Of a DNA stretch of 64,000 bases, positions 1 through 64,000 are shown in pieces; the stretch's first letter is position 1; each line of letters opens with the position of its first letter. The translations under genes and the position numbers were made by a program. The stretch comes from Oryzias latipes (taxonomy: Eukaryota; Chordata; Actinopteri; Beloniformes; Adrianichthyidae). The stretch spans positions 28,143,973-28,207,972 of the forward strand of contig NC_019859.2 of NCBI RefSeq assembly GCF_002234675.1, given 5' to 3'. The notes below the pieces were generated by a model. That model had not been told where the DNA came from and did no database searches. It worked only from the letters and a program-made list of their open reading frames with translations.

Positions 1-1930
1 ATTTTCAAAATGAAGCTGCATTTTTTGACTCAAAATTAAAATGAAAAAGCAATCTGCCAAAGTGCTTTTTCATGTTCTTCAACCCTACTTATTTTGTCAC
101 TTAATTAAAATGATAAAGTAAATAGTATTTGACATTTCATTTTCAAAAAGTTCTCTGGTAAATGTGTAACAGAATTCATTTAGAAATGTATAATTTGACT
201 GTTAAAATTGATTCACAGAAATGCTTTTAATTTTTCAAAATGTAACTGCATTAAATGACTAATAATTAAAATGAAATGTCAGTCCTTTACAATACTTTTT
301 CATTTTCTTCTTTAACATCGCTCATTCTGCGACATAATTAAGTTAAAATGCAAAGAGGAGATTGCATTTGCGTTTTCACATCCACCCAGCAAAATCTGTA
401 GCAATATTCAATCCCAGTCAGCATTTTCAGGGGGGAGGCGGGGCAATGACGTCAGTGCTCACTCGGTGTGGCTACATGCTCTGCGCGAGCCAAGCATGTC
501 TGATCAGGGCAGCCGGAGTCTTGGTGTATGTGTGAAGAGAAGGGACAGTGCTTTGTAATGTACATCACTCCGGGGGACGCCTCAGAACTCAGTCAGTCTG
601 ATCGTATCTCCCGGGAGAACCGAGTCTCTAAGCAGAAGAATAACTTTGAGGCGGCTTTTGAAGGCAGAAGTGCCGCTTCGGGCAGTCCTGAGAAACCATG
701 CAATCTTGTGAATTTGTGTTTCAAATCGTGTCCAGACAAAATAAAGGTTGAAGGTTTTCCCACATATTTACAGCCAAGATGCACATTGTGGCATTGCCCG
801 CAGTACAGAGTTTAAAGGCATCAGAGGCTTAACGTTCTTGTTGACACGTATTAGCCTGATCCTAAACCCTTCTCCTGAATCTGATGGTTTTTTTATTTTA
901 ATCGCTACAATAATTATAAATCTGGTTTTATTTTTCTCCCTCTCGGGTTAACGCAGGACAGCAAACTTTCAGAATCGCTCAGAGAGAGATGGAAAACCGC
1001 AGCCTGCAGCACAGCGGCCGTCATGCCTGGAAGCTGAAGCAGACTCTCTGGGAGAATCTCTGGGAGGAACTCGAACACGGAAACATGATTATCATGTAGA
1101 ACTCTTCAAAACAAATAAACATGATCTCTCTACATTTTCCGTGTCTACCATGCGTTGTAAGTGAGATAGTGAGTGACAAAGACACGCTCCATGTAGCGTT
1201 CCGGCTAAAAACATTAGCTGGTAGCTCTTCCCACACTCGGCCTGGTGCGTTCACGGAGCTCCAGCACATAGAAGTTTCGCAGAACTCCAACAGCCACACA
1301 GTCCAGTAAAATATTTTCATGAGAAAATAAGAACTGCCAGACCGACCCTAAAGTCACCCAAATTTTGCCTTCACCCCTAAAGCCATTTTTACCCTCAAAT
1401 TTAGAAACAAAACCGCCCAATCTAGCAACACTGCCGGGAGGGCAAAGTTCGCAGAAGAACAGTGAGCACTGACGTCATCGCCCCGCCTCCCCCCTGGAAA
1501 TGCTGACTGAGATTAAATATTGCCACAGATTTTGGGGGGTAGATGGGAAAACGCAAAAGCAATCCCCTCTTTGCATTTTCGCTTTAACTATGTCACAGAA
1601 TGAGCGATGTTAAAGAAGAAAATGAAAAAGCATTTTGAAGAAATGCTTTCTCATTTTAATGTTGAGTCATTTGATGCAGTTACATTTTGAAAATTAAAAA
1701 GCCTTTCTTTGAATTAATTTTAATAGTCAAATTATACATTTCTAAATGAATTTTGCTACACAATTACCAGAGAACCTTTTGAAAATGAAATGTCAAATAC
1801 TATTTTATTTTATCATTTTAATTAAGTGACTGAATAAGCAGGGTTGAAGAACATGAAAAAGCATTTTGGCGGATTGCTTTTTCATTTTAATTTTGAGTCA
1901 AAAAATGCAGCTTCATTTTGAAAAAAATGA
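1..1930. repeat. Foldback element with long inverted arms
   Basis: Bases 1-462 are an imperfect reverse complement of about 1460-1924; the innermost shared stretch surrounds GTGAGCACTGACGTCA. Each arm appears to hold two tandem units of about 230 bp (1-120 resembles 232-352), both centred on AT-rich TGAAAAAG/CTTTTTCA stretches. The 1 kb core has no convincing coding region and resembles 11190-11560. The left end lies outside the window, so the target duplication cannot be read. It is most likely a non-autonomous DNA transposon; the family is unknown. Confidence 0.75.
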
Positions 1931-1959
1931 AAAAGAATTTCTGGTTTTTACTTTTATTT

Positions 1960-3650
1960 TTAATTATGCTACACAATCGCTTCCATAGAACTGACAGCTA
2001 CCACTGTGTTTAAGTACAGTGCCAGTGCAAACATCAGATCAAAACGTTAGTTGCAGAATATCACAAATCAGAGTAAACACCAAGCCATATCTGTGGATGT
2101 GTGTAAACTCTAAGGTAAACCCCTGCAGCGCATTCTTCACTGGGATTAAGTGCAAATCTTTCATAAAGTGTCAAGAATAGATAAATGTGCCAGACTGTCT
2201 TACAAGAGAATAGAAATATTGACCAATGACACAAGTCTTGAAGGAAGTGACAAATGATGTTGAGATTAAAAGACAACTCAATGTGAATGCCACACATGTT
2301 AGCAAGAATCTACTAAACAAGCTTATTTGTCACACCTCAGAGTGACACAAATTGAAAAGAACAGTGCCATGGCTGCAGATTTTTTAAGCAGTTGCTTCTC
2401 AGAATTAGCAGGGTATCCAAAGTATCTCTGGTCACAAGTAAGCAACAAAAAACAAAACAAAGACAGGTCAGTTCACAACCAAATGCAGAAGTTCAAGTCA
2501 GCTATTAAAGGAACTGTGCTCACGGTCTTGCATCAGAAGAGGAACTTGAGATTATCAAATGCTATCAATGTCAAAACTTCAGTCAAGAACTTCTGGCTCT
2601 TCAAAAAGGTGAGAGACTGAAAGGGAGTAGTCATTTAATAAAGCTTGATACTGTTGTGCATAATGGAATCGTACAGGAAGGTCGCATTTGTCTGCTCTGC
2701 CAGTTGATACTAAGCATCTTGTGAGACCACCATGTGTCTTGATTGATTCTCAGGGGATACATCAGAAAACTGCCCACAGTGGGAGTAATTACACACTTTC
2801 ATGGCTGAGAGAGACATTTTGAATTCCACAATAAGATTCTGCCATCAGAAAGACACTCTCAAAGTGTGTCACATGCAAAAGAGCATTATCAAAATCTGGA
2901 GGGCAAAGAATGGCTAATTTGCCACAAGATAGTTTGGTACCACACAACCCTCCCATCTGTAATCTTGGAATAGACTATTTTTGGTCTTCTGATGTAAAGT
3001 GTGGGAGAAGTTCTGTTTTCACATGTCTCACTGTTCATAATGAAGTGGTATACTCACTTGATCTAAAGTCAACTCATTTGGGAAAGACAAATTTGTTCTG
3101 TGATGAAAATCCTTAACCAAATCATAAACCAACAGAGTCTCGATGATGAGCACCTTCAGACTGTCTCATGAGAAGATGAGGCAAATGTCAATGTCAGGCC
3201 TATAAAAAGAGTATCAAACAACATGAATCATTTAGATGCATTTGTACCAAAGCATTTTTCTTTTTCTGAAAGGACAATTGGAATTGGCACCGGGTATATT
3301 TTTCAAAGAGGCCTTGTATGTCAGAAGAAGACGGAAGCAGATACAATATTTGATATATTTTGGAAATGTTGGACAAAGTAGTATCTTCTACTTTTGTGAG
3401 GGAGACAAACATGATTAATGACCAGGAGAAACCTAAAGTGGGGAGATGTTGTGCTTATGGTTCTGAATAGTTCTCTAAAACTCAAAGGGGATGGGAAAGT
3501 TGAAAAGACCGTCTCAGACTCAAATAGACTTGCCAGCCATCCTCTTATTTAGAACGAAAAGTAGTGTGTTGGAAAGACCAGTGACAAAACTGTTTGTTGT
3601 TAGAAATAGATGAGTGAACGTTATTGTTGAGATTGTAACTGGGATTCTTC
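1960..3650 (+). mobile_element. BEL/Pao LTR retrotransposon fossil, pol 3' part
   Basis: Translated pieces follow the order expected of a BEL/Pao pol. A segment like the zone after RNase H (VNSKVNPC...) comes first, then the integrase zinc-binding zone near 2690-2900. Next is the LPQD..VPH.PPICNLGIDYFW block leading into the integrase core near 2910-3110, and last the C-terminal GDVVLMV-type block near 3430-3620. This order and the LPQD/GIDYF signature are typical of the family. It is a broken, old copy with many breaks, lacking gag and recognisable LTRs here. It abuts the foldback element on its left. Confidence 0.75.
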
Positions 3651-3713
3651 AATCTACAGTTGTACTCTATATACCCTGAAATGAATTATATTTCTTATTC
3701 ATTTTTTCTCATA

Positions 3714-4100
3714 AGCTGCGTTTACATGGGCAAAAGTAATCGGAAAGAACGCATGATCGGAAAGAAAATGCGTCATGTAAACGCGCCGTTCGGAATACTC
3801 TGCCCCGATCAGACTCGTTCCGATCAAAATTTCTTTCAGATCGAGATAGGTGGGTTATACCGATCCTTTATCCGATCGTTGTGCATGTTAAAAGTTCATT
3901 CCGATCATGTGTCACTACTGCTCTGGTTTACGTCACACATAGATGGTGTTTCGCTAAAAGAAAGCTTTGGAGCGCATACAGGACCGACCAGCTGCTCTGC
4001 AGCGGCCCCGTGAAAAGCGCCGCTCCGCTCTCGCCCCGCTGGCTCTTCACCTCTCTTACACCCCTCACGACTGAGATGCGGGGGAGGACAGAGTGAGCAG
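3714..4100. mobile_element. DNA transposon terminal fragment (CCGATC-rich)
   Basis: The stretch opens with GCTGCGTTTACATGG, a start I associate with common teleost DNA transposons. It carries many copies of CCGATC/GATCGG, as expected of subterminal binding repeats, and then a GC-rich segment. No second terminus was found, so it is either a truncated copy or one end only. The long reading frame across it matches no protein I know. Confidence 0.45.
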
Positions 4101-4406
4101 AGCAGCCAAATTAATAACTGTGTCTGAGGGGAGGGAGGATACTTTGGTACGTGTGCGTTTTGTTGTTTTGTTATGTGTGAAGAATAGTTAGAAACTGCCT
4201 TTAACTTTTATTACACTAATGGTTTAAACTTAATTCACTGAGAATGCATTGTCATCTCAAAATTATATTACATTTGAAGAAAGTACAGCCAAGCTATTGT
4301 TCTAACAGTTTATTCTCATCCTCCCTTTTTCTGTGACTTGTGATCTGCTTAGCAGGCCTCAGACTTATCTTCATTTTAGCCTTGGAGCTTCTCTCCAGCA
4401 GTAACC
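4101..4406. other. Unannotated AT-rich spacer
   Basis: No gene, RNA or recognisable repeat was seen between the CCGATC-rich fragment and the IS3EU-like element. Confidence 0.5.
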
Positions 4407-4412
4407 TGTGGG

Positions 4413-4945
4413 TATGGAGTTATTTCAGTCTCAGTAATCAGAAATGCACACAACCGGTTTTACAAATACACACGCTCCGATTCACAAATGTCATTTTATG
4501 CAAACGTGAAAAATAAATTCGGAAATACACACCCTGTGTTTCACAAACACACACATTGTGTTTCACAAATGCACACTAAATGTTTTACAAATGCACAATA
4601 AGTGTTTCTCACAAATGTGCACACTGTTTTTCACAAAAACATTTTAGAAATTCACAATAAATGTATCAGAAATGCACAGTAAGTGCTTCACAAACGTGAT
4701 TTTTAGTTACACATGTGATGTGAACTCACAGATCATTCGAATTGCAGAATGTGCATTCAAAATCCCGTTCTCGTTTGTGAATCTCCCCGTGTGTGTGAGA
4801 GATTTTTCTACGGTGAATATTGAGACTCATCTGACGGAGCAGGCTGACTAATGTCACCATTGGCTAGTGAATCTGTCAATCAAACTCATCGGAAAAGCAG
4901 GCGGGTTCGCTTTTAGCCAATCGAATGGCCCCTTACACTTTCTCT
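4413..4945 (+). repeat. Left terminal inverted repeat of IS3EU-like element
   Basis: Reverse-complementary to about 10390-10921 with few differences. The outer 280 bp contains a short-period array (roughly 20-25 bp) of CACAAATGCACA-like units separated by TGTTT runs, suggesting repeated transposase-binding sites. The inner 200 bp (ATTGGCTAGTGAATCTGTC...) is unique. Confidence 0.85.
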
Positions 4946-6456
4946 ACGCTTTCTGCAGGTGGCAAAAGCCCCGCCCATGTTTGATTGTGTACCAGTCGGT
5001 CGTTGGCGTGTTAGCTTTAGCATGCCTTGTCGGTTTATTTGCTTCGGTTGTCAAAAATTACAGGCTTGCGCAACTTTTCAGTGGACCTGGGAGCAAGGCA
5101 ACAGTGGTTGAATGCAGTTGACAGAATCCATCGAACTCTGTACTGGTCATGAGATTTAAAATGAATGTTTCACTCGGGATCGTTTGTACGTTATTCTCTT
5201 AGCTTTCATGCTAGCGTCATTTCAACACTCAGAAACGGTTCCCTTCAGTCTTGATCATCTGAAGGTGGAGAAAAATCTTTAACTTCCACAGTAGGTTCTG
5301 TGGAGAAACTGGCATCACTTTGCTCCGTACCACGCAGTGGGACTACCTTACCTCAAGTTCATCTCACTGTCAATCACAGATACCCAATACACCTCCCCTG
5401 CTCAGCCCAAAGTCACTTTGCCAGACCTTAATTTTATTTTTTTAATAACTCAAATGGCATTAATTTTATATGGTAACCACATATACACCTCTTGGCCAGG
5501 TCACCCTTGCAAAAAAGATCCTCATCTCTCTGGGTTTTATAGCTGGTTAAATACTACACAACAAAAGATGGTCATAGAACAACAAAGTGCAAACATTCAC
5601 CCTTTATTGCAGAGTAAAATTCAGTGAAAACATGGACAGATTAAAACATCAAAATTTAAGCAAATGTGGGATCTCTACTGATTTGAATTTTATTTAAACT
5701 GGAACTAATTTTCATAACATCCTTACATACAATAAAGTCCCTTGAACAATACAGCAGTATTGATCTGAACTCTGTCTTGCTCCCCTCAGTCTCTCTTCTT
5801 CTGTATGTAATTATGTCGCCTAAATTAAGTTCTAAACAAACGGGACAGTAAAGATGTAGGTCCACTCCCAAACGGTCTGAATTAAACAATGGGTTGATGT
5901 CGTCTTGCAGTTCCAACATTTGTGGACCCAAAAGGGGACTGTCCCATACTGGGACATTGATCCCAGGATGAGGTTCAGTCATGGATCCACTCTCCTCCCA
6001 TTCAATCTCTGGAACCAGCATACCCTGACAAAAAAAAAAAAAAGATGCTGTTTATGAACAGCACTGTTTTTTTAAATGTTTTAGATTATGTAGGAACAGA
6101 GACCCACTAATAATGACTTATATTGTTTCTGGCAGGCAGACCTCATATCTCCATAACTGTTTTTAATTTGCAAATAAGTGACTCTTAACAAAGTAGTGAG
6201 ATTAGTACAGCTGATGGCTCATAATGCCGTGCATTGTGATGCATTTTGAACTTGCAGATGTGCTATTCTTCCTACTTGATTTAAAAACCAAACAATTTAG
6301 GGAAATAGTTTGCATCACACAACAATAATACTTTTCATTCATTTTTGATGAAAATTCCTTGTAGTCATTGTGATTTCATTATACTGTTCTTGATACTTTC
6401 CACTTTAGTCGAACTGCACACACATCAGTTGTCCAGTACAGTGAGATTAAATAAAG

Positions 6457-6950
6457 CAGTGTTTTTCAACCAGTGTGTGTGCCGCGGCACACTAGTGTGC
6501 CGTGGGGAATTGCCCTCATTAACTGATCTAAAAACATTTCCCATCTCCAGGAAATCAGCTCTTTGTTTATCCAAACAGGCCCTGATAAAACACTCAGTAG
6601 TTAGGAATATGAAAGATCTTAAAATGACTTTTTCTTTGTGTTTATTTAATTCTATAAAATACATTTTGATAAGGTTGACGGTACCGCGATTTAGCTGCAG
6701 CTATAACTGTGTAAGGAAAAATCCTGCCCCTTTAACTGTCTCCGCCAATCATTCTTGAAGGCTTAATCACATGTCATCAGTCTGACCAATCAGAAGTGGT
6801 TAAAGTCTTCACTTCCTTGTTCTTAATTCTGCTGATAAATTCGCTCAGTTATAACAAAAATACCAGCTAAAGCTCGTCTTTAGCGGTGTAACTTTCCACA
6901 GAGTCCGGTGTCAGACCGTGGAACAAGTGAACAAAGGTTGAAAAACACTG
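6457..6950. mobile_element. hAT MITE in the intron of the IS3EU gene
   Basis: Termini CAGTGTTTTTCAACC and GGTTGAAAAACACTG are perfect inverted repeats. The 8-bp duplication AAATAAAG is at 6449-6456 and 6951-6958. The 494-bp copy has no transposase. It lies 8 bp from the splice donor of the exon ending at 6966. Confidence 0.93.
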
Positions 6951-7801
6951 AAATAAAGCACTTACCCGGGGATCAGAAACAGGGTTCTGGGTCAAGTCCA
7001 ACTGGCACAGCTGATTTGGTGTCATGCTTTGCTCCGTCCTGATTGGATGGCTGTCCCACACGTCACTAAAGACATCCAAACTGGCCTGAATGCGTGGTAG
7101 GAAAATGTAATGGCAGCAGAATACGTGATGTTACTGATATTGAGCAAGTCTTGGTTCTCAGGAGAGTGCAGGATGTTGTAATATAAACCAGTAACACTCA
7201 CGAAGACATCACACCAGAGGGGCTCAATCCTGTATTTGGAAAAAAGCAAAAAGAAATATTATATTGTCAGATTTATTTTTAATACATCATTCACTTTTAT
7301 GTATATATTAAAGCGTCTAAAACTAGGTTCAACTCACCGTTGATTGTGTGTACACTTTTGCTGCAATGAAGCTGTTTGTGTCAGTTCTACATACTGTGAG
7401 CATTAACTCGGCTATGCCCACATTTTCTCCTCCGTGATCTCCTCTCACCCTGACAATAACATGAAAATCATGTCTCAAACACATAATTACAAATGCATCG
7501 CCAATACGGTACACATCAATTTAAAATGTAATGTTCTTATGTATGATGCCAATAAGTAGAATTTCTAGGTTAGATAAATTGCAGGAGTGGGTTACATGTA
7601 TCACTGGGGAAAAAATTGAGGTGAGAGAGACTGTTGAGGGGGGGTAAAATGTTGTTCATGAGGGGAAAGAGTTTTACAGTTGCCTTTGTTTTCAGAGGAG
7701 TCTAAAAAAAGTTATTTTATTTTTGTACAAATAACCAAGTGCTTATACTGCCTGATATGTGAATAAAAGATTTATTTATGAATAACATGAATACCTCAGA
7801 G

Positions 7802-8918
7802 CAGGGGTCGGGAACCTTTTTGGCCAAGAGAGCCATAAACGCCACATATTTTTAAATGTAATTTCGAAAGAGCCATACAATAATGTAGTGTCCTTTTCCC
7901 ACACGGAGACTTAACCTCTTTTAAGGTTCTTTATTCTGGTTAATGCAGGCTGTAACAAATGCCGTAAATTAATTCAGCAGCTCCTGAATCTCTCCCGCCG
8001 AGACGAAAGCGCTTCTCCCAACTTTATATTCCCCCCTCCCGCTCCAGCCCTCCCATTTCCCTTATTCGGCCCATAGCTGAACCCCATTGGTCCAAATTAA
8101 CCAACAACAGGCTGAGCGACAGAAGTAAGAGCCAATCAGATCTCTGCTTGATGCGTTCAAGGAACTCCAGAACTTTTAACGCGGCCCAACAGCCAAGTTA
8201 AACTCAGTCCGCTACAATATGTTTAAAACTAAATATTCAAGTGAATGTGTGCATTTGATATAATTTCAACACTTTTAAAGTACAATAAGTCTGTGGATTA
8301 TTTTTAATAACATTGTTATGCTGTTGCTAATAAATGATGAGTATTTCTCGTGGTAGTTTTGTTGATGGTCTAGTCTGGTTGATACGTGGTGAGTTTCTGC
8401 TTCATGCAGGTGTTGAGACTTTAAACGTGATCATAGGTCTGAATGTTCTGTAAATGTGAGACAGACTGATCACATGCAGACGCGGAGCCAAACACACACT
8501 CACACGCTGCAGTGAGTGACGGGCAGCAGGTTTTATGTTTTTACAATCCCTGCGCGGTTCACCTTACTGACCGAGCCCACAACTCCACCCTCACCCTCTG
8601 CTTTCTCCCTCTCAGTCACATCCCGTCCCCGCTACTGCGCGCTCTTTCTCAGAGACGGGGGCGCGCAGTTTTAGGCACGGCAATTCACAGGTTTCCGGCT
8701 GGTACAAACTCTGTGAAATAATAGATAAAAGTAAAGTGATAATGCTGGCGCAGATCCTTCTCTCCAAGCACCGCTACTACTGTGCGCCTCTGCCATCGCA
8801 TCGCGCCCGAGAAGGACTGGTCTAATGAAAAAGAAAAAATTAAAAATGTGTCTGCGAGCCACATGTGACCATCAAAAGAGCCATATATGGCTCGCGAGCC
8901 ATAGGTTCCCGACCCCTG
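7802..8918. mobile_element. Non-autonomous hAT element at an exon-intron boundary
   Basis: Termini CAGGGGTCGGGAACC and GGTTCCCGACCCCTG; the perfect 8-bp duplication CCTCAGAG lies at 7794-7801 and 8919-8926. The 1117-bp interior has no transposase domain. The target is the 3' end of an exon of the host transposon's gene: the duplicated bases read CTCTGAGG on the minus strand and include the G of the GT donor. Confidence 0.94.
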
Positions 8919-9659
8919 CCTCAGAGGAAAGCCATACACGTTCACAGCGTCGCTGAAGAAGGCCAAGTCTGCACAGTTGTTGTCTGCCATCTTCAGGTAC
9001 AAGATCTATGGAATACAAGTACAAATACTTTCAACTGACAGATATTTACAGGGGCAAAAATGCTAAATTCCCAATTGATAGGTAAAACAGTGATACAATA
9101 GGATGATAAAATATGAAATAGAATAGAATAGAAAGGTATTTAGGATGTCACGCTTCAGCAATTCCTAGAGAATAAATAAAAACACAACAAACATGGATTA
9201 GATCATTTAACTGTCTGAGATTAAATTACATAATTTTCAAATATTAGAAAGGGGAATTTTTTAAAACACTCTTGCTATGATAACTTGAGCTTGTAGTAAA
9301 GAACAGCTTTAATTAAAAAAAAATCAGAGACAAGACACTGATCACAGGAAGCCTGTGTGTAATACTTACAGTAACTTCTACTCAAATCACTGTTGACAGC
9401 ATATTTCTCCCATCCGCCCTTTCTGTGACTATTTATCGACTACAAAACAGCCTAAAAACATAATGTTTGGGATTCTTGTCATTACGTCATTGGAAGTAAA
9501 GACACGGGGAATTTAGTGGCTGTCACTCTGACACAATCACACAGGGCTTTTCAGCACAATACGGGTTCTAACGTTAGAAACTAATGAGGCTGCTTTCATT
9601 CAACAGGGGATTCACGTCTTTTATATTTAAAAAAATGCTGTTTTCATGAATGTCATATG

Positions 9660-9930
9660 AATTAACTTTGTTGCACATATCCACCCCGTCTTAAAGTCTG
9701 GGTTGTGAAAAGACTGTGTCTAACTTTAACCCGGATCGCGTTTACATAAAGGCAGCACACGGAACAACTAACTTACTAGCTAGTTAGCATAGCATCAGTG
9801 TTTAAACAAATCTCGGTCTCCAAATCAATACTTTTTATGAAACTTTATGTGCTGCTGTAAATCCGGCATGTTTTTCCCCTTAGTTCCTTATGAATCATGT
9901 TAAGAACCTACATTGGCTGTATATCTAGCT
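9660..9930. repeat. Dispersed repeat shared with 53150-53410
   Basis: Shares TGAATTAA.TTTGTTGCA, ACACGGAACA, TAGCATAGCAT and CTCCAAATCAA.ACTTTTTAT with 53150-53410 in the same order and orientation. It lies within the IS3EU-like element, upstream of the transposase exons. Confidence 0.6.
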
Positions 9931-10389
9931 TGAACCGACACCGCCTTCACTCACAGGGCAGGCAGACACAATTTGAGTCGAGAGCCGGTTAGTTTCAAGG
10001 CCCCTGGTTGGTTGTAGTTACTCGTGTTGTGTGAAGAGCTGGTATGCCAAGTATAAAACTTGACAAAACCATCATAAGTCCTCCCCCGCTTTCATAAAAA
10101 ATATGACCGCACAGGCTATGCTAATTTGCGGTGGGGGTACTCTGCAAACGACTCGGCTGAAGTGTTCATAAAGCATTCACACATGTCACTTGGCTAAGGA
10201 GACCGCTTCAACTTAGTATTCAATAACATTACATACATTAAAGGCATTACAACGAGGGAATAATAATCAAATAAGTGCATTAATTACGGGCTGAGACTCA
10301 TCCCGTTCGGAAGACCTCTCCGCCATGTTTGCCGCCCGCGTCCTCCCAACTGCTGTGCTGAACAGCTCCCTCCCTCGTCAGTTAGAAAG

Positions 10390-10921
10390 TGAGGAGTGTA
10401 AGGGGCCATTTGATTGGCTAAAAGCGAACCCAGCTGCTTTGCCGATGAGTTTGATTGACAGATTCACTAGCCAATGGTGACATTAGTCAGCCTGCTCCGT
10501 CAGATGAGTCTCAATATTCACCGTAGAAAAATCTCTCACACACACGGGGAGATTCACAAACGAGAACGGGATTTTGAATGCACATTCTGCAATTCGAATG
10601 ATCTGTGAGTTCACATCACATGTGTACCTAAAAATCACGTGTGTGAAGCACTTACTGTGCATTTCTGATACATTTATTGTGAATTTCTAAAATGTTTTTG
10701 TGAAAAACAGTGTGCACATTTGTGAGAAACACTTATTGTGCATTTGTGAAACATTTAGTGTGCATTTGTGAAACACAATGTGTGTGTTTGTGAAACACAG
10801 GGTGTGTATTTCCGAATATATTTTTCACGTTTGCATAAAATGACATTTGTGAATCGGAGCGTGTGTATTTGTAAAACCGGTTGTGTGCATTTCTGATTAC
10901 TGAGACTGAAATAACTCCATA
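10390..10921 (-). repeat. Right terminal inverted repeat of IS3EU-like element
   Basis: Mirror of the left terminus, with the same array of TTTGTGAAACAC-type units. Just inside it, at about 10325 on the minus strand, is a possible first ATG (MAERSSERDESQP, then GTAATT). This may be the start of the element's gene, but that is inference. Confidence 0.85.
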
Positions 10922-11189
10922 TGTGGGCGTGATTTTCACACGAGGTCCATCGGACGATCTTCTGAATATGCAAATGCAGGGTTTTTATACCAAAGCCCAT
11001 CCCTGAGCTCGTTGGTTCGGACTTTGAATGCACCATGTTCATCTGTCTGTCCCCTTCGTGTTTGTGCGAAGTAAACCTCCACAAAAGATAAGTTTTGTCT
11101 CTGAGTCATTATTCATTATTTCTGTGTGTAAGAAACTGACGGGGTTACGAACTAAAATTTAATACAGTCCTTTCTAGAAAATCCAGTTT

Positions 11190-11560
11190 CTTCACATTAT
11201 GTGTGGGAGAATTCGGACTGCGAGCCGTCCCGCCGCTCTGGGTTAACTGCTGCAGGACTCAGGAGCTCGGCCCGTCAGCACACACAGCGGCTTTGGGGCA
11301 GTGTGCGAACTTTTCAGAGCATAAATAAATGTCGCTCAGTCCTTAGAAACTGTTCAAACAATCACGTGGAATTGTGTTTCCAGTTGTGTCCCGGCAAAAT
11401 AAAGGCTGATGTTATTCCCACACATTTATGTGCAGCCAAGCTGCAGATTGCAGCTTTTCCCGCACGTTCCTGGATTTTGTGTCCACAAGGCTAATGTTGT
11501 TAGCCCGTGTTTATAGCCTGTCCTAACCCTTCTTCCAGCTCCGTTCTTCCACAAAAAAGC
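11190..11560. repeat. GC-rich module related to the core of the foldback element
   Basis: Matches about 690-880 of the foldback core in the same order: GAATTGTGTTTCCAGTTGTG, GGCAAAATAAAGG, TTCCCACACATTTA, GCAGCCAAG and CCTAACCCTTCT. No protein similarity was recognised in either copy. It may be a captured promoter or 5' UTR, or part of a common transposon core. Confidence 0.55.
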
Positions 11561-14500
11561 ACTGACTACACGGATTAAATTAAACGATGAGCGAACAGGC
11601 ACTTCATAATATTCATAACATTAATAAAAGCACGTTTGGAAGATCATCTCGTATATTACCGAGCTGCTGCATAAAAGTCTGTAGCAGCGGCTTGTTTACA
11701 ACGGGACCCATCTCCTCTTCCGGGTTTTTTTTTTTACCACCACCATGGAACTAACCACCACAATGCCTAAATGATTTATTCCAACCGAAAGTGTGAGCCA
11801 TGGGAACACTTGTTCTAATTGGAAAAAGGTTTTCTGTGCCCATGTGCACGGGTGAATTTTAACCTGACCATTGATCCGATCAAGATATTTTTCCCATGCA
11901 ACCGCGGCTATAGTTAGTGGTTGAGTGAAGCCATTTATTGTCAAAAAGTTATGTTTGATGGTTTAGGTGATCACGGCTAAGAAGACAGGTATTTAGTCCA
12001 AAAATAAATCATTTTTTAATGTCAAAGTACACTAAGTCCAACTGAACGAACATTACTGGTCTAAAGGAGCCCATAAAAGAGGTCAACTTAACAGAATCGA
12101 ATTGATTTGTATCTTAGGAAAAAACTAAAAGAACTAACCTGCCATTACCACACAATTGGAGGACTTTTAAATGAGTGGACGGACTACAGATATTTAGCTC
12201 GAGTGGGCGGCTCGACTGTATCGATCTTTTAAAGCGGTAGTGTCATTGCTGGTGTATCGAACTCTCCCTTCAGATTGTGTTTCTCATGGGACTTTCCAAA
12301 TGAAGTTTCATTTCATCACACGCGTATTGCTGAGTGCCGGCCCTTTGCGGTGGTTTTGAATTCAGAGCGGGGTTTTCAATACGTCTGTTCTTCTAGAGAG
12401 ACGTCACTCATCTTGTGTGTGTGGCGTTAGGAGAGTAGTAATTCAGTTCAATTCCATTTTATTTACATGAGTTGGTTGCAGATGTTTTTTCTCTCTCTTT
12501 AAGCTGCAAGCTCTTTTACCTGCAGCATCCGCACACAAACCAAAAAAAAGGAAGAGAGGAAGACAAAGAAAGACAGGTGCTACAGGAATAAACACCAACA
12601 CACAAAGATAGTAAAGAAAATACGACACCAGGAAAAGAGGCAAAATCTGAAACCATTTCCCTTTTAAAAATCTAGAGTCTGCAAGAAAAGAATTTCATTT
12701 AGAACGGGATCTGAATCCCCATTTGCACCTCAGAACTGAGAATCTTAAAACCAGAGCAGATCATTACTGACTGAAGAAACCAGATCCGCTCCTCAAAGCT
12801 GAGGCACTTAGTTATTTTAAATACCAACTTTATGTTATTGATTGTTTTTTATTTCTCGTTCTGCACATTTCAATTCATATTTTGTGTTGTGTTTGCAGTG
12901 TTTTGTGTTGTTTCTCTTTAAATTTGTTTAAAAGGAAATATTTTTTTGAAAATAATATAGTTGTAAGTAGGATTGCAGTTTTATTTGTCTTTTATAATTT
13001 ATTTTTTATATTTTATCTGAAGTGAAAAAAGTAAAAGCACATTCACATCAAACATATAATAAGAAAAACATTTTTTTTAAAACTAACAATTCATTTTGTG
13101 CATTATATTATATTGTTGTCGATAATAAATTAAAGCAAAAAAAACAAACTAAAGAGCTGATTGGAAGCTGAAAGTCAGTCCTTTTTAGTGAGAAGAAACA
13201 GTTCTCTATAAAAGTCAGAATTCCCATCAAGAAAATAAAACGGTTTATTGAATTGAAAGGAATTATAAAAATTATTCGGGATTTTTAATGATTTTTATTA
13301 TAAGATTTTATAAAATGCAATAATGATCTACTCAGATAAACCTGACTTTTTTTCTCTTTTTGTTCTGACCAATCATAGCACGAGCTGACTTGGTTTGGGC
13401 AGGGGGGGATTTAGTGATTGACAGCAATGCTGAGCGAATGGGGTCCCTGATTGTGTTTTCCAGCAGCCAATCAGCGTCCTCCTTTTCTTGTTTCAGGAAG
13501 TTGTCAAACGTGCGGTGAGCTTAAAATGACTTGATAGCAGAGTGTCCTGTTGTTTCATGCGCGCAAACAGCTGCCTAAGTTTCCAACTCGAGAGCTCGTG
13601 AACATTCACGAACTGAAGGAGGGCTTGCGCCAGCCGCAATATCACTGTAGTTGCAGGCAGGGCCTGATGGAGGCGCAACCACGAGTTGGAGAGGAGCAGA
13701 CTGGAGACAGTGGGACGCAGAGGAGCTCCGTAGACGTGGTGCGAGCGAGGTGGGAGGTGGGGGTGCGCCAGAGGCTGGTCTATAAAAGACAAACTTCATT
13801 ATAGTTTTATTTTATTTTTTTTTATCTGCACGACTTTTCCAAACGGAGAGGCCAGATACCCAAGTGACGGATATGACGTCAATCTGTAGTACTTGTTGTG
13901 ACTACAAAGCGTGAACTGTCGTTCCAATATGTAAACATTCATCAACAAAATGTGTTTCTTGTATGGAAAAGATTCAAATCTTCGCTCGAATTACTTCAGC
14001 CGTGTTTTTAATTAATCCGTAGAACTCTCACAGCTAGAAAAGAGGAAAGTCTTTTGTGATCAGTCGCGGACTTAACCATTCTTAGCCCCTTCAAACGCTG
14101 TGATCGAAAAGACTTGTGGGATTGAATTATGGTCAGTCATTTCAGAGAAGAAACTCTGTTTCCTCCTCTAAAGGGGACAATAAAGTGCTCTGGACGATCT
14201 TTCTGTTTTGGAACACTGTCACTTTAGTTATTGACTGATAGAGATGAAGTAACGGAGTAATCTCCTTCATGGATCAAGTTCACTGAGGTAGTAGTCACAT
14301 GCTCTATGAAAAGATGTTTAGGAATCTATTAAACCTGAGGACACCCAAAAAAATCTTAACAAAATTATGGATCAGAGCTGGGGGTTTTTCTGTTTTTATT
14401 TTTATTATTATTATTATCATCATTTTTTGTTATTGTTAAAGGAAACTCTTGAAATAATACCAGAGCCGTTCTTTGGGATTCTCCAACATGTTTAGTGAGA

Positions 14501-15339
14501 TTTTACTGAACTACTCAAATCCACAACAGGATCCACAACAATGGTTTCATATTTCATAGCTCTTTGTTCTCGCGGTTGAAACCAGAGAGACACTAAAGTT
14601 TCATGAAAGACTATGAGCCCCTGATGGAATAAAATAGAAGTCATTCCAGCCTTTAGCATGGACCACTAACATTTAAAAAGTGTTTTAATTTATTAATAAT
14701 CTTACTATTATTTTTTTTATTACACAAAATAAAAACCTGTCATTTTCTAAAAAAAGGTTTCTTCAGAGTGGCAGTAATGCATCAGAAATTCATCTCTGAT
14801 GGAATGAGCCTGCTTTCAGTCACCGTCATACAGTTTTGAGGCAGATGCCAGCTCAGACAAGGAAAACAAAGACGTACATGGATCTATTTATCCACAAGTG
14901 GATGCTTCAGAATGGAGCAGGACAGCTGGTAGTCTGTTGTTAGTATTTCGTATGTAACAACTCCAATTTTTTCCATAGGCATTTTTTTCATCCACTAATT
15001 CAAGAAATTCTCAGAAATGTAATTTTAGGCTTAGTTTTCTGTAGACATGTCCCCCATCATTGGAAAAACTATAACAGGCAGTGTGCAAAAACCATCACAG
15101 GCATCGAAATCAAAGTCATTAAAAAGCAGTTAAAGTGAGAAAACCAGTTAAAACTTATATGTTTTGATTTGAAGACCATATAGTTTTAGATAGTAGTCAA
15201 TGATTTTGACTACTCGAGGAAATGAGTTCCCCATGTCCCCATGGTGCTGAGAAAGAGGGACAGTCTAGTGCAAAGGGAGGATGAGGGTTCTGTATTTCAA
15301 AAAACTGATCCTACCTCTGTATATGTCTGCTGCCCTCAG
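11561..15339. other. Upstream region of B3GNTL1, no clear exon
   Basis: No convincing coding exon was found. A GC-rich stretch at 13370-13800 ends with a TATA-like CTATAAAAGA near 13781. The short open frames there match nothing I know. The first coding exon of B3GNTL1 should lie in this region or further upstream, but it encodes only a dozen or so residues and could not be recognised. Confidence 0.4.
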
Positions 15340-18300
15340 AGCATCATCATGCCGGTCTACAATGCCTTCAGCTGGCTGGACCAGTGTCTGCAGGGCATTT
15401 ACCAGCAGGACTTCAGTGGATCCATGGAGCTGTCCGTGTTTGACGATGCCAGCACAGTGTGTGACCCCATGAACACATTTGTGCATGTTGTGTTTTATCA
15501 TGTTTAAATATGTTTGTGTGTGTGTTTGTTTGTGCATTTGTGTGTACCGACTTGTGAGACTGGCCCTTTATCACATAAAACACATGTTTCTGTTTCAGGA
15601 CGACTCCATGGCAGTTTTGGAGGCCTGGAGGGACAGGCTGGAGGCGAGGGGAGTGGCCGTGGTGGTTTCAGGTCACAAATCAGCACGGCCCATGGGAGGT
15701 GAGGGGACTCCAGACTCAGCTAGAGATTTGGTCCGACGATGAGGTTTTTCTTTTTAGAGAAAAACTGAGAGTTTGGCAAGTTCCAAAACGTCCGTTTTTC
15801 CTAAAGGAAGGGTTCTCGTTGATGTTTGTACAGAAACCTTTGTTTTAATAGGAAGATATGTTCCTTTGTGCAGTGTAACATGTCCACAAACAGTTTTACA
15901 CCTGCAAACCTATTTTTAGCATCTGGGGGGAAAAAACTTGAAAGTACAGAATCATTCTGGATGCTTTTGTACATTAGTTTGTCCCTGCAGAAAAGAGATT
16001 TGTGGCTGTAAAAACAGTAGCCAGGATGCTGGAGCCTATCCCAGCTACACGTTCACATCTAGGGAACTTGTTACGTCTTCAGAAATATTTTTGAAAGGTA
16101 CATAAACATGCACAAGTGTTCTTGCTTCAAGTACACACACACGGATCTCTATATACTCAAACTTGGGTTACAACCTCAGACCATTTAATCTGAACTAATC
16201 AATCAATTAGAACCTTTGGTCAACAATCAATCACAACTGAACTTCTTACTAGGCAATCACATTGGAAAAGGGTTGTAATGGTCAAGCCAGAGTCACACTC
16301 ACCTGTATGTGGTTGTTGTGGGTTTTTGGGTTGTCCTGGGCCATAGAGGGTTGTAGAGAGGAGCAGACGCATCGTAAGGAGAGGCATGTCTTGCAGCTCT
16401 CTTGAGGCTAGAATGGCCAGCTCAAGTGACCTAATGAAAAATGGAATGAACGGTTGTTGTGTGTGTGCTAAGTACATAATGAAGAAGTTGTATTAATAAT
16501 GTAAGTTACACAAACTTATGGCACACGGGTGATGCTGTTGTACGGTGCCCTCGTGTTGCCGTTAGTAAGGTGTGAGTGCTGGCTCCTTACTGATTGCACA
16601 AATGCTGCACACACACACGGGACATGCAAATAATATGTGACTGTGGGACACCTGTCCTACAGGCACAAACCTTATTGTCTAATTTCCTCATTTTTAACAG
16701 TCAGGCTGCAGAGCAGAGCGTCCCTGATCACTTAAACAGCACTAACACACCCCCTGTGCAGGGTTTGGGGTGGTGGTTTAGGAAATGAAAAATCTGTTTT
16801 ATGGAATAGGTTTGTGTAAATAACATTTTCCATACAGACATTTCACAATACAGTCACCACACACAACAATCATACTTTCCATTTTCATGACATCTCTTAA
16901 GGTGGCCACACGAACTTCAAGGAGGGAACTGCAACACCCCTGTGCTCGCTTTAAGGTGCAAGCGCTCCTGTAAGACCCTCCATTAGCCTAGAAAACCCAA
17001 AACCCACAGCACCTTACAGGTGAACCCCACTTACAGATGCCTGTGACTAAGCCTTTGTCTGGTCTGGATTTGACTCTGTATCCTCTTAGAAGTGCTGGAA
17101 ACATCTTTGCTGAGCCCTTGGAATTTCAATTTATTTGTTTAAAGGATAAGGCCCTTGAGATGTGTCATCTCGTTTTCAAGGGGGTCCTCAGGAACCCCTC
17201 TGGAACGGGTTAATAGATTTGGGATTTATAACTGAGTCTGGTTTGATTGAAGTCTGTACACTTTTGGAGCAGAATAATAAATAACAACTGTAAAAGAAGA
17301 ATTCTCACTTCAGTTTTTAAAGATTAGCCATCCTTTTGAACAGCGTTTAGCAGAACCAGAATTAGATTATAATTCCTAACAGATGGCAAATGTTCAGGGA
17401 TCCTCAGCTTGGCCTGCTTTCTGTTCTGTCACAGCTAAAAGGACTCATTTATTTTTGTCTTTCTTATTACAAATGTTCCATCGTTTCTCCATCTTTGTTT
17501 CTTCTCTGTCCTCTCAGACATCAACCTGCCATTACAGATTGCAGCCTGTAATAACTATTATTACTTATTAAAAAACATGGACTGACTTGGTCTAAAACCA
17601 TCATAATGAGTCTGGCTCAGTAAAACTCACACACATGTACACAAATGCACACATTGTTGTTTGTCTTTCAGTGGGACACTCAAAGAACCAAGCTGTGGCT
17701 CAGAGCTCTGGGGAATTCTTGTGCTTTCAAGATTCGGTTGGTTTTACACTTCACAGCTTGTCAGATTTTATCCATAGTGCCTGTTTGTTTGTGCACATTT
17801 AAACATTTGTTGACATTTTTGCAAGTAACAATGTGGTTCTTGCAGGACGACATCATGCTGCCCCAGAGAGTCCGTCTGCAGTTTGAATCCTCCCTCCTTC
17901 ATCCAAACTCTGTAAGTTCTCGAGTTTGTTCAACATAACCCACAGCCTCATCTGTCCTGCTCTCCATCTGTAATTGTTTGGAAAGAATGAGATCTTCCTG
18001 AAACTTCTCTGACTGAGTGGTGTGTCTTCATCACAGCTGATTGGCAGCAGAATCTCCAGGCTGCCACAGGGATCCACGGAGCGTTACACTCGCTGGATCA
18101 ACTCTCTGACCCCAGATCAGCTCCAGACCCAGGTGACCAGAGGGGGGCTTCAACCTAGTGTGCCCATGTGGTGCATGTGTGTAACTGTGTCAGGTCACAG
18201 CAAGGTTCTGCTGGTCAAGATCAAACAGAGGAAAGTTGGGATCCACAACCTAAAAGAACCTCTGATTAAGACTTGTATAGATCCGGGGAATCTTTTCCAT

Positions 18301-21300
18301 GAAGACGTCAGGAAAGGAAACAGGAGCTTTGACTGTAAGGTTGAGGTGCTGCTAACGGTGGGGAATCTCTGGGAAACGGTTAGTTTGGGAGCCTCAGCTC
18401 AGACATTTCACATGCAGCAGGACTTAACAGCCTCAGATCTACAGCAGGAAGAAGCAGGTTACAGAGATTCCTTTCAAAGCATTATTAGAATCTGGAATTT
18501 TAGGTTGGGGGGTGAAGCAGTTTCATGGTTTAAAGCACAGTTGTTTAAATTGAGGCGTGGCGGATAAATGCATGTAAGCTTAAGCTCTGAAGAGGATGTT
18601 GTTTAGGATTTTCATGACTGGACTCATGTCGCACCCAAAGCCATTACCTAGGAACATAATGCCTGGTGGTGAAGAGTTCAGTGGTAATCAGGGGTGGGGA
18701 CTTGGACTTGAGGCTCTGACTTTAGTCACACTTAAAGCTCACATTTAGAGACTTGACTTAAAGTTTTGAAGAATGTTAATTTGTTTATTCTTATTGTTTT
18801 GGTCCAGTTGTTGCTTTCTGGTCTAAAAGTAAAGGTTCTATTTACAACACTTTTGCATTGATCATTTAGAAAAGCCAACTGCTTTTTTTGTGACTCCACA
18901 AGTTAATAAAGTAGTTTTATGACAACTTATGACAGTGAAAGATTCGTTTACAGGTTTAAGAACTTGACTTGGAGCCACCACTTAAGACTTGATACTTGAT
19001 TTGAAATTAAATCCAGAGACTTTGAACTTGACTTACACTTGCAATAAAGGGGCTTGTGAACATCCCTGGTGATAATGGATAAAGTTTGGAAACGGTTACC
19101 TTTACAATGACCAATAAACCTTCTGTGTCCACTGATCATGGCAGGAGCACTGTCTCCCACTAATACCAGCTTTTCTAGCTAAACCTTTATTTTACTGATG
19201 TATTTCTGATTCTGATTTATCTTTGTGAAAAACTCTATGTTCCAGATATCAACTCTCCTCTTAGTTTCCTTTAGGGGTCAGAAGTTCCTCTGTGGTAAAA
19301 TGTTCTCCATCAGTAAAAACCCCATCAACTGCCCTATACTGCTGCAATCCACAAACCGATCACATTAGGTACCAAACCATCTGCACTTTGTCAGATTTGG
19401 GTCCAGATGATTAAAAAAGATCCCAGATAAATGCAACACCCAACTGACCGTTGTAGGAGTCCCAGTTTGACATCAGAGGGAGTGAAAATTGCAGAGTCTC
19501 CATATTGCTCGCCTTTATTAACCCAGTTTTCACATTCATCACCATTGCTTCTATGAAATATTCCAGATGTGGAAATGCCTTCTTTTTATGTGTTGCTTTC
19601 AATGAGGTTCTGCTTGCTCTTTGCCAGCTTTTAAAAGGTTTTGTAAACAAAAACAGATCTGCCTTTTGTTCACACGGCTTTTCTTGTCATAATGTGAGGC
19701 GTGTCGTTAGCATGACAGCGTCATTCTGATATGTCACTCAAAACTGTGTGTCCTTGATATCGCCACAGTTCCCCACAAATACTGCAAATGTGACTGACGG
19801 TCCCAGAAATGGGAACTCATTCTTATTCACTCTGAACACCATGTTTTCTATCTGTTTTCTGCCATCTTCTAATTTAGACTAACTTAATATGAGCTTTGCT
19901 GGAATGTTTTTTAGTTGTCATTTTCAATTTTATGTCAATGCAACTGTGATTTAAAAAAGCACATAAATTAGAAACATTAGATGAAGTGATCACAGTGATC
20001 ACGGTGGGACTAAAGGGGTTGTTTTCAGAACAGGGGTGCCAGCGACTCATGGTCCTTCTGAGCAACCTGGTGCCCATGGAAACCCTGTTTCTAATCTGAC
20101 CCCTCTGCGCTTTCAGGCCTTCACGTCTCATGGACCCACAGTTGTCATGCCAACCTGGTTCTGCTCACGGAAACTGTTCCAGAAAGTCGGACCATTCAAC
20201 GAAGGAGGAAAGGTAAACTTTTTTATAGGAAGAAAAGAATCTTTCCAATCTCTGCCTTAGAACCTAATTACTGCTAGACATCTGTATGGTCCACCCACCT
20301 GATCAGGATCCTCTATGTCTTCAGGGAGTCCCAGAGGACCTACTCTTCTTTTATCAGCACCTCCGTCAAGGAGGAAGTCTGGTCAGGGTCAATGAGTGCC
20401 TGTTGGTTTATCGATACCACGAGGAAGCCGCCACCCACTCTGTGACAGAGTCAGTGTCAGGATCCACACACGTACACACAAAAACTCATGCTGACACTCA
20501 CTGGAAGACACACACAAACAAACAAAGATCAGACACACACGGGCAGACGGTTTAAAAAAAAAAAAGGCACACTCCCTTGCAGGCTAACACACTTACTGAC
20601 AGACAAACACACAGACATAGAGACGACACACAAAGACAAAAACACTCACAGATTGACACACACCCTGCAAAATGGGAAACACTCAAAAGACAGACACACC
20701 CTCTCAAAGAAAGACCCATTTACACAGACGGAAACAACAAATACAGACCCACACACAAAATCATACACAAACGGAAAACATGTAAACAGATGCATTTGAC
20801 ACACACAGGAAAACACAGAGAGTACTACAACACTCACACAGAGACACACCCACACATACACACAGACAAATACATACACACAAACAATAAAAACACCCCC
20901 ACAGACAGACACAAACACTCTCACAGACCGACATACACACTCTCAAACGCACACACTTGTCTATAAAGGGAATCAGGAATCGTGCTGCATAGAAAGGCTT
21001 TTGTGGAGCTGACCCCAACCCTTACCTGTGGGGTAGGGGGGGTGCAGGAGCAGGGACCTGTTGGTTCAGGATCTGCTGCTCCTCGTCACAGTGAGCACTT
21101 GCCTGCCCACATCGAAAAACCTGAGACAGTTTTTGAAATAAACTACAGTGTTACCTAGATTATCGCGGGAGCTAGTTTCTAAAAATAACCTGCGATAACT
21201 GAAATTCACAAAGTACAATAAAGATGTTTTAAGGCTGGAAAACTCGTCACCACACACTTTTCTCAAGCATGAAGATTTTCATACTTTTATGTTGTTTAAA

Positions 21301-24300
21301 CTCTCAAAAGTTCAAACCTTCATAGAAAAACTAAATCCTATTTAAAGAAGGAAAAACAGAGGATCTGCTCACAATTAGAGATTTATGTCGATTTGAAAAA
21401 CTCAATGTTTTCTGGACAAAAGACGAGATGTAGAGGTGACTAAGTGACAATGTCAAAAAGCAGTCATAGAGGAGAACACAGTGTCACAGAATGTAATCAA
21501 ATAAACAAAAAAAGGATCTTTTTTGTGAAAAATGTATTTTCTTTACGTTGCTGATCCCAGGGAAACCATGTGGAAGCTGCGCTTGGACTTCCTGCAGGAG
21601 AGAGTTCTCAGCCAGTGGGAGCACTTCACCATATGGAGCGCTGGTAAACAGGGGCGTAAACTGTTTCGGAGTCTGAGCCCCTCTACCCAGAGGAAAGTAT
21701 GTCCACTCCTCATGTCAAGCACGTTATTTCATCCACACACTCATGCCTCATCATGTTGTGGGCAAGGATAATGGAAGTTACACACACGTATGACGTACGG
21801 GCGCCGCTGTTGTATGCTGCCCTAACACCACTCTCTAGTTATTAGTAAGGTGCGCTTGCTGGCTCCTTACTGACCATGTGCCATTGCATGGTGTGTTCAT
21901 GTGATACAGAAATCCCCATAGAATGCCCAAAGGACACCCAGACAAACTGCACTCTAATTTCCTAAATTCTAACTGTCAGACTGCAGGCAAGGACCGTCCA
22001 CTTATCCCATGAACAGCACTAGTGGACCGCTGGCGCTGTGTGCAGGGCTCAGGGGATTGAAAAATGAAAAATCTATACGACACGCCTGTGTCTCAACTAC
22101 TTTATCCTTACTCTTACGTGTTAGTGTTCCCTATGACCTTTTGCCCGCATCATGCCCTTTAAAAAAAAGTGCATGAAAATGTTCGCCCTAAAATTAGCAG
22201 AGCGATCTATGATTTTGATATTACCTGAATTCTCCATACATGTTTATGCGTTTTGCACCCGCAGACAGCCCGTATCCACCCGTAAGGGCTGTTGTGGCAT
22301 AGGCAATAGTGGATTAGTGGGTTTTTTTCTGTGAGTAGTACTGATGTGGTGTTTCTTCAGAAATACTCCATCACCCCCAGACTCTTGTGTGATATTTCTG
22401 TGGTCATGTTGACATTAAGTTCTTGCTTCAGTGTTTGGTTGTATTAAAGAATGTGTGAGTCTGTGTTTACCTGTGTTGTGTTGCATCAGGTCAGAGCGTT
22501 CTGTGACGTGGATGTGAAAAAGATCAAGAGAGGTTTTTATACATATGAGGAGTCCCAGGTAAGACATAGGCCATTAGATGAAGAGTGTTTTACTTTGACA
22601 ATCCAATTCCCATCCTGATCTCAGAGTTTACCCCAGTTCTTCATGTTGATGTTCCTCCAGGAAAGACCCAAACCCAGAGTCCCGGTTCTGGACTTCAGAG
22701 AAGCCTGTGGACCCTTCATTATCTGTGTGAAGCTGGTGAGCTTCTTTATTATGTATCTCTTCAGCTCAGTAAAGGAGGCTGTGTGCTTAGAAGAAGTGGG
22801 TGGAGCCAAAAGGCTGATCTTTGGGCACATGGTTTGTGTGGAAACATCAACTGTTTTAAGTTTGTTGTTTTGCTCCATGCATAACTGCACACAATAAATA
22901 AATTCAGTAAGATGTTCTTTGAAACAGAGACCCCCACACAGGATCTGAAACAAAACAGTCATGTTTAAAACAGTAAAGAATGTGTGAAGAAACTGTTAGA
23001 GATGAAAAATATAAAATTAAAAGTAAAAGAATTTAAAGAAAAAGTTCATTTAAAAATAATTACAGTTTCTAATGAAAGTTTATTTTACATAAAATTTGTT
23101 TCTCAAAAATGTTCCAGTTTTTAACATCAAAACTCACATTTTAGTTAAAGACTCACTCTGATGAAAAACATATTTGTGTTTTTAACATGTTCTTGTGGTA
23201 TTTTGTGGTATGAGGGAGGCCATTTCTTAACAAATTTAAGCTTAAAGTTGTATTTCTGTATCAAAATCGTTGTGAATCAGGAGCAGAAGAAAATATGAAA
23301 AAGATCTTATTTGTGACCTTGTCCAAACTGGCATCTGGCTCAAAACTGTATGAGTGGATAGCTACAGTATTGCACTTTTGTTAGGTTGGGGGTGTGAGGG
23401 GCTATAACTTAGTGGTGTAAACACTAGCTTACAGTTTTGGGCAGAAGTTCTCAGGAGTCCTGCCAAAAAACTCAAAGGCAAATTTCTGATAAACTGCTGC
23501 CTCTCTGCAGAAACTACAGTGGGGTAAAAAAGTATTTAGTCATCCACCAGTTGTGCAAGTTCTCCCACCTGAAAAGATGAGAGAGGCCTGGAATTTTCAT
23601 CATAGGTAAACCTCAACTATGAGAGATGAAATAAGAAAAACAAATCTAGAAATTACATTGTCGGATTTTTAAAGAATTTCTTTGTAAATTATGGTGGAAA
23701 ATAAGTATTTGTCTCCTGCAAACAAGCAAGATCTCTGGCTCTCACAGACCTGTAACTTCTTCTGCTTCAGGATCCTCTGTCCTCCTGTTGTTACCTGTAT
23801 TAATGGCACCTGTTTGAACTGGTTATCTATATAAAAGACACCTGTCCATAACCTCCAACAGTCACTCTCCAAACTCCACTATGGCCAAGACCAAAGAGCT
23901 GTCTAAGGACACCAGAAACCAAATTGTTGACCTGCACCAGGCTGGAAGACTGAATGTGCAATAGGTAAGCAGCTTGGTGTGAAGAAATCAACTGTGGGAA
24001 CAAAATGATCAGTATTTGATGATCACAAGAACAGTGAGCAAAGAATCCCAAAACCACACGGGGAGACCTAGTGATTGACCTGCAGAGAGCTGGGACCAAA
24101 GTAACAAAGGCTACCATCAGTAACACACTACACTGCCAGGTACACAAATCCTGCAGTGCCAGACGTGTCACCCTGCTAAAGCCAGATCATGTGCAGGCAC
24201 AGTAAGTTTACTAGAGAGCGTTTGGATGATCCAGAAGAGGATTGGGAGAATGTCCTACGGTCAGATGAAACCAAAATAGAACTTTTTGGTAAGAACTCTA

Positions 24301-25234
24301 CTTGTCTTGTTTGGAGGAGAAAGACTGCAGAGTTACATCCAAAGACCACCAAAAACTACTGTAAAGCATGGGGGTGGAAACATCATGCTTTGGGGCTGTT
24401 TTTCAGCAAAGGCACCAGGACGACTGATCTGTGTAAAGGAAAGAATGAATGGGGCCATGTATAGTGAAAACTTCCTTCCATCAGGGCATTGAAGATGAAA
24501 CATGGCTGGGTCTTTTCACAAACACACTGCCCGGGTAACAAAGGAGTGGCTTCATAAGAAGCATTTCAAGGTCCTGGAGTGACCTCGTCAGTCTCCAGAT
24601 CTCAACCCCATAGAAAATCTCTGGAGGGAGTTGAAAGTCTGTGTTGCCCAGCGACAGCTCCAAAACATCACTGCTCTAGAGGAGATCTGCATGGAGGAAT
24701 GGACCAAAATACCAGCAACAGTTTGTAAAAACATCGTGAAGACTAACAGAAAATGTTTGACTGCTGTCACTGACATCAAAGGGTGAATAACAAAGCATTG
24801 AGATTAACTTTTGTTATTGACCAAATACTTATTTTTCACCATAATTTACAAAAAATTACAAATCAGACATTGTGATTTTCTGGATTTTGTTCCCATTTTG
24901 TCTCTCTTGGTTGAGGTTTACCTATGATAAAAATTACAAGCCTCTCTCGCCTTGTTTAGTTGGAGAACTTGCACAATTGGTGGCTGACTAAATACTTTTT
25001 ACCCCACTGTAACCTAGAATCATGGATCATGACTTTTAAAGTTTTTTTTTTTTTAAATAATACATTTTAATAAAAAATTGGTTGGCTTCATTCCAGACTG
25101 GAAACATCTTCATCATGAAGGCAGCTGTGCTCCTCATTATTTTTCTTTTGCAGGACATGACGGGGGGTGAGCTGGAGGAGAACCTCAGCTCTCTGCACTT
25201 GAAGGAGGGAATTGATTATTATCACTTCAGCTGA
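15340..25234 (+). CDS. b3gntl1: B3GNTL1, queuosine-tRNA galactosyltransferase (first exon missing)
   Basis: Eleven exons are seen: 15340-15456, 15599-15698, 17672-17736, 17846-17911, 18037-18132, 20117-20212, 20325-20455, 21561-21696, 22490-22558, 22661-22735 and 25154-25234 (TGA). Phases agree throughout and give 343 residues, against 361 in the human protein, so only a short N-terminus is absent. The product is a family-2 GT-A glycosyltransferase: [17 protein letters not shown] opens the nucleotide-sugar fold. DSDD, split between 17736 and 17846, supplies the DXD metal site. [40 protein letters not shown] and [14 protein letters not shown] are family blocks. B3GNTL1 has been reported to add galactose to queuosine in the tRNA-Tyr anticodon (QTGAL). 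The 131-bp exon end is chosen by phase and could shift slightly. No stop or frameshift is seen; the gene looks functional. No clear AATAAA lies soon after the stop. Confidence 0.95.
16503..16810 (+). repeat. Intronic repeat, copy 1
   Basis: Similar to 21775-22120 along its length. Shared landmarks are AGTAAGGTG, TGCTGGCTCCTTACTGA, TCTAATTTCCT, CAGGCTGCAG-like, AACAGCACTA and GAAATGAAAAATCT. There is no coding content. Both copies lie in introns of B3GNTL1 and the family is not recognised. Confidence 0.65.
18689..19068. mobile_element. hAT-like MITE rich in GACTTGACTT
   Basis: Opens CAGGGGTGGGGAC and closes CATCCCTG. It is flanked by near-identical 8-mers GTGGTAAT (18681-18688) and GTGATAAT (19069-19076). 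The interior repeats GACTTGA-type words. It is 380 bp, non-coding, and lies in a B3GNTL1 intron. Confidence 0.65.
20461..20965. repeat. Degenerate ACACAGAC-type simple repeat
   Basis: About 500 bp of almost pure purine-C dinucleotides (CACACA, CAGACA, CAAACA mixtures), directly after the exon ending at 20455. Long open frames on both strands are artefacts of the low complexity. Confidence 0.9.
21775..22120 (+). repeat. Intronic repeat, copy 2
   Basis: Second, diverged copy of the 16503-16810 repeat in the same orientation, in the intron after the exon ending at 21696. Confidence 0.65.
23517..25009 (+). mobile_element. Tc1-like transposon in the last intron of B3GNTL1
   Basis: Inverted termini CAGTGGGGTAAAAAAGTATT and AATACTTTTTACCCCACTG are flanked by TA at 23515-23516 and 25010-25011. 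The length of 1493 bp fits a full-length-sized copy of the salmonid/percomorph type. Confidence 0.93.
23881..24786 (+). pseudogene. Tc1-like transposase, decayed
   Basis: Begins [20 protein letters not shown] (the first helix-turn-helix of the family). It continues in several frames through [30 protein letters not shown] and [19 protein letters not shown] (first catalytic Asp). Later blocks are [22 protein letters not shown] and ICMEEW.KIPATV. Multiple frame changes, a missing part of the DNA-binding region and internal stops show that it is dead. The best-preserved piece is 24189-24464. Confidence 0.93.
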
Positions 25235-25369
25235 ATGAGGAGTCGTGGGGGCCACCGGAAATGGACTTCCTTAAAACAACATTTCAGTTTGTATGTCATG
25301 AGGGCCTTTTAGTTTATTTCCTTATGAAAACATGTATTATGTTTATGTTAACTATTTTTATAATATAAG

Positions 25370-25455
25370 TAAGCCTTCGCCCACAAGTGGCCGGGATAGG
25401 CTCCAGCAGCCCCGTGACCCTGAAAGGGATAGAACGGATTAGAGGATGGAAAAAA
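25370..25455 (+). repeat. Retroposon 3' tail (LINE/SINE type)
   Basis: Contains GGCCGGGATAGGCTCCAGCA, CCCGTGACCCTGAAAGGGAT and GAGGATGGAAAAA. I recognise this as a common teleost retroposon 3' end. Related fragments occur near 16020 and 52040. Confidence 0.6.
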
Positions 25456-26179
25456 AAAATGAAGTAAATAAGTATATCTTTATTTTTAAAGCACTTTTCT
25501 CAGAGAGTGACTCACGAAGTATTTGACAAAGTTAAAATAAAACCAGAGAAACAAAACAAAATTAAAGCCACGAGCGGCGTTGTATAGACGCTACCCGCCC
25601 TCGCTGCCCGCCTCCATGCATCACTTGCCGCCTAGGTCTAAGTGCCACCGCTGCTCACACCACCCACCTTTGACCCGACCTCACTTGCTGGGACGCAACC
25701 CTGCACCTCAAACTCCCCCTTCATTTTGGCGCAGAAACTGCCTGAAAGGCGAGGTCTCCCCTGGTTTTAAAACGAGCTTTTGAGAACATAAAATAACATG
25801 CAGGAGTGTAGGGAGTTAAGAGGTTAGAAATATAGTGCGGGGTTTGTCTGTGCAAGGCTCTAAAAATTCAAGTTAAAATCTATCCTGAATGAAATGGGAA
25901 GCCAATGTAGCAAAAAAAGCGAAGGAGTGACATCAGTTTGCTTATTGATGCCAGTTACTAACATTGCTTTAGATAGAGACTTTTAAGAGATATTGTGTTA
26001 ACACAAGTCAAAAGAGTTACAGTAGTCCAAACGAGAAGAGATAAAAGCATGAATGATAAGCTCAGGGTCAGACTGCAATCAAATTGTTGTCAGTTGAGCC
26101 AAGTTTCTCAGCTGATAAAAACTGTTTTTTACTTGGAGCTTGGATGGAGGTTTTACCATCGTGGCCAAAAGTTTTAAAA
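25456..26179. other. Spacer downstream of B3GNTL1
   Basis: Holds a TTTATTTTTAAAGCACTTTTCTCA-like dispersed repeat near 25475 and a C-rich stretch at 25570-25760. No gene is seen. Confidence 0.45.
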
Positions 26180-26795
26180 ATTACATAAATGTTGGTTTTT
26201 AATGGTTTGGAAGCTTTGTGGATTGAAGCTTTGCCTTTGTTACCAACTTCAATCATTAAATATCTTATACCGATGATTGGTGGGATGATAGAGATATCCA
26301 GAGACAATATTGTAAAGTCTATACTCAACAAATATGCAGATGAGAAAATTCAGTATGTGTTCTCTCCAAGGGAAGTGTTCATTGTTCAGAGATTACTGCA
26401 CTCCACTGTATACGGCTCCTCTGTGGTGGAATTATGGACGTGGACATTCTGTAGATTCATAGTGGCCCATAATGAGGCCTTTAGGCTTCTGCTACAGTGG
26501 TGGTACAGAGCCAGTCAGCTGTTTGTGGATGCTCACACCTCCACCTGTGAGGCACTACTACGTCATCTTACCTACAGTCTCATGGAGCGCCTGGACAAGT
26601 CTAAAAATGTAATTATAAAGTTTAGGGCTGATGCCTGAAGAAGCTCACGCCGCTTGACCTCCACCTTGAGAAAGCACTGGGTACAGAGATTACACTCTGT
26701 TTAAATGGCTGTTAATTGTGGTTCTCTTTTTGAATGTTCTGTTTGTCTGTCTTCTTTTATGGACCGCTTCTCAGTCTGAAATAAAGTGACTTATG
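26180..26795 (+). mobile_element. LINE fragment, ORF2 C-terminal tail
   Basis: The open frame 26189-26638 ends with SQLFVDAHTSTCEALLRHL and MERLDKSKNVIIK. This resembles the C-terminal tail of fish L1/Tx1-type ORF2 proteins (A/SQ.FV....T..ALLR.L....RL..S.N.II). A further piece, SPLRKHW-like, follows in another frame, and AATAAAGTG sits near the end. The assignment rests on memory of this tail and is moderate at best. Confidence 0.5.
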
Positions 26796-28224
26796 AATTG
26801 GAAAAATTGCTTCTTAAGTTTTTATAACAGTAATCTGCATATACTCCAGTATGTTATGAAGAGTGATCACATGAAGTCTTTCTTTGCCATGAAAATGAAT
26901 TTAATTCCGAAAAAAAACTTTCCACTGCATTTCATTGCTGCCATTTAAGGACCTGCTGAGATCATTTCACTAATTGTCTTGCACACTTCTTCCCCCTTAC
27001 CTCCATCCCTGCATCCACCCTCAGCCTGGAAACCTTTGCGGTGAAACCTCATGTTGGTCTTCTTCACCAGGTTCTTCACTTCCTCCACACTCTGTGAGCT
27101 TGCAGTGTGGCCACAAGTCAGATAAGGAGAGTGTTGATCAGGAGCAGAGGAAAAAAACTCAGAAAATACACTGGGCAGGCCATAAGCTCCCTGCTCCACT
27201 TCATTTTAATGCATCCAGTTGCAGACAAATAGATCCATGAACGTCTTTGTTTTCCTTATCCAAACTGGCACTCTTTCAGGGGCCACAGTGTTTAGGCTGC
27301 AGAGGGACAGGCCATCGTAGAAGTATGGAAGGAAAAGGACAGGTTTTGAGTAGTTGAGAAGCAGGAAAAATTCTTAACCCTGCCCAAAAGTCTAGGCCAA
27401 AGTTGTAATAACATTTGTTTTATTTAAATAAGTTCTTTGTTTTGTCTTTCGAAGTTGTTTGCCTTGTCTCTTGTACTTTTCATTCTTACAAATGTGGGGT
27501 GTTGGTGGAAGACTTTAGTGACAATAAAATGCTTCATTTTGTGCAGTTGATTGCTTTTTGACGTCAGGATCATATCTGGAACAAATTGAGATTTTTGTCT
27601 CCAGTTGGTTTACATAGGAAGATCAGATCAAACATCTCCCATTAGAAGAGAACGTCCACCAAGCACTAACCTGCTAGACCAAACAACGGACCTGGCTCGG
27701 GAGTTGGACCTCATGTTTTTTATGTTTTCACGAGAGGCCTTCGACTTGTACAGTGCTTGTTCTGGCTTATAACTTCATACTTGTCAGCTAAGGGAAACCC
27801 TACGGCAGGGTTTGGGAAACTACGATCATATGCTAAACGATTGGATTTAGCCAGCAAAACAGGGATAAATTATATTGTTATTCCCTATTGATGTTTTACT
27901 TTCCTCTGGCATCTTCCCTTACATGGTGCTCTACAAATAAACTGACATTTAAGATGCAAAAAGGGATTGTTTTGTTGTTTTTCTTATGTTCATGTGTGGT
28001 TTCTGAGTCAGACACTCGTTTTTCCCGATCATTCAATCAGAAAATAACTATGAGCTATTGTTTTCCCTGAGGGACATCAACCTGTTGGTGCAACTGGCAC
28101 AAAAATGAGAACAAAAGCCACAGTTTTAGAATAAAAGCTCTAAAAAAAATTTATTTTTTAAATATATGCACTCATTTTTAATCAAGATGACACCGTCTTT
28201 TCATCCAGATTCCATGTTATGTCT
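26796..28224. other. Intergenic, no gene recognised
   Basis: A short minus-strand open frame at 26945-27199 was examined and not recognised. The rest is AT-rich with no repeat I can name. Confidence 0.5.
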
Positions 28225-28360
28225 TTCTATTGTCAAATCAAACTTTATTTATAAAGCACTTAAAGCAAAACACAAAGTGCTTTACATTGAAACAAAACAA
28301 AATAAATAATAAAATAACAAGCATTAAAATTAAAATAAGCACAAAATTAAAAAAAAAAAA
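28225..28360. repeat. Dispersed teleost repeat (AACTTTATTTATAAAGCACTT)
   Basis: Carries the common AAACTTTATTTATAAAGCAC...AAAGTGCTTTACA pair and ends in an A-rich tract. Related starts occur near 25475 and 37120. Confidence 0.55.
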
Positions 28361-28489
28361 AAATAGGGGCCCCCTCCCCATACTTACACACAGCCCCCAC
28401 TCTTTTCACACCTCCCACCCCCTAACTGATGGGGAAAGACAATAAGAAATAGGCTGAGCATAAAAACAAGATGTTGGAAAACACTAATA

Positions 28490-28665
28490 ATTGGAACCTC
28501 CCTCTCTGAACTGCTGCATAACCAGCCAAATGCAGCATCACAGGCGGGGACCGGGATTGTGAGGTGGTTTACCAAAACTTTCCTCGCATCTGCTCCTGGT
28601 CCGGCCCTTCTGTCAAACTGTAGAGCTCTCTGTGGCCCACGAGTCAAACAGTTTGTCCACCCATG
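28490..28665. mobile_element. Truncated hAT terminus
   Basis: Ends GTGGCCCACGAGTCAAACAG then TTTGTCCACCCATG, resembling the GGCCCAC...AGTTTGCCCACCCCTG terminus of a common hAT family. The opposite end was not found. Confidence 0.45.
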
Positions 28666-29379
28666 CCTACAGGGACATTTGCCCTAGACAGCCTGCCTCC
28701 AAGAAGCACTCCTCCTCCTAAATCTCCAACAATGAGATGGCTGTACATATAGGGGTGTGTCTGACGTCATAGATTTGAAACATTTGTCATCTCTTATAGT
28801 TTGGAAAGATGATTGATGACATTTGTCGCTTTTTGTTGCTGGTTTAAAGTAGCCGAGGCCAGTTGTACTAGTAGACAAAGGAACTCGGTTTCTTCCAAAA
28901 AAGGCAGTGTCTGTGTTATGGAGTGGGCGTGTCCTGAGGCTGGGATTGTTGTTTCCTGTTGTGTTGACCCAAACTTGTTCCCTTGCATGACCTCACACAT
29001 CTCCCTCACAGGAAGGATGTGATGCCTTCTCACACGCCCCCAAACACACATACAGAGATTTACTTAAACAGGTAAACAGGTAGCCATCATTAAAGCATTT
29101 CTTTAAAATAAAAAGTCAACAAACTCCAACGGTTTGAATGCTGGTTTGGCCTTGCACACGATGACATCATTTAGGCCTCTCACACAGAGTCATACCCTGC
29201 AGGTTCCTCAGTTATACAGGCATCGTAAAGACAATGCAAGGAAATGGGAAGCCCCCAGAACAGAGTTGGACTTCCAGAAGTTTTCCTGAGCATCGATGTG
29301 AATCCTAAGCAGCTGCAGCACAAAATTGAGTCACGTTCCAGGTCCGTTAAAAGGTGAAAAACAAGGTGGATTCGGAGTA

Positions 29380-32300
29380 ATGGCTGAAGGTAAGACTGAA
29401 CTGAAGAATGGAGTCAGAGTGAGACATGAGACAGAAAGAGGGGAAGAGTGTGGAGTCGGACAACGAGGAGAATAAGTAAATGATTATTTTGCATGTGTCT
29501 CGTGTTAACATCAGAAATACAGCTGAGAGAAAAGAGGAGTCTTCGCTCAGACGGGTGTGGTCTGCACAACTTTGATGGTAAGCTTCTTCTTTCTTTTTTA
29601 AAGGTTTTTCTTCATCGTTCATCTGAATTCAACAGTCAAGTAAACATCAGGCAAGCTGTTTTTATTTATTTATTTTCGAATTTTAGTGGTAAATAACCAC
29701 TCCTAAAGATTCTCAGCTGCTTTTCTGACGGAGCCGTTTTTCTGGTTCTGGATCTGAATTCAAAATAACCTGTAGTGCAAAATCTGAATTTCAAGAAAGT
29801 AAAAAGATCTTTTTTTAAATATTGTCTTATTTTCTGGTTTACAAGTAAAAAAATAATTCTATCAATAACAAAATCATCTTAGTTGAAGAAAACATGTATT
29901 TGTGACAATTTCTTAAAATTAAAATTCCTGGTAAAACCATCTTTCTCACCCAAATGGCAGATTTTATTACTGATTTGAAGAAAATCTGCTAATGGGCTGA
30001 GAATTTTTGACTGCTTTCTAATGGGGCTGTGTTTGCAGTGTACATATTTCCTTAAAAGCTACAAGTAAGAATCATGTAACTCTCTTGTTTGAAATGTTTA
30101 TTGGTATTTTTAGCCAATGTGTTTTGTTGTTGGTAACATTTTGTTCTGTTTTCTCTTCTAAAATACTAACAGGAAATACCTAAAAAAATGTTACTTTACA
30201 GTTTAAAACGATCTTCGAATCAGAATATAAGAAAACAAAACACAGATGAACATAATAAAAATTCAAAAATACTATTGAAATAAATGCAAACAAAACTAGA
30301 CAAAGGATGTATAAGATAAGTGTTAAACTTTTGTTAAATTTTAAAACAATTTAATCAAGAAAATGCTTTTATCTTTGGAGTATTCATTAATTAGGAAAGA
30401 TTTTGGGGTTAACTCGGTCAATGCCTCTTTTGTTTCTTTCCCTGCATACATGTTGGACTGCACTATTTTGTACGAACGTTGTTTTGTCTTTTATCACCGT
30501 CCCCTCTTCATCTCCTTGTTTTATTATCATGGTCTGGGTGAATACGTGATTCTGATTGGCTGCAGGGTGTCCAGTGAAAAGTGATGGTTGACACCTCAAA
30601 AAGCAGTTCTGGTCACATAGCCGGAATGTTCTATATTATTGTGCTGATCTGATGACCAGTTGGTAACTGGAACAACAGAAACTTGGAACATAAGTGGACA
30701 TACATTATTCCAGAGTTCATCACAACAGCACAAAAGATTTCTGTCCTTCAGATTTCACCATCATCAGCAATGTTGCCTTTCATTTTAAACAGTTTGTTGC
30801 CTGTCTTTCTGTCTTGCTTACTTCATTGCTTGATACAGAGTAAATATGTGTTTATAAATAATTGTATTATTAACTAATGAAACAACTTGTGTGTTTGCTC
30901 AAACGCTTTTAGTGATCGGAGTTGTGGGTGTTATCTATAATTTGTGGACTTGGTTTCTTTTAAACAAACTTTTGCTTAATCCTCTGGACAAAAACCAACA
31001 GTGAGAGGTGAACTTTCTGTATAAAAGGATGCTTTGTATCACTCAACATGATGTTTAGCACTTTCCTCTGCTAGTTTGTCTTTATAAACCTGCTGCAGGC
31101 TCTGTAGCTGTTGCCAAGATAATGCATTGCACCACATGTAAAATGGTACACTTCCATGAAAAATGATTAAAACTTCAAAAATAACAAGATTAAAGGATTA
31201 TTATTAGTTTTTTCATAAGTGACCATGGTATAGGCAGGATAATGCCCTTTGAGTTGTCCATTTTCAGATATTAATACACTTCAAAGCGGAAGTGGAAGCA
31301 ACCATCCTCCACTTCCGATTGGACGGTTGTCTGCATCGTCCATTCATTTCTGATAATGGACACTTCATCTGGCATTATCCCTTACTTATAGAATCCCTTA
31401 TTCACTGCTTTCACCTCACCATAACAGTAAAACTATGGATGGTGAACTGACTGAGCTTCCTAATTCCTTTGGAGGGAGTGTTTACCGGTTGGTTTGTACA
31501 TGACTGTGACATATGGTAGCAGACTACCACAGACCCCAATAAGCTCCACTCACATCTTAAGAAACCACCATAGACAAACAGACCATGAACAATCCAATAA
31601 ATCTCTATGGACCCAGTTAGACCCCTGCAGATCATTGTAGAACTCAATGGATTTGCCTAGACCCCTATAGCTTCTTATAGATCCACCAAAACTCAAATAG
31701 ACACTATGTTTTTGCAGACCTCTGCAGACTCATGTCTACCCACGGACTTTTGTGAATCTCTACAAAGGAATGTAGATCTACATATGTTCCTGTAGACCTC
31801 AACTGATTCATGCAGAGTAGACCTTTGCAGATCCTTGTAGACTCCATAGACTTATGTTGACCCCTATTGACTCCTATAAACTCCTGTAAACTCTAACAGA
31901 CCGCCAAAAACTTATTTTTGACTTCAGTCTTGTCTGTCTCCTACAGCTCTGGATCTGTCTGGAGGTTTGAGGATTGTCCTTGTTGGAAAGACCGGATCAG
32001 GGAAAAGTGCCACAGGAAACACCCTTCTCGGCAGAGCTGCCTTTAAGGAGGACCCCAGCCCACTTTCCGTGACCAAACACTGTCAGACTCAGACTGGGGA
32101 GGTTGATGGGACTGTGATCCATGTGGTTGACACCCCGGGGCTGTTTGACACGGGGATTACAGAGGAAGACCTGAAGAGCAGAATAGAGGAGTGTGTGAAG
32201 ATGTCTTTGCCTGGCCCTCACGCCTTCCTTCTAGTGATCAGGCTGGGGGTCAGGTTCACAGAGGAGGAAAGAAATGCGGTCAAATGGATCCAGGAAAACT

Positions 32301-32878
32301 TTGGCGACGACGCCTCAATGTACACCATCATGCTGTTTACGTGCAAGGACCAGGGCAAAGCTGACAATGCCTTAAAGGAGTGCAAGGAGCTGCGCAGGCT
32401 CTCCATCACCTTCGGGCGCCGATATCATTCCTTCAACAACAACGATGCAGACGATCGCTTGCAGGTCACCGAGCTGATCCACATGATCAAGGAGATGGTG
32501 CAGGACAATGGTGGGAAGCACTACACCAATGAAATGTATGAGAAAGCTCAGAAAAAGCTGAGGGAAGAGGAGGAGCGGAGGAGGCAAGAGGAGGAGGCCC
32601 AGAGACTGGAAGAGAGGAAAATGTGGGATGCAGAGCGAGAGAAACAGCAGGAACAGAGAGAAAAGAAGAAGAAGGTCAAAAGGAAGAACGTTCGAGTGGC
32701 AGCGGCTGCTGCAGTGGTGCTGGTGTTTGCCGGGGTGGTGATTGCAGTGGGCGCTGACACCACCGTGGCTCTGGCTTTAGGAGCTCCCGCTCTGCTTCTA
32801 GGTGTCCTTTGTGGCTTAGCTGCCATTTCCATGTGGAAAGGTCTGAATTGCAAAGCTAAAAGGAATGTGGCTGTGTGA
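29380..32878 (+). CDS. GIMAP/AIG1-type GTPase
   Basis: Coding exons 29380-29389 (ATGGCTGAAG, donor GTAAGA) and 31947-32878 (acceptor CTACAG) join in phase to give MAEALDLSGGLRIVLVGK... and 313 residues, the usual GIMAP length. The P-loop GKTGSGKS is at about 17-24, DTPG at 65-68, TCKD at 135-138 and the conserved FNN box near 166-168. A charged coiled coil covers about 203-251, followed by a hydrophobic stretch at about 254-299, likely a membrane anchor. GIMAPs are septin-like GTPases on endomembranes that affect lymphocyte survival and vesicle traffic; substrate proteins of this one are unknown. No defects are seen. A possible 27-bp in-frame exon lies at 29551-29577. Fish have many lineage-specific GIMAPs, so no orthologue symbol is given. 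Confidence 0.92.
31220..31393. repeat. Palindromic MITE-like repeat in the GIMAP intron
   Basis: GGATAATGCC near 31239 faces GGCATTATCC near 31371. Between them GGAAGTGGA faces TCCACTTCC around 31290-31320. The outer AAGTGACCATGGTATA also occurs in reverse near 50785-50805, suggesting one repeat family at both places. Confidence 0.55.
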
Positions 32879-33856
32879 TAGTGAACAATGATCCCGCATG
32901 ACAGCAGACTATGAAGTAAACATACTGTTTAAAATACAAACTATCGTCTCTGTTTTCTTTCATATTTTTTGTTGGTTTCTTCTCATAATATCTCCTAAGT
33001 TTAAAGGAGAAACTGCAGAAACTACAATATCAAATAAGAGCTTTGTGGATGTTGGCGGGTGACAAAGGGAGGTGGAAACAATGGAGAGCATCCTCTGGGA
33101 GCAAATCTATTTTTACTTCTGCGCAAACACTGATGTTAATTTGTGTTCAATGATTAAAAAAACAGCAACATCAAAAAACATGGGAGAAAATAGGAGAAAA
33201 CATCCAAGTAATGTATTTTTTATTCTTCAGAGATAAAAAAAAAGAATACATTATTAAATAAATGAAATGTTCTAGTCTCACTTTCTTTCTGCTACATTTT
33301 TCCTTTGGCAAAATAGCATTTATCAACAAGATAAGAATGCTTTTTAGTAGTTTTATTGAAGTGTTCTGGAAGAAACACTAGTCACTAGGAGGAGTATGGT
33401 GGCCCTGAAGCGCAATCACGCCAATATTTGGGTCACAACAACAATTTAAAAAAGATAAAGCAGAAACATTTTATTTTAGAAATCAAAACAAAATTCCAGA
33501 AAGGTCAAAAGAAAGTTTCAGAAGTCAAGATAAATATTTAAAAAAAAAACACACAATAAAAACCTGATGAAGGGAAGTGCAATGGGACTTCACTGATGAT
33601 TGGATGATGAAGTTTGTCCATCAAAATGTTTTTTAACATTTTCATTTTGATTTCGGGAAACAATTTGGTTTCTGAAACATTTTTGTTGCTTTTGTTTTTT
33701 AGGAGTTTCTAAAAAAGTAATGTTTTTATTGCTTATTTAACTTTTTTAATTGTGGTTGTGATCTTTTTTCCATTGAGGGATTTATTTGCGGGATTTGCAC
33801 TTCAGGGCCACCAAAGAGGAAAGAACAAAAAACAGAAGTGGACCAAATACCTAGAA

Positions 33857-33898
33857 AACACACACACACAAACACACACACACACACACACACACACA
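33857..33898. repeat. CA dinucleotide microsatellite
   Basis: About 42 bp of CA repeats with one AACA interruption. Confidence 0.95.
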
Positions 33899-34479
33899 GA
33901 TCCAACAGCTGCTCACTTAGCCCTGCTGTTGTCCAAAAGTGAAATCTGCTAGTCCCACTTAGTCCCTGACTTCAGATTCACACTGAGGCTGTTTTATTTC
34001 CTCCAAACACACAAACGTTACGGCCTTTGCTCTCTTTGGCCCGTGGGAAGTCTGCCTGCTGTCAGACCTGCATCAAAGTTCATCGGCGAGTGAACAGAAA
34101 CATTTGAAAGAGGTCCAGATTTATTTTGTTTGGTCCAAAGCAGAGTTCAGGTGAGGTTCCACATCTGCCTGGATCGGACCAGGATCAGACCAGAAGCAAA
34201 CCTGCCAGAGTGAATGATGTAAGACAGAGGAACTACAGCAGGTCCAGATGTGGTAACAACTTCAATCACAGCAGATTTAAGCTGGTTTGAGCTGAAATTT
34301 TAGTCTCGGTCTGCTGTTCATCTGAAGTTGTTCATGTTTTTTCTATATTTTTTTCAATTAAAAGCATCTGTGCAGTGCATCAGATTAGTTAGATAAGTGA
34401 CTTTGTTTTTAGACTTAGACTTTTCTCCGCTTTTAGATTAACGGTAAAGTCCTATTAGCTGCTATGCACCAAGGTGTTT

Positions 34480-34725
34480 GATATTTCTTTTTCACATTTG
34501 ACCCCTCCCCTGGGGAAGCAGTGAGCTGCAGACAGACAGGCTCGGGAACCATTTGGTGGTTTAAATCCCCAATCCAACGCCTTAACAATGAGTGCCTGAC
34601 AGGGAGGCATTGGGTCCCATTTCATGAATCTTAGGTATGACTTGGCCATGGATCTGAGCCCACGACTTTCCAATTCCAGGGCAGACACTACCACAAGCCC
34701 ACTGAGCTGGCCAATGGCTGTGGGG
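34480..34725 (-). mobile_element. tRNA-derived SINE-like repeat
   Basis: Read on the minus strand it has CAGCTCAGTGGGCTTGTGG (A-box-like) and GTCGTGGGCTCAGATCC (B-box-like). Then come GTCATACCTAAGATTCATGA, ATGGGACCCAATGCCTCCCT and GGGGAGGGGTCAAATG. This order matches a common fish repeat with a tRNA-like head. Confidence 0.6.
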
Positions 34726-37114
34726 TTCAAACTCCTAAAGGATCCTTAAAACCCACTGCCATTCATCATGATCACTGTCTCTGCACTTGCTGCAAGGACC
34801 TGCTCTTTGCTGACAGCAAACACTGCAGAATCAGCAGCTTAACCTGCTGCAGCCATAACTGCACTTTCAGCTTGACCTCCTGCAGCACCAATCACAAACA
34901 GGGCTGTGTTCCTAACTCTCTGTGCCTGCTTATACATGCCAAAGATGCACTACCTTCATTCCTTTTCATTGCTTTGTCTATTTGTGGACCAGATTGGTGT
35001 CATTTTCCTTTTAGGTGTTGTCAAAACCAATGTAGCCAGCTCTACGTGCAGCTGCCAGGTCCTGCAGATCAGCTTTTCTGCTCAGAGACTGCGACGTGGT
35101 TTGACTGAGCCCAGTGGGTGGTTTTCAAATTAAATGTCCACGTCTAAAAGCTCAGGGAAACTCCCGGGATAAGGTTTTGCCCTTCACAGACCCTGTCTTC
35201 ACCAGCTGATGACTCTCGGCTCCCTGAAAAGGTGAAAAGCAAACTTTAGCTTTTCCCCTATTTCAAATAAGATTTGTGTTCACTTTAGTTACAATCCACC
35301 ACATGCTGACAGACCCCTAACCCTAAAATAAAGTTAAAAAAAACATCATTTAGAGTGTTTATGGTTGAGGGGAAAAATAAACAATATAAAAATGAGTTGT
35401 CTATCATTTTTATCTTTTGGCAAAAACTGAGAAATAAATAGTGATTCCTCCACAGTTTTCTCATTTTCTGAAGTCCTGTTTGAACAATTTTTTTGAGCTG
35501 GAACCCCAATTTATGTAATAAACACTCAAAACCAATTAAACAGTGGGCCCTGAAACAATATTCTATGAAATTTGAACTTTTTGAACAAAATTATGGAAAT
35601 GAAAACACTTTTCCACGATAATTTATTTTTTGGAAAGGGTCTGTAAAAGAATAGCAATATAAAATGTTGTTCCAAGGCGTTGAAGAAATTGAGAGCTGCA
35701 AAACCATCTTTGAACCTCTGATAGTTAGCAGAAAAGAAAATTCCAAACAAGCACACAAAAAAAAGATGTGCGTTATTGCATCAATTTACCACGTTGATTT
35801 TTTGAGGTCAGTAGTCTAAAGCAAATACAGGCACACTTGACTTTCCTAAGCCCGTGCGTTGACTCATCTATTGACAGAATGACAAACTTAACTGATGGGT
35901 AAAGAGACAGAAAGGAAGGACCAACAGAAATGTCACATAAAACAGGTTTGAGGATAAATAAGAAAATAGACAAATGTGAGTAAAACACAAAAAAATACTA
36001 AATTATAGAAAATATTTATGCAAAATTGAAAAGGTCTGAGAAAAAAAAGTGCATTTGTGCCAAAGTAAACAGTGGAGCTGTGGCTCAGTGTGTTCTTAAT
36101 GATCTTTCCCCTGTAAACAAGAGATAAGGACAGCCCTTTAAACTGTTTTGAAGTAAAACAGGTCCGTTCAGTTTTCAAAGAAATTCCCTTTATAAAATAA
36201 CTTTAAAATAACATGTTTTTAAACTATTCAGCTTATGCTTGAACCAAGTGGACCCCTAGGATCACAGCTGTGGCTTCTTGTGGTGCTATTTTATGACGCG
36301 CAGAACACAGGACTTCAGCCTCTCTGAGCTCAAGTCAATGTTATTTTAACTTCCATTCATTTGAAATAATCTTCTAAAAAATGTGAAGCTCTTCAGCTGC
36401 TTATTGACCACAGTCATTCCAGCCACGACCAATCAAATTTGATATTACAAACATTATCCAGGTTCTTACATCTTTCATTCACTATAATTTTGCTTTTTTG
36501 CAATTTTTGCTTTAAATTTATTACAAATCAGTTTGTTTACATATGATTTGGTCAAATTTTGTATCCCTACAGTTTAACTGATTAATCATTAAACCTTCAT
36601 ACTAGCATCATGCTAGCTTGTTTAATTTACTGGACCTGTTTATGTTCATAGTTTTGGCACAGACGTTTTTGTGATTTAAAAAAAAACACAAATAGGCTCA
36701 TATATTCATCATTTTCCACTAACAACTTGCCCTTTAGCAGTTGTTTTTGCTAACAACCACTAGAGGGCACTGTTGGTGTGTGTATTTGTTACTGACAGCA
36801 ACGCAGAAGAAGATTCTCCTACTGAGCTTTATATTTTAATTATTTGCATCAAGACATAATTATTCTTGTTTTTATTTTTTCTGAATATTGCAGGTTGTCA
36901 AACTGGGTTGCAGCGCTGAAAGCATCGTCATTCAGATGCAGTTCCTGCAGTGGATCACAAACCTCACATAAAAGAGCCTATCATGCAAATTCAACTTTTT
37001 GAGCTTTGTTTTTTTCCTGTCCAGCAAATTAAAACACAAGCACATTGCAGCTGAGTGCCTCTTTTTACTATTTTACAATCAGGGTTGCTGGTAACTCTTC
37101 GAGGATGTTAATAA

Positions 37115-37415
37115 TAATAATGTATTGGATTTATCTGTGCTTTTCCAGAGTCTCAAGTGCTTAAAATGTGTCCATTACTCATTCAGTCCTCATTCATGCT
37201 TGGTGATGGTCAGATGGGGCTACTGATGGACCCACATCTGATCATCACTGGAACATTTATACACATTTACACAGCAGTGGAGCCTCGCTGGACGGTGGGG
37301 TGTCGTGTCCAGGGACGCAGCAACGGTTGGTTGGGGGGAGTGGGGATCGAGCCACTAACCTTTCGATCGTTGGCCAACCAGCTCAACCACCTGAACCACT
37401 GCAGCCTTAATATGT
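37115..37415. repeat. Dispersed teleost repeat with tRNA-like box
   Basis: Starts near GTATTGGATTTATCTGTGCTT and passes CTCATTCATGCTTGGTGATGG. It ends GGGGATCGAGCCACTAACCT then TTCGATCGTTGGCCAACC. This layout is a common teleost repeat; a related copy is at 45870-46090. Confidence 0.55.
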
Positions 37416-38581
37416 GCCCCTTTTGTAAGTGATGTTAACTTTATTGAGTTTTTAGCTGTCTTGACAAGGCAAATTTTTAAGTGTATTAAAATGTTCATTC
37501 TTCGAGAAAAGAAAACCCAAAACCTGTCCTCTGAGCACAGGCCCCTCCCAGTCCGTGAAAACGAGTGGGTTCTCACATTGTGAGGTCACAGATGGGGAAC
37601 AGTCCCTCCATGAAGAGTCTGTGCTGCCGGCACCGCCCCCAGGTAAATACACACACACCCACTTACTCCCCAATGCTAGTGGTCACCAGCAAAAACGTTC
37701 CTTTTATATTCGCTTTTTGTTTACTTTCATAAATTACTCATGGTCAATAAAAACAATTTTTTCTCACACAAAAATATACTAGCAAATAACCTTCAATGGA
37801 GAAAACTCAATTTGGCCACTTTTATCAATTATGCCTTCATTTAAATCTCTCCTGTGACAAACTGATTTACATCCTGAGAATGAACTGAAGTGAAAAAACC
37901 CCTGAACACAAACATATGAGAGCCTCACATCTTCATCTATTCAAAGTCTGTGGCGATGGGGGAATATTAGCCGATGCATCTCTCCTAAATTCTACCTGAC
38001 TCCGTTTTTCTCTGTGTCTGTTCAAAACTGCTTGTTTCCACACATTCACATTTCTTCTACCTCTTGACAGTTGAGAAACTGCTTTTACTGATTTTGATCG
38101 TGACCTTGTTCTTCAGATGGATTTGCTGAAGTTAGATCCTTGTTGTTAAATATAAACATGTGCAAATAAAGACTTAAGCATTTAGCACGAAGCTCTATGT
38201 CATGACTTGTAGGATGGACAGACCCAGATGCTGAAACCCAGAATGAGGACAACGTTAGGTAAGAGGCAAGTAAGAGTTTTATTTTCCTTCCAGGAGAGAT
38301 GGTTGTGGCTCGGTATGAGTCATAAGGACTGCGGCGTGAGGCGTGGCTGGAGGTAGTAGCGCGGCTTGGTAGAGCGTGTTGTTTCCACAGTAGTGATGGG
38401 ACGAGCGACACTGGTGCATCAGCACTGTGCCGAGAGCTCAAGAGGGAAACCTTGTATCGGTGCGTGTATTGCTTTAAGAAAGAATCACGTGACCGATCCA
38501 GGAACTGTGTCTTTTGGATGTGCGACGCCAAAGTGTGTTTATCAGGAAACAAACTGTATCAACATGTCGTGGGTTTGTCGG

Positions 38582-41318
38582 ATGGAGTTTTGTTTGATCG
38601 TGGATCGTCCATGGAAGTGTTCCCCGGTGTGGAATAATTTTGATCTTGTGACGCCAAACAAGGTAAATCTTTTTCTCCTTTATATACTATTTTTTACGGT
38701 GGCGCATTGCACTCACTTTATCAGTTTATCAAGTGAATGACCTGTGATACATATGATAGTCAGTTAAGAGCCTTACAGTTGCTTTAGTCATGATGTTATC
38801 ATGTAATTATGAGATCCTCATCTCGTAATCCTGAGATAGGGTGTCTATTTTTTGTAACAAGTGAATGCAATGTTCTGGTAGGAGGTTTGAATTGTTTTCA
38901 GATAAATCAACTTTTTATGTTATTGTAGGTGAAGTGTCGGCTCTGCTCCACAGAGCTATCTTATATCAATAAGAGCACTTCATCAATGCTGAGGCATTAT
39001 AGAGCTCGGCATGGCAATGAAGAATTGGCAGCTACTCGTGAGAGTACCCCAGGTATGTTGAAATTCTCTTCAAAAATTGTGCTAAAAAAAAAAAAATGCA
39101 TGCAAACAGACTGGTATCGAACCTCCAACCCTCTTGCTGTGAGGCAACAGTGCTAACCACTACAACACCATGTCGTCTTATGTCTATCTGATATTGTTTG
39201 TAAAAATTACAGTCCTTTTATTAAGCTTTTGACAAAATAGTTCCTTTTGGCTTGCAGTTCCTAACAAGCAAGCAGTGGATGAGGCAGTGGTCAATATGAT
39301 CATCAAAAACTGTCAGCCACTCAGCTTGGTTGAAAATGAGGAATTCATGGAGCTCCTGAAGCTTATTGTAACCTCGTATGCTCTACCAAGCAGGGAGGCA
39401 TGTTCAAGAATTTTTATTATATCTTTGTACTAACTATATAACTATATTTTATCGGTGTAACAGTATTTGTATGGTTATTTTCAGACCATCAAGGACTTGG
39501 TGAGCCAGAGATATGAGGAGGAGAAGGAGAAAACCAAAAAGGACCTCCAGAGTGCCGTTGCTGTTACTTTAACAGCTGATATGTGGACGTCTATGAATAT
39601 GGAGGCATATCTAGCTGTAACTGGCCACTATGTGGACAAAGAAAGCCATGAACAACATTGCCACGGTTAAAAGGAGCCTCATGGAGGAGGGGGGCATAGC
39701 AGGAAAGGTCAGGTGTCTTGTCACTGATGCAGCAGCAAACATGACTGCATGTGCTCGAATGCTTCAAATACGGCATACCATTTGTATAGCCCATTCCCTG
39801 AATTTAATTGTGAGAAAATCATGTGATCAAATCCCAACAATAACTGTATTACGCAGCAAAACACGTCACATTGTGACATACTTTCGATCAAGCGTGACTG
39901 CTAAAGAGAAGCTCACTCAAATACAGCAACAGCTGAGAACACCGGGCCATAAATTAATAAACGAGGTGCCAACACGATGGAACAGTACCTACCAAATGTT
40001 TGAAAGAATGACTGAGCAGAAGGAGGCAGTCTGGGTGTCACTGGCCTCATTAAAACCTGACATCACTCCACTGACTCCAGAAGAATGTCAGATCATTGAA
40101 GAGATGCTCAGGGTTCTTGCTCCTTTTGACCAAGCTACAAGAGAACTTTCTGAGGAAAAAAGGGTCTCTGGGTCGAAGGTCATTCCCATGATGAGAATGC
40201 TCCACATTGAGCTTCAACGTCAGGCTACAACAGTGACAAAAACAGCTCCTCAGCAACTGGCTAAAAACCTGAGGAAGCGGCTAACTGACGCTATTTGCGG
40301 CATGGAATCTCTCAGTGTGATGACTCTGGCAACTCTGTTGGATCCCAGATTTAAAAAGAATGGATTTGTTAGTCAGCAAAAGGCAAGTGAAGCGGTGAAG
40401 AGACTGCAGTCAGAATGTGCAGAAGAAATGAGGAGCCAAGAGCCTGTCATGATTTGAATTTGTTGTCTTGTTTTTGGTCCTTGTTCTGTCTAGTTTCTGT
40501 TTCCCGTTTTATTTTGAAAGTCTCCTGTCTTGTCTGGTTTCTTGAGTTTTACTTCCTTTGGTCCCCATCAGCCCTGATCGTGTCCACCTGTGTCTTGTCT
40601 GCCCTGTCTGTATTTAAGTCTTGTCTCTGCCTTCCTCCTGTGCTGGTCCATTAACGTCTCATGTAACGTCTTCATGTGTCCTCGTCCCTTCATGCCATGT
40701 TCCATGTCCCTCGCCAAGCCACAGTGAGTTTTGTTTGCTTAGTCATCCTGCTCTGCAGCACTTTTTGTTTCTATTAAACCCCTTGCCCTTGAACCGTGTG
40801 CCTCCGCCTCTGCATTTGGGTCCTTACCTGCTCTCAAGCCCCCTGCACATGACAGAGCCTGACCCAAGAGAAGAGCCTAGCTCTTCACATGGGTCAGAAC
40901 CCAGTACAGGTATGAAAATACATTTCTGTGGCATTTTGTGATATGATATATCATGTGATGAAGAAATGATTAACTATTTTTTTAGGGCACAATCTCTGGA
41001 AAAACTTTAGATATGGAGGTTGCAGAGACCCAGAAGACGAGGAACGCAACAGCTGACTCCAATATTGAAGTCCAACGCTACCTGGCAGAAACAAACACAC
41101 CCAGAAACCAAGATCCTTTGCAATATTGGAAATGGAACCAGGAAATATACCCACATCTTCATCAACTTGCACTTAAAACTCTCTGCTCACCATCATCGTC
41201 TGTACCACGCGAAAGAGTATTTTCCAAGGCTGGGGAGCTGGTGTTTAAGAGGAGAAATCGCCTTGGAACAAAGACACTCCAAAAACTTTTGTTTCTCAAT
41301 AAAAAATTCACGAACTAA
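38582..41318 (+). pseudogene. hAT transposase (ZBED-like), spliced, decayed
   Basis: The exon ending at 38662 gives SPVWNNFDLVTPNK. Exon 38929-39052 gives VKCRLCSTELSYIN and MLRHYRARHG, the BED finger. Exon 39258-39397 gives VPNKQAVDEAVVNMIIKNCQ and a GC donor. Exon 39485 onward gives TADMWTSMNMEAYLAVTGHY. From 39645 the frame continues with CLVTDAAANM, CIAHSLNLIV, RWNSTYQMFERM and LDPRFKK. After the inserted LTR comes the exon ending at 40909. The exon from 40986 gives NATADSNIEVQRYLAE, SVPRERVFSKAGELV and the stop at 41318, the dimerisation domain. A short deletion with frame change near 39650 and a frame change near 41010 make it non-functional. The start codon (38582 or a little upstream) is uncertain. 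Confidence 0.9.
40445..40854 (+). mobile_element. Solo LTR fossil inside the hAT transposase
   Basis: 410 bp bounded by TGTCATG and CATGACA with a perfect 5-bp duplication GAGCC (40440-40444 and 40855-40859). TATTTAAG near 40611 and ATTAAACC near 40778 resemble LTR promoter and polyadenylation signals. No coding region is present. The perfect duplication suggests it is young relative to its surroundings. Confidence 0.85.
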
Positions 41319-41882
41319 TCATTTTTTTGTCTTTTATTTCATATGATTTAACAGTAAAGTTGACAAATGTGCACATAAGTTAAAAAATTGTAACTCTGAA
41401 TTTTTACTCTAATTTGCTATATTTTACATACCAACTCAGTTTTAGCATTTACAGGAACAAGGAATTAATTTACCTGCAATGATTTTATAACTACTGCAGG
41501 AGTCACTATTGGGTGACCAACAGTATCAATACAGTGCCGCCACAGTTTGTTTAGTGTGTCAATACACTCCTTGAGGTATCATTGTCCCATCACTATTCCA
41601 CAGGAATGCAGGAGGGCTCGATCTGACTTCCACACAGGTGACGCTTGGAGGCTGGAATCCTGAGGCAGGGAGAATAATGTTAGAGTCGAGACAAGACTTG
41701 GCTTTCACAAACATGAGCTTGGACTGAGACCAGGTATAGTCACCATAAGGGGCAATGAACTGGCGTTGAGTTGTGGAGCTGGGTCTCCTTTTGAACAGCA
41801 GGGTTGATGAGGGTGAATTGGTCACAGCTGGTGGAGTCAGGAGCAGAGCAGAGGGAGCGGGGCTGACAGAGGCACCATGACA

Positions 41883-42416
41883 CCCTAAATGTTTAGCTTG
41901 GAAAGAGGAAAACACACGGGTAAGTTCATAGTTAATGTATAACCATGTTTGAATCAACTTTTCACCAGTCAAACAAGACATTCTTTTTTTATTATTGTGT
42001 CACAAAAAATTGCAATTAAAACACCCTTAATAACCGAACATCAACATCCTTCCAACTATCAGAAAAAGAAATTGTCAAATGCTTTTTTTTTTCAATCCAC
42101 ACAAAACTACGATTCCCTTTTACATTTTTTTTCATTAAAAGCCCCAAATGTCCTCTGTCTATACCAAAAGGAGTTTGTTCATACGTTTGCTGTGGTTGGG
42201 AGATATTCAAGTTTGAAATTTTCTCTACAATAGACACATTTGCATTTCTGTTAGACAGGAGGACATACAAATAAAATACTTACATAAAAAAACTACAAGA
42301 AAAAAAACAAGAAAATGGCAACAACAAAATTAAGCACTAATCTCCACTAACAGAACATGCATTTCTAACAGTCCAAGTCTAAAAAAAAAGCATTAAGCTT
42401 GAATTGAATTTATATA
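41883..42416. other. AT-rich spacer
   Basis: Flank of the nest, with no gene or recognisable repeat. Confidence 0.5.
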
Positions 42417-42419
42417 TAT

Positions 42420-42646
42420 TTCCGACAGACAGACCCAATCAGACCCTATCACGTGACCGAGAAGAGCGCCCTTGCCTGTGTCAAGAGCCGGATGTAACAG
42501 AGACTCGGGCAATTTTTCAAAATAAACATCTTTCAGATTCCGAAAAAAATAAAATGGAAGTAATTTAAGTTATTTATACTTTCTGTGTGGCCCAGTACCA
42601 AATGACCTACGGACCAGTACCGGTCCGCGGCCCGGGGGTTGATGAC
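42420..42646. mobile_element. Truncated hAT terminus
   Basis: Ends ACCGGTCCGCGGCCCGGGGG then TTGATGACCGCTG, the reverse of the common CAGTGGTCCCCAACCCCCGG hAT start. The opposite end was not found. Confidence 0.55.
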
Positions 42647-43783
42647 CGCTGTTATAGGTTGCTTGAATAGGTCTTATCTGTACAGTCCTTGTGTCTTGAA
42701 AGGTACTTGTTACATAAAATTTTTTCCTTGTTATCATCCGCAGCTACAGGTATGATGCCATGCAGTGGAAGCCCACAGCACTGCACAGAGCTACTTAGAG
42801 TGAGGAATGATTACATCATACGAAACTGTTGCCCTGTTTAGTTCTTCTATTTCCTCCAGACTGAGAAGAAGTGCGATGAGGCACAAACTGACAAAGGTTG
42901 CTAAAGGGAACTCTAACCAGATGAGCAAACAAATCCAAAGTCCACAATCCAAAGTTCCAAGGCAGACGGGCAAAAAGAGTTCAGTCAGACAAAACAGACA
43001 GAAAATGAGAACTAGGAACAGAAATGACTTGCTCAGCATTCAAAGCAGTCTGACAATAATTGTCTGTCTGCCTGTTTCTTTTAAAGGGCAGCCACAGGGG
43101 ATTTCACTTATCTGATTACTTTGCAGGCACAAGCCAGATGATCACTTTAGTAATAATTTTAAGATAAAAGCTATAGGAGGACCTTTCAAAATTTACACCA
43201 GTTGGTTTTTACAACCATAGATGTTAATTAAAATGCAATTATAGGACACCTCACAACAAAATGCACAGAATTAATTTTTTAATCAGTGATTTATTTTAAA
43301 GTAAAACAAAATTTTCTTTTTCATGTTTGTGCAAACACAACTATAAAACTTGAGCAATTATATCATGGCATCATGCTAAGAGGTCGAATATAACTTCTGA
43401 TCCAAAGTTTAATAAATCCCTACAGAGTTTAATTTTCTTTATACAGCCATTCTTTAAACCCTTTGTTATCCAGTTTTTATTCATTTGTGTTTTTTTTATT
43501 TCTACATAAAACCTTTTGGAAATGCTTATCCATATTCTAACATTTTCTACCACAAACCTAACCTTTCTTTTCTGAAATACTGAGTGACATAGAGTTTCCC
43601 TGGGGTTATATGCAGGTGTCTCTGGTCCCAAACCCTCGCGAATCCGCAGAATCGGCGAATACAGAGAACCATCCCCGACCCCCACGGGCATTGAATGTCC
43701 ATCACCGATCCTTACTCATCAAAAACCCTTCTGAAACATTTCTTGTTTTTTTTCTTCTGAAACATTTCTGATATTTTTTAGGA
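42647..43783. other. Intergenic spacer
   Basis: No gene is seen. A short segment near 43615-43690 (CCTCGCGAATCCGCAGAATC) resembles a widespread vertebrate repeat but was not resolved. Confidence 0.45.
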
Positions 43784-44269
43784 GTGGAGCCTGACAGAGC
43801 ACAACAGGGACCAGTACCTAAGGACCTATGCACTCAGACATGGTTTAGCAAAAATCACGCAGCTGCAGACCCAATGCCTGTGAGGGGCACAAGGGTTTCC
43901 AGACAAACCACTCATAACCGACTCCACCGCTTTGACTTGAATACCAGACAACAATTACAGTTGACTCCACTGACACCAAGACACCGCTGTGAACATTTGC
44001 AGTGGGCACAACACCATGTGACCTGGACAAGGCAGCAGTGGCCCACCATCCTGTTCACTAATGAGTGTTGGGTTACCATGCACAGAAATGATGGTCATCA
44101 GTGTTGCTTGGAGATGGTTGGCTTTGGTGGAGGAGCTCCAACAGTCTGGGCAGGCATCACCAGTCAGCACAAAACTGATTTGGTTATTGTAGATGGCTCA
44201 GTCACTGCATATTCTTACCTCAGAGTCATCATAGAACCATCATCCCCCAATTCCAGTTTTACACAATAA
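43784..44269 (+). pseudogene. Tc1-like transposase fragment
   Basis: One open frame of 161 codons. VSRQTTHNRLHRFDL and LTPRHRCEHLQWAQHHVTW match the Tc1 linker. LFTNECWVTMHRNDGHQC matches the block around the first catalytic Asp, here Asn. FGGGAPTVWAGI and TDLVIVDGSVTA match the following block. The second Asp and Glu motifs and the inverted repeats are absent. The copy is truncated and inactive despite the open frame. Confidence 0.85.
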
Positions 44270-44936
44270 TTGTTCTGCTCCAGTGCAAGAGCTTAGTTAC
44301 ACTCACACAATTAAAAACAAAAAATTGATGTCAAATATAACTGCATCATAATAAACTGACTGCATTAAAAATGCTTTTGTTTAAATGAAAAACGAAACAA
44401 AAAAAATTCAGCATGTTTAAATGTTGTTTATCCATGTTTCTGACATTTCTTTGTGGACGGCAGCTTATGTGGCCTTTGCCTTTTCAGTCAGAAGTTGATA
44501 GATCCTGTGCTTACAGTCCTGCTGTAAATATGTGTGTATGATTTTTCTGTTCAAGAAATGGAGAAAACTGAATTCATATTGTAGTGCTCTGTATTTTCCC
44601 CTGTGGGCAGCTGAAATTCTGAGTGACGTTGCAAAACTGTCTATGTGAGGTGGGTGTTTTGCCTGTTCATGCAGGCACACATCAGAGGTATTGCAGGATC
44701 TTCACTCGTGCATGTCTGTATGCACTCAAACAGAAAAATGCTGAGTTCATGCTGACGGAGCACTAGACTCACACCACGGTCCTACAGTGGGTCAAATGTA
44801 TTGTGAATTATTTGGGGCTTAACATTTTTCTTTTTTAAATCTTCTGTGAACTCCTAAAGTTTGACTGAGTGATTGCACTGTTGAGTCTTGGATGATTATT
44901 ATTACCCTCTGCTTTTTAAATCGTTGCTTCCTTGGT
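44270..44936. other. Spacer upstream of SLC25A10
   Basis: AT-rich, with no exon recognised. It passes into a GC-rich segment from about 44930. Confidence 0.5.
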
Positions 44937-44948
44937 CGCGCATGCGCA
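44937..44948. promoter_or_regulatory. NRF-1 site in the SLC25A10 promoter
   Basis: CGCGCATGCGCA contains the palindromic GCGCATGCGC core of the nuclear respiratory factor 1 motif, 289 bp upstream of the start codon at the edge of a CpG-rich stretch (about 44930-45420). NRF-1 controls many nuclear genes for mitochondrial proteins, which fits this carrier. Binding itself is inference. Confidence 0.6.
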
Positions 44949-45236
44949 GCCTGTCCTCTTAAAGAGACACGCACATGGTGGTGGCTTGTAAGAAACGGGA
45001 ATCTTCGCGGGTCTTTAAAGAATGACTGACCGTGGATCTGTGCCCCCTCCCTCCCTCGTCCGACCTTCAGACCACCCCTACCCCATGGAAGCGAGTTCCT
45101 AGTGCTCGGTGACGATTGGCCAGCTTTTTCCTGCTTCAAATCGTGCCCTGCCGTAGCCGGCGCGTGCCAGTGGAGCCGTTGGAGCTTGGTTTCCCTGTCG
45201 CCCCCCTCCCTTCCCTGGCTGTTGGAGCCGAGCATC

Positions 45237-59502
<14,266 letters not shown>

Positions 59503-60114
59503 GCGACGCTGATGCAAAAGGCAGTCGTTTAAAGAACATACGGGAGAAGGAAAGGGGGCATTGTTCTTCATCTTCTACCTCGCTTCCTGAGGAATCCCTC
59601 CCCTCTAGCTGCAATGATAACAGAAAAACTAATCTTTGAAACTCTGCTGTGACCCTTTTGCAGCACTTTAAACCTAGACGAGCACTGGAGTGTCATCGAT
59701 TCAGGTTCAAGCTGCAGTCCTCCTTTTTTAACAACCAATTCTGTTTTGACCAAACCTGTCCTCATGTTCACTCACCTGATTTGTTCAGAACTGGAACTGA
59801 ACTAGTTGGTTAACTAGTCTTCAACCTCCAGCTTCTTCTGTCATTCCAGTGGGAAGAGTCTACAGGAGAACAGGACCAAACTCCTGCTTTCTTGGTTCTT
59901 CAGCAGAAACGGTTCTAGATCAACGTCCTGATCATGCAGAGCTGGACTCTGGGTGCAGTCTGACCTTGGACTCTGCAGATCTGCATTCTTTTCCAGCATC
60001 TGCTTAAATCCTCCTGCTCTGGTCATGCTGCCTTACTCTTTGTGTCCTGCAGGGGCAGTGTAATCCCTGTCACTAATCTCTAATCCAGTAATTTCCACGG
60101 TAACTCCCAAATAG

Positions 60115-60120
60115 AATAAA
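60115..60120 (+). terminator. Likely polyadenylation signal of SLC25A10
   Basis: First AATAAA after the stop codon, giving a 3' UTR of about 630 nt. Other AATAAA-like words follow near 60230, so the actual end is unproven. Confidence 0.5.
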
Positions 60121-60992
60121 AAATTGTAAAACTCGAAGGTAGCTTTAAATGTGATATTTTGAATGTTTGTCATAACTTTATTTTATGAGAAACTGGAGAT
60201 TAAAGTGAAGTAAATCAGTTGATCTTTGTAATAAATCACTAATTGAAAAAAGACTCCTGTTGAAAATAATGAAGTACTTTAAATGTCCTGAGGATGAAGA
60301 CGCCGGGGTTTGATCGCCTCTTCAAGGTGAGTCAGCTCCACTCTTTGGAGCTCATGTTAGATGTTGCTCTACCCCCCCCCCCCCTTCCCAGTGAGGACAG
60401 CTGTGGGAAAGAACACTGGGTTTTTAGAAAAGCAAGACATTGGGGCTTATATTACTGTGACTTTAAAAGAAAGTTGGATTGTTAAAGGAACTTCATTATA
60501 ATTATGTTCTAATCAATACTTTATTCTGATGTTTACAATAGATAATATTTGTGATAACATTTCTATTGTGTTGAGTTTGATCATAGCAAAGATCTTATAA
60601 CAAACGTTTTTACAACATTAAGATGAATTTTAATGATTTGTAATTTACTGTACTCTAAAACAGAAAATGATGGATTTGTATTATCGGTACAACTGTGTTT
60701 ATCTTCATGTAAATAGACTGGAGTTGATTCACTGTATGATAGTTACCATGAGCAAGTTTATCTCCTATCTTTGTCATAATTTACACACATGGTCCCTCAT
60801 TATGTAGTTTTGACGACCTTTATTTGACCTCAATATTTAAAAATAATTATTAGATTATTACTATAATCTTATTAAAAATAGTAAGTAAATTGCAGTTATT
60901 TGAGGAATGGTAATGATAAGTAAGAGAATATTCATATAAATCAAAGATCTAGTTGAACACTGATGGTGTCTGTGAAGCACTTACCATGTTTA
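60121..60992. other. Spacer downstream of SLC25A10
   Basis: AT-rich, with a 14-base C run near 60372. No gene is seen. Confidence 0.5.
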
Positions 60993-61188
60993 ACCCTTGT
61001 GGTGTCCAGATGACCCACCCTTACATTGACGTGTTCTCCCTACCATGACAAAGGTGGATAAAGGTGAAGAGGATTTCATGTAATCCATGGACACCAGTGA
61101 AGATCACAAATTATTGAAGAAAAAACTGTCTTGTGGGGTCTAGATGACCCCACTCCCAATGTTAAAGTGCCTAGGATAGCACAAGGGT
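60993..61188. mobile_element. MITE with ACCCTTGTGG termini, copy 1
   Basis: ACCCTTGTGG and CACAAGGGT form inverted ends flanked by TA. The interior has GGATTTCATGTAATCCATGG and ACCAGTGAAGATCACAAAT, shared with the adjacent copy. Confidence 0.7.
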
Positions 61189-61269
61189 TACTTACAATTG
61201 CTGGGGTTTTCTTGTTTTGTTGTTTTTTGCCAAAAAACCTGTGTTGTTTTCTATGACGTAGTCTCTGTA

Positions 61270-61500
61270 GCCCTTGTGGGGTCCAGATGACCCCACTCTT
61301 ACATTGACGTCCCTACTATGATAAAGGTGAAGAGGATTTCATGTAATCCATGGACACCAGTGAAGATCACAAATCATTGAAGAAAAAAGTGCAGTGCACT
61401 GTCTAGTGGGTCTAGATGACCCCTCTCACAACGTTAATGTGTCTTGTTAACATTGTGAGAGGGGTCATCTGGACCCCACAAGAAAGCATAAGGGGTAGAG
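61270..61500. mobile_element. MITE with ACCCTTGTGG termini, copy 2 with hairpin
   Basis: Same interior as copy 1 (GGATTTCATGTAATCCATGG). It also carries an inverted duplication of its right part: GACCCCTCTCACAACGTTAA faces TTAACATTGTGAGAGGGGTC with one mismatch around a 9-base loop near 61441. Confidence 0.65.
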
Positions 61501-61505
61501 ACATA

Positions 61506-63100
61506 CACTGACCAAAAATATAAATGCAACACTTGTTATTGCTACAATTTATTATGGTATGAACTCAAAGATGTGAAACATTTTCCACATATACAAAATA
61601 ACCAGTTCTCTGAAATATTGTTCACAAACAATAGTGAGCACTTCTCCTTTGCCAAGACAATCCACCCCACCTCACAGGTGTGCCATATCAACATGCTGAT
61701 TAGACAGCATGATTATTGCACAGGTGTGCCTTAGACTGGCCACAAGAAAAGGCCACTCTGAAATCTTCAGTTTTGTTTTATTGAGGGGGTCAGGGGACTC
61801 AGACAACCAGTCAGTATCTGGTGTGACCACCATTTGCCTCATGAAGTGCGACACATCTCCTTCACATAGAGTTGATCAGGTTGTCTATTGTGGCCTGTGG
61901 AATGTTAGTCCACTCTTCTTCAATGGCTGTGCGAAGTTGCTGGATATTGGCAGGACCTGGAACACGCTGTTGTATACGCCGATCCAGAGCATCCCAAACA
62001 TGCTCAATGGGTGACATGTCCGGTAAGTATGCTGGCCATGCAAGAACTGGGATGTTTTCAGCTTCCAAGAATTGTGTACAGATCCTTGCAACATGGGGCC
62101 GTGCATTATCATGCTGCAACATGAGGTGATGTTGGATGTACGGCACAACAATGGGCCCCAGGATCTTGTCACGGTATCTCTGTGCATTCAAAAGGCCATC
62201 ACTGAAATGCACCTGTGTTCTTCGCCCAGAGCATACACCTGCCCATACCATAACCCCACCACCACCATGGGCTACTCGATCCACCGCTCTCCCACACAAC
62301 GCCACACACGCCGTCTGCCATCTGCCCTGAACAGTATAAACCGGGATTCATCCGTGAAGAGAACACCTCTCCAATGTGCCAGACGCCATCGCATGTGAGC
62401 ATTTGCCCACTCAAGTTGCTTACGACGACAAACTGGGAGGAGGGCGAGACCTCCATGAGTACAACGAGTATGCAGATGAGCTTCCCTGGGACAGTTTCTG
62501 ACAGTTTGTGCAGAAATTCTGTGGTCATACAAACCGATTGTTTCAGCAGCTGTCCGAGTGGAGCTGGTCTCAGACGATCTTGGAGGACGACATGCTAGAT
62601 GTGGAGGTCTTGGGCTGGCGTGGTTACACGTGGTCTGCGGTTGTGAGGCCGGTTGGATGTGCTGCCAAATTCTCGGAAACGCCTTTGGAGACGGCTTATG
62701 GTGGAGAAATGGACATTTAATTCCCTAGCAACAGCTCTGGTGGACATTCCTGCTATCAGCATGCCAATTGCACACTCCCTCAAAACTTGCAACATCTGTG
62801 GCATTGTGTTGTGTGATACAACTGAAGATTTCAGAGTGGCCTTTTCTTGTGGCCAGTCTAAGGCACACCTGTGCAATAATCATGCTGTCTAATTAGCATC
62901 TTGATATGGCACACCTGTGAGGTGGGATGGATTGTCTTGGCAAAGGATAAGTGCTCACTATCACAGATTTAGACAGATTTGTGAACAATATTTCAGAGAA
63001 CTGGTTATTTTGTGTATGTGGAAAATGCTTCACATCTTTGAGTTCATACCATAAAAAATAACAAATAACAAAAGTGTTGCGTTTATATTTTTGGTCAGTG
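61506..63100 (-). mobile_element. Tc1-like transposon with about 240-bp inverted repeats
   Basis: CACTGACCAAAAATATAAA and TTTATATTTTTGGTCAGTG are flanked by TA (61504-61505 and 63101-63102). The ends stay complementary for about 240 bp with few differences, so the insertion is fairly young. It is 1595 bp, the usual Tc1 size. Confidence 0.95.
61862..62876 (-). pseudogene. Tc1-like transposase, three frames
   Basis: Minus strand. 62876-62595 has the paired-like domain ([20 protein letters not shown]). 62532-62272 has [11 protein letters not shown] and VLFTDESRFILF, with the first Asp. 62305-61862 has GGGGVMVWAGVCSG, LMLQHDNARPHVA with the second Asp and PDMSPIEHVWDAL with the Glu. The DDE residues survive, but two frame shifts separate the three parts. 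Confidence 0.93.
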
Positions 63101-64000
63101 TATGTGTATATGACGTGTTTGTACTTTATGCTGCACAAAAGTTTATTTATGATTTTGAGTAACTACACTGTCTATCTGATCTAATCAATTGTAATTATTT
63201 TGAAAATATTTATAAATCATAACTATAATGTTATATACCTTCTCAGAGCCAAAAACATTTTCAAGATTTTTACAGAAAAGCATTTCAGTGGGTTCACAAA
63301 AGGTCTTCCAGAAGACGAGGACCACACATCAGGTCGGAATCTCGTGATCAGAACCATTGGCGCAAACTACACCCACAGCAATGAAGAGAATTGCCTGTGG
63401 GGGGTCGAGGAAGTTGTTTCATAACTGAGATGAATCAGGAAGTGCCTTCTCATTGCAGTGCTGACTGCAGCTGCCACCTGCTACCTGCCTTGGTTTGGTT
63501 TGGATCATGATCATCTGCTGATTGCCCCCAACACCTGTGCTCCTGATCGACCCATGGTAGCAGTCAGAGTCCAGCAGGATGGGCTCCAGACTGAAGTAGG
63601 TGGAAAGTTTTGACTTTTTCTTTCTGCCTGATAGCTTTGTAGTTGTGGTTTTTATAACTTCCTCTCGCAGTTGCACAGGAAGTTTTCTGCAGCAGCACTG
63701 ATGTCAGCATGAAAATATAATGCACACACTCCTACGTAAAACTTTCAACAAACTTGAATGTTTTATACACTTAGCAGTGTGTTTGGCAGCACATGTTATA
63801 AGTGTCTGTGTCACAAGCTTTTTCTGCATAAAATGGGACTTGTACTTTCTCGTCAGAAAAAACCCGGAGAGAAACTTCATCTGGTTCTTTGAAGCGTTAT
63901 GTCCTGTGACCAGAGACAAAGGTGAGCGCTCTTTATAAAGTGTGTAAAGTGTCTCAGTGAAACAGCAACAGAGCTTTCTCCAAGTTCTTGTCAGGTTCGA
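63101..64000 (+). other. Possible exons of an unidentified gene at the right edge
   Basis: TTGCAG at 63461 opens a frame giving LTAAATCYLPWFG and ending near GAAGTAGGTGG at 63598. TCGTCAG near 63855 opens a frame giving NPERNFIWFFEAL and CPVTRDK before GTGAGC at about 63921. Both have splice-like borders, but their phases do not join directly and neither sequence was recognised. Coding status is therefore uncertain. Confidence 0.3.

Follow-up and report, generated by a model that had tools for sequence, protein, structure and literature searches.

The window analyzed here, a 64,000-nucleotide stretch of the Oryzias latipes genome (NC_019859.2), contains a transposon copy at 4413–10921 that the initial annotation had described as IS3EU-like. 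Its termini are TATGGAG..CTCCATA, exact at both ends as annotated, and it is flanked by a perfect 6-bp target site duplication, TGTGGG (4407–4412 and 10922–10927), which was also as described. The inverted repeats, originally put at about 530 bp, measured 527 nt each when the arms were compared (4413–4939 on the plus strand, starting with TATGGAG, and 10395–10921 on the minus strand), with 8 mismatches between them. Both arms hold a subterminal array with a 22-bp period (4523–4641, plus strand, approximately 5 units; 10697–10811, minus strand), the units of which are candidate transposase-binding sites. A 13-base motif, derived from the very arm that was then scored, had 10 matches (2 overlapping) in the left arm, whereas 500 simulated arms averaged 0.7 matches and never exceeded 6. 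The heptamer TAYGGAG alone was found 12 times in the 64-kb window against 7.65 expected, which is not significant (7 of 100 shuffles reach 12), so it is the ends together with the long arms and the duplication that carry the weight. The longest open frame overlapping the element is 149 aa, and Rfam and tRNA scans yielded no matches.

The integrase-core exons that had been noted are recognizable on the minus strand, where three of the five exon pieces scanned matched Pfam rva_4 (PF24764; E-values of 2e-11, 7.9e-6 and 0.0022, the last falling under the curated cut-off). The core exon at 6966–7229 carries the third acidic residue (R-I-E-P-L-W) and the motifs HYIFLPR and HPIRTEQ, and the core exon at 7338–7449 carries VRGDHGGEN with the second catalytic D (limits of both from sequence). 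The core exon ILYLKMADNNCADLAFFSDAVNVYGFPLR (8919–9005) shares 71% identity with its counterpart in the relatives L056/L064 and had no Pfam match by itself; an open C-terminal exon (5656–6024, splice acceptor placed from sequence) had none either. The exon with the first catalytic D in the nearest coding relative (L064, positions 2103–3955) is missing at a junction at 9119–9144 (minus strand; coordinates converted from the L064 comparison), so the window copy lacks a complete catalytic triad. The missing triad identifies a dead derivative and is no argument against family membership. The frame of exon 6966–7229 is also internally broken, with the identical break in 37 of the 39 other copies retaining this piece, while in one copy (L030) the frame is open across one core break. 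As a date for the death of the gene, pN/pS was too coarse to decide (0.31–1.28 across the coding pieces of the deleted family, with no clean 1). Scans with the core exon gave 11 stretches fitting a pattern in viral contigs and 91 in genome contigs, none of which was confirmed, and a PDB search with it gave no match. A profile built from four relatives weakly matched the HTLV-2 integrase core in the PDB (E = 0.0016), and a structure of a relative's core predicted from four sequences was unusable (mean pLDDT 35.7).

Searching the genome with the 22-base end (up to 3 mismatches) gave 290 left and 301 right matches, compared with 2 and 3 for the reversed pattern. Using the ends as the search key, we fetched 40 other copies (41 including the window copy), 33 of which have perfect 6-bp duplications of differing sequence and 3 more of which match at 5/6 positions; a convincing duplication was absent in the remaining four (L016, L030, L031 and L035). 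Considering the excess of ends and the 33/40 perfect duplications, the window element is not a chance arrangement. Two copies, L025 and L026, differ at 1 of 5340 positions and have different duplications, and are thus near-identical copies at separate sites. The outer ends (positions 23–200) vary by 0.92%, compared to 2.2% between arms (38 of the 41 copies), in a set chosen by its ends and in which 2% of interior blocks vary below the outer mean. Arm identity was dropped as a clock, as the same mismatches (146, 224, 236, 262, 288, 295 and 330) are common to L012, L022, L036 and L042 at different sites, indicating that arm differences were inherited. The segment corresponding to L064 2103–3955 is missing from the window copy and the 10 copies compared directly, and the remaining copies were judged to lack it via collinearity with L012. 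The first-D exon had 33 matches in the genome, none within the 41 copies, and is 100% identical at only two loci (next best 49%). Judged from these sequences, the family is non-autonomous, since the first-D exon of its nearest coding relative is absent from the copies and lies at only two genomic loci; the initial annotation had missed this. In the L030 group, the deletion junction is occupied by approximately 220 bp of filler with no match to L064.

Two further elements are nested within the window copy. hAT elements make 8-bp duplications and have short CAG..CTG inverted ends, and both insertions show such ends and, as originally reported, perfect 8-bp duplications. hAT#1 (494 bp, 6457–6950) lies in the intron after exon 6966–7229 between copies of AAATAAAG (6449–6456 and 6951–6958), and hAT#2 (1117 bp, 7802–8918) lies at the splice donor of exon 8919–9005, as placed from sequence, between copies of CCTCAGAG (7794–7801 and 8919–8926). 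The order of events proposed from this locus, with both as local insertions, stood for hAT#2, which had no match longer than 150 bp in the 40 other copies and is specific to the window copy among the 41 examined. It did not stand for hAT#1, which occupies the same site in 36 of the 40 other copies and was therefore aboard before the element reached the window locus. Of the remaining four sites, one is replaced and three are empty (L015 and L021 with a single target, L024 likewise with one changed base). Copies with and without hAT#1 are not cleanly separated in the copy tree, making recombination or gene conversion among copies likely. In ends, duplications and length (494 and 1117 bp) the two inserts resemble typical non-autonomous hAT elements, but hAT#1 is set apart by having been multiplied within an element from a different superfamily. 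One transposon superfamily has thus multiplied inside another, and nested insertions are not safely ordered from a single locus.

The two loci with the first-D exon are elements of 16,461 bp (C18:16750092–16766552) and 16,454 bp (C19:23575617–23592070), both with TATGGAG ends and flanked by CAAAGC/CAAAGC (6/6) and GGACTT/GAACTT (5/6), respectively. The ends of these and of an element on C11 were located with the end itself as the search key; for the C19 copy 9.0 of 16.5 kb was read, for the C18 copy just the tips. Frames are open in the exons seen. The core exons score 99.6 and 97.7 bits, so the two copies are not identical throughout. Exons of L064 also match rva_4, with a weak match for its first-D exon (E = 0.031) that, like the HTH matches, falls under the cut-off; in L064 the D of HIDTNHKL occupies position 217 in a frame of 226 aa, the start of which may not be the protein start. 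The left arm of L064 is 94.9% identical to the right arm of L012, and the interiors of the C18/C19 type and the deleted family are only approximately 75–86% alike, which makes this type a relative and not the direct source.

Both 16.5-kb elements also contain a HECT ubiquitin-ligase-like exon convergent with the transposase. It encodes an 86-aa tail (Pfam HECT, E = 3.2e-6, covering profile positions 266–304 of 306), the AHTC of which aligns with the AHTC of HUWE1 (E = 0.01); we take its cysteine in the C18/C19 exon to be the catalytic cysteine of the C-lobe. This exon could belong to a separate transposon or to a host gene caught at the same places, as the evidence is an 86-aa tail, reading of the C19 element stopped 7.5 kb short of its right end, and the other 13 HECT loci were seen as exons only. 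For one of the 16 HECT exons in the genome (C18:25556530), there is no transposase exon closer than 459 kb. However, each of the other 15 is convergent with an IS3EU-type transposase exon no more than 3 kb away, the 13 outside the C18/C19 pair are 37–49% identical to the query, and within the pair the exon sits inside elements with 6-bp duplications (6/6 and 5/6), so we consider a separate unit unlikely. The two-gene layout, a transposase with a convergent HECT-like gene, is the new part; a literature search for IS3EU together with HECT found nothing among the papers it covered. As a guess, the HECT-like gene might control a host protein or the transposase. We tentatively propose, at somewhat less than even confidence, that one branch of animal IS3EU transposons is a two-gene lineage in which a DDE transposase is paired with a convergent, conserved HECT ligase serving the element's life cycle (for example, by eliminating a restriction factor of the host or adjusting the transposase level), and that in this fish the closely similar 16.5-kb pair, recently or still active, carried hundreds of deleted copies with their hAT passenger through the genome. 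If several lineages have retained the HECT-like gene next to their transposase, it would represent a new class of accessory gene in transposons. Fish genomes contain HECT/G2E3-like gene models, some of which IS3EU HECT genes might account for.

Ds-type deletion derivatives of DNA transposons keep their ends, have lost their transposase and are moved in trans. The window copy, with the same retained ends and lost transposase, is very probably a non-autonomous IS3EU derivative, and we infer that it was moved in trans by the two-gene 16.5-kb lineage. The C18/C19-lineage transposase would recognize the shared outer ends, perhaps via the 22-bp subterminal repeats, cut and paste window-type copies in trans, and join the ends to the target with a 6-bp stagger. 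Unlike Ds-like derivatives, this family is still approximately 5.4 kb, keeps a stretch of dead gene and has copied an inserted hAT along. The genome also contains further rva_4 lineages with open frames (150 matches scored of 858 candidates), and these could supply the enzyme, but C18/C19, the lineage whose ends were examined, shares the ends and approximately 95% of the arm, and we regard mobilization by a different IS3EU lineage as rather improbable. Still recognizable exons and the position of hAT#2 at a splice donor might suggest an autonomous element that died at the window locus through two hAT hits and point decay, but copies at other sites have the same exon deletion and core breaks, and most of them share hAT#1, ruled out as a local insertion, so death in place is very improbable.

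Assignment of the window copy to IS3EU, as originally proposed, is supported by its TA..TA ends, 6-bp duplications (shared by other copies) and integrase-type DDE core (rva_4). IS3EU is a little-annotated superfamily that many of the papers found name just once or twice, and one genome here offers test material: matched ends in the hundreds, recent copies whose duplications are clean, and a pair of coding relatives. In the Pfam scan of the exon pieces from the window, rva_4 was the sole family with a match at E ≤ 1. Polinton/Maverick elements carry polymerase and capsid genes. As described in PMC10045372, IS3EU elements have TA..TA ends, usually 6-bp duplications, no HHCC, and a first D 100–300 residues from the N-terminus. 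That the element is instead a Ginger, Polinton or IS481EU is hardly credible: related integrase cores occur in all of these and Polinton likewise makes 6-bp duplications, but PMC10045372 gives duplications of 4 bp for Ginger1, 4 or 5 bp for Ginger2 and approximately 4, 15 or 25 bp for IS481EU (with TNT..AYA or TGT..ACA ends), against 6 bp and TA..TA ends here.

The family resembles IS3EU/GingerRoot (PMC10045372) in its ends, duplications and core. It may differ in its arms, which are 527 bp long and contain the 22-bp repeats, and it does differ in its missing first-D exon, its hAT passenger and its 16.5-kb coding relative with a HECT-like gene. A parallel to the layout is seen in fungal IS3EU members with TET/JBP dioxygenase and alpha-kinase genes, which, according to PMC12730594, have the same 6-bp duplications, TAYGG..CCRTA ends and a passenger gene opposite in orientation to the transposase; the passenger there is an alpha-kinase (plus TET/JBP), whereas here it is HECT ubiquitin-ligase-like.

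Within the window (G000:C1:28143973-28207972 of the genome searched, 734,051,031 bases on 25 contigs), the non-autonomous IS3EU DNA transposon copy at 4413-10921 ends in TATGGAG on both sides, has inverted-repeat arms of 527 nt (4413-4939 and 10395-10921, 8 mismatches) and is adjoined by TGTGGG on either side. This bears out its delimitation in the initial annotation by TATGGAG ends, a perfect 6-bp duplication and inverted repeats of about 530 bp. An array with a 22-bp period lies inside the arms; in the left arm, a 13-base motif derived from that very arm was matched 10 times, versus a mean of 0.7 and a maximum of 6 in 500 simulated arms. As a guess, such subterminal repeats might be candidate transposase binding sites. 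The integrase-core exons reported earlier were also recognised: gene pieces lie on the minus strand, and three of the five scanned matched rva_4 (PF24764), a Pfam integrase-core family, at 6960-7130 (E 2e-11), 7022-7258 (E 7.9e-6) and 7329-7520 (E 0.0022, under the cut-off), while the Pfam scan gave no match for the other two.

Allowing up to 3 mismatches, the 22-base end matched the genome 290 times forward and 301 times in reverse, versus 2 and 3 times for a reversed control pattern. Pairing ends by eye among the 100 matches listed gave 41 long copies, excluding the window's own pair and one 119-bp pair; 40 were fetched, and the ends they share are the search key by which they were found. 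The 6-bp length of the duplication recurred in these copies, being perfect in 33/40, with variable sequence and none fixed. It was retained at 5/6 positions in copies L042, L044 and L049, at 4/6 in L031, and at one or two of 6 in L016, L030 and L035. Ungapped 527-nt arms were present in 27/40 copies, and 18/40 were 5,374-5,432 bp long. Some loci had unusual structures. L017 has an extra 43-bp end, then about 300 bp, then a full element; the 300-bp stretch finishes with right-flank sequence in inverted orientation, and the 6-bp duplication belongs with the outermost ends; the whole resembles the outcome of an aberrant transposition or repair event. In L033, the element's middle has given way to DNA in which a 1213-aa frame resembles Ty3-type pol. 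The 119-bp pair (G000:C3:13781845-13781963) consists of little beyond its two ends.

Judged by sequence, the 40 fetched copies and the window copy cannot encode a complete transposase, because the exon with the first catalytic D (first-D exon) is missing: none of its 33 genome matches (E <=1e-10; 92/92 candidates scored) lies inside these 41 copies. Relative to L064, a coding relative on C19, the family lacks L064 2103-3955, which holds nearly all of this exon. At the deletion junction, a filler of about 220 bp (L030 1771-2005, oriented element) is common to a clade of copies and had no match in L064. The second-D piece ends at an identical stop in L012, L021, L041, L050 and the window, where L064 continues open to its inferred exon end. 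The next break, in the third-acidic-residue exon, is identical in 37/39 other copies holding the piece, the exceptions being L030 (open) and L043 (two stops). The pN/pS values of the gene pieces were 0.80, 1.28, 0.31 and 0.62.

Despite the dead gene, sequence comparison indicates that family members moved recently. Over 5340 aligned positions there is a single difference between L025 and L026, whose duplications are nonetheless unlike (AGATCT and TAAAAG, respectively). Across 38/41 copies (L016, L033 and L040 left out), variation was 0.92% at positions 23-200 from either end, 1.4% in the inner arms and 2.2% between the arms; 2% of interior 178-bp blocks varied below the outer mean. The low outer-end variation is compatible with selection of movable ends, in copies that were themselves ascertained by ends.

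Both hAT inserts, hAT#1 (6457-6950) and hAT#2 (7802-8918), have perfect 8-bp duplications. With the copies oriented along the gene, the alignment to L012 shows 1125 bp of extra sequence in the window copy at hAT#2 (insert plus duplication) and none at hAT#1. hAT#1 occupies the identical site in 36/40 other copies, being absent from L015, L021 and L024, with the region replaced in L033; hAT#2 had no match above 150 bp among the 40. hAT#1 is thus the earlier insertion, made elsewhere, and hAT#2 followed landing, so that of the two insertions originally ordered at this locus, hAT#2 belongs here and hAT#1 was inherited. The hAT#1 target CTTTATTT is single in L015 and L021 and single with one change in L024, and all three differ at a nearby base from three hAT#1-bearing copies compared; they therefore look like sites never hit. 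The resulting order is that hAT#1 entered an ancestral element at another place, the hAT#1-bearing element spread to further sites, a single copy arrived at the window site, and hAT#2 then struck this copy where exon 8919-9005 has its splice donor, as read from the sequence. A different insertion, roughly 1.13 kb in size and lacking any match to hAT#2, sits 52 bp away from the hAT#2 position in L013, L037, L038 and L039. The copy tree did not cleanly separate hAT#1-bearing from empty copies, which suggests exchange between copies of the family.

Among 13 short loci examined, the nearest coding relative was L056, extended as L064. Its core exon (third acidic residue) is in a single frame, and its upstream exon carries HIDTNHKLIR, with weak Pfam helix-turn-helix matches (best 8e-5) and a match to rva_4 positions 2-22 (E 0.031), all under the cut-off. 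A matching D-G-N-H-K-L motif occurs in 3/4 other lineages aligned; by retroviral integrases, its D is presumably the first catalytic D. The L012 right arm is 94.9% identical to the L064 left arm, and the inside is mostly 75-86% identical. A zf-RVT (LINE-like) frame also lies within L064. For this likely parent-type lineage, ends like those of L064 were matched 12 times in forward and 8 times in reverse orientation, and pairs of them bound elements at C18:16750092-16766552 (16,461 bp, flanks CAAAGC/CAAAGC), C19:23575617-23592070 (16,454 bp, GGACTT/GAACTT) and C11:661220-674873 (13,654 bp, GCAATG/GCAATG); the first-D exon search had no match within the last. Pairs at G000:C17:13096103-13096199 (97 bp) and C24:1694782-1694880 (99 bp) have little beyond two ends. 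The C18 and C19 copies, open in the exons seen, have identical first 109 bp and different flanks; their first-D exons (226 aa; C18:16751757 and C19:23577282, next best match 49%) and HECT exons (86 aa) are 100% identical, which does not extend to the core exons, with scores of 97.7 and 99.6 bits. The C19 copy was read over 9.0 of 16.5 kb and the C18 copy at its tips only.

The HECT-like exon, at L064:7976-8236 on the minus strand, was assigned by Pfam to the terminal part of the HECT domain (3.2e-6, above the cut-off), and its AHTC aligns with AHTC of HUWE1. It had 16 genome matches (41/41 candidates scored), 13 of them stop-free and none inside the 41 deleted copies. In fifteen cases an IS3EU-type transposase exon (an rva_4 or first-D exon match) lies 486-2,990 bp away in convergent, tail-to-tail orientation; for the sixteenth there is no such exon within 459 kb. 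Several of the matches closely resemble one another, which lowers the number of independent lineages; grouped by how far they agree with the query, they fall into at least three sets (100%, 82% and 37-49%), and the 82% set is the one match that lacks a neighbouring transposase exon. On these matches, the transposase-HECT pairing is common and, since many first-D exon matches lack a nearby HECT match (E <=1e-8), not universal.

From the DDE/integrase family, we infer that the deleted copies would move in trans, by paired-end cleavage followed by strand transfer at target positions staggered by 6 bp. That HECT contributes to the transposition cycle is a guess. For a fish, carrying an IS3EU element is unremarkable; the deleted family with its shared hAT is new, but within an established type. 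The combination of IS3EU and HECT was not found in the literature searched and may stand in subscription journals or Repbase notes, nor did that literature yield a paper covering all of HECT, ubiquitin ligase, DNA transposon, transposase and TIRs. Passenger genes in themselves are not new, as PMC12730594 describes TET-bearing IS3EU elements of fungi in which an alpha-kinase gene lies in opposite orientation. In the table portion of a 2016 teleost survey (PMC4746887) covering four species including medaka, there is a single IS3EU entry, which we read, from the tabs, as the zebrafish column.

Several other features were observed in the window. Similar inverted ends, GCTGCGTTTACATGGG and GCCGCGGTTGCATGGG, noted by eye at 3716-3740 and 11890-11911, enclose the whole region, and the IS3EU copy may be nested in an older transposon remnant. 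Positions 9617-9913 and 53105-53411 are 72% identical, and the latter could be what is left of a related element. A foldback-like element at 1-1925, cut by the window start, has inverted arms of about 460 bp that are 90% alike. The stretch at 49224-50592 has CAGGGGTGTCAAAC ends, 100% complementary across 14 nt, and is presumably a further hAT-like element. Tc1-like transposase pieces (DDE_3; HTH_Tnp_Tc3_2) lie at 61862-62347 and 43772-44269, an AIG1/GIMAP-type GTPase frame at 31922-32878, and exons that we take to resemble a mitochondrial dicarboxylate carrier gene at 53970-56200.
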